Origin: a virus
IMG/VR virus record: IMGVR_UViG_3300046694_000157
Coordinates: 1 to 34,343 of that record
Strand: one strand, 5' to 3'
Length of the DNA stretch: 34,343 bases
The notes under the pieces are model-generated. The model had not been told where the DNA came from. It worked only from the letters and a program-made list of their open reading frames with translations, and searched no databases. Positions 1-34,343 of this stretch are shown here, one piece after another. Both the position numbers and the translations under genes were made by a program. How positions within the stretch are numbered: the first letter of the stretch is position 1; every line of letters starts with the position of its first letter.

Positions 1-583
1 TGTTTTAGGTATGCATGGTCAAGCGCTCCCCATCGAGTATTTTTCGGACGGAATGTCTGGTCCGAGCTTTCTGACGTCGTTGGATCCTGACTTGGGTGTG
101 GTTCTCACAACTTCCTGTGCCGATCACTCTTGTCCGAGGACAGTAGCGCCCTCGGCGTATTTGAAAAGACGGACATCCAAGCAATACTTTCAGCTGGAGA
201 GATTCTGCGAGTCTGATAACCCGTGTAGGGGGGCCCCCTTCAGGAGGACCCGTAAAATCTGCCGCTACGGCTCCTCGCCTGGGGTTATTCGCATACAGCA
301 ATCGGCTGATCCGGAGCTATCCGTCGCGTCCATTCGCGCTGAAGGTTCACGCCGTGAAAAGGGGCGAGGGGAAAGCTAATCCGTAGGTAGCGAAAAGGCA
401 GTGTTCCACGTGTTTCATGTGTTCCATAAACGTCGGAGGCCACGGAATACGGGGCTTTCAGAGGCGGAACACCAAATACGAATAACCGGAACACCAGTTA
501 CGCGGAACACGTTTGGTGTTCCGCGATTTGGTGATCCGGTTAAGGGTGGAAAGCAACACCGTAGGTATCGGCGATGCGGTGAG
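1..583. other. Left flank with GGAACAC motif array, no confident gene
   Basis: Four short ORFs overlap on both strands here (about 60-120 codons) but none has a recognisable domain or a convincing ribosome binding site, so no gene is called. The notable content is six copies of GGAACAC/GTGTTCC between 401 and 522. The last two form a perfect 10-bp inverted repeat with a 5-nt loop (arms CGCGGAACAC at 501-510 and GTGTTCCGCG at 516-525). This looks like a multi-site binding region for a regulator or replication protein of the flanking DNA. The flank may be host chromosome or another mobile element; I cannot tell. Confidence 0.4.
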
Positions 584-1075
584 TCATGCGGCTAGCAACT
601 GCTCCATGGACAGCGCATATGCTTTATCTCGGATTGTCTTCTCGCTGATGCACGAAGCCCCATACGGGGTTTGTAAAGGCACATAGAGCTCACTCAACGA
701 GCTTCTCCATCCCAGCGCTTTCTCGGTGGCTTCCAAGTGTGCTGCGACAGCGGCGAATTCCTGAGCGGCCTTGTCCATGCGGTCAACCCACATGATCCGC
801 GCTACGCGTAGCTGCCGCTGACGAAGATCTTTCAAAACCTCTCTGATTTCTATGATTTCCACATCGAGCTTCTCGACTTCGTTTTTCAAGGCTTGCGCGG
901 TCGCTGCCAATCCTCGCTTGCCACGTGTCACCGTTGTCAGTGCTTCGGAGGCGAGACGCAGCACCTTCTCCGCATGCTGCTCATCTGCATCGTCTCCATC
1001 ACTGAGAGCTACCGCATAACTCGCCGCGGCTTGTTTCTCCGCATATTGGGCTTTCTCGACTTCAGTCGCTCTCAT
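584..1075 (-). CDS. Hypothetical coiled-coil protein, outside the prophage
   Basis: This 163-residue protein is not recognised. It is rich in Ala, Glu, Lys and Gln, with long predicted helices and heptad-like spacing over residues 1-125 (for example the stretch with EKLDVEIIEIREVLKDLRQ), so a coiled coil is likely. No signal peptide or membrane segment is visible. The ATG at 1075 is preferred; a TTG at 1105 would add 10 residues, and neither has a strong Shine-Dalgarno. It lies on the outer side of attL, so it belongs to the flank rather than to the phage, and the GGAACAC array lies downstream of its 3' end. Function unknown. Confidence 0.55.
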   Translation of the reverse strand: MRATEVEKAQYAEKQAAASYAVALSDGDDADEQHAEKVLRLASEALTTVTRGKRGLAATAQALKNEVEKLDVEIIEIREVLKDLRQRQLRVARIMWVDRMDKAAQEFAAVAAHLEATEKALGWRSSLSELYVPLQTPYGASCISEKTIRDKAYALSMEQLLAA

Positions 1076-1187
1076 CCAAAGTGATGACAGGGCAGATCTG
1101 CCCAACGACGGTGTTAGGGTGCTTGAACGATGAGGACGATTAAACAGTGGTCAGAATTGCACCAACTACTTTTCTCGAGGCGAAAAA

Positions 1188-1212
1188 AAAGGCCTTGCTA
1201 AGCAAGACCTTT
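1188..1212 (-). terminator. Terminator next to attL, stranded former tRNA-Leu terminator
   Basis: On the minus strand the sequence forms an 11-bp hairpin (AAAGGTCTTGC / GCAAGGCCTTT, one U-G wobble in RNA, 3-nt loop) followed by a run of eight T. It lies just beyond the tRNA 3'-end remnant, in the place where the terminator of the tRNA-Leu transcript would be before integration. A near copy lies at the other junction (34181-34205). Confidence 0.7.
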
Positions 1213-1220
1213 CTTAATTT

Positions 1221-1234
1221 TGGTGCCCCGAGGG
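1221..1234. repeat. attL: attL core (copy of tRNA-Leu 3' end)
   Basis: TGGTGCCCCGAGGG is identical to 34217-34230, the acceptor/T-arm end of the tRNA-Leu gene. Similarity continues weakly into the phage side (TCGAACT is shared with a gap), as expected for a phage att site that mimics the tRNA. Crossover by the adjacent tyrosine integrase would regenerate a complete tRNA on the right and leave this remnant on the left. Confidence 0.88.
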
Positions 1235-1362
1235 GGCAACGGTCGAACTGCGACAGTAACGTACCACAGACGGCAATCGCCTGCGATGCCCGGCTATGCT
1301 GGGCTGCATCGGTCTTGAAAGAAGACAGTAGACGGCATGATCCTGCATCTGCGTGATAGCCT

Positions 1363-1381
1363 TTACGCCATTTTTACGCCA
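1363..1381 (+). repeat. Putative integrase arm-type site, left
   Basis: The 19-bp sequence TTACGCCATTTTTACGCCA contains two TTACGCCA units 11 bp apart and recurs with one mismatch in the same orientation at 34153-34171, just inside the other end of the prophage. Paired direct repeats flanking the core at unequal distance are typical of arm-type binding sites of tyrosine integrases. This copy runs straight into the integrase ribosome binding site, so bound integrase could repress its own translation start region. Confidence 0.6.
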
Positions 1382-1391
1382 GGAGGGTGTG

Positions 1392-2390
1392 GTGGCTTCT
1401 TACAGGAAACGAAGCGGTGGTTGGCGAGCAGAGGTCGCGAAGCTAGGTGTGCGGGACTCCCAGACCTTCGAAACGAAAGCGGCGGCGGTGGCTTGGGCAA
1501 CGGCTCGTGAAGCGGGAATCCTCGCGCAGAGCGGGAAGTCGCGCACGACTGTGTCGATGACTCTTTCGGAAGCGCTGCGTCGATACAAGCGTGATGTATC
1601 ACCCAGCAAGGCGGGCCAGCGCTGGGAGGAACTGCGTTTGGATAAGTTCGACAGGGAGCTTGAGTGGGTTGGTGAGCTGATGGATAGCATTACGTCAGAG
1701 CAAGTAGCTCAATGGCGTGATGCGCGATTGAAGGTGGTGAAGACCGCGACAGTCCGGCGTGAGATGACTCTTCTGTCATCCGTTTTTGAGCTCGCCAGAA
1801 GAGAGTGGAAAACGTGCGTGGTGAACCCTGTACGTGACGCCAAGCGGCCCAGTAATGGCCCCCCCCGCGAACGTCGAGTCTCTCCTGGTGAGATCAGCGC
1901 ACTACTTAATCGGCTCGGCTATGTGGAAGGGCTACCACCGGTGACGCTGCTGCAAGAGTTGGCATATGCGTTTCTGATTGCGCTTGAAACGGCAATGAGG
2001 CAGGGGGAAATCTTAGGCATGACCGCGAAGTGGGTGAATTTAAGGGAACGTTACGTCCGGCTACCCATGACAAAAAATGGCTCAAGCCGAAATGTACCTC
2101 TGAGCAAGCGAGCCGGCGAACTGTTGGAACCGCTGTATAAGGGCAAGGGCGCTGACGATCGAGTGTTTCGGCTCGAATCGGCGTCGGCAGACACCATGTT
2201 CCGGAAAATCCGTGACGAGCTGGGGATCGAAGGACTGACTTTCCATGACACGCGACATGAGGCTATTACTCGGCTTGCCCGAAAAGTAGATGTTCTAGAT
2301 CTGGCGCGTATCACTGGCCACAAGGATTTGAAGTCGTTGATGATTTATTACAACGCAACTGCTTCGGAGTTGGCCCAACGATTAGGATGA
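1392..2390 (+). CDS. int: Site-specific tyrosine recombinase (phage integrase)
   Basis: This enzyme catalyses prophage integration at, and with a helper excision from, the tRNA-Leu site. The catalytic residues of the family are visible in order: R in TAMRQGEI, K in MTKNGSSRNVPL, H-x-x-R in FHDTRHEA, H in ITGHKDLKSL and the nucleophile Y in MIYYNATAS near the C terminus. An N-terminal SAM-like core-binding domain precedes them. The length of 332 residues is normal. A GTG start at 1392 is chosen because AGGAGG at 1381-1386 lies 5 nt upstream; GTG codons at 1389 and 1353 are also in frame but worse placed. The gene lies next to attL and converges with the early operon at a shared terminator. Its 5' end abuts the putative arm-type repeat. 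Confidence 0.95.
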   Translation: MASYRKRSGGWRAEVAKLGVRDSQTFETKAAAVAWATAREAGILAQSGKSRTTVSMTLSEALRRYKRDVSPSKAGQRWEELRLDKFDRELEWVGELMDSITSEQVAQWRDARLKVVKTATVRREMTLLSSVFELARREWKTCVVNPVRDAKRPSNGPPRERRVSPGEISALLNRLGYVEGLPPVTLLQELAYAFLIALETAMRQGEILGMTAKWVNLRERYVRLPMTKNGSSRNVPLSKRAGELLEPLYKGKGADDRVFRLESASADTMFRKIRDELGIEGLTFHDTRHEAITRLARKVDVLDLARITGHKDLKSLMIYYNATASELAQRLG

Positions 2391-2417
2391 AAAAAGCCTG
2401 CGGAATGCGCAGGCTTA
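2391..2417. terminator. Bidirectional terminator between int and the early operon
   Basis: An 8-bp stem AGCCTGCG / CGCAGGCT with a GAATG loop lies between the convergent genes. On the minus strand it is followed by TTTTTT, making a good intrinsic terminator for the leftward early operon. On the plus strand the T-run is short, so it is probably weaker for int. Confidence 0.8.
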
Positions 2418-2421
2418 ATGG

Positions 2422-2736
2422 TTATGCAAGCTCTCTCGATCGCCTGGCGACCGGTAATTTGGCGCGATGTTGCCGCAACCAGGTGATCACCTCTCCCGCG
2501 AACCATCTTTTCGCGGCTTTTGCTCCGGTGGCGCATGGTTGTACGCTTTTGGGAAAGCCAGGCTGAACAACGACTCTACGTTCAACGGTATAGGTGGATA
2601 GCTTCAGGTACGCCGCGATGTCCTGTGATGTCCACAGCTCATGTTCGGCCGCTACTGCTGGACGTTGCAATTGCCGAATCAGTTCTTGTATCGAGCTGAG
2701 CAGATCTGCCGGCGCTGTTAGCGATTCACCTGACAT
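2422..2736 (-). CDS. AlpA/MerR-like HTH protein, candidate excisionase
   Basis: The 104-residue protein carries a winged-helix/AlpA-type DNA-binding domain at about residues 33-95: LWTSQDIAAYLKLS forms the first helices and KRWFAGEVITWLRQHR matches the C-terminal part of the family. Small proteins of this type placed beside an integrase act as excisionases or directionality factors, bending DNA at att sites. It is the last gene of the leftward early operon and stops just before the bidirectional terminator, facing int. A GGGAG motif lies about 8 nt before the ATG. Its role in excision is inferred from the domain and position; a transcriptional role is the alternative. Confidence 0.75.
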   Translation of the reverse strand: MSGESLTAPADLLSSIQELIRQLQRPAVAAEHELWTSQDIAAYLKLSTYTVERRVVVQPGFPKSVQPCATGAKAAKRWFAGEVITWLRQHRAKLPVARRSRELA

Positions 2737-2950
2737 ACCGTTTCTCCCGAGCTGCTCGAGCAGCAGTTTTCTCTGCCATTAGCGAAGCCCATTCCCCCGC
2801 TTTCCGTTGCTGACGTAGCTTGCTGCAGACCTTGTGCCGGCGTGTCGAACGAGCGAAGCCACAGATATCGCAGACGCTGGGAAGGTCAAGCCGCTGGCTA
2901 GCCATTGCGGGCCGGATTCTTTCGGTTGTTGGCACGGTCGAGCTGGTCAT
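2726..2950 (-). CDS. Small Cys-containing phage protein, function unknown
   Basis: This 74-residue protein is basic. A CDICG motif near residue 27 and a third Cys about 14 residues later (KVCSKLRQQRK) suggest a small metal-binding or partial zinc-finger fold. The tail is rich in Ala, Arg and Lys. It overlaps the upstream gene by ATGA (2947-2950) and the downstream excisionase candidate by 11 nt, so translation is probably coupled. No homologue is recognised with certainty. Confidence 0.6.
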   Translation of the reverse strand: MTSSTVPTTERIRPAMASQRLDLPSVCDICGFARSTRRHKVCSKLRQQRKAGEWASLMAEKTAARAAREKRYVR

Positions 2951-3189
2951 TGGTGTGTCACTCGATGGTGGTTCGGCAGTTCCTTTTCAGACTCGATAAA
3001 GCCGGTGCTTTTGGCGTCTCCATCCATGGCTTTGATGAACATGACTTCCACTTTCGCGGAGTCCACCAGGACTTTCCCGACTTCGGCGATCGCCTTCGCC
3101 CGCTCGATATCCATTGGCTTATCTTCGTCTTGAAGAGCTTCCAAGGTGGCAAACAAGTGGTTTCGTAGATCCGTCATTTTGTTATTCAT
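2947..3189 (-). CDS. Conserved small phage protein, function unknown
   Basis: This 80-residue, mostly helical acidic protein has the pattern MTDLRNHLFATLEALQDEDKP followed by an ERAKAIAEVGKVLVDSAKVEV helix. I recall similar proteins in the early regions of several Pseudomonas phages, where no function is assigned. The start could be M1 or M5 (MTDLRN). It overlaps the HNH endonuclease gene by 8 nt upstream and the next ORF by ATGA downstream, placing it in a translationally coupled stretch of the early operon. Confidence 0.7.
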   Translation of the reverse strand: MNNKMTDLRNHLFATLEALQDEDKPMDIERAKAIAEVGKVLVDSAKVEVMFIKAMDGDAKSTGFIESEKELPNHHRVTHQ

Positions 3190-3877
3190 GGGCGGCCTCG
3201 ATTGCGCGCTTTAGTTTGCCGAGCTGGCGAATAGTGGTTTTGAGTTCTTCCGGGTAGCGGTGAATAGTGTTCCGCCGCATGAGTTCGCCCCGGGTGATCA
3301 GTTCAAGGTTCTCAACGTTGCAGTTGGTTCGGTCACCGTCTCTGAAAACCAGCAGGTAACCTGTGGCGATTGGCCCGTGGACCGCCTCCCAATTGCGTCG
3401 GTGGGTCCACTCCCATTCATTCGGCTCGGCGACTTTGATTTTCAGGTACCCGTCTGTGGCCATGACTTCCGTTCCGATCGGAACATGGTTGTGCGGTAGC
3501 CGGCCGCTGGTGAATTGCGTTTCGGCAGATCTGCCACCGGCGGCAAATGGCTTACCCTTGTTCCAGGTCCCGTGTCCTTTTTGAAAGCGAGTGGCCATGC
3601 CAGGGTTGTTATCGTTACGAAGACGGCCGGAATGTTCGCCGGCTAGAAATTCGGCGCTGCGCTTCAATCCGAGCTCTTTTGCTTTCCCATAAATCGCTGA
3701 CTTTGGACGGCCAAGCGTTTCCTGGAGCTGAGTCATCGGCGTGTCTGGATACAGTGCCGTCAGGCGCGCCATCTCGGCCGTTGTCCAGAAACGCCGGCGT
3801 GTGGTCGACCGGTCGTCTTTCGCTTCTGCAGTGCTTGCTCTGGCACGCTCCAGCGCTTGTTGTGCAATAGGGTTCAT
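3182..3877 (-). CDS. HNH endonuclease with N-terminal SANT/HTH-like domain
   Basis: The 231-residue protein has two parts. Residues 25-75 (FWTTAEMARLTALYPDTPM..LGRPKSAIYGKAKELGLKR) look like a Myb/SANT or HTH DNA-binding domain. The C-terminal half has an HNH_3-type nuclease core: WTHRRNWEAVHGPI, then the DGDRTNCNVENLELITR segment carrying the N and metal-binding positions. Such proteins occur as homing-type nucleases or as ordinary phage early genes; a nuclease helping packaging is less likely, since it is far from the terminase and in the early operon. It starts with ATGA overlap to the upstream gene. Enzyme class is well supported, biological role is not. Confidence 0.88.
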   Translation of the reverse strand: MNPIAQQALERARASTAEAKDDRSTTRRRFWTTAEMARLTALYPDTPMTQLQETLGRPKSAIYGKAKELGLKRSAEFLAGEHSGRLRNDNNPGMATRFQKGHGTWNKGKPFAAGGRSAETQFTSGRLPHNHVPIGTEVMATDGYLKIKVAEPNEWEWTHRRNWEAVHGPIATGYLLVFRDGDRTNCNVENLELITRGELMRRNTIHRYPEELKTTIRQLGKLKRAIEAAHE

Positions 3878-4137
3878 ACGGGATTTCCAAACAGAGTGGG
3901 CTTGGCCAGCAGCTGGGCCACCACAGAAGCCTCGTTTGCAGTGAGGTCACCGAGCAGGTGGGCCATGGTGGTGAGTGATTCGAGGCGGATCCGAGCGTCG
4001 GGCGTCTTGCGCACCTGGTAGTCGAATAGAGCGGTACCGACGATGCGAATAGCCATCAAGTGACGTGCTTCTTGCGCGCCGTCGGCCGGTGTTGTGATAG
4101 CCTTCGGGGCGCTGCTGCTTTGGTGCTGTGCTTGCAT
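3874..4137 (-). CDS. Early-operon hypothetical protein
   Basis: This 87-residue protein has a Ser/Ala/Pro-rich N terminus and a helical body (residues 22-80), with the phrase RIVGTALFDYQVRKTPDARIRLESL. No motif identifies it. Its stop overlaps the ATG of the HNH endonuclease gene (ATGA), indicating coupling. The 95-bp gap upstream contains the 14-bp perfect palindrome CCGGCGATCGCCGG (about 4199-4212). Confidence 0.6.
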   Translation of the reverse strand: MQAQHQSSSAPKAITTPADGAQEARHLMAIRIVGTALFDYQVRKTPDARIRLESLTTMAHLLGDLTANEASVVAQLLAKPTLFGNPV

Positions 4138-4232
4138 GGTGTTGCCCTCAGTGGTGGTTGGTGCCGAGGGGTTGCCTCCCCTCGACGCCTTTCTTCACCG
4201 GCGATCGCCGGCGTTGGATCTGGTGGCCAGGC

Positions 4233-4523
4233 TCAGGCCTTTCGCACCAGGTGAATAACCAAATCCTCAAATTCCCCGTCCTCGTCCCAAGACCGCCATT
4301 CCATAACGGCTTGAATCTGCGCAGTTGTGCAGTCCAGGACGAGAATCTCCCGATGGCCACGGTTGGCCCGGACCTCCAATGCATCTACCAGCCCGCAGAG
4401 GGCATAGGCTTCGGCGTAGACCGTCCGGCCCTCTTTTCCAAACTGCGCCATGACCGAATTCAGCCGGCGTATCTCAGCGATTGCGATGTCTCGATCCTGA
4501 TCGTTGATAACCTGAATCTGCAT
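4233..4523 (-). CDS. Early-operon hypothetical protein
   Basis: The likely protein is 96 residues, beginning MQIQVINDQDRDIA. An upstream in-frame extension to 4640 is rejected because it overlaps the primase-helicase 3' end and a GGGAG motif lies about 9 nt before the ATG at 4523. The sequence is acidic, with helices and a C-terminal AVMEWRSWDEDGEFEDLVIHL stretch. No domain is recognised. It starts only 5 nt after the primase-helicase stop. Confidence 0.65.
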   Translation of the reverse strand: MQIQVINDQDRDIAIAEIRRLNSVMAQFGKEGRTVYAEAYALCGLVDALEVRANRGHREILVLDCTTAQIQAVMEWRSWDEDGEFEDLVIHLVRKA

Positions 4524-4528
4524 GGTGG

Positions 4529-7234
4529 TTACTCCCGAAAAATGAAGCAGCGCATGGTGGAAGGGATGTGGGCGGTTGGTGCCATTTCTTGCTGCCGGGC
4601 GCGGATCGCGCTTTCCACGCGTTTCTGCGTGTCCAAACATTGGTGGGCACGGCAGTCTTTGAGCAGGCGTCGCAGCACGGCCAGATCCGGAATTCGCTGG
4701 CGGTGTTCCAGGGCGACCTCGGCGAACTGGTTGAGGTTGATGGCAATCACCCCGGCTTTTTTGCTGTGGTTGACCATCGGCGCAGAAGGCAGCGATTCCA
4801 AGTAGTCAAACACCTGCCAGAACTCGTTAACTTCCTTCGGATCGGTGCTGATAGCCGCCTGGCGCTCGTTGGCAGCTGTCAGAAGGTATTTGCGACAGGC
4901 CTGGACCATGTGGTCTGGGATTGCGATGACAAGCTGCAGGCAATCCAGCAGGGCCAGCATCATGCTGTGGTTCTTGATGACCCGATCAGATGCCAGGTTA
5001 CGGGTGGCCCAAAGCTCGGCGCGGTACTTGGGATACAGTTCCGCGAAGCGCTTAAGCACGAGCGGTTCGGCGCGCATTGCCTTCACCATGAAGTGGCTGA
5101 CGTGTTCCAGTTCGGTCTGGACGATTGCATCAGCAGCTTTGCGACTCGCATCAGTGATCACTGGCTTGAGAAACGGCAGTCGAACGATACGGCTGATGAT
5201 CGCTTCGTGGCCGGTGACGATGGCGTTCTGAGCGATCACGATGGACGCGCGAAACGGCGGCTCGTAGGTGTCGTTGCTATTGGACTTGACGCCCCGTGTA
5301 CGCAGAGTGCCGCCGCCATAGAAATCCTTGAACTGGTCCCATTCGAAGGCCTTGGTGTTGTCCTCGTTGGTGTTTCGGTCAGCCTCGAGGAGAACCAATG
5401 GGAGGTTGGCCACCTGGCCCATCGCCCGGCTCAAGCCCGAGAACGAGCTTTTGGCCGGGTCGAAGCCTTCATAGATCCGCCCGAAGAGCTTCCAGATAAA
5501 TTTGATCAGCGTGGTTTTGCCCGAGTCGGGCTCGCCTGACATTTCCAGGAACGGGAAGCTCTCATGCTCTGCCCGGATCTGCTCGGCGAATAACGAACCG
5601 AACCAGTAGGTGAGGGCCAGAACTCCGTTCTCGCCGAAGACGGTCCAAAGGTTCGGCAGCCAGTCTTCGCGATAGCCCTTGCTGTCCAAGGCCATCTTGA
5701 GCTTTACCGACTTCATGAGGCATTTCACCCGCTGCTTGCCGAATTCGAAATAGTCCTCGTCGTTGGCCTTGTAAACAGATCCTCCGTGGATGGCGATGTC
5801 GTTGAAGATGTACGCCTTGTGATCACGGCTGTAGCCCAGAAAGTCGATGGTCTCGACCGTTTTCAGGCCGTGGGTCTGCCGGATGATGATCTGGTCGAGG
5901 TGTTTCTGAGTGCCCATCCACGTCCCACCAGAGAACATGAGTCGAGTCTTGAATTCACTGCTCGATGAAATCTGTTTGGGTGTGAACGTCCAGTTTTCAC
6001 CGTCGTCCTGATCGACGCCGGTAACGTGAATGTAAAACCACGCTTCGTTCGTAACGTCGTTCACCTGTTTGTAAAGCGCCTCAAACCGGCAGTTGGCCAG
6101 AAGCTTCAGGCTGCAGACGTTCTGCAGCACCTTGCGGCGGGATGCCTTGTCGTTGAGCTGTTGGTCTTCGTGGTCTTCGCTTGTTGCCAGCGCTTTCTGT
6201 TCCTCTTCGAGCCTCGAGAGGTCGAACTTCGCCCAGTAGGTCTGGTTGCCGAAATCAAAAGCGAACTCTGGGAAACCTTCCTCCCACGTGTAGATCAGCA
6301 GCGCCTTCTCTTTCGGCGAGGGAGCCAACAGCAATTCACCTTCATGGCGTGCAGCATCCAAATCCCGCTTGCGCTTGTCGTTGCGTGCCTTGCCTTCTTC
6401 TTCGAATTGCCAGCGCTGGTGCAAATCGTTCCAGTCGACTTTCTTATCCCGCTGGGGAATGAGCGCAGCCTTGCACGTGAAGCCCATCTCACGGGCCTGC
6501 TTCACCCAGCGCAGCAGGTAGCCGCGTGCCGTAGGCTCGTTATCTAGGCCCCAGACCAGAGTGGGAAGATTGCCCGGACGCTGCTCGAGCAGTTGCTTCA
6601 AGGCTTCGATCGGGAAGTTCACGCTCGACATGGCTGACACCGCGTCGACGCTGTTTTGCACTAGGGCAACGGCGTCAAAGATGCCTTCGACTATCCACAG
6701 TTCTTTGACGGTGGCCAGGTCCACACTAGGCGGGCACCACCATTCACCCTGGGCGCTGTATTTGGGCTTGAAGCGAGCCTTCATCTTGCCAAATCGGGAA
6801 GGACGATCGATCAGGCGTTCCCAATAGCCACCGTTAGGCAGGGTGAATCGGATCGTGGCGCTGGACTCGTTTGTTTCGTGGTTTACGTAGTTCTCTTGGG
6901 TGAACCAACCGGTCATATTTCCCGCGTTCAAGCCCCGGGCAAACTCCAAGTACGCACGGGCCGTAACGGTCGGATCATTGTCCGTTGCCGGCGCTCGCTT
7001 GCTCCAATCCTCGAACAGGTCCTCGTAGATTTCTTTGACGTGTTCGATATGACCGCAGCGCTCCGGCCGACCACAGCGGATCTGCCAAGGCTTGTCGTGG
7101 CGGGCATACAGCTCTTTCTTATTGCAGGCAGGGCAAACGCCGCCTCGCATGTAATTCGTGCCTACACGTAACTTCAGGCCGAAGTCGTCTTCCAGCCGCT
7201 GAAGTACTTGAGTTCGGATGTCTTCATTCATCAT
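4529..7234 (-). CDS. Phage replication primase-helicase (zinc ribbon, Toprim, P-loop ATPase)
   Basis: This 901-residue enzyme should prime and unwind phage DNA. Residues 34-62 form a primase zinc-binding domain (C34, C37, C54, C60). A Toprim fold follows, with E183 in LWIVEGIFDA, D231 in LVWGLDNE and a KVDWNDL motif near 265. The C-terminal half is a P-loop ATPase: GEPDSGKTT at 567-575 is the Walker A motif, LPLVLLEADR at 611-620 the likely Walker B. The architecture is like that of P4-alpha-type or other fused primase-helicases. It is the largest early gene, downstream of the YmfL-like gene and sharing ATGA with the small ORF upstream. Two adjacent ATG codons (7234 and 7231) could start it. 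Confidence 0.88.
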   Translation of the reverse strand: MMNEDIRTQVLQRLEDDFGLKLRVGTNYMRGGVCPACNKKELYARHDKPWQIRCGRPERCGHIEHVKEIYEDLFEDWSKRAPATDNDPTVTARAYLEFARGLNAGNMTGWFTQENYVNHETNESSATIRFTLPNGGYWERLIDRPSRFGKMKARFKPKYSAQGEWWCPPSVDLATVKELWIVEGIFDAVALVQNSVDAVSAMSSVNFPIEALKQLLEQRPGNLPTLVWGLDNEPTARGYLLRWVKQAREMGFTCKAALIPQRDKKVDWNDLHQRWQFEEEGKARNDKRKRDLDAARHEGELLLAPSPKEKALLIYTWEEGFPEFAFDFGNQTYWAKFDLSRLEEEQKALATSEDHEDQQLNDKASRRKVLQNVCSLKLLANCRFEALYKQVNDVTNEAWFYIHVTGVDQDDGENWTFTPKQISSSSEFKTRLMFSGGTWMGTQKHLDQIIIRQTHGLKTVETIDFLGYSRDHKAYIFNDIAIHGGSVYKANDEDYFEFGKQRVKCLMKSVKLKMALDSKGYREDWLPNLWTVFGENGVLALTYWFGSLFAEQIRAEHESFPFLEMSGEPDSGKTTLIKFIWKLFGRIYEGFDPAKSSFSGLSRAMGQVANLPLVLLEADRNTNEDNTKAFEWDQFKDFYGGGTLRTRGVKSNSNDTYEPPFRASIVIAQNAIVTGHEAIISRIVRLPFLKPVITDASRKAADAIVQTELEHVSHFMVKAMRAEPLVLKRFAELYPKYRAELWATRNLASDRVIKNHSMMLALLDCLQLVIAIPDHMVQACRKYLLTAANERQAAISTDPKEVNEFWQVFDYLESLPSAPMVNHSKKAGVIAINLNQFAEVALEHRQRIPDLAVLRRLLKDCRAHQCLDTQKRVESAIRARQQEMAPTAHIPSTMRCFIFRE

Positions 7235-7482
7235 GATTTTTTCGCTGCTTTAAGGCTGAGGCCGAGGCTTTGTGTGAGTGCGCCGATCAGGTGTTTCTGA
7301 GCGGCCATTACAGGGCTATTCGCAAGGATCGATCCGTGGCGCATGCCATCGGGAATCAGGCGGTACTGGTCTGCGTACCAAAGGTCATTGAGGCTGAGAC
7401 GGTATTGCTCGCGCAGGTTGGCCAAGAGCGCTTGAGCCTGATCGGGTGTCAGTTTTGCGTTGATGTTCATGGCGTTTTCCAT
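7231..7482 (-). CDS. Small early protein upstream of the primase
   Basis: This 83-residue protein begins MENAMNINAKLTPDQAQALL. The ATG at 7482 is chosen because GAGG lies 7 nt upstream; a TTG two codons earlier is less likely. It is helical with no membrane segment. It shares four bases (ATGA) with the primase-helicase start, so it may couple translation of that gene or act with it in replication. No family is recognised. Confidence 0.65.
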   Translation of the reverse strand: MENAMNINAKLTPDQAQALLANLREQYRLSLNDLWYADQYRLIPDGMRHGSILANSPVMAAQKHLIGALTQSLGLSLKAAKKS

Positions 7483-7554
7483 CGTCAAACCTCAATTTCG
7501 GGCGCAGCTCACCCAAACCCACGGGGTGGGGCAGGCGGATTTATTGGTTGGGAG

Positions 7555-7920
7555 TTACGGTGCGGCTACGCGGAAACGACCGTTGTCCGGTGCGTTGAGG
7601 ATGCGTTCGTAGATCAAGCTGACAGGTACGGCCCACGCATTGCCGGTGGCCGGGTCGATGATGACGGTGTGGGTGGATGTACTGCTGACGATGTCCAGAC
7701 GCTGTCGATCGCGGACAGCGGTCATATCGCTGCAGGCCAAATGCACCAGTTTTTCAGCGGTCTGTGTCAGCACGTCATAGTCGCTGACAAGGTGCTGAAC
7801 CGCGCGGTCGAATAACTGTTGATCGTCGCCCAGATGCTCGCAATTGTGGCGCTCCAAAAACACGAGCGCGGCCGCTTTGAGTACGTCCTGATATTCCCGT
7901 ACGGCAGGCAACTGAGTCAT
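7555..7920 (-). CDS. Early-operon hypothetical protein
   Basis: The 121-residue protein begins MTQLPAVREYQDVLKAAA at 7920; the upstream in-frame extension to 8106 lies inside the YmfL-like gene and is rejected. The second half (TVIIDPATGNAWAVPVSLIYERIL) has the look of a small beta-strand domain. Its ATG overlaps the stop of the YmfL-like gene (ATGA), showing coupling. Function unknown. Confidence 0.65.
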   Translation of the reverse strand: MTQLPAVREYQDVLKAAALVFLERHNCEHLGDDQQLFDRAVQHLVSDYDVLTQTAEKLVHLACSDMTAVRDRQRLDIVSSTSTHTVIIDPATGNAWAVPVSLIYERILNAPDNGRFRVAAP

Positions 7921-8396
7921 TTGGATTTCCCCGCTTTCGACGCATGCAGTTGAATGACCGCCAGAACTTCGGCGTGCCTGGCCGCAAGGTGCAGTGAGTC
8001 CGCGTGAAGAATCGCATCCGCTTCGGTTTCGCTGATGATGCCGTCCTTCAGGGCCTCGGCAATGAGGTGGTCGACGGTTCCTTTCTTGGCTGCGGCCTGC
8101 ACGCATCGTGCGTACATTTCGACATTGTCGAGTGTTTCGGGCTCAACAACGGGGACAAACATGCCGCCGTACATCGCGGCGATGTACTCAGGCAAAAACG
8201 TCGTCGTGGCCTCGAGTTCGAGCTGATGGATCTGGGCATCGGTCAGAGGTCGGCTGCAGTTGTTCTCATAGGCGTGGTTATCGAACTTCTTGAGCGATAG
8301 GCCGATTCGAGCGGCAGCGCATTCGCGTCCCCCTGGATAGGCGCAAATGATCGCGCTTACAACTTGCCGCCGAGTTTTTAGAACGGTGCTTTTCAT
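7917..8396 (-). CDS. YmfL-like phage regulatory protein
   Basis: This 159-residue protein begins MKSTVLKTRRQVVSAIICAYPGG and continues with RECAAARIGLSLKKFDNHAYENN, the pattern of YmfL-family proteins, which have a CII-like helix-turn-helix domain and are usually the second gene of lambdoid-like early operons. It could activate or modulate early or lysogenic transcription. The start at 8396 has AGGGA about 9 nt upstream; the upstream extension to 8426 is rejected. It follows the Cro/Ner-like gene and overlaps the next ORF by ATGA. Confidence 0.78.
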   Translation of the reverse strand: MKSTVLKTRRQVVSAIICAYPGGRECAAARIGLSLKKFDNHAYENNCSRPLTDAQIHQLELEATTTFLPEYIAAMYGGMFVPVVEPETLDNVEMYARCVQAAAKKGTVDHLIAEALKDGIISETEADAILHADSLHLAARHAEVLAVIQLHASKAGKSK

Positions 8397-8425
8397 GTTC
8401 TGCTTTTCCCTGTGGCTCAGTGCCA

Positions 8426-8683
8426 CTACTGTTTGCGCGCGATTTCTTTGGATGGTTCTTCAACACTTTCCGTCAAAATTCCGGGAAGAACCTCTTGATC
8501 GATAAACCTTGAAAGATCTTTCAGGATGCAAAAGGTCAGCCGCCCGCACGGCAGCGTGCTGCTTCCTGCCCAGCGATCAACGACCTGCGTAACCGTCCGC
8601 GGCACGTATTTATGACTGATCGCGAACTGGCGAAAATTGCTGCCTTTCTCAATCAGCCGAGCTTGTATCTGGCGCTTTTCCAT
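8426..8683 (-). CDS. Cro/Ner-like HTH protein, first gene of the early operon
   Basis: This 85-residue protein begins MEKRQIQARLIEKGSNFRQFA, with a helix-turn-helix in residues 6-50 (FAISHKYVPRTVTQVVDRW). It resembles the BcepMu gp16/Ner type of small phage DNA-binding proteins. Being divergent from the repressor and first behind the early promoter, it is best read as the Cro counterpart that turns down repressor synthesis. The upstream in-frame extension to 8770 has no support. The domain is clear; the Cro role is inferred from position. Confidence 0.75.
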   Translation of the reverse strand: MEKRQIQARLIEKGSNFRQFAISHKYVPRTVTQVVDRWAGSSTLPCGRLTFCILKDLSRFIDQEVLPGILTESVEEPSKEIARKQ

Positions 8684-8814
8684 TCTGGTCTTCCAGGTTG
8701 TGATGGACCCGCAGGTCAGCCACTCGTTATTTGAAGTCGTCAGCTTCCGCTGATGGCAAGCTGAGGCCATGGTTCATCTGTTCCTGTTTGGTTAGGATGT
8801 ACTCATTGCGTGTA

Positions 8815-8843
8815 ATCGTAATTACCCAATTCGGGTAAGTCAA
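8815..8843 (-). promoter_or_regulatory. Early leftward promoter with operator as spacer
   Basis: On the minus strand TTGACT (8843-8838) and TACGAT (8820-8815) are separated by exactly 17 bp. The spacer overlaps the palindrome TTACCC-N5-GGGTAA almost completely. Repressor bound there would exclude RNA polymerase from the promoter of the Cro-like/replication operon. Confidence 0.78.
8822..8838. promoter_or_regulatory. Operator O1 of the CI-like repressor
   Basis: TTACCCAATTCGGGTAA is a 17-bp palindrome with perfect 6-bp arms and a 5-bp centre. It lies between the -35 and -10 of the leftward early promoter. Two relatives with the same architecture occur at 8851-8867 and 9617-9633. Confidence 0.75.
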
Positions 8844-8850
8844 CAGAGGA

Positions 8851-8867
8851 TTATTCAAATTGGGTAA
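8851..8867. promoter_or_regulatory. Operator O2, overlapping the repressor start codon
   Basis: TTATTCAAATTGGGTAA has one perfect arm (GGGTAA) and one degenerate arm (TTATTC). Its centre is 29 bp from the O1 centre, about three helical turns, so the two sites would face the same side of DNA. It covers the TTG start of the repressor gene, suggesting autorepression. Confidence 0.6.
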
Positions 8868-9276
8868 AACCAGCGCGGCCGAGGTTTTGGACCGTCTTCA
8901 AATTGTGTTCGGTGTGTCGTCGGATTCGGCGCTTTGCGAGGCTACGGGCACGCCACGAGCTACGCTGGGCAATTGGCGATCTCGGGATTCCGTGCCCTAT
9001 CCTCTTTGTGTATCGGTCGCGCAAAGCAAGGGGATTTCGCTGGATTGGCTGCTTACTGGCGAGGGGCCAACGCGTCGGAGCAGCGGCGTTGAAACTGGAT
9101 CCGCTTCTTCAAACTCACCAGAGGAAGAAGCGATCCTCAATTTGTATCGGTCGCTTGCAGAGTCAGATAAGCGGGAAATACAAAACGCTGCTGAGGAAAA
9201 GAAACGGATTAGGGACATTGAGCAGCGCCTAGAGGATCTAACCACTGCCCTGGCCGACGTGAAGAAACATGCCTGA
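8860..9276 (+). CDS. CI-type repressor without autopeptidase domain
   Basis: This 138-residue protein has the Phage_CI_repr type helix-turn-helix domain at residues 5-68, including LCEATGTPRATLGNWRSR and the family signature ISLDWLLTGEGP. Residues 88-138 form charged helices, probably a coiled coil for dimerisation. There is no S24 peptidase domain, so RecA-driven self-cleavage is not expected. The start is TTG at 8860 with AGAGGA at 8845-8850 nine nt upstream; operator O2 covers this start. It is divergent from the Cro-like gene and convergent with ogr, and should keep the early operon silent in the lysogen. Confidence 0.85.
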   Translation: MGKTSAAEVLDRLQIVFGVSSDSALCEATGTPRATLGNWRSRDSVPYPLCVSVAQSKGISLDWLLTGEGPTRRSSGVETGSASSNSPEEEAILNLYRSLAESDKREIQNAAEEKKRIRDIEQRLEDLTTALADVKKHA

Positions 9277-9296
9277 GATTCGCTCATTTTGCTCCT

Positions 9297-9560
9297 TCAC
9301 GCTGCGGCGCCGGCCGCTCCAAGCTGCTCAAAGAGTTCGCGCTGCTTAGAGCGCGACATATCCCTAAGTCGATCAAATAGGAACTGATCAATAGCCTGAG
9401 CGGAGGGACTTAACGTATGTGAAAACGTTAGGTTTGCTACCCAAGTGTGGCCGCAGTTCGGAGACAGACATTGGCAATACAGCTTGGCAAATTCTTTTGA
9501 TAGCTCGTCTCTGGACGCTATCCGCCCTTTGAATCCGCACTCTTTGCAATAGATACGCAT
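9297..9560 (-). CDS. ogr: Ogr/Delta-type late transcription activator
   Basis: The 87-residue protein has the exact zinc-binding spacing of the Ogr/Delta family: C5, C8, C31, C36 (C-X2-C-X22-C-X4-C). In P2-like phages this protein binds upstream of late promoters and contacts the RNA polymerase alpha subunit to switch on head and tail genes. A strong GGGGAGGG lies a few bases before the ATG. It lies directly downstream of portal on the same strand, so late read-through could amplify it. A repressor-like operator (9617-9633) 57 bp upstream suggests direct control by the immunity repressor. It converges with the repressor gene. Confidence 0.9.
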   Translation of the reverse strand: MRIYCKECGFKGRIASRDELSKEFAKLYCQCLSPNCGHTWVANLTFSHTLSPSAQAIDQFLFDRLRDMSRSKQRELFEQLGAAGAAA

Positions 9561-9616
9561 GCTTCCCTCCCCAGGGCTGTCCGTTAGCCATCATTTTGCC
9601 ACAGACAATGCTGGCA

Positions 9617-9633
9617 TTACTCATTTTGGGTAA
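9617..9633. promoter_or_regulatory. Operator O3 upstream of ogr
   Basis: TTACTCATTTTGGGTAA has the same 6-5-6 layout as O1 with one mismatch in the left arm. It lies between the portal stop and the ogr start. If bound by the repressor it would silence the late activator in the lysogen. Confidence 0.62.
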
Positions 9634-9638
9634 TTTCT

Positions 9639-10658
9639 TCAGTTGGTTGGGTCAGCCACTTGCTCATCCCGCCAAGCGATGCGCCGGTCTTCGCGTAATG
9701 TGTCGTTGAGTTGGCTGAACAACTGGCAGATCGGCCGAATCTCGTTACTGGTGTACACGCGATCGATCTTTTCGATGTCGCCAAAGCCAGCGCTGTTTTC
9801 AGGGATGATGCCGGCCAACGCGGGGTTCATGCGCCACGCAGCGATCACGTCGTTTCGGGTAATGTTCTTGACCTTCTCCAGCTCGTCCTTGGCTTGAAAG
9901 TCCCCCACCGGGATGATCTGGATGGCCTTCTCGGCACCGCCGGGGATGTTCACGAACATCGATCGGAAGTTGCCCACACCCTTGCTCGCGCTGATTTGAT
10001 CGCGCAGGGACTCTTCGTCCTCCTCGGTGAGGTTCGGATCGTTGGTGTAGAAGATGTAACCCGCGTGCGCGCCATTGCTGTAGTAGCGGCGGCGGAAGAG
10101 GGTAGCGGCCTCATTCAGCAACAGCGCCTGCATGCCGCCGAGGTAGTCGGGCACTCCGTAGATGTTCTGTTCCACGTCGTAGTTCATGACGTGCTCGACT
10201 TCATCCTCTTCGAATTCCACTTTCTTCCCGTCCGGCAGCAGCATCACAAATCCGCCACCAACCCTGACCCGCATGTTGATAGTCGGCAGGTGCTCCATTT
10301 GCAGCACCTGGCCGAATGCATTGCGATTGCGCAGAAAGTAAGCCTCGCCAAAAACCATGAAATCCAACCCGGCTCTGCTCATGGTCTGTACCGAACAGCC
10401 ATCTGAGGCAATGAACTCACGCAGCAGCAGGTTGCGCTTGAACCCGGGAATGGCGCCGTGGTGAGCGTTGGCGCGTAGCAGTTTGGCAAGGCCTTGGCGT
10501 GACACTGGCGGCGTGTAGGTCTGGCCGTCGTGGGTAGCGAACACGCCCAGGTAATGGCCGATGTTCTCGGTCAAAACCTGTTCCGGTGCACCGAATGAAA
10601 ACGCCCGCATCGGACCTGGTACTGGTTTTTGCGGCTGGTTTATTGCTGGTTTGCCCAT
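9639..10658 (-). CDS. Q: Portal protein, P2 gpQ family
   Basis: The 339-residue protein forms the dodecameric portal ring through which DNA is packaged. It follows P2 gpQ closely in layout: a basic, proline-rich N terminus, then AFSFGAPEQVL, the YTPPVSRQGLAKLLRANAHH segment, GLDFMVFGEAYFLRNR, IYGVPDYLGGMQALLLNEAATLFRRRYYSNGAHAGYI and a GDIEKI stretch near the end. Length is like that of P2 (344). It is transcribed leftward with the terminase. Its first 242 nt are overlapped in another frame by the unusually long terminase ORF, and no strong ribosome binding site is visible before its ATG. Confidence 0.95.
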   Translation of the reverse strand: MGKPAINQPQKPVPGPMRAFSFGAPEQVLTENIGHYLGVFATHDGQTYTPPVSRQGLAKLLRANAHHGAIPGFKRNLLLREFIASDGCSVQTMSRAGLDFMVFGEAYFLRNRNAFGQVLQMEHLPTINMRVRVGGGFVMLLPDGKKVEFEEDEVEHVMNYDVEQNIYGVPDYLGGMQALLLNEAATLFRRRYYSNGAHAGYIFYTNDPNLTEEDEESLRDQISASKGVGNFRSMFVNIPGGAEKAIQIIPVGDFQAKDELEKVKNITRNDVIAAWRMNPALAGIIPENSAGFGDIEKIDRVYTSNEIRPICQLFSQLNDTLREDRRIAWRDEQVADPTN

Positions 10659-12480
10659 GGGTGCTTGGTCCGCTGAGTGTGTAGCGGCTACGCCGCTGTT
10701 TGTTTGTGTTGAGAGGTTCGTGGGCTAAGGCGTGCATGATGGCCCAGGCGATATCGGCATGACCGGAGGCGTCAGTGCGCGACGCGCTGTACGTGACTTG
10801 GCCACCGCCGGTGGTGCCACGCTTGATCGTCAGGAAGGCCTGCGCGATGTCATTCCAGCCGGCGTCCCACTCGATCCTGCTGCCCTGAATCGTGTCCTGC
10901 GCTTTGAGCACCAAGGTGTTTTTGGTTTCGAGGCTGTAGTGGATCGAGGTCGCACGCGGGTAAAAATCGCGCACCAGGTCGAACACGCCGTAACCGATGC
11001 CGGTGGTGTCGATGCCGATGTGCTGCACGTTGAAGCGCTCTGTGAGTTTCTTGACCTGCTCGGCCTGGTACTTGAACGACTGCCCACGCCAGCTGTGTTT
11101 CTCCAGGATCCGGAACTTGCCGCCGTCCTCGAGCGGCGGGGCAATGACCACGCAGCTTGCATCGTCGCGGGTGCGGCTCGGGTCGTAGCCGATCCACACG
11201 GGGCTGTTTCCGAATGGGCGCGGGTCGTCAGGGTCGTAGTCGGTCCACAACGACAGGTCGGAGTAGCAGCGCTCCAAGTCGACCAGGGAAAAGGCGCTTT
11301 GCGTGCTGTCGATGAACTTGCACATGAACAGCTGCTGAAACTTGTCCTCGTCGTATTCCAGCTGCAGCTGCTCGAGGTCGAACAGATCGCAGCCGCCGGC
11401 AATGGCGTCGAGGATGGTGATGACCTTGCGCCATTGCCCGTCCGGACAAAGTGAGCCAGCCGCTGCTTGGGCTTCGCTAGGCCATGGATCTTTGGCGTTT
11501 TTGCGTTTGCTGTTGCGGAATTTCTCGCCAGTCCAGAACGGGTACGCCTGATGCGATACGGCGCTGGGCGTTGAAAAGTAGGTTTTGCGCCATTTCTTGT
11601 GGGTCGCCATGGCGCTGGCGACGGTGTTCAGTTTCTCGAAGTCGCGGATCCAGAAGTACTCGTCGACGTAGACGTGGCCATGGTGCCCCTGGGCGGTGCT
11701 GCTGTTGGTGCTGAGAAAGCGCAGCTCGGCCCATGGCTTGCCGTCTTTGCTCAGCACGATCGGGTTGCCGGTCAGCTCGAGGCCGAACCACTCTTGGGCG
11801 AACGACACGATGTAGCTACGGAAAATCTCCGACTGGGCTCGGCTGGCCGACAGGAAGATCTGGTTGTCACCGGTGAGCACGGCGTCCATGAACGCTTCGC
11901 CGGCGAAGTAATAAGTCAGGCCGACCTGACGGCTTTTCAGGATGTTGCGGATCCGCGCTGTCAGCGGGTTCTGTTTGGCGGCGAATAGCTCTTTCTGATA
12001 GCCGTACATCTTGCTGATGAACTTGTCGAGAAAGTCCACTTCCGTCAGGTCACCGACTTCGTTTTTGGCCTTCTTCTCTCGTTTTTTCCCGCCCTTGTCG
12101 CTGCGATCGCCTCTGTCCCGACGTTCACTGCGTTGATTATCTTGGCGCTGGCGATCGTCCGCCGGCGGATCACCGATCGGCGCCGGTGCCGGTTTCGCCG
12201 ATTGCTTCAACAGCCGTTCGCGAACGGTGGTCAATCGGTCGAGCTCGTCCAGATCGGCCTTGGTCAGCGACGTGGTTTTGTCCAGGAGGAGGGTGATCCG
12301 CCGGCCGACGGCGGTCAGCGGTTCTTCGTCCGACAGCATGTCGTCCCACTCGCCCTGGCGGATCCAGTAGTAAACGATCCGGATGTTGGGCAGGGACAAT
12401 TGCGCCTGAATTTCACGCGGCTTGCAGCGGCGCAGATACAGGCGTTTGGCGGCTTCTTTTAGTTCGGGGGCGTATGGCAT
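10417..12480 (-). CDS. P: Terminase large subunit (ATPase/nuclease), P2 gpP family, extended C terminus
   Basis: This subunit cuts and translocates phage DNA into the prohead. Visible parts are an N-terminal HTH (residues 15-40, RRCKPREIQAQLSLP), a Lys/Arg-rich linker, an adenine-binding/Walker A region (ILKSRQVGLTYYFAGEA), a Walker B-like HVYVDEYFW and a nuclease segment starting GYDPSRTRDDAS. The family-like part ends at about residue 603 (RRSRYTLS). The ORF then runs 84 residues further, over the portal start, with low-complexity Arg/Pro/Thr-rich sequence; a single GGA to TGA change at 10671 would end it normally. Divergent from the scaffold gene. Confidence 0.93.
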   Translation of the reverse strand: MPYAPELKEAAKRLYLRRCKPREIQAQLSLPNIRIVYYWIRQGEWDDMLSDEEPLTAVGRRITLLLDKTTSLTKADLDELDRLTTVRERLLKQSAKPAPAPIGDPPADDRQRQDNQRSERRDRGDRSDKGGKKREKKAKNEVGDLTEVDFLDKFISKMYGYQKELFAAKQNPLTARIRNILKSRQVGLTYYFAGEAFMDAVLTGDNQIFLSASRAQSEIFRSYIVSFAQEWFGLELTGNPIVLSKDGKPWAELRFLSTNSSTAQGHHGHVYVDEYFWIRDFEKLNTVASAMATHKKWRKTYFSTPSAVSHQAYPFWTGEKFRNSKRKNAKDPWPSEAQAAAGSLCPDGQWRKVITILDAIAGGCDLFDLEQLQLEYDEDKFQQLFMCKFIDSTQSAFSLVDLERCYSDLSLWTDYDPDDPRPFGNSPVWIGYDPSRTRDDASCVVIAPPLEDGGKFRILEKHSWRGQSFKYQAEQVKKLTERFNVQHIGIDTTGIGYGVFDLVRDFYPRATSIHYSLETKNTLVLKAQDTIQGSRIEWDAGWNDIAQAFLTIKRGTTGGGQVTYSASRTDASGHADIAWAIMHALAHEPLNTNKQRRSRYTLSGPSTHGQTSNKPAAKTSTRSDAGVFIRCTGTGFDREHRPLPGRVRYPRRPDLHAASVTPRPCQTATRQRSPRRHSRVQAQPAAA

Positions 12481-12642
12481 GGCCGCAGTCTATGCGGCGA
12501 AAACAGTGAAAACGCGGGGTTAAATTCCGCGTTTCACCTAGATCACGGATATAGGAGAAACGCGCAATTGAACCGTTTGTTTGGGGCGCGTTGGCTCCCT
12601 ATCGTGGCGGCTCAAATCACCGATTGAGCGCAGTTAACGCCC
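12481..12642. promoter_or_regulatory. Divergent late promoter region with AACGCG dyads
   Basis: This gap separates the leftward Q-P and rightward O-N-M-L operons, the place of divergent Ogr-dependent promoters in P2. It holds four AACGCG half-sites in alternating orientation (12511-12516, 12528-12533, 12559-12564, 12587-12592). The first pair sits in a larger dyad, GTGAAAACGCGG (12506-12517) against CCGCGTTTCAC (12527-12537). The classic P2 TGT-N12-ACA box is not found. Activator binding is inferred. Confidence 0.55.
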
Positions 12643-13554
12643 ATGCCCCGTTCCCTTGTTTCGTTCTGGAAACGTGTCGCCACCAGCGGCCCGACCGTAG
12701 ATGGCCGCGAGATCCTTCCCCAGGAACTGCGTGATATCGCTGAGACCTACAAACCGTCTCTGTACACCGCTGTGATCTGGTGTGAACACGAACGCTGGCA
12801 GGGCTCCTACGGCACTGTGTATGCCGTTCGCCTGATTGAGGAAGCCGAGGATCTTGAGCCTGGTCAAGTAGCGCTGGAAGCTCAGCTCAAGCCGAACGAT
12901 CGACTGCTTGCCCTCAATGACCAGGGCCAGAAGCTGTTCAGCAGCATTGAGATCTACCCGAATTTCCAGGGTAAGGGCAAAGCCTATATGACCGGGATGG
13001 CCGTCACTGATGAGCCAGCCAGCACAGGCACCCAAGAACTCTACTTCTCGAAGAAAACCAGTAAGGCCGCGTATTTCGCCGCCTCCCTTGAGCTTGGCTC
13101 TCTACGTGATGACCAGCCGCAAAGCGAATTGACCAAGCTCCTGGGCATGTTCACCGGGCTGTTCAAGCGCTTTGGTATCGAAGAAACCCCAGCAGACCCG
13201 CAAACCCCCACCGAGAGCAAACCCCCAATGGATGAAGCTACAGCCAAGGCTGTGAAGGCCCTGATCGAGCAGTTGATGATTGTGGCCGCCGGCCTGCAAG
13301 TATTGATTGAGCCGATCGTTACCGAAGAAGAGCCGGATCCGGAGCCGATCGATGACGTTCAGGCAGCGGTCGATGCGATTGTGAATACGGCCGAGGAGGA
13401 GAAAAATCTCAGCCGCCAGAAGACCGGCAACAAAGCTGTGCTTGCCAGCGTTGCTGCACTGCAGAAGCAATTCAACACTCTGTTGAACACTCCGCAAGGC
13501 CGTCAGCTCCCGCGCTCCACCGGCCCTGCCGGCACCAAAACGCGGGTGCTGTGA
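12643..13554 (+). CDS. O: Capsid scaffold and maturation protease, P2 gpO family
   Basis: The 303-residue protein should act as internal scaffold for the prohead and cleave itself and other head proteins. The P2 gpO catalytic triad is conserved: D20 (TVDGREI), H49 (WCEHERW) and S101 (KLFSSIEI), followed by the typical MTGMAVTDEPASTGT. The C-terminal part (about 175-303) is acidic and helical, with a Gln/Arg-rich end, as expected for the scaffold domain. It is the first gene of the rightward late operon, with the major capsid gene 1 nt behind it. Confidence 0.93.
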   Translation: MPRSLVSFWKRVATSGPTVDGREILPQELRDIAETYKPSLYTAVIWCEHERWQGSYGTVYAVRLIEEAEDLEPGQVALEAQLKPNDRLLALNDQGQKLFSSIEIYPNFQGKGKAYMTGMAVTDEPASTGTQELYFSKKTSKAAYFAASLELGSLRDDQPQSELTKLLGMFTGLFKRFGIEETPADPQTPTESKPPMDEATAKAVKALIEQLMIVAAGLQVLIEPIVTEEEPDPEPIDDVQAAVDAIVNTAEEEKNLSRQKTGNKAVLASVAALQKQFNTLLNTPQGRQLPRSTGPAGTKTRVL

Positions 13555-13555
13555 T

Positions 13556-14572
13556 ATGAGCCAACAATCTCTGTCCAATCGTGCTTTAAAGCAGTACGCC
13601 GCTCTGCGTGAAGCGATCGGTGAAACCTACAGCGTCGACGTCACCCGACAGTTCAACGTCGAGCCGAGCATCGCTCAAGAACTGAACGACAAGATCACCG
13701 AACGTGCCGATTTCCTCGAGCGCATCAACGTCGTGCCGGTGACCGAAATCAAGGGTCAGAAGGTCATGTTCGGTGTGAACGGTCCTGTGACCAGTCGCAC
13801 CAACACCAAGACCACCGACCGCGAAGCCAAGGACGTTTCCGACCTCAACGGTTTGGGCTACGAGCTCTACGCGACTGAGTCCGATGTAGGCCTGCCGTTC
13901 GCCAAGATCGACAGCTGGGCGAAATTCCCAGACTTCGCCGATCGCTACTCGGCGGCGGTGCAGAAGCAAATTGCCCTGGACCGAATCATGATCGGCTGGC
14001 ACGGCGTTACCGCCGCGATCCAGACCGATCTCGGCACCCACCCGATGTTGCAGGACGTCAACAAAGGCTGGCTGCAACTGGCGCGTGAGCAGATTCCTGA
14101 GCAGGTGCTTCACGAAGGCGCAGCCGACGGGAAAATTACCCTCGGCGCCGGCGGCGATTACGAAAACCTCGACGCCCTGGTGCACGACACCAAGCAGATG
14201 ATCAGCTCGGTGTTCCGCGATGGCGGTGACCTGGTGGCGATCGTCGGCAGTGATCTGCTCGCCGCAGACAAGGCCAAACTGTATTCCAGCCAGGCCGGTA
14301 AACCCACCGAGAAAGAGCGCATCGAAAGCGCCCAGGTCATTGCGACCTACGGCGGTCTGCCGACCTTCACCGTACCGCACTTCCCGGTCAACGCCGTGGT
14401 CGTCACCAGCTGGGACAACCTGTCGATTTACTTCCAGGACAGCAGCTGGCGCCGTCACCTGCTCGAGAACCCGAAACGCTCCCGCGTCGAGGATTACAAC
14501 GGCCGCAACGAAGGCTACGTGATCGAGCAGCTGGAGAAGTTCGCGGCCGCTGAAAACGTGGAGTTGATCTGA
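13556..14572 (+). CDS. N: Major capsid protein, P2 gpN family
   Basis: The 338-residue protein builds the icosahedral shell. It shows the P2 family pattern: QQFNVEPS-like start region, then AQELNDKITERADFLERINVVPVTEIKGQKVMFGVNGPVTSRTNT split over residues 40-85, LPFAKIDSWAKFPDF, and DRIMIGWHG near residue 145. The N-terminal 30 or so residues may be removed by the O protease as in P2. It sits between scaffold and small terminase genes; its TGA overlaps the next ATG. Confidence 0.95.
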   Translation: MSQQSLSNRALKQYAALREAIGETYSVDVTRQFNVEPSIAQELNDKITERADFLERINVVPVTEIKGQKVMFGVNGPVTSRTNTKTTDREAKDVSDLNGLGYELYATESDVGLPFAKIDSWAKFPDFADRYSAAVQKQIALDRIMIGWHGVTAAIQTDLGTHPMLQDVNKGWLQLAREQIPEQVLHEGAADGKITLGAGGDYENLDALVHDTKQMISSVFRDGGDLVAIVGSDLLAADKAKLYSSQAGKPTEKERIESAQVIATYGGLPTFTVPHFPVNAVVVTSWDNLSIYFQDSSWRRHLLENPKRSRVEDYNGRNEGYVIEQLEKFAAAENVELI

Positions 14573-15288
14573 TGAGCCTGGCACTGGCGCACAAGCGCCG
14601 CGTTCAAGCCGAAGGTCCTGCAGCTGCTGCACGCGCCGGTGCCGAAGCGGTGGTGTATTCATCCGCCACCGCGCTGTCCAGCCCCGCCAACGCCAAGAAA
14701 CACCTGAAGCTGATGGAAGACGCGTTGGCCCAGGACCTGGAGCGCGTCAGCGCGATCAACAGCCGCGAACTGCGTCAGCAACTGAAGCGTGACGAGCTGC
14801 TGCCCAAGTACTTGGACTACGTGCAGCGCTACCGCGATTCCGGATTGAGTTTCCCGAACTCGGTAGTGATGCAGGTCCTGGTCTGGCTGTTCGACACGGT
14901 GCAGTTCGAAGTGGGCCTGGACTTGGCCAACTTCGCCATGGCGCAAAACCAGCCGATGCCTGAGCGGTTCAAGCGCGACGTGCCGACGTTCGTGGCTGAT
15001 GCGGTGTTCGAGTGGGCCGAGGCCGAGCAGAAGGCAGGGCGCAGTCCGGAGCCGTATGTGAGCAACTTGCTACCGCGTGTCGACGGCGAATGGCAGCTCA
15101 CTGAACAGATCCCGGCCAAGTACCACAAGTTGCTTGGGATTCGCGCTCTGGCCGCGAGGGAGTGGACGAAAGCCATCTACCACTTTGAACGCGCCACTGA
15201 GCTGTACGAGGCAATTGGCGTAGGCACACGCCTGGAGGGCGCTCGCAAAGCGCTTGCAAAAGAACTGGCTACCCAAGCCGCCGATTAA
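14572..15288 (+). CDS. M: Terminase small subunit, P2 gpM family
   Basis: The 238-residue protein should recognise cos DNA and bring the ATPase subunit to it. It begins MSLALAHKRRVQAEG, and contains the family-like stretch KHLKLMEDALAQDLERVSAI and LPKYLDYVQRYRDSGLSFPN. The C terminus includes a helix-rich HYHFERATELYEAIG-like region. Its start codon overlaps the capsid stop (ATGA), as in P2-like head operons. Identification rests on order and family pattern. Confidence 0.9.
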   Translation: MSLALAHKRRVQAEGPAAAARAGAEAVVYSSATALSSPANAKKHLKLMEDALAQDLERVSAINSRELRQQLKRDELLPKYLDYVQRYRDSGLSFPNSVVMQVLVWLFDTVQFEVGLDLANFAMAQNQPMPERFKRDVPTFVADAVFEWAEAEQKAGRSPEPYVSNLLPRVDGEWQLTEQIPAKYHKLLGIRALAAREWTKAIYHFERATELYEAIGVGTRLEGARKALAKELATQAAD

Positions 15289-15387
15289 CCCGACTACCCC
15301 CCCGGCGAGAAACTGTGGATGTGAGCCAACCATTTATGGCCATGACCCACTGAAACAGTTTTCTTGCCCCTATTCGAGTGCCCAGCA

Positions 15388-15849
15388 ATGAGCTTTTCCG
15401 GGAAACCCACCACCTTTGTGGAACAAGCGATCGAGAACGACGGCTTCTGGCCGGACCTCTCCGTGACCGAGTTTCAGAAGGGTTACCGCCTGCCGGCGGA
15501 GCACCTGGTAGAGATGCTGGTCATCAACCTGGCTACGGCCATGACTGAGGTCAACAGTGACCTCGCCAAGTTAAAAGCGCGCTGGCAGGGCGCTGGAGTG
15601 TCACGCGTTGAATCTGCAGACACCACCGTCCTGCCAGAGCGCACCTTTCAAGCTGAGACGTACAAGCGCGCCGTGTATTGCCGCGCCAAGGCCAGCTTAC
15701 TGCCGGAATTCGCCTCGATCATCCGTCGCGAAAGCGCGGAGAACCTGGGCAAGGAAGCCCCCGAGCGCAAGGAAACATTTCTCGAGTTCAGTCAGCAGGC
15801 CGTCCGCTCGCTACAGGGCCGTGGCCGCATCACGGCGGCACTCCTGTGA
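15388..15849 (+). CDS. L: Head completion protein, P2 gpL family
   Basis: The 153-residue protein should close the head-tail connector after packaging. It begins MSFSGKPTTFVEQAIENDGFWPDLSVTEFQ and has the typical YRLPAEHLVEML and YKRAVYCRAKASLLPEFASI segments of the gpL family. The ATG at 15388 fits the family N terminus; an upstream TTG at 15364 is less likely. A 99-bp gap separates it from M, and its stop overlaps the GTG start of the next gene. Confidence 0.9.
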   Translation: MSFSGKPTTFVEQAIENDGFWPDLSVTEFQKGYRLPAEHLVEMLVINLATAMTEVNSDLAKLKARWQGAGVSRVESADTTVLPERTFQAETYKRAVYCRAKASLLPEFASIIRRESAENLGKEAPERKETFLEFSQQAVRSLQGRGRITAALL

Positions 15850-16292
15850 TCAAGCTTCGCGCCCTGACCGCTTACCTGATCGAGCGCCGCCTGGTCGAGT
15901 CCGAGCAGCTCGACAGCTGGACCAACCAGGTGAATCTCGAACTGATCTGGAAACCCGACGTCGACGGCATGCGCATGGGTGACATGCGCTACAGCGCCAC
16001 GATCGCGCTGGAGCGTTTCGCCGATCACCCGGGGCGTCTGATGGCGTTGGTGGGCAGTTGGCTCGAGGGCAACGACCAGGAGCGCGACGAACTGCCGGCG
16101 GCAAAGTTCGACATCACCATGCTCGACAGTGATTTAGCCGACGTCGACATCACCCTTGAATTCATTGAGCCGCAATATCTGGCCGAGGATCCGGAGGGCG
16201 AAATCGAGAGTTTTGGTAAGACCTGGTCGTTCATCCCGTTTGACCTGTGGGTCGCCGAACACGGCGAGGTGTCGAGCCGTGGCCGGGCGTAG
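15846..16292 (+). CDS. R: Tail completion protein, P2 gpR-like
   Basis: The 148-residue protein starts with GTG at 15846, overlapping the L stop. It begins MIKLRALTAYLIERRLVES and contains RYSATIALERFADHP, a pattern of phage tail completion R proteins that cap the tail tube next to the head connector. Alternative in-frame starts upstream lie inside L and are rejected. Its stop overlaps the start of the S-like gene, so the two are probably translationally coupled, as their P2 counterparts are neighbours. Confidence 0.82.
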   Translation: MIKLRALTAYLIERRLVESEQLDSWTNQVNLELIWKPDVDGMRMGDMRYSATIALERFADHPGRLMALVGSWLEGNDQERDELPAAKFDITMLDSDLADVDITLEFIEPQYLAEDPEGEIESFGKTWSFIPFDLWVAEHGEVSSRGRA

Positions 16293-16962
16293 CACGTTCG
16301 AGCTCGACGTCCGGGGCTACCTCGGCGTGCGCGAGCAAATGGCGCTACTGAGTCTGCCGCCGCAACTGCGCCGGCGTCTGCTGAACAACGTCTCCAAGCG
16401 CGTGCGATCGATGAGCCGCAAGCGTGTGCGCGACCAGCAGAACCTGGACGGTTCGCCCTTTGAGGCACGCAAAGGTTCGGGAAAGGGCAAGAAAAAGATG
16501 GAGGCGGGGTTGGCCAAGCTGATGCAGGTCACCAGCGTCAGTGCCGACGAAGCCGTGCTGGGCTGGAAAAATGCCCTGACCAGTTGGGTCGCGGCGCAGC
16601 AACACAATGGTGTCAGTGAGCGCCGTACGGCCGCCGAAATGAAGCGGTGGAATACCGTTCCCGCCGGCCTGGCTGCCACGGAAAAGCAGGCTAAACGCCT
16701 GCGCAAGTTAGGTTTCAAGGTTCGCCAGGAGGGCAAGAAGTCCCTGACCAGACCGTCAGTGGCTTGGATTCAAGAACACGTCAACTACGCCAGGGCGGGG
16801 CTGCTGATCCGCATCCTGGACGACGAAAAAACCGAGAGCAGCGGCGCACAAAGCTGGGAGATCACTTTGCCCAAGCGCCAATTCATCGGCGTCGGCACCG
16901 AAGGCGATACCGCCTCGCTGCTGAACCAGGTGCTCCAACAAATCCTTAATTCACCCCGCTAG
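16279..16962 (+). CDS. S: Virion morphogenesis / tail completion protein, gpS-like
   Basis: The 227-residue protein, starting with GTG at 16279, has GAGG nine nt upstream and overlaps R by 14 nt. It is very basic (RRRLLNNVSKRVRSMSRKRVRDQQNLDGSPF), the signature of the phage virion morphogenesis family that includes P2 gpS and Mu gpG, which finish the tail tip facing the head. It ends with TASLLNQVLQQIL. The longer ORF beginning at 16156 lies inside R and is rejected. Confidence 0.85.
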   Translation: MAGRSTFELDVRGYLGVREQMALLSLPPQLRRRLLNNVSKRVRSMSRKRVRDQQNLDGSPFEARKGSGKGKKKMEAGLAKLMQVTSVSADEAVLGWKNALTSWVAAQQHNGVSERRTAAEMKRWNTVPAGLAATEKQAKRLRKLGFKVRQEGKKSLTRPSVAWIQEHVNYARAGLLIRILDDEKTESSGAQSWEITLPKRQFIGVGTEGDTASLLNQVLQQILNSPR

Positions 16963-16973
16963 CGAGGCACTGC

Positions 16974-18089
16974 ATGGCACTCGGCAAAGTCAGCGTTAAC
17001 AACCTCAATCTCGGCCAGGGTGCCGTGACTGAGATCGAACGCTATTTCCTTTTCATCGGCACCGCCGCCAAAAACGTCGGCCAGTTGCTCGCACTCAATA
17101 CCGACAGCGACCTCGACGGTTCGCTGGGTATTCCGGCCAGTGATCTGAAAACTCAGATCACTGCAGCACGTCTCAATGGCGGCGATCGCTGGGCGTGCCT
17201 GGCGGCTCCGATCGCGGCCGATGGTAACTGGTCCGAAGCACTGACCAACGCCCAGCAGAAAGGCTTTTCCGTCGAGGCGGTGGTTATTACTACGCCAGTA
17301 GAAGCCGGCAATGAACTGTCGGTCATGCATGACGCGGCGATCGGACTGAACAACACCTTTGGCCGTCGCGCTTTTGTCATGGCGGCAAGTGCCGGCATCA
17401 CTGTGCAACAGACCTGGGCGGAATACCTGATCGAACAGAAGGCGATCACCGCCGATCTGGCTGCGCCGCGTGTCCTGGTCGTGCCGCAGTTGCACGGCAA
17501 TGACCTAGGCGTGCTGGCTGGCCGACTGGCCAACGCCGCCGTGAGCATTGCCGACAGTCCGATGCGCGTGGCGTCTGGTGCTCTGCTGGGCCTGGGCCCC
17601 GTTCCCGTCGACAAGGAAGGCGTGCCGTTGCCGTCCGCCATTCGCGCCGAGCTGGACGCCGCACGTTTCTCCGTGTCGCAAACCTATGCCGATTACCCGG
17701 GCGTGTTCTGGGGCGACGGCAACATGCTCGATGCGCCTGCCAGTGACTTTCAGGTGGTTGAGTACCTGCGCCTGGCCGACAAGGCCGCTCGCCAAGTCCG
17801 CCCGCTGCTGATCCGCCGTGTGGGTGATCGTCGCTTGAACAACTCGCCCAACAGCATGGCTGCCGCTATCAGCGCATTCATGAAGCCGCTGCGCCAGATG
17901 GCCAAGTCCACCACCTTCGCCGGCGAGGTGTTCCCGGGCGAGATCGAATCGCCAAAAGACGGCGACATCGTCCTGGTGTGGCACAGCAAAACGAAGGTTG
18001 AGATCTACATCAAGATCCGACCGCTCAACTGCCCGAAAGACCTGACGGCGAACATCGCCCTCGACCTTTCCAGCGAAGATTCGGAGTAA
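16974..18089 (+). CDS. Contractile tail sheath protein, DUF2586 type
   Basis: The 371-residue protein begins MALGKVSVNNLNLGQGAVTE and belongs by pattern to the DUF2586 family found in HP1-like phages in place of P2 gpFI. These are read as sheath proteins because they occupy the sheath position, just before the tube gene, and have sheath-like alpha/beta segments (for example EAVVITTPVEAGNELSVMHD and the C-terminal DGDIVLVWHSKTKVEIYIKI). GCGAGG lies upstream of the ATG. Contraction would drive DNA injection. Confidence 0.85.
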   Translation: MALGKVSVNNLNLGQGAVTEIERYFLFIGTAAKNVGQLLALNTDSDLDGSLGIPASDLKTQITAARLNGGDRWACLAAPIAADGNWSEALTNAQQKGFSVEAVVITTPVEAGNELSVMHDAAIGLNNTFGRRAFVMAASAGITVQQTWAEYLIEQKAITADLAAPRVLVVPQLHGNDLGVLAGRLANAAVSIADSPMRVASGALLGLGPVPVDKEGVPLPSAIRAELDAARFSVSQTYADYPGVFWGDGNMLDAPASDFQVVEYLRLADKAARQVRPLLIRRVGDRRLNNSPNSMAAAISAFMKPLRQMAKSTTFAGEVFPGEIESPKDGDIVLVWHSKTKVEIYIKIRPLNCPKDLTANIALDLSSEDSE

Positions 18090-18094
18090 CCCTT

Positions 18095-18544
18095 ATGTCC
18101 CGTATTGGCGGTAAAAACTTCGACATCAACCTGGGCGATCTCCAGATCCATGTCGAAAGCTGCACCTTGGATATCACCGACAACACCGCCGTGGCGCAAA
18201 CCCGTGGCGTGCCCAACGGCACCGTTGACGGCGATGTATCTGCCAGTGGCGAGTTCGAGTTCGACACCAACAACTTCAACCTGCTGATCGAGGCGGCACG
18301 CTCTGCCGGCAGCTTCCGCCAGTTGGAGCCTTTCGACTCGGTCTTCTTCGCCAAAGCCGGGGATGAAGAGCTGCGCATCGAGGCCTTCGGCTGCAAGTTG
18401 AAGGTGTCCAGCCTGCTCAGCGTCGACCCGAAAGGTGGCGAGAAAACCAAGCACAAGGTGCCGTTCGACGTTTCCAGTCCGGACTTCGTGCGCATCAACG
18501 GCGTGCCGTACCTGGCTGCGGCCGAGATCGAGGGTCTGCGCTGA
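18095..18544 (+). CDS. Tail tube protein, DUF2597 type
   Basis: The 149-residue protein begins MSRIGGKNFDINLGDLQIHVE and matches the DUF2597 pattern. The beta-rich sequence (VSASGEFEFDTNNFNLLIEAA, then ELRIEAFGCKLKVSSLLSVD) and position just behind the sheath gene indicate the inner tail tube. It is 5 nt downstream of the sheath stop, so stoichiometric co-translation is plausible. Its TGA overlaps the ATG of the zinc-finger gene. Confidence 0.82.
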   Translation: MSRIGGKNFDINLGDLQIHVESCTLDITDNTAVAQTRGVPNGTVDGDVSASGEFEFDTNNFNLLIEAARSAGSFRQLEPFDSVFFAKAGDEELRIEAFGCKLKVSSLLSVDPKGGEKTKHKVPFDVSSPDFVRINGVPYLAAAEIEGLR

Positions 18545-18756
18545 TGGGGGACTGGCTCGACGACGCTAAGGCGATTTCTGAGTTGGAGCGTGAGCGCTCG
18601 ATCGCTTCCCATCACGCGAGACCGCGCCCAACGGGACCGAGTCGGATTCATTGCCTGGATTGCGAAGAACAAATACCCGAGCAGCGTCGTGCTGCTCCAG
18701 GAATTCTTCGCTGCACACCCTGCGAATCTTTTGCCGAAAAAGGACAGCGCCGATGA
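18544..18756 (+). CDS. TraR/DksA-type C4 zinc-finger protein
   Basis: The 70-residue protein has a C-terminal CLDC-X17-CTPC motif, as in TraR/DksA family proteins, and a short helical N terminus (DDAKAISELERERSIA). Many P2-related phages carry such a small protein between tail and lysis genes. In longer relatives this type enters the RNA polymerase secondary channel; whether this one does is unknown. Both ends overlap neighbours by ATGA, so it is tightly coupled. Confidence 0.85.
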   Translation: MGDWLDDAKAISELERERSIASHHARPRPTGPSRIHCLDCEEQIPEQRRAAPGILRCTPCESFAEKGQRR

Positions 18757-19049
18757 GTGCTCGTGCCACGCCGAAAGCTACCCTGGAGAGTCGCCTTGCT
18801 GTGTTAGATCACCGCGTCAGCGACCTTGAGGAACGCCATGAAACGGTCCCCACGCGTGTCACGCGATTGGAGGGCGAGTTTGAACACATGGCTGTACAGC
18901 TCTCGGATCTGAATAACGGCCAACGCGAACTGACAGCCACCGTCTCCGACATCGGCACCAAGGTGACCCGCATGCTCGCCGTGCTGACTGTCCTGGGGGT
19001 AGTTGCGCAGATGGTCGGGCCGGCTTTGCTCAGGATCCTGTTCCCATGA
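18753..19049 (+). CDS. Candidate holin (single C-terminal membrane segment)
   Basis: The 98-residue protein starts at 18753, overlapping the TraR-like stop. Residues 10-70 are charged and helical (LAVLDHRVSDLEERHET...), and residues 73-98 form one hydrophobic segment (MLAVLTVLGVVAQMVGPALLRILF). Just before the endolysin, this fits a holin that controls the timing of lysis, although most holins have two or three membrane segments. It might also be an accessory membrane protein. The stop overlaps the endolysin start. Confidence 0.68.
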   Translation: MSARATPKATLESRLAVLDHRVSDLEERHETVPTRVTRLEGEFEHMAVQLSDLNNGQRELTATVSDIGTKVTRMLAVLTVLGVVAQMVGPALLRILFP

Positions 19050-19579
19050 GCCTGCGCAACAAGATCGCCGCCGGTGCCCTGGTGCTTTGCAGCGGAGCGC
19101 TGACTGCATTCCTGGGCAAGTGGGAAGGCAACGGCCAGAACGTCGTGTACGCCGACAAGTTGGCCCGTGGTCTGCCTACGGTGTGCAAGGGCATCACGCG
19201 TTACACCAGTCCGTATCCGCTAATCGTCGGTGACTACTGGTCGCCGGCACGCTGTGCCGAGGTGGAGCAGCTGGTGATCGAGAAAGGCCAGTTGGCTCTG
19301 GCTGACTGCCTGAGCAACCCAGCGATCGAGCAGAAGACTTTCGACGCCCTGAGCAGCCACGGCCACAACTTCGGTGTGCCCAGTACCTGTGCCAGTCGCG
19401 CGGTCGGCCTGATCAATGCCGGTCGCATCGCCGAGGGTTGCAAGGCGTTGGCCTGGGCGCCGGATGGCAAAACACCGGTGTGGTCATCGGTCACCGATGC
19501 CCAGGGCCGCAAGCAGTTTTTACCCGGGCTGCACGCTCGCCGGCGGGCCGAAGCGGCTATGTGCGCGGAGGGTTTGTGA
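19046..19579 (+). CDS. Endolysin, GH24 lysozyme with signal-anchor segment
   Basis: The 177-residue enzyme hydrolyses the glycan strands of peptidoglycan. A weakly hydrophobic Ala/Gly-rich N-terminal segment (residues 6-24) is typical of signal-anchor-release endolysins, exported by Sec and held in the membrane until it depolarises. Catalytic residues are E27 (KWEGNG), D37 (VYADKL) and T45 (GLPTVCKG), close to the E-8aa-D-5aa-T spacing of GH24. Cys15 lies in the anchor and other Cys follow (C47, C71), so disulfide control as in P1 Lyz is possible. It lies between holin candidate and spanin genes, with ATGA overlaps. Confidence 0.88.
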   Translation: MSLRNKIAAGALVLCSGALTAFLGKWEGNGQNVVYADKLARGLPTVCKGITRYTSPYPLIVGDYWSPARCAEVEQLVIEKGQLALADCLSNPAIEQKTFDALSSHGHNFGVPSTCASRAVGLINAGRIAEGCKALAWAPDGKTPVWSSVTDAQGRKQFLPGLHARRRAEAAMCAEGL

Positions 19580-20034
19580 TGCTCCGCGAGAACCTGTTCC
19601 CGCTGCTGGTGTGCCTGCTGGCTTACATCGGATTCGACATCCTGCAAGAACAGCGCGACACCGCACGGGCAGAGCGAGACGCCGCCCAATACGAGGTCGA
19701 CGGCCTGCGGGAGGCGGCTCGAATCAGCGGGGAAATGATCGCCGCCCGAGACGCGATTGACCGTAACCGTACCCAGGAACTGAACGATGCACGCACTGAA
19801 ATCGATGCTTTGCGCCTTGACGTTGCCGATGGCCGTCAGCGGCTGCGCGTCAAAGCCATCTGCAGTAGCACCACGCCAGACACCACCGCCGCCGGCGGCG
19901 TGGCTGATGCAGGTACCGCCGAACTCGCAGCAGACGCTCGACCGGATTATTTCACCCTCAGAGATCAGCTTGCCCTCAGCAAGCAAATGATCCTGGGCCT
20001 GCAGGACTACGTCAGCCAGGTGTGCCTGCGCTGA
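19579..20034 (+). CDS. Rz: Rz-type inner membrane spanin
   Basis: The 151-residue protein begins MLRENLFPLLVCLLAYIGFD, an uncleaved N-terminal membrane anchor, followed by a long charged coiled coil (residues 24-90, QEQRDTARAERDAAQYEVDG and on). This is the Rz layout: the anchored protein crosses the periplasm and with Rz1 fuses inner and outer membranes in the last step of lysis. Start ATG 19579 overlaps the endolysin stop. Rz1 is encoded inside it in another frame. Confidence 0.86.
   Translation: MLRENLFPLLVCLLAYIGFDILQEQRDTARAERDAAQYEVDGLREAARISGEMIAARDAIDRNRTQELNDARTEIDALRLDVADGRQRLRVKAICSSTTPDTTAAGGVADAGTAELAADARPDYFTLRDQLALSKQMILGLQDYVSQVCLR
19787..19990 (+). CDS. Rz1: Rz1-type outer membrane lipoprotein, embedded in Rz
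   Basis: This 67-residue ORF lies wholly inside Rz in a different frame. It begins MHALKSMLCALTLPMAVSGC: a basic start, a hydrophobic core and a lipobox ending AVSGC, so Cys20 should be lipidated after signal peptidase II cleavage. The mature part has a proline run (QTPPPPAAW), typical of Rz1. Lipobox plus prolines plus nested position make a chance ORF unlikely. Its partner is Rz. Confidence 0.85.
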   Translation: MHALKSMLCALTLPMAVSGCASKPSAVAPRQTPPPPAAWLMQVPPNSQQTLDRIISPSEISLPSASK

Positions 20035-20071
20035 CCCGAATCACCCCTTTAACCTAACCACCAAAACGGAC

Positions 20072-20371
20072 ATGAACATGAGCCAGATCCAATCCCGCGA
20101 AATCACCCTGGAAATCGGCGAGAAAGAATTCGCCTTCAACCTGACGCCTCAGGACGTGACCAAGTACTTCAACGCTATGACCGCCAACAACAAGGTCGCG
20201 CCGTCCTTCAACTTGCTGAGCACCACTGTGCTGCCGGCGCAGAAGACCGATCTGCGCGAGCTGATGGTTAACCCGGTTAACACCATGCAGATCGCCGGCG
20301 CGCTGCTCGAGGAGTACGCCCCTGACATCGGGATCATCGTAAAAAAGCCCTTGAGCACGCTGACCGCCTGA
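20072..20371 (+). CDS. Tail assembly chaperone, short (zero-frame) product
   Basis: The 99-residue protein begins MNMSQIQSREITLEIGEKEF. Position directly before the tape measure and the frameshift site near its end identify it as the gpE/gpG-type tail chaperone that coats the tape measure during tail assembly. The zero-frame product ends PLSTLTA at 20371. A second ATG at 20078 could be the true start. See the frameshift product that reads on to 20535. Confidence 0.8.
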   Translation: MNMSQIQSREITLEIGEKEFAFNLTPQDVTKYFNAMTANNKVAPSFNLLSTTVLPAQKTDLRELMVNPVNTMQIAGALLEEYAPDIGIIVKKPLSTLTA

Positions 20372-20535
20372 CCGAGGACGGGCTGGGCCAGCTGATGGCC
20401 CTGACCAACCGTTGGCTGCCTGGCGCCGAGCCCACCATTGAGAACATGGGCACGGCCAAGTGGCTGGAAGACGAACACTGGAAGCGCATGGAATTTGCTG
20501 TAGCCAACGGCATTGCCCATGCGCTGAACGGATAG
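20072..20535 (+). CDS. Tail assembly chaperone, -1 frameshift product
   Basis: At 20341-20347 the sequence A AAA AAG is in the correct phase of the zero frame (GTA AAA AAG) for simultaneous -1 slippage. After slippage reading resumes at G20347 (GCC CTT GAG) and continues to TAG at 20533-20535, giving 154 residues: 92 shared plus 62 new, ending ANGIAHALNG. The downstream frame has no good start codon near its beginning and fills the gap before the tape measure with protein-like sequence (RWLPGAEPTIENMG, WLEDEHWKRMEF). This matches P2 E/E' and lambda G/GT, where a fixed ratio of short and long chaperone is needed. Confidence 0.85.
20341..20347 (+). promoter_or_regulatory. Programmed -1 ribosomal frameshift site A AAA AAG
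   Basis: The heptamer has X XXY YYZ form in phase with the chaperone reading frame. Overlapping and after it, AGCCC (20346-20350) can pair with GGGCT (20380-20384), a possible but unproven downstream stimulator. The six-A run lies in an otherwise GC-rich gene, which favours a selected function. Confidence 0.85.
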
Positions 20536-20542
20536 GACACAC

Positions 20543-22528
20543 ATGGCCGACCGTAGCGCCCGCCTGGACTTCATCCTGGCCCTGACCGACAAGGTCACTG
20601 CACCGTTGGGCAAGGTGAAAGCGGGTTTTTCCGACCTTACCGAGCAAAGCGAAAAGAACATCAAAACGATGGGCATGGGCTTGGCCGGTGTCACGGGTGC
20701 TTTCGTCGGCATCAACGAATCTCTGCAGCCTGCGCTGGAAATGAACCGCGCCCTGGGCGAGGTCAAATCCTTGGGCGTGGCTGAGGACGCGCTCACGGCG
20801 CTGAATCAAAAATCTCTGGAGTTCTCGGTGGCCTATGGCGAGAACGCCCGGGATTTCGTCGCCTCGGCGTACACCATCGAGGGCGCTATCAAGGGCCTGA
20901 CCGGCAACCAGTTAGCCACCTTCACCAATACCAGCAACCTGTTGGCCAAGGCCACCAAGTCCGACGCCGAAACGATGGGCGCCTATGTGGGCACCATGTA
21001 CAACTTGTTCAAAGGTCAGGCGGACGCCATGGGCAAGGGCGAGTGGGTTGAAAAGCTGGGCGGGCAGACGGCCCTCGCGGTTCAACTGTTCCGAACCGAC
21101 GGCGCCCAACTCAAGGACGCGTTCAAGGAAGTGGGCTCCATCGCCACCGCCGCCGGCGTGGACATCGCCGAGCAGTTTGCGGTGATCGGCTCGCTGAGCA
21201 GCACCATGGAAGGCGGCGATGCCGGCGGCCGTTACAAGGCGTTCTTCGAGAACCTGGGCGCCGCCTCCGAAAAGATGGGGATGAAGTTCACGGACTCCAA
21301 CGGCAAGGCGTTGCCCATGCTGCAGATCATGGAAAAGCTGCAGGGCAAATTGGGTGACCTGACCAGCGCGTCGGCCAACACCAAACTGATGGAGGCGTTC
21401 GGCGGGGAGGGTGCGCAGGTGATCACGTCCCTGGCCAAGGACACCGATCGGCTGCGCAACGGCATGGATAAGTTGGGCAAGGTGCGCGGCCTCGAGGACG
21501 CCGAGAACATGGCCAAGGCCATGGTCGACCCGTGGCAGCAATTTGCGGCAGCGGTCGAAGCGCTGCGCATCGCTTTCGGCCAGGCACTGATCCCCATCCT
21601 GACGCCGCTGATGGCCAAGCTGTCCGGCATTGCCGGCACCATGACCCGCTGGACTCAGATGTTCCCCAACATCACGCGGGTGATCGGCATCGTCTCGTTG
21701 ACGATCCTGGCGCTCATCGCCGCCATGTCCCTGCTGACGTTTGCCGTCGGTGCCGGCCGGATGGCGTGGATGGCCATGGTGACGGTCTGGAAAGTGGTGC
21801 AGCTGCTTAATCTGCGTGCCGTGGCCGGGTTCATTCTGCAGGTGGCGGTGATCGCGCTGTATGTCGCGGGCCTGACGATTCTCTACACCACGATGGGGAT
21901 CATTCGCGCCGCCATGCTGCTGTGGCAGGGCGCGATATGGCTGGTCAACGTTGCTCTGACGGCCAACCCTATCGGCGTAGTCGTGATGGGGATCGCCGCT
22001 CTGATCGCGCTGGTCGCCGTCGCCATTTACTACTGGGATGACTGGACGTCAGCGCTGATGAACACCGAGGCGTTCAAGTGGGTCAGCGCGCAGCTCCAAG
22101 CACTCTCTGACTGGTTCACGTCCATGGGCGGCTGGAGTGGCATGGCCAAGGCCGCTTGGGACGGCATCGTCGCGATCTTTCACAAGTCGATCAACAGCCT
22201 GATCGAGATGCTGAACAAGATCCCCGGCGTCGACATCAAGACCAAGTTCGGCGCCATGCCTGAAGTACCCGGTACCGACATTGGCGTCAACAACGTGGAT
22301 GCCTCTGCAGCTGCGCAAAAAGCCCAGCAGACCATCAACGCAGCCATTCCAAGCCTGTCGCCTGCGCGGCCCAACGTAGTGCCGCCGGGTGGCCTGCTGA
22401 CCAGCATTCAGAACAACAACAGCAGCCAGAACAAAGGCATGCACGTGGAGAAAGTCGAGATCCACAACAGCAAGCCTATGACTCAGCTGGAGATGGAAAA
22501 CATGGTGAACATGGCGGTACCGGGATGA
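20543..22528 (+). CDS. Tail tape measure protein
   Basis: The 661-residue protein sets tail length and is ejected into the host membrane. Residues 1-370 are helical and rich in Ala, Gly and Lys (for example DVTEQ-type repeats and the LMEAFGGEGAQVITSLAKDTD region typical of TMP proteins). Between about 385 and 500 there are three long hydrophobic segments (IIGIVSLTILALIAAMSLLTF, FILQVAVIALYVAGLTIL, VVVMGIAALIALVAVAIYYW). The C terminus is polar with Asn/Ser (NNNSSQNKG). Its length would suggest a tail of about 100 nm by the usual residue-to-length rule. It starts 7 nt after the chaperone. Confidence 0.93.
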   Translation: MADRSARLDFILALTDKVTAPLGKVKAGFSDLTEQSEKNIKTMGMGLAGVTGAFVGINESLQPALEMNRALGEVKSLGVAEDALTALNQKSLEFSVAYGENARDFVASAYTIEGAIKGLTGNQLATFTNTSNLLAKATKSDAETMGAYVGTMYNLFKGQADAMGKGEWVEKLGGQTALAVQLFRTDGAQLKDAFKEVGSIATAAGVDIAEQFAVIGSLSSTMEGGDAGGRYKAFFENLGAASEKMGMKFTDSNGKALPMLQIMEKLQGKLGDLTSASANTKLMEAFGGEGAQVITSLAKDTDRLRNGMDKLGKVRGLEDAENMAKAMVDPWQQFAAAVEALRIAFGQALIPILTPLMAKLSGIAGTMTRWTQMFPNITRVIGIVSLTILALIAAMSLLTFAVGAGRMAWMAMVTVWKVVQLLNLRAVAGFILQVAVIALYVAGLTILYTTMGIIRAAMLLWQGAIWLVNVALTANPIGVVVMGIAALIALVAVAIYYWDDWTSALMNTEAFKWVSAQLQALSDWFTSMGGWSGMAKAAWDGIVAIFHKSINSLIEMLNKIPGVDIKTKFGAMPEVPGTDIGVNNVDASAAAQKAQQTINAAIPSLSPARPNVVPPGGLLTSIQNNNSSQNKGMHVEKVEIHNSKPMTQLEMENMVNMAVPG

Positions 22529-22842
22529 GCGAATACATCGACCTGCTGATCCACGACAACGACCTGGTGCTCGATCCGTCCCGCCAGCCCGAGCTGATCG
22601 ATGACCGGGCCAGCATCGCTCAGGACATCGCTCACATGATCCGCGATAGCGGCCTGCTGGTGACGTTGGTGGCCGAGCGCAACCGCCTGAAACAGCGCGA
22701 CTGCATTCAGCAACTGGAGCTGCTGGTCGAGGCGGACGAACGCCTCGTACCGGGTACGGCACTGATTACCCAGCTTGAGCCTGGGCAGTTCCTGGTGACG
22801 GCCACAACCCTGAAATTCGGCAGTATCGAGGTGACGTTGTGA
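22525..22842 (+). CDS. Baseplate protein, DUF2590 type (gpW-like position)
   Basis: The 105-residue protein begins MSEYIDLLIHDNDLVLDPSR and contains SIAQDIAHMIRDSGLLVTLV, a pattern of DUF2590-family phage proteins found just before the baseplate J gene. By analogy with gp25/gpW proteins it would join wedge and sheath at the baseplate. It overlaps the tape measure stop and the J-like start by 4 nt each, so the three are coupled. Confidence 0.78.
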   Translation: MSEYIDLLIHDNDLVLDPSRQPELIDDRASIAQDIAHMIRDSGLLVTLVAERNRLKQRDCIQQLELLVEADERLVPGTALITQLEPGQFLVTATTLKFGSIEVTL

Positions 22843-24014
22843 GTGACGTGGATTTCAAACAGGCCCTGTCCGATGCCGGCATTCCGACCACTGAGGCCGG
22901 CCTGCGCCAGGCGTGGGAAGCGGAAGTGAACGCCCAGGGCAGCAAACTGAGCAATACCAGCACTTGGTCGCCGTTCTGGCGGGTGGTCACCGCGTTGGTG
23001 ACTAAGCCGGTGATGTGGATTCTGGACTTTTTGATCAGCACCGTACTGCCGAACTTCTTTGTCAAAACCGCCGTGGATGCCTGGCTCGACATGCTGGCCT
23101 GGGGCGTGAACGTTGAGCGCAAGGGCGCAACCAAGGCCACAGGTTTTCTGCTGTTCACCCGCGTGGCCCCCGGCGGCGCCCTCGAGGTCGCAAAGGGCAC
23201 GGTCGTGCAGTCGGCCGCGATCAATGGCCATGTGTACCAGCTGGTGACCACAGCGATCGGCACCTTTACCGATGGCGTGATGCAGTCGCTGGTACCGGTT
23301 GAAGCGGTCGACGTCGGCAGTGGTTTCAACTTGGCGCCTGGCTACTACGCCGTGTTGCCGGTACCGATTCCCGGCATTGCCCAGGTCGTCAACGCGGACG
23401 GCTGGTTGACCACGCCCGGGGCCGATCGGGAGCCCAACGACGAACTGCGCCTGCGCGTGCGCAACCAATTCTCGGCAGTCAACCAGTGGCACACCGACGC
23501 GGTGTATCGGGCGATGATTTCCGCCTTCCCGGGCGTGCGTCCGGACGGCGTGTATTTCGAACACGGCGCCCCGCGTGGACCCGGCAGTGCCAATGCTTTT
23601 GTGTTGTTCGATGCTGACGTGCCGGCGGCAACGTACCTGGCGCAAATCAACGCCCATATCCGCGACCTGGGCAACCATGGTCACGGCGACGACCTGCTGG
23701 TGATGGTCATGCCCGAAACTCAGCACGACCTGCGCGTGACACTCTGGCCGCGCTCGACGTTGACCGCTGCACAGCGTCAAACCCTGCAGGACGAAACCGC
23801 CTTGTTCATCCGTGCGGCCTTCCGTGAGAGCACGTCGGGCGACTACCAGCCGACGCTGACTTATCCACAGTCGCGCTTTTCCTTCAGCCGCTTGGGTGAA
23901 GAGCTGCACCAGCAGTTCCCCGGCATCGAGTCGCTGCACTTCGACAACGACGACATCCTCTCGGAGCTGAACATCCCCCGGATTCAGAGCCTGCAGGTGC
24001 TGAGCAATGATTAA
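22839..24014 (+). CDS. J: Baseplate wedge protein, gpJ family
   Basis: The 391-residue protein belongs by pattern to the baseplate J-like family (P2 gpJ, Mu gp47, T4 gp6): VDAWLDMLAWGVNVERKGATKATG, then GTVVQSAAINGHVYQLVTTA, GYYAVLPVPIPGIAQVVNADGW, and the conserved PGADREPNDELRLRVRNQF in the second third. It forms the wedge ring around the hub. It lies between the W-like and I-like genes, overlapping both. Confidence 0.9.
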   Translation: MSDVDFKQALSDAGIPTTEAGLRQAWEAEVNAQGSKLSNTSTWSPFWRVVTALVTKPVMWILDFLISTVLPNFFVKTAVDAWLDMLAWGVNVERKGATKATGFLLFTRVAPGGALEVAKGTVVQSAAINGHVYQLVTTAIGTFTDGVMQSLVPVEAVDVGSGFNLAPGYYAVLPVPIPGIAQVVNADGWLTTPGADREPNDELRLRVRNQFSAVNQWHTDAVYRAMISAFPGVRPDGVYFEHGAPRGPGSANAFVLFDADVPAATYLAQINAHIRDLGNHGHGDDLLVMVMPETQHDLRVTLWPRSTLTAAQRQTLQDETALFIRAAFRESTSGDYQPTLTYPQSRFSFSRLGEELHQQFPGIESLHFDNDDILSELNIPRIQSLQVLSND

Positions 24015-24531
24015 GCTCGATCTGAAATTCTGGCTGGCCGGTACCGAGCTGACCAAGCTCAAGGACGCGGCGCAGGGCTGGTGGGAAAAGGTCGAGGGTT
24101 GGCTGCGCTGGCCCTTGCTGCAGATGGATGCTGACACCTGCCATCTGACCGTGCTCGATCTGCTGGCCTGGCAGCGCGATATCACCCGCTTCAAGGGTGA
24201 ACCCGAGACCCTTTACCGCCTGCGTGTGAAGTACGCCTTTATCAACGCGGTGGACGCCGGCAGCACCGCCGGCATGAAACGCATTCTGCAGCGCCTCGGT
24301 GTCGGTTACGTCGAGATCGAGGAGCGCATGCCCGACCGAGATTGGGACGTGGTGCTGCTGCGTTTCTCTGACACCCAACTGTCGCAAAACCCCGAGCTGC
24401 TGCGTGTGCTGATTCAACAGTACGGGCGCACGTGCCGCCGTTATGACTTCGTGACCATTACCCCGGTGCCGTTCCGCATCGCCGTGGTCGACTTCAACGA
24501 TGACCAGCAAACGCTGGTTGCAAGCCTTTAG
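24007..24531 (+). CDS. I: Baseplate/tail protein, gpI-like
   Basis: The 174-residue protein begins MIKLDLKFWLAGTELTKLKD and includes LAWQRDITRFKGEPETLYRLRVKYAFINA, like gpI-type proteins that link wedge and tail fibre. It overlaps J by 8 nt and ends 8 nt before the fibre gene. The order J-I-fibre is the usual one in P2-related phages and supports the call. Confidence 0.82.
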   Translation: MIKLDLKFWLAGTELTKLKDAAQGWWEKVEGWLRWPLLQMDADTCHLTVLDLLAWQRDITRFKGEPETLYRLRVKYAFINAVDAGSTAGMKRILQRLGVGYVEIEERMPDRDWDVVLLRFSDTQLSQNPELLRVLIQQYGRTCRRYDFVTITPVPFRIAVVDFNDDQQTLVASL

Positions 24532-24539
24532 GAGCCCTC

Positions 24540-26012
24540 ATGGGAGCCAGCATTACCCTTGCGGGCGAAAGCCTGATTGCGCAGAAACACGCAGCCCAAC
24601 TGGGCCTTGATGTGTCGCGGTTCATCTTTGCCAATGTTCCAGGGCTTGACCCGAATGGCCCGGTCGATCGCGCAGCGCCCAAACCTGCTGCCGGGCAAAT
24701 CGTCCACGTCTACGACATCCCGGACGACAACGCCGGCTACGTGAATCCCAACCAGGTCGTGTACAGCTCGCAGATCGGCTCCGACATTGGCGACTGGGAT
24801 TTCAACTGGATCGGCCTGGAGACGGCCGAGGGTGTGCTATTTGCCGTGGCCTACGTACCGCTGCAGATCAAGCGCCGTAACATCCCGCCGTTGCAGGTCG
24901 GCAACAACCTCACGCGCAACTTCCTGGTGGCCTTCGACGGCGCCCAGGCGCTGACCGGCATCACCATCGATGCCAGCACCTGGCAGCACGACTTTACCGT
25001 GCGCCTGGCCGGCATCGATGAGCGCGAGCGCCTGAGCAACCGCGACGTCTTTGGGCGATCGTGTTTCTTTGGCAGCTCGCTGCAGGTGGAAAAGGTCGGC
25101 AGCCTGTACCAGGTCAAACCGGGCACCGCTTACGTGGAGGGTATTCGTCTGGAGCGCACGGCGGTATTGCCCATCGTGCCGCCGGCATTCCCGACCACGG
25201 CCTGGCTGGACGTCGCCCTGCAGCGTGAAATGAGCGACGTCGTCGCCAGCTGGCAGGTAGTGTTCGGTGCTGAAAAAACCGACTACACCGACAGCGCCGG
25301 CGTTCGTCATTTCTGCGTGGCCATCGCGGATGTGACCAATGCCAATACCCTGGTTGATCGCCGATCTGTCGTGGCGATCGGCGGGCCGCTGGTGACTCAT
25401 TTCGCCGCTCGTAACGGCGACTACGAACACCTGCGTGCCCGTGCTACGACCAAGGAAGACGTAGAGCTGGAGAACCTGCCCAACGCCAAAAGCGACGATC
25501 CGGAGACGGACAGCAGCGTCATTCTGGCGACCACCAAAGCGGTGAAATTTGCCATTGATTTCGTGGTGGGAAAGTTGGTGCAAGCCACCGAAACGGTGAA
25601 GGGCATTGCCAAGGTCGCCACGCAGACCCAAACCAATGCGGGGACTGATGACACGACATTTATAACCCCGAAAAAGCTGCGTCTGGGCATTTCCTACAGC
25701 CTGACACCCAACGGCTACGTCGTTCTTCCGACATGGCTCGGGGGGGCGATTATCCAATGGATGTACGCCGCGAACACCAACAACCTCGGAATTGGTTACA
25801 CCCGATCGCCCTATCAGATTGCGTTCCCAAACGCTTGCCTGGCCGCGTCAAAAATCAATTTGGCGACGGGGACGGGCGGGTACGTCACCGTCGACACGAG
25901 TTACACGAACCTTGGAAAAACCGCCATCGACTGGGTGGGTTACATGAACAACAACGAGGTGGCGAATAACGTGTCGACCGTCGGCGTCATCTTCTTTTTG
26001 ATCGGGTACTGA
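24540..26012 (+). CDS. Tail collar fibre protein (receptor binding)
   Basis: The 490-residue protein begins MGASITLAGESLIAQKHAAQ and has the phage tail-collar fibre N-terminal domain (residues 1-160, with VVYSSQIGSDIGDWDFNWIG) that attaches to the baseplate. A central shaft-like part (residues 330-380, with TKAVKFAIDFVVGKLVQATETVKGIAKVAT) precedes a Gly/Asn/Thr-rich C-terminal domain from about 395 (GGAIIQWMYAANTNN...) ending GVIFFLIGY, like gp53-type fibre tips. The C-terminal domain should decide host range. It is followed directly by its likely assembly protein. Confidence 0.88.
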   Translation: MGASITLAGESLIAQKHAAQLGLDVSRFIFANVPGLDPNGPVDRAAPKPAAGQIVHVYDIPDDNAGYVNPNQVVYSSQIGSDIGDWDFNWIGLETAEGVLFAVAYVPLQIKRRNIPPLQVGNNLTRNFLVAFDGAQALTGITIDASTWQHDFTVRLAGIDERERLSNRDVFGRSCFFGSSLQVEKVGSLYQVKPGTAYVEGIRLERTAVLPIVPPAFPTTAWLDVALQREMSDVVASWQVVFGAEKTDYTDSAGVRHFCVAIADVTNANTLVDRRSVVAIGGPLVTHFAARNGDYEHLRARATTKEDVELENLPNAKSDDPETDSSVILATTKAVKFAIDFVVGKLVQATETVKGIAKVATQTQTNAGTDDTTFITPKKLRLGISYSLTPNGYVVLPTWLGGAIIQWMYAANTNNLGIGYTRSPYQIAFPNACLAASKINLATGTGGYVTVDTSYTNLGKTAIDWVGYMNNNEVANNVSTVGVIFFLIGY

Positions 26013-26023
26013 GGAGCAACACC

Positions 26024-26596
26024 ATGCAGCGTTATTACAGTGCAAGCACGGGCACCACGTACCTATCGTCTATTCACACCGATATGCCCACTGATGCGAA
26101 GCCGATCAGCGAAGATCGCTATCTGCAGGTCATTGCCAACCCTGACCGGTTAAAAGTGCGTGGGCACGATGAGGACGGCTTGCCGATCCTGATTGACCTG
26201 CCTCAGCCGGATGCCGGCGAGCACCTGATACAGCGTCATGCGGCGCAGTTCGCCGCGATCAACACGGCATGCGAGCTAGAGATCATTTCGGGGTTTAGCT
26301 CGGCTGCCTTAGGCGCTCGATATTTCTACAGCAGCCAGTTAGAAGACCAGCTCAACCTCACCGGTGTCGTATTGCTGGGCGTCGACAGCGCGTACCCGTG
26401 CAGCGATGAACAAGGTTCGAAGACTTTCCGCCTACACACCAAGGCACAGTTGCGCCAGGTCAGTGACGACTTCACTGTGTTCAAACTGGCATTGCTGCAC
26501 AAGGCCAACGAACTGAAGCAGCAGTTGGATCAGGCTTTGACTGCCGGTGATCTGGCCGGCCTCGAGGCAGTGAGCTGGGAGGACGTGCAGCCATGA
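26024..26596 (+). CDS. Tail fibre assembly protein candidate (DUF4376-like)
   Basis: The 190-residue protein has an N-terminal YYSASTGTTYLSSIHTDMP region and a C-terminal domain (from about residue 70) with AAINTACELEIISGFSSAALG, TFRLHTKAQLRQV and a helical end, which fits DUF4376-type proteins that follow fibre genes. These are thought to help fibre folding or to be minor tip proteins. AGGAG lies 9 nt before the ATG. Its stop overlaps the next start by 4 nt. Confidence 0.72.
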   Translation: MQRYYSASTGTTYLSSIHTDMPTDAKPISEDRYLQVIANPDRLKVRGHDEDGLPILIDLPQPDAGEHLIQRHAAQFAAINTACELEIISGFSSAALGARYFYSSQLEDQLNLTGVVLLGVDSAYPCSDEQGSKTFRLHTKAQLRQVSDDFTVFKLALLHKANELKQQLDQALTAGDLAGLEAVSWEDVQP

Positions 26597-27516
26597 ACTG
26601 GGCACCGGTGACCATGCGCTGGCCAGAGCAGGCCACGCAATGGATGGATGGATTGGGCGCGGCCAAGGATCTGGCCGGCGGCGAGCTGGCCAGCACGGCC
26701 TTGCGCCTAGCGAGTCTCGACGGCCTGACCAGCACCGACCCTGGGCCGGTCGGTGACGCCGCGAAGGATGCGATTGCCGCCGGCCGTGCCGCGATGGCGG
26801 GGCAGATGGGCGAAGCGCCGGCGTGCTTGGTGGTAACGCCATTTCAAAGCGGTGTCGGCCAGGGACGCGGCAATCAACGTTTTCTCTCGGCGCCGAATCT
26901 GCTGCAGCAGCTGGCGAGCAAATTGATCGACGGCACCGACACCGGACGCCCGACTGGGCCGCAGTACGCGCTGTCAGTATTGTTTCTGGGCACGAACTAC
27001 GACCAGCTGGCCAGCACCCTGTCGCGCTTCAACGCCTTGCTGCCGATTCCTGACCTGGTGCGCACCGAGCGTCGTGCCGGACACCTGTCGACGCTGGAGA
27101 CGGATAAGTGGGAGATTTCGAGTTCTGGTCCGCTACCGCGTTGGCAATCGCTACCGCTCGAGCGTTGCACCGTGGTCAAAGCCGCGAAGCAATCCATGTC
27201 CGGCCAATTGGCGATGCTGGAAGGCTATGCCGCCGACAGCTCGCCGATGGGCGATCTGGCCGCGCTGGCCACGCGCAAGGCCGCTCAGCAGCAGGGCCGC
27301 GATCAGCAACTGAACGACCTCAAGGCTTTGTTGGCCGGCGGATCCGCTGACACCAGCATGCGCGCGCGCCTGATCGGTCCTGGTGATGTCAACGAGCTGC
27401 GCCGATCGCTGCTCGAGGGCGAAGCCCCGGGTCATGAGTGGGTGCTGTCCGCCGGCGTGTTGCTGGTCGGATCCCTGGAAGGGTTGAGTTTTGTCCGGGA
27501 ATTGGTCGGCCTATGA
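26593..27516 (+). CDS. Baseplate-associated phage protein, not assigned
   Basis: The 307-residue protein begins MNWAPVTMRWPEQATQWMDG. It is rich in Ala, Gly and Leu and mostly helical, with the polar stretch LVVTPFQSGVGQGRGNQRFLSAPNLLQQLASKL in its middle, given here only in outline. It occupies the place between fibre assembly and hub genes in HP1-like tails and shares 4-nt overlaps with both neighbours, so it is surely a tail-morphogenesis gene. A DNA-circularisation-like or hub-initiator role is possible, but I do not recognise the family. Confidence 0.7.
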   Translation: MNWAPVTMRWPEQATQWMDGLGAAKDLAGGELASTALRLASLDGLTSTDPGPVGDAAKDAIAAGRAAMAGQMGEAPACLVVTPFQSGVGQGRGNQRFLSAPNLLQQLASKLIDGTDTGRPTGPQYALSVLFLGTNYDQLASTLSRFNALLPIPDLVRTERRAGHLSTLETDKWEISSSGPLPRWQSLPLERCTVVKAAKQSMSGQLAMLEGYAADSSPMGDLAALATRKAAQQQGRDQQLNDLKALLAGGSADTSMRARLIGPGDVNELRRSLLEGEAPGHEWVLSAGVLLVGSLEGLSFVRELVGL

Positions 27517-28055
27517 CCTTACTACTCGACGGCGAACAGGTCCTGGGCAAGAAGATGAAAATCACTGCCAACCTGCGCATCGAAGCCGATGACATGTCTG
27601 GCCAGACCAGCAACACCGAAACCGCCCACAAGGGCTTCAAGCCAAAAACCCTGGCCGTGTCGCTGATGATTCCCTTCGTCGACGCAGTGCAGATGCGCAC
27701 GATCATGCGGCTGGCCGAGGCCACGGGCGGCGGTGGCCAGCTCAAGATGTACCGGATCGTCAACGATACCGCCGCGGCGTTCGGTATTCGAGAAGTGCAG
27801 TTTTCGGACGGTGTCAGCGCCCGGGAAGACGACACGCTGGCCGCTTGGCTGGTCCAGTTCACACTGTCGGAAAAAGCCTCGAACCCCGAGAAGGTTGAAC
27901 AGCGACGGGCAGCGAATGGCGTCAGCGCGCAGTCAGCACCTGGTCAGGCGGTCGGCGGCGCTACCGGTAGTGGGACTGGAAGCGAGGTCCAAGAACTGAG
28001 CGGCTTTGAAAAGACCCTCAAGAAGCTGGACGACTACCTGGCGCCGAAAACATGA
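27513..28055 (+). CDS. Baseplate complex protein (hub-associated)
   Basis: The 180-residue protein begins MTLLLDGEQVLGKKMKITAN, with a beta-rich first 110 residues (LAVSLMIPFVDAVQMRTIMRLA and on) and a Gly/Ala/Ser-rich linker at 140-160 ending in a helix. The ATG at 27513 overlaps the preceding stop; the upstream in-frame ORF part is rejected. Placed just before the D-like hub, it is likely a baseplate hub or tube-initiator component. The name follows context more than motif. Confidence 0.72.
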   Translation: MTLLLDGEQVLGKKMKITANLRIEADDMSGQTSNTETAHKGFKPKTLAVSLMIPFVDAVQMRTIMRLAEATGGGGQLKMYRIVNDTAAAFGIREVQFSDGVSAREDDTLAAWLVQFTLSEKASNPEKVEQRRAANGVSAQSAPGQAVGGATGSGTGSEVQELSGFEKTLKKLDDYLAPKT

Positions 28056-28744
28056 AACTGCATAAGGTTTTGACGATCGCCGGCCAGGTCTACCCGCTGA
28101 TCAAGGACGAAGTGCGTCTGGACATCAAGAGCCCTGGCCGCGCGACGTTCACGGTGCAGGCCGGCGAATCGTTGAAAGGTCTGGTGACACTGGATATTGG
28201 CTACAACGAGCGCACGCTGCAGCGTCACTTCCTTGGCTACGTCGAACGGTCGACCGCCGCCAACAGCACCCAGCAGTTGGTGGCTTGCCGCGAGTTGTCC
28301 TCGATCCTGGCCAACCCGTTGCCGCTGAACCTGCGTCACGTCGACCTGCAGGCGGTGCTGGCCGAGATCAGCGAGAAGACCGGGCTGGGCTTTCGGGTTC
28401 CGGACAAGGCTTATGCCAAGGTCAAAGCGCCGTATTTCTACAGCCTGGCGGCGGGCTATTTGGCGATGGACAGTCTGGCCAACGTCTTCAACATCCCCGA
28501 CTTCATCTGGCAGCAGCAGGGCGACGGCGAAGTGTTTGTGGGCAGTTGGGCCGACAGCTTCTTCGGCACCCGCACTGCGCTGCAGCTTCCGGTCGAACTG
28601 TTCGACGGCTACCAGGGCAATCAAAGCGCGGTGATCGCGCCCCTTCCTGGGCTTCGACCAGGTGCAACCATAAACCAAGGCGAGCGAATCACCAGTGTGA
28701 CGCTTGCCGGCAACCAAATGGCGATCAAATGGACGACGCAATAA
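28052..28744 (+). CDS. D: Baseplate hub protein, gpD/gp27-like
   Basis: The 230-residue protein begins MKLHKVLTIAGQVYPLIKDEVRL and shows the early part of gpD/gp27-like hub proteins: two beta domains, HFLGYVERSTAANSTQQLVACRELS and LQAVLAEISEKTGLGFRVPD. P2 gpD is longer (about 390), so this is a short hub form. It should form a trimer that holds the spike. The next gene begins 16 nt before its stop in another frame, so translation is coupled. Confidence 0.82.
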   Translation: MKLHKVLTIAGQVYPLIKDEVRLDIKSPGRATFTVQAGESLKGLVTLDIGYNERTLQRHFLGYVERSTAANSTQQLVACRELSSILANPLPLNLRHVDLQAVLAEISEKTGLGFRVPDKAYAKVKAPYFYSLAAGYLAMDSLANVFNIPDFIWQQQGDGEVFVGSWADSFFGTRTALQLPVELFDGYQGNQSAVIAPLPGLRPGATINQGERITSVTLAGNQMAIKWTTQ

Positions 28745-29700
28745 AGCGCAGTGTAGCGCGCCAATTTCCTGAATTGAGCGGCGGTTACCACCTGCCGCGC
28801 TTTGGTCGCGTGGTTGCGGTACCGGATGCGCCGGCGGCGCCCGGGCTGTGTGACGACTTCCGGCCGCGCTTTGGCGTCGACGTCGAGGTACTGCTGGCTG
28901 ATGGCGAGCCTGATCCGGATCTGCCGATCCTCGAAGGCCTGCCATTGCCGGCGCCGATGGGCGGGCAAGAAGCGGGCATGTTTGGCTTTCCGGAGGAGGG
29001 CACCACCGTCGTGATCAGCTTCGCCTACGGCCTGCCACACAAGCCTTTTATCACGCAGATCCTGCCGCACGGTCTGAGCCTGCCCCGGGTGCCGAAGGGC
29101 GACCAGGTGTGGCAGCACAGCGAGGCTTGCCAACAGCGCGTCGACGCGGACGGTAATTGGCTGCGCCAAACCGATGGCAAGATCCAGGACAAGGCGATCG
29201 AGCGCGAGGTTGAAGCCTTGGAGAACACCGAGGCCTTCCAGAATCACACCAGGACGGTGGACGATCATTCGACCGAGACCGTGGGTGGCATCAAGAAGAT
29301 CGAGGCGCTGGGCGCTCTCAAGTTGCTGTCCGGTGGGTCTGCAAGTCTGGCGGCGGTCGATGACCTGCACCAGGCGACTGGTCGGGATCTGAACGTCGTG
29401 GTGGGCCAAAAGCACAACGCCACGGTAGGCGGGGACATGCAGGAGCGTATCGAGGGGTTGCGTAAAAGCGTGGCCGGCGTCGGTCAGCGGTTGCAGGCGC
29501 CGAAAAACTGGATCGGTTCAGAGGCGGTGAACCTATTCCAAGTGGTGTGCGACGTACTCGATTTGCTGCGAGAAATGAACATACAGCTCGCAGTCCACAC
29601 TCATGGGCCAACACCTCCACCAGGTAATGCTTCAGCGTTCACAGCAGCATCGGCCAGCGCAGAAATATTGGAAACGAAGTTGAAGCCAATAACCCAATAA
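28729..29700 (+). CDS. V: Membrane-puncturing spike, gpV/gp5-like
   Basis: The 323-residue protein begins MDDAIKRSVARQFPELSGGY; the longer ORF from 28285 is an out-of-frame extension inside the hub gene. An OB-fold-like domain (residues 20-130: FGRVVAVPD, GVDVEVLLADG, GTTVVISFAYGLPHKPFITQ) is typical of VgrG/gp5 spikes. Then follow helical and beta-repeat parts. Near the end H290-T291-H292 (VHTHGPTPPP) is an H-x-H motif like the iron-binding tip of P2 gpV. It is the last gene of the late operon. Confidence 0.84.
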   Translation: MDDAIKRSVARQFPELSGGYHLPRFGRVVAVPDAPAAPGLCDDFRPRFGVDVEVLLADGEPDPDLPILEGLPLPAPMGGQEAGMFGFPEEGTTVVISFAYGLPHKPFITQILPHGLSLPRVPKGDQVWQHSEACQQRVDADGNWLRQTDGKIQDKAIEREVEALENTEAFQNHTRTVDDHSTETVGGIKKIEALGALKLLSGGSASLAAVDDLHQATGRDLNVVVGQKHNATVGGDMQERIEGLRKSVAGVGQRLQAPKNWIGSEAVNLFQVVCDVLDLLREMNIQLAVHTHGPTPPPGNASAFTAASASAEILETKLKPITQ

Positions 29701-29956
29701 TTAATTGTGAAATAACCCGAAAGCAATTTGAAGTAGTTGCGCAACAGTATGCGCGATACAGCGCGCAATAGTTCTCGGCCAATTTGGGCAATAACTATGT
29801 CACCGTTCGTCGGAAATTTTCGTTACTTGTGGTGCAAATTGCATATTGATTATTTTCCACAGCGCAAATCAGATTTGATCAACGCCTCAGTCAAACCCTT
29901 GTATTTCAGGCGGCGGTGACGTTTTGGCGTGGTGGTCCGGGCGCCAGACGCAAGAA

Positions 29957-29976
29957 CGCCCGGCCGGGGCCGGGCG
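29957..29976 (+). terminator. Terminator of the tail operon
   Basis: CGCCCGGC and GCCGGGCG form an 8-bp all-GC stem with a 4-nt loop, followed by TCTT. It lies 256 bp after the last tail gene with no other plus-strand gene between. Confidence 0.7.
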
Positions 29977-30222
29977 TCTTAGGCTGAATTTGGTGGTTGC
30001 TCCGGTCTCAAAAAAACCTGATGATTCTTCCAATCACTGCAATCAGCCTTTACCTCTGTACTTCGCAAGACAAAGGTTAGGGTCTAGCAAATTTTCAGTC
30101 AACCTGAATAGGTTGCATAAATACGTAAGTAATTACGTAAGTTGTGAAGTAGGTTCATAACTAATGCGAAAATGGCGAGTTGAAAGCCGCGACTGAAGAA
30201 TGCAGCAGTGAGAGGGGAGTTC

Positions 30223-30276
30223 ATGAAGATGAACTTTGACTTTTCATCGCTAATGGAGAATATGAACGATGCATAA
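30223..30276 (+). CDS. Possible 17-aa microprotein
   Basis: The ORF reads MKMNFDFSSLMENMNDA and stops at TAA. AGAGGGGAG (30211-30219) directly upstream is a very strong Shine-Dalgarno, 3-5 nt from the ATG. TGCATAAAT near 30113-30121 could serve as a -10 element, and the hairpin at 30376-30399 could end the transcript. The peptide is acidic and amphipathic with four Met. It could be a leader peptide, a small regulator or chance. No relative is recognised. Confidence 0.3.
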   Translation: MKMNFDFSSLMENMNDA

Positions 30277-30375
30277 TAGTTATCGTTTTATCCCAGAAGA
30301 GCTGATCCGTTTGCTGCAAACTGCATACTGGTCAATCCGTTTGTACAAAATTCTTCAATCGCTTTAACCGAGAAC

Positions 30376-30399
30376 AGCAGGGGCTTAGCGGCCCCTGCT
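30376..30399. terminator. Terminator downstream of umuC
   Basis: AGCAGGGGC and GCCCCTGCT make a 9-bp stem with loop TTAGCG. It lies 14 bp beyond the umuC stop on the minus strand. T-tracts are short on both sides (TTCGTT on plus, GTTCT on minus), so strength is moderate. Confidence 0.65.
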
Positions 30400-30412
30400 T
30401 CGTTGCTAGAAA

Positions 30413-31690
30413 TCAGCACTTCACAATCCAGAGCTGGTCCAGCTTTGTTGTATAACTCTGGCTCATCATCTCCCGTCGCATTCCCCAATTGGGCGTTGCG
30501 GGTACACCTCCAGTGCGAAGCGTCCCTCGCCCCCACCGCAAATTGATCTCATCCAGCACGCTCATGACTTTTTCTGTCGCTTGGGGTTGTGACTGGGCGA
30601 ACAGGTCATCCGTAAATTCGCCTGGCTGTCGCAGATCCATCAAGAGTACTTCGGCCTTGCTGTATTTAAAGCCCGGTCGGAATAGTCTGTGAACCGCTTC
30701 AGTTGCTGCTTTGGTCAACAGCCTGACGTCGTTGGTAGGGTAAGGCAGTTCAACCAATGCACCATTGGCGTACTTGGCTTCCTCGGGGCTGAACATGCCG
30801 GTACGGATGCTGACTCGCAACTTCTTGCACAGCGAGTTCTGCGCTCGCAGCTTTTCCGACGCACGCTGCACATAGGTAGCAACGGCTTCTTTGATCGGCT
30901 CGATAGTCGTCAAGCGCTTACCAAACATACGGCTGCTGCAGATCTCCTGCTTCGCTGGATCGGCTTCAGTGAGTTCCAGGCAAGACGTTCCCGTCAGCTC
31001 GCGCGCAGTCTTTTCGATGACCACGCTGAATTTCTGGCGCAGCGTCCTGGGATCGGCCTTCGCCAGATCCATTGCTGTCGTGATTTGCATGCCTTCAAGG
31101 TGGGCCTTCATCCGCCGGCCGACTCCCCAAACCTCACCGACATCAGTGTTGCGTAATACCCAGTCGCGTTTGACCGGATCGCAAATATCAACGACGCCGC
31201 CTGTCTGCGCCTGCAGGCGTTTTGCTGTGTGGTTGGCGAGCTTGGCAAGGGTCTTGGTGGGAGCGATGCCAACGCCAACCGGAATTCCCGTCCCTTTGTA
31301 GACCGCGGCCCGGATCTTCCGGCCGAATGCAGTCAGGTCGCCAGGAATGCCGGTGAGGTCAGCAAAGGCTTCGTCGATGCTATACACCTCGACAGTTGGC
31401 ACCATGGATTCGATGATGCTCATGACCCGTTCACTCATATCGCCATATAAGGCGTAGTTGCTGCTGAACACCTTTACGCCATGCTTGCGCAGCAGGTCTT
31501 TGATCTGAAAGTACGGTGCGCCCATCTTCACGAACGGTTTAGCATCGTAGCTGCGCGCAATGACACAGCCATCGTTATTGCTCAGAACGACGATAGGTGT
31601 CTTGGCAAGATCCGGCCGAAACACGCGCTCGCAGCTGGCATAAAAGCTGTTGCAGTCAATCAGGGCAAAGATCGGCTCACGACTTGGCAT
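30413..31690 (-). CDS. umuC: UmuC-like Y-family DNA polymerase
   Basis: The 425-residue protein is the catalytic subunit of an error-prone translesion polymerase of the Pol V type. Metal-binding carboxylates are in place: D12 (ALIDCNSFYASCERVF) and D106-E107 (VYSIDEAF). A helix-hairpin-helix region (EVWGVGRRMKAHL) and the little-finger part (KEICSSRMFGKRLT-like, near residue 250) follow; length equals that of E. coli UmuC (422). Start ATG 31690 is inside the umuD 3' end (the umuD stop is at 31677), so translation is coupled. It is controlled with umuD by a LexA box. It could serve host and phage DNA after damage. Confidence 0.93.
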   Translation of the reverse strand: MPSREPIFALIDCNSFYASCERVFRPDLAKTPIVVLSNNDGCVIARSYDAKPFVKMGAPYFQIKDLLRKHGVKVFSSNYALYGDMSERVMSIIESMVPTVEVYSIDEAFADLTGIPGDLTAFGRKIRAAVYKGTGIPVGVGIAPTKTLAKLANHTAKRLQAQTGGVVDICDPVKRDWVLRNTDVGEVWGVGRRMKAHLEGMQITTAMDLAKADPRTLRQKFSVVIEKTARELTGTSCLELTEADPAKQEICSSRMFGKRLTTIEPIKEAVATYVQRASEKLRAQNSLCKKLRVSIRTGMFSPEEAKYANGALVELPYPTNDVRLLTKAATEAVHRLFRPGFKYSKAEVLLMDLRQPGEFTDDLFAQSQPQATEKVMSVLDEINLRWGRGTLRTGGVPATPNWGMRREMMSQSYTTKLDQLWIVKC

Positions 31691-32108
31691 GGTCACGCAC
31701 GCTGTAAGTCACCACACCCCAGATCATCAACTCGTCACCTTCCATCACATAGCGCGGCGGATACTTGGTATTCGCGGACATCAGGATGATGGTGTTATCG
31801 CGCATGTGCAGACGCTTACAGATAGGTTCGGCGTTGAGCCCGGCGATGACTATATCGCCGTGTTCGGCTGTGAGGCTGCGGTTGACGACGACCAGATCCC
31901 CGCAAAATATGCCGGCACCTTCCATGCTGTCGCCCTCGATCTTTGCCAAGTAAACGTGCGGAGCTCGGATGTCGAACAATTCATCCAGGGAAATATGTTT
32001 TTCGATGTGATCAGCCGCCGGCGACGGGAACCCGGCCGGGATTTGAAATGAGTAAAGCGGGAGCTTTGCACCTCCCTCCAACAGTGGGCCAACGATAGTG
32101 ACATTCAT
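31677..32108 (-). CDS. umuD: UmuD-like S24 self-cleaving protein
   Basis: The 143-residue protein is the accessory subunit that is activated by RecA-stimulated self-cleavage. The cleavage pair is A25-G26 (QIPAGFPSP), the nucleophile S61 (GDSMEGAGI), and the general base K98 (EPICKRL); each is one position from E. coli UmuD (C24-G25, S60, K97). After cleavage UmuD'2C forms the active polymerase. The LexA box lies 24 bp before the ATG. The upstream minus strand has a TTGACC (32175-32170) as possible -35. Confidence 0.93.
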   Translation of the reverse strand: MNVTIVGPLLEGGAKLPLYSFQIPAGFPSPAADHIEKHISLDELFDIRAPHVYLAKIEGDSMEGAGIFCGDLVVVNRSLTAEHGDIVIAGLNAEPICKRLHMRDNTIILMSANTKYPPRYVMEGDELMIWGVVTYSVRDHAKS

Positions 32109-32132
32109 GATGCAAACCTGGTTAGGAATTTA

Positions 32133-32148
32133 CTGTATGCCCATACAG
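32133..32148. promoter_or_regulatory. LexA box (SOS operator) of umuDC
   Basis: CTGTATGCCCATACAG is a perfect palindrome of the CTGT-N8-ACAG form used by LexA in gamma-proteobacteria including Pseudomonas. It lies between a TTGACC -35 candidate and the umuD start, so LexA would block the umuDC promoter until DNA damage. Confidence 0.9.
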
Positions 32149-32273
32149 TAACCTAGCAGGCATGCTCTCGGTCAATCGCGCTCGTCAGACATTCGACGGG
32201 TGACCTCCTCTTTGGCCGGAAAGCGATGCGCATTTTCGGCTGAGAAGGCTTGGCGGTTCGTGCAAATAATCAT

Positions 32274-32762
32274 TTATTCCGACCGTCGAATTCCGAACCG
32301 GCGGCTGCCGTCAAACCATCCCAAAAACCACCATGCCCATCTTCTGTGTTTTCCCGCGCTGTAGAACTTGTGGCCGGTTGCGAGGGTTACGTAAAGACAA
32401 TGGCGTGAGTAATCTCCTTTGGCGCACTTAAGCCGAAACGCTTGACTACTGCTAACGTTGATCGGTGCTTTATCTCTGGGATCAATACGCTTTTTTAATC
32501 CTTCCTCGCCTAACAGCGAGCAGCGGTGGCCATCTGGTCCCACGTATCCAAAATCCAAGACGGTGACTGGGTGAGGGCTTTCATTAGTGACGTATAGGAT
32601 CGTGCCGTGTTGACCAGAGCCTTCGTGAAGACTCAGGGAATTAAAATTCAATTTGTACGCTTTCCAAGATATCCACACCGCTATCCCGGCTACGACAAGA
32701 GCCATGAAAGCTATGACATCGCTGACCTTCGCCCCGTAACCCCACATCGTGATGGTTTCCAT
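32274..32762 (-). CDS. Small membrane-anchored accessory protein, function unknown
   Basis: The 162-residue protein has one N-terminal membrane segment (about residues 15-36, VIAFMALVVAGIAVWISWKAY). The rest has beta-strand patterns (GTILYVTNESPHPVTVLDFG, FRLKCAKGDYSRHCLYVTLATG) suggesting an immunoglobulin-like soluble domain. A Trp/Arg-rich end (RRWAWWFLGWFDGSRRF) could touch the membrane. It sits in the accessory zone between tail genes and attR, where P2-like phages carry lysogenic conversion or superinfection exclusion genes. Such a role is conjecture. Confidence 0.68.
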   Translation of the reverse strand: METITMWGYGAKVSDVIAFMALVVAGIAVWISWKAYKLNFNSLSLHEGSGQHGTILYVTNESPHPVTVLDFGYVGPDGHRCSLLGEEGLKKRIDPRDKAPINVSSSQAFRLKCAKGDYSRHCLYVTLATGHKFYSAGKHRRWAWWFLGWFDGSRRFGIRRSE

Positions 32763-33209
32763 CTACAAATCCTTCTCCATCATCCTGTACGCCATGCTAG
32801 CCGTGAAAATCGATACTGTAAGAAAAAAACCTGTGAAAAAGCACTTATCCCCCTCCCGCCGACGGGCTTTGCGTCCGTTTTTTGTGCAAATCCATATGTA
32901 GTGCAAACGAACCTGCAGCCCCGGCGGGCCGTGGGGCTCTGCAGGCGATCGGTCATTTCACAGAATGCAAAGTTTTGAAGGGAAATGCAGTGCGGTTGCA
33001 CAGCTACGCACACGGCGCGCACGGAAGGGATAACGCTGGAGTGCCCGGTTTCATTGGATGGAAACTTTTAAAACGTGGATTTCTTTGTGTTTTCAAAAAC
33101 GTGCACGTTCTTTCTCAGGCGGGAATCTGCTGGGTGCGGGAGGAGGCAGAATTGCCTACAAGCCAAGCGGTGCAAGGCTTGTAGGTGTACCGCAGCATTT
33201 CCAATGATT
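32763..33209. other. Intergenic region with strong hairpin
   Basis: No convincing gene is seen. The region holds an intrinsic-terminator-like element (ACGG and CCGT around GCTTTGCGT, followed by TTTTTT, about 32868-32882, plus strand). It also holds a strong imperfect hairpin at 32912-32945, with arms CCTGCAGCCCC and GGGGCTCTGCAGG (11 bp with a 2-nt bulge, 10-nt GC-rich loop). A non-coding RNA or REP-like element is possible. The rest shows nothing. Confidence 0.45.
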
Positions 33210-33569
33210 TCACGCCTCTTTAGCGTCAATCATTCGAAGGTGAGGAAGGTTGTTCATGTTCTGAAGGCGGGTGAATTCCTTAGTCACGATCGGGATTAGC
33301 ACGCGGTTCAAAGCATCACGCAACCTCACAGCCTGGTCTTCGTTCAGCTTCTTCACGGTACCGGTCTGTCCGCTGGCACAGCACACATTGTCGGGATGAA
33401 TGCCCAGGTCATCCATGGTGCCGTCGATGTAGCCGCGTAGGTATTCGCCGCGTTGGAACAGGATCGAACTTTCGGGTGCTTCCTGATAATCCCAATGCAC
33501 CTCCCAAGCCCCGCCGCGCTTGATTACTTCGATGATGGGTACTGCTGCTTGGGACGCTGTCTTAGGCAT
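33210..33569 (-). CDS. Accessory hypothetical protein
   Basis: The 119-residue soluble protein begins MPKTASQAAVPIIEVIKRGG. It has a mixed alpha/beta look (WEVHWDYQEAPESSILFQRGEYLRGYIDG, then a helix LNEDQAVRLRDALNRVLIPIV) and a conspicuous CCASG. No motif gives a function. It is a single gene next to the TGTCAG block and reads leftward like umuDC. No clear ribosome binding site is noted. Its place marks it as an accessory (moron) gene. Confidence 0.62.
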   Translation of the reverse strand: MPKTASQAAVPIIEVIKRGGAWEVHWDYQEAPESSILFQRGEYLRGYIDGTMDDLGIHPDNVCCASGQTGTVKKLNEDQAVRLRDALNRVLIPIVTKEFTRLQNMNNLPHLRMIDAKEA

Positions 33570-33644
33570 GTTTGTTTTTCTCGATCAGTGCGCGCAGGGA
33601 CATTTTGAAGAATAGCTTTGAGGTCGCGGATTAAGCTTTATTTA

Positions 33645-33956
33645 GGTTGACCCCTAAATCCCTGTCAGAACATGGAGAACTGTCAGCCAATCGTCTGGAG
33701 GCCACGTATTTACTGGGGTTCAGCTCTGACAGCGGGGATGGATGTTTGTGTCAGTTTCGCCATCAAGAATATAAAACCCTTATAAATCAATGGGTTGAGA
33801 ATCTCGAATCTGACACAGCTGTTCTGTCCGGTTTTGACAGGTCGCTGACAAAGTTCTGACACTGATCGACAGCGCTGAGAGGCTTTAAATACAAGGGTTA
33901 GACAGTAGTTAGAATAGTAGTCTGACAAAACTGACAGGCTTTTGAGGGGTCAACCC
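33645..33956. repeat. 312-bp inverted-repeat-bounded block with TGTCAG/CTGACA array
   Basis: The left end GGTTGACCCCT (33645-33655) and the right end AGGGGTCAACC (33945-33955) are perfect inverted repeats; inside each, after 6 or 7 bp, comes CTGTCAG (33662) or its inverse CTGACAG (33931). Between them lie further TGTCAG/CTGACA copies at 33680, 33726, 33749, 33810, 33835, 33845, 33856 and 33922, mainly TGTCAG on the left and CTGACA on the right. About 0.1 copies are expected by chance. Overlapping short ORFs on both strands look incidental. Candidate roles are a multi-site protein-binding region (cos, replication, partition) or a miniature element. Confidence 0.7.
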
Positions 33957-34152
33957 TAATTTTTTGCCGCCTCGCATAAGGGGTGCCTCGTAATACGCGT
34001 ACACACCGCAACGGCTCTGAACATTCGGGCTATCACAATGCGATACAGACGCTGATCACCTACCGCTTCTGAGCGTCGGGCTATAGCGTGGAGAAGGTCG
34101 TGTGCGAACACGACTTGCTGCTGCCTGCGCCTGGGCGCTTCGATTGGCACGG
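33957..34152. other. Right-end intergenic region up to attR
   Basis: No gene is supported between the TGTCAG block and the arm-type repeat. Short ORFs on both strands lack start signals. No strong repeat was found here; a cos site may lie in this area by analogy with phages in which cos lies between tail genes and attP, but none is recognised. Confidence 0.4.
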
Positions 34153-34171
34153 TTACGCCATATTTACGCCA
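34153..34171 (+). repeat. Putative integrase arm-type site, right
   Basis: TTACGCCATATTTACGCCA matches 1363-1381 in 18 of 19 bases, same orientation. It lies 45 bp inside the attR core, against 128 bp for the left copy. In the excised circle the two would flank the att core asymmetrically, as expected for attP. Confidence 0.6.
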
Positions 34172-34180
34172 GACGAAAAA

Positions 34181-34205
34181 AAAGGCCTTGATAATCAAGG
34201 CCTTT
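34181..34205 (-). terminator. Phage-borne terminator serving tRNA-Leu
   Basis: On the minus strand AAAGGCCTTGA and TCAAGGCCTTT form a perfect 11-bp stem with a 3-nt loop, followed by eight T. It lies 12 bp past the tRNA 3' end, on the phage side of the crossover. It therefore replaces the original terminator that was moved to 1188-1212. Confidence 0.82.
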
Positions 34206-34216
34206 CTTCATTGTGC

Positions 34217-34230
34217 TGGTGCCCCGAGGG
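34217..34230. repeat. attR: attR core inside tRNA-Leu
   Basis: TGGTGCCCCGAGGG forms the last 14 bases of the tRNA gene (complement) and equals attL at 1221-1234. It holds the CCA end and the 3' acceptor strand, so phage sequence restores a complete tRNA. Confidence 0.88.
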
Positions 34231-34301
34231 AGACTCGAACTCCCACTCCTTTCGAAAACGGATTTTGAATCCGCCGCGTCTACCAATTCCGCCATCAGGG
34301 C
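34217..34301 (-). tRNA. tRNA-Leu (anticodon CAA)
   Basis: The 85-nt gene folds as a class II tRNA. Acceptor strands are GCCCTGA and TCGGGGC, followed by A and encoded CCA. The D-arm contains GGCGGAATTGGTAGACGC. The anticodon loop is TTCAAAA, so the anticodon is CAA (reads UUG). A variable arm follows, then the T-arm GGGAGTTCGAGTCTCCC. It is intact despite integration. Genes for leucine tRNAs are frequent phage attachment sites in Pseudomonas. Confidence 0.96.
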
Positions 34302-34343
34302 TCAATGGCGGCGAAGTATAGAGATGAGATTACCGTCGGTCAA

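Follow-up and report, generated by a model that had tools for sequence, protein, structure and literature searches.

What role can be assigned to a dense array of TGTCAG hexamers situated just inside the right end of a prophage? The array is found in a 34,343-nucleotide stretch of viral DNA (positions 1 to 34,343 of the IMG/VR record IMGVR_UViG_3300046694_000157; hereinafter the window), which is a prophage of the HP1/phi3-like branch of the Peduoviridae. The gpP terminase encoded in the window (10417-12480) shows 71-77% identity to those of the Pseudomonas phages PfPro and phi3. One copy of the attachment core GGTGCCCCGAGGG is located at approximately 1222-1234, and the second adjoins tRNA-Leu at 34217 (attR, approximately 34216-34229; tRNA-Leu, 34217-34301), about 260 bp from the array. 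The first-pass annotation entertained three possibilities, namely a cosB-like terminase binding region, a replication or partition site, and a miniature mobile element, and considered the location beside attR to favor a phage-encoded role in DNA handling.

The array proper, from the first to the last hexamer, spans 274 bp (33663-33936) and contains nine exact TGTCAG/CTGACA sites along with two sites that carry one mismatch. In 2,000 shuffles of the 312-bp segment that encompasses the array, the hexamer occurred 0.14 times on average and never more than twice (the first-pass annotation gave an expectation of about 0.1); of the ten exact copies counted at that time, nine stand, and the tenth is the one-mismatch TTGACA(G) at 33834. 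Numbered from the last site (33931-33936, minus strand; offset 0), the exact sites on the left lie at offsets -268 (33663-33668, plus), -250 (33681-33686, plus), -205 (33726-33731, minus) and -182 (33749-33754, plus), and those on the right, all on the minus strand, at -121 (33810-33815), -86 (33845-33850), -75 (33856-33861) and -9 (33922-33927). The mirror arrangement described in the first-pass annotation is thus borne out, with the left sites mostly on the plus strand and the right sites mostly on the minus strand. The two imperfect sites are TGTCCG at -106 (33825-33830, plus), which is TGTCAG in PfPro and other relatives, and TTGACA at -97 (33834-33839, minus), the -96 site of the common layout described below. 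The AT-rich central gap harbors the sequence AATCAATGGGTTG (33785-33797, plus), an exact match to the IHF consensus WATCAANNNNTTR.

PfPro has the array at the same place (83% identity), as do a dozen viral contigs and prophages from several Pseudomonas genomes. Conservation of the hexamers in related prophages, the check proposed at the outset, is evident: across 19 related arrays, the hexamer columns are 97% conserved compared to 82% elsewhere, and 83% of the columns within hexamers are invariant compared to 38% in the rest, a level of hexamer conservation that none of 5,000 circular shifts of the sites reached. The hexamers are therefore under constraint; the site at -250 is invariant in all 19 relatives. 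The perfect 11-bp inverted repeats that bound the segment are indeed exact in the window (left arm GGTTGACCCCT, 33645-33655, plus; right arm, 33945-33955, minus), but only the right arm is invariant in the 19 relatives whereas the left arm varies and is not kept as an exact repeat, so that the terminal repeats are not the organizing feature of the array. Nine contigs that carry the primase gene and lack the array (G006, G010, G014, G019, G026, G029, G033, G043 and G044) end in or beside the neighborhood where it would be expected, and the absence is uninformative; another contig, G039, reaches past cos, and no array was found in what remains of it.

These comparisons bear on the possibility that the segment is a miniature inverted-repeat transposable element (MITE), with terminal inverted repeats and subterminal sites for its transposase. 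The 11-bp repeats and the repeated internal hexamers are what such an element would display. Against this, the left repeat is not conserved, the internal layout is common to arrays with other hexamers, and every near copy examined belongs to a related prophage or phage and occupies the same place where it could be aligned. The exact array pattern was detected at 4 places in 84,980 genomes and 6 in viral contigs, and the aligned copies, one of which has a deletion, come from related prophages and occupy the corresponding position there rather than the unrelated loci that mobility would produce. We consider the probability of a MITE to be practically negligible. In one prophage copy (L004, around position 2340), tail-gene sequence takes the place of the left half; the junction is inside the array, and this copy is probably a deleted remnant.

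Given that the PfPro primase is 95% identical to that of the window while its gpM is only about 60% identical and its integrase is unrelated, relatives were collected by primase similarity and their arrays were then examined. Phages with primases at least 82% identical to that of the window, including the recombinant PfPro, have the hexamer TGTCAG. At 73-74% primase identity (G020 and G022) the hexamer is TGTAAG, at approximately 51-54% (G032, G034, G035, G037, G041, G046 and G047) it is GGTAAT or AGTAAT, and phi3-type phages, with primases about 30% identical, carry 13-16 copies of GGAACA directly after the primase gene. Among the named phages, Dobby has GGTAAT, Smp131 has GGTAAC, Halomonas phage 4908 has AGGTAA and Escherichia coli phage ESSI2_ev239 has TCACAA; in PaBSM, the array, with the motif CCTTCCAC, is also located after the primase. 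The Mantel correlation between the hexamer and the primase is 0.75, a value that was not reached in any of 2,000 permutations, in a test that ignores shared ancestry; the five other genes compared give 0.30 (terminase P), 0.27 (Ogr), 0.23 (terminase M), 0.17 (CII) and 0.04 (the small protein at 7231 of the window).

The disregard of shared ancestry by this test is partly offset by individual recombinants. PfPro is one. In G022, the integrase, the Xis-like protein and CII are 92%, 87% and 90% identical to those of the window, but the primase is only 73% identical and the motif is TGTAAG. In G041, G046 and G047, terminase P is 77-84% identical, the primase only 51-52%, and the motif, GGTAAT, is that of Dobby, a phage with P2/phiCTX-like late genes whose primase is 65-66% identical to those of these three contigs. 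The hexamer tracks the primase-helicase and no other gene tested; the terminase, integrase, CII and other early genes have been swapped freely against it. Judging from this covariation, each array would be specific for its cognate initiator. The possibility that the hexamer follows the small protein at 7231, CII, Ogr, the HNH endonuclease, the Xis-like protein or the integrase was also explored and found no support. The HNH endonuclease gene of the window (3182-3877) adjoins the primase gene and has no match in the other phages compared.

The same series can be set against the proposal that the array is cosB-like and bound by gpM, the small subunit of the terminase. In this lineage, cos lies between the tail genes and attP, and an IHF-like site is present in the lambda cosB as well. 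The probable cos was located from the ends of the PfPro record, which terminates within the motif GCACTTATCCCCCTCCCGCCGACGGGC with a 10-base terminal overlap; this motif is common to phi3, phita81A/2, PfPro and others and occupies positions 32841-32867 (plus strand) of the window, about 800 bp from the array, which argues against a cut site within the array. (A search of the window for the P2 cos sequence, allowing up to 3 mismatches, gave no match.) Proximity notwithstanding, the hexamer does not track the terminase genes: gpM is about 60% identical in PfPro, with the same hexamer, and 72% identical in G046, with a different one. Furthermore, Dobby and Smp131, which have P2-like late genes, possess arrays of the same layout, and the phi3 record has the array at about 7.4 kb whereas its cos motif is near the right end. 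A cosB function, the first of the options raised by the initial annotation, thus appears very unlikely. Between the tail genes and cos, the window encodes UmuC-like (30413-31696) and UmuD-like (31677-32108) proteins, apparently cargo as read from the translations.

The distance of about 260 bp from the attachment core, together with the Int, IHF and Cox sites annotated around attP in P2, might suggest that the array is an arm of attP, composed of integrase or Xis/Cox binding sites. Yet the window and PfPro share the array despite their unrelated integrases, G022 combines a window-like integrase and Xis-like protein with a different hexamer, and the phi3-type array follows the primase gene, which leaves an attachment-arm function hardly credible. 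The location beside attR, on which the first-pass annotation relied, is for the same reasons not the defining feature of the array. Each of these three readings, cosB, attachment arm and MITE, is contradicted by a tested feature. We also asked whether the array might serve the 119-aa gene (33210-33569) as promoter or operator and rejected this, because G022, G041 and others have arrays without a match to this gene.

The spacing of the sites is conserved along with their orientation. Thirteen common positions can be defined by their offsets from the last site, -268 (plus), -259 (plus), -205 (minus), -193 (plus), -182 (plus) and -171 (plus) on the left and -120 (minus), -105 (plus), -96 (minus), -85 (minus), -74 (minus), -9 (minus) and 0 (minus) on the right, and each phage occupies a subset of these. 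Between PfPro, with TGTCAG, and G041, with GGTAAT, 9 of 10 sites match within 1 bp and on the same strand, compared to at most 6 in 3,000 trials with random layouts; the sole PfPro site without a G041 counterpart is the one at -250, and G041 has a site at -259. For the window sites at -268, -205, -182, -121, -106, -86, -75 and -9, the G041 counterparts are at -267, -205, -183, -120, -105, -85, -74 and -9, respectively. The layout is, then, retained with base-pair precision from one motif class to another. When the Dobby array is flipped, 11 of 12 sites are common to it and G041, and these arrays partly match their own inversions (10 of 12 sites in Dobby and 8 of 12 in G041, against an average of 3.3 and a maximum of 8 for random sets); PfPro, with 4 of 10, displays no clear symmetry under this comparison.

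A scan by layout alone recovered arrays with different hexamers in phages with the same primase family and none in P2, K139 or 15 shuffles; in HP1, it yielded a single 5-site TTTAAA hit. Repeats on an Azospirillum plasmid belong beside the RepA gene of the plasmid itself and were discarded. Near-consensus IHF-like sites number 30 over the arrays compared to 8 expected and cluster in the central gap, where most arrays have one; none was found within one mismatch of the consensus in PfPro and ev239.

The protein with which the hexamer covaries is a 901-aa TOPRIM-DUF927 primase-helicase (4529-7234, minus strand), the proposed initiator, which matches phrog_1139 ('DNA primase') with 1169.9 bits and scores above the Pfam cut-offs for Toprim_2 (34.9 bits) and DUF927 (26.8 bits; cut-off 22.6). 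In the AlphaFold2 model of the 901-residue protein (mean pLDDT 83), residues 81-304 match DnaG primase cores, and residues 314-901 match SCCmec Cch (5dgk; Z 21.5, rmsd 6.7 over 450 residues) and SaPIBov1 Rep (8tch; Z 20.6, rmsd 6.9 over 433 residues), far above the next helicases and with the matches extending through residue 901. As far as the predicted fold is a guide, the primase-helicase is a homolog of known self-loading initiators. The C-terminal domain (residues 770-901; 4532-4927, minus strand) is winged-helix-like and is the proposed reader of the hexamer; one stretch within it takes the forms KDCRAH, KDGRTH and KESRSH. Modeled alone (pLDDT 89.8), it best matches winged-helix DNA-binding domains, with a weak top match to the C-terminal domain of SaPIBov1 Rep (8tch, Z 5.5); a Foldseek search with this domain returned no hit below E 0.1. 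In four contigs (L071, L075, L082 and L086), a helicase-related stretch (residues ~528-774, 27-29% identity) directly follows the primase gene and is a partial paralog in tandem; an Rfam intron was sought in this stretch and none was found.

Several known replication systems offer points of comparison. In phage P4, the alpha protein combines primase and helicase, and short repeated sites form a block of about 300 bp. The present system is similar in both the fused primase-helicase and the size of the block of repeats but differs from P4 in having a single array per phage, with no ori/crr pair, and the score of the primase-helicase against the P4-family helicase model TIGR01613 (15.4 bits) is far below the cut-off of 108.7. 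P2 gpA and HP1 Rep phages share related late genes and gene order with the window phage, but in the latter the primase-helicase takes the role of gpA; in the P2 annotation, the nick site is inside gene A. SCCmec Cch (5dgk) is the best fold match to the primase-helicase; unlike here, the primase-polymerase of the SCCmec Cch/Cch2 systems is separate, and only three iterons have been reported in the putative origin to whose direct repeats Cch2 binds (PMC7581432). SaPI Rep proteins bind iteron origins via the C-terminal domain, and these origins are located directly downstream of rep (PMC7581432). The resemblance to SaPIBov1 Rep includes the DUF927 self-loading helicase, an origin with many short repeats and a fold match over the helicase and C-terminal regions, and here, too, we propose that recognition resides in the C-terminal domain. 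The differences are that the TOPRIM primase is fused to the helicase, with no separate AEP-type primase; that the array is mostly far from the gene, beside attP, with a fixed layout and IHF-like sites; and that the hosts of the system are P2-like phages of Gram-negative bacteria as opposed to staphylococcal islands. An analogy with SV40 large T antigen and papillomavirus E1 has been drawn for SaPI Rep (PMC7581432) and extends to the short sites for a self-loading hexameric helicase, but DNA recognition is N-terminal in T antigen and E1 and no homology of the sites is claimed.

Across many related viruses, the hexamer and the replication enzyme change together whereas the spacing is fixed to the base pair, and for this reason an origin is the most likely function: we consider it very probable that the array is an iteron-type replication origin for the self-loading TOPRIM-DUF927 primase-helicase of the phage. 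On this reading, such origins belong to Peduoviridae without the gpA of P2. Of the options listed in the first-pass annotation, it is thus replication that is singled out by the covariation with the primase and the conserved layout, and the DNA-handling role suggested there holds in this form, the cosB and mobile-element options having gained no support. The arrays of phi3-type phages, which follow immediately downstream of the primase gene just as SaPI origins follow rep (PMC7581432), also argue for an origin. Several observations weigh against it: on the excised circle, the window array is approximately 3.6 kb from the primase gene and not directly downstream as in SaPIs, the fold matches of the C-terminal domain are weak, and AT-rich DNA commonly contains sites that resemble the IHF consensus.

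From these comparisons we infer binding, IHF occupancy, double-ring loading and origin firing along the following lines. After excision of the prophage, the primase-helicase would bind the TGTCAG hexamers via its C-terminal domain, and IHF-like bends in the gaps would bring the clusters of sites together. The oppositely oriented groups of sites could then place helicase rings of opposing direction on the AT-rich middle, and the loaded rings would start replication, with the TOPRIM part making primers.

The main remaining alternative is that the primase-helicase binds the array for another purpose, such as copy control, a secondary enhancer similar to the P4 crr, or partition of an episome, with initiation elsewhere. 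In the window and in most of its relatives the array is far from the primase gene, which would fit such an arrangement, although the two are adjacent in phi3-type phages, and P4 does require both ori and crr; the scans, however, revealed a single array per phage, and we regard this alternative as unlikely. Upstream of the primase gene, 4 further TGTCAG copies form a second cluster (7447-7789), which was examined as a potential partner and dismissed, as PfPro has only 2 copies there, at other positions.

If the array is an origin, as we favor, the question arises of how general this type of origin is. Iteron origins and DUF927 initiators are already known. In the searchable literature, from which the phiCTX genome paper is missing, we found no description of a TOPRIM-DUF927 fusion combined with a remote scaffold, exact to the base pair, in P2-like phages; the Smp131 genome paper, in the passages located, names the primase and no phage origin. 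The balance of probability tips slightly toward a widespread, undescribed class of phage origins, in which a fixed scaffold of about 13 positions, exact to the base pair, part-symmetric in some members and with helically phased triplets of about 11 bp and central IHF bends, persists while the hexamer is rewritten in concert at all positions (TGTCAG, TGTAAG, GGTAAT, AGTAAT, GGTAAC, TCACAA, GGAACA) as the specificity of the primase-helicase changes. Should this be the case, many P2-like phages, including Citexvirus, Smp131 and Phitrevirus relatives, would replicate from this scaffold and not by the gpA rolling circle. The proposal provides an origin and an initiator for temperate phages that have P2-like late genes and lack gpA. 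The arrays would form a naturally occurring series, with as many as a dozen sites rewritten together several times at unchanged positions, in which one can study how the specificity of an initiator shifts while its origin is retained. Origins in new prophages could be sought by layout and motif combined.

Three further repeat clusters were noticed in the course of this work. Beyond attL, outside the prophage, the window contains 6 copies of GGAACAC/GTGTTCC in 120 bp (401-522), which surround a gap element, GGCCACGGAATACGGGGCTTTCAG, resembling those inside the arrays; this cluster looks like a half or decayed origin with the phi3-type motif in the host flank, and this flank is common to contig L056 at 87%. 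In L032, a contig of a related phage that bears a TGTCAG array at one end, the other, integrase end carries 20 copies of GACAAA/TTTGTC in 245 bp (16504-16749). Finally, L059 has 7 copies of GCGATA (11484-11758) that are spaced according to the same layout over 275 bp and lie about 3.6 kb past the integrase gene; this array probably belongs to a neighboring element and would be a further motif class.
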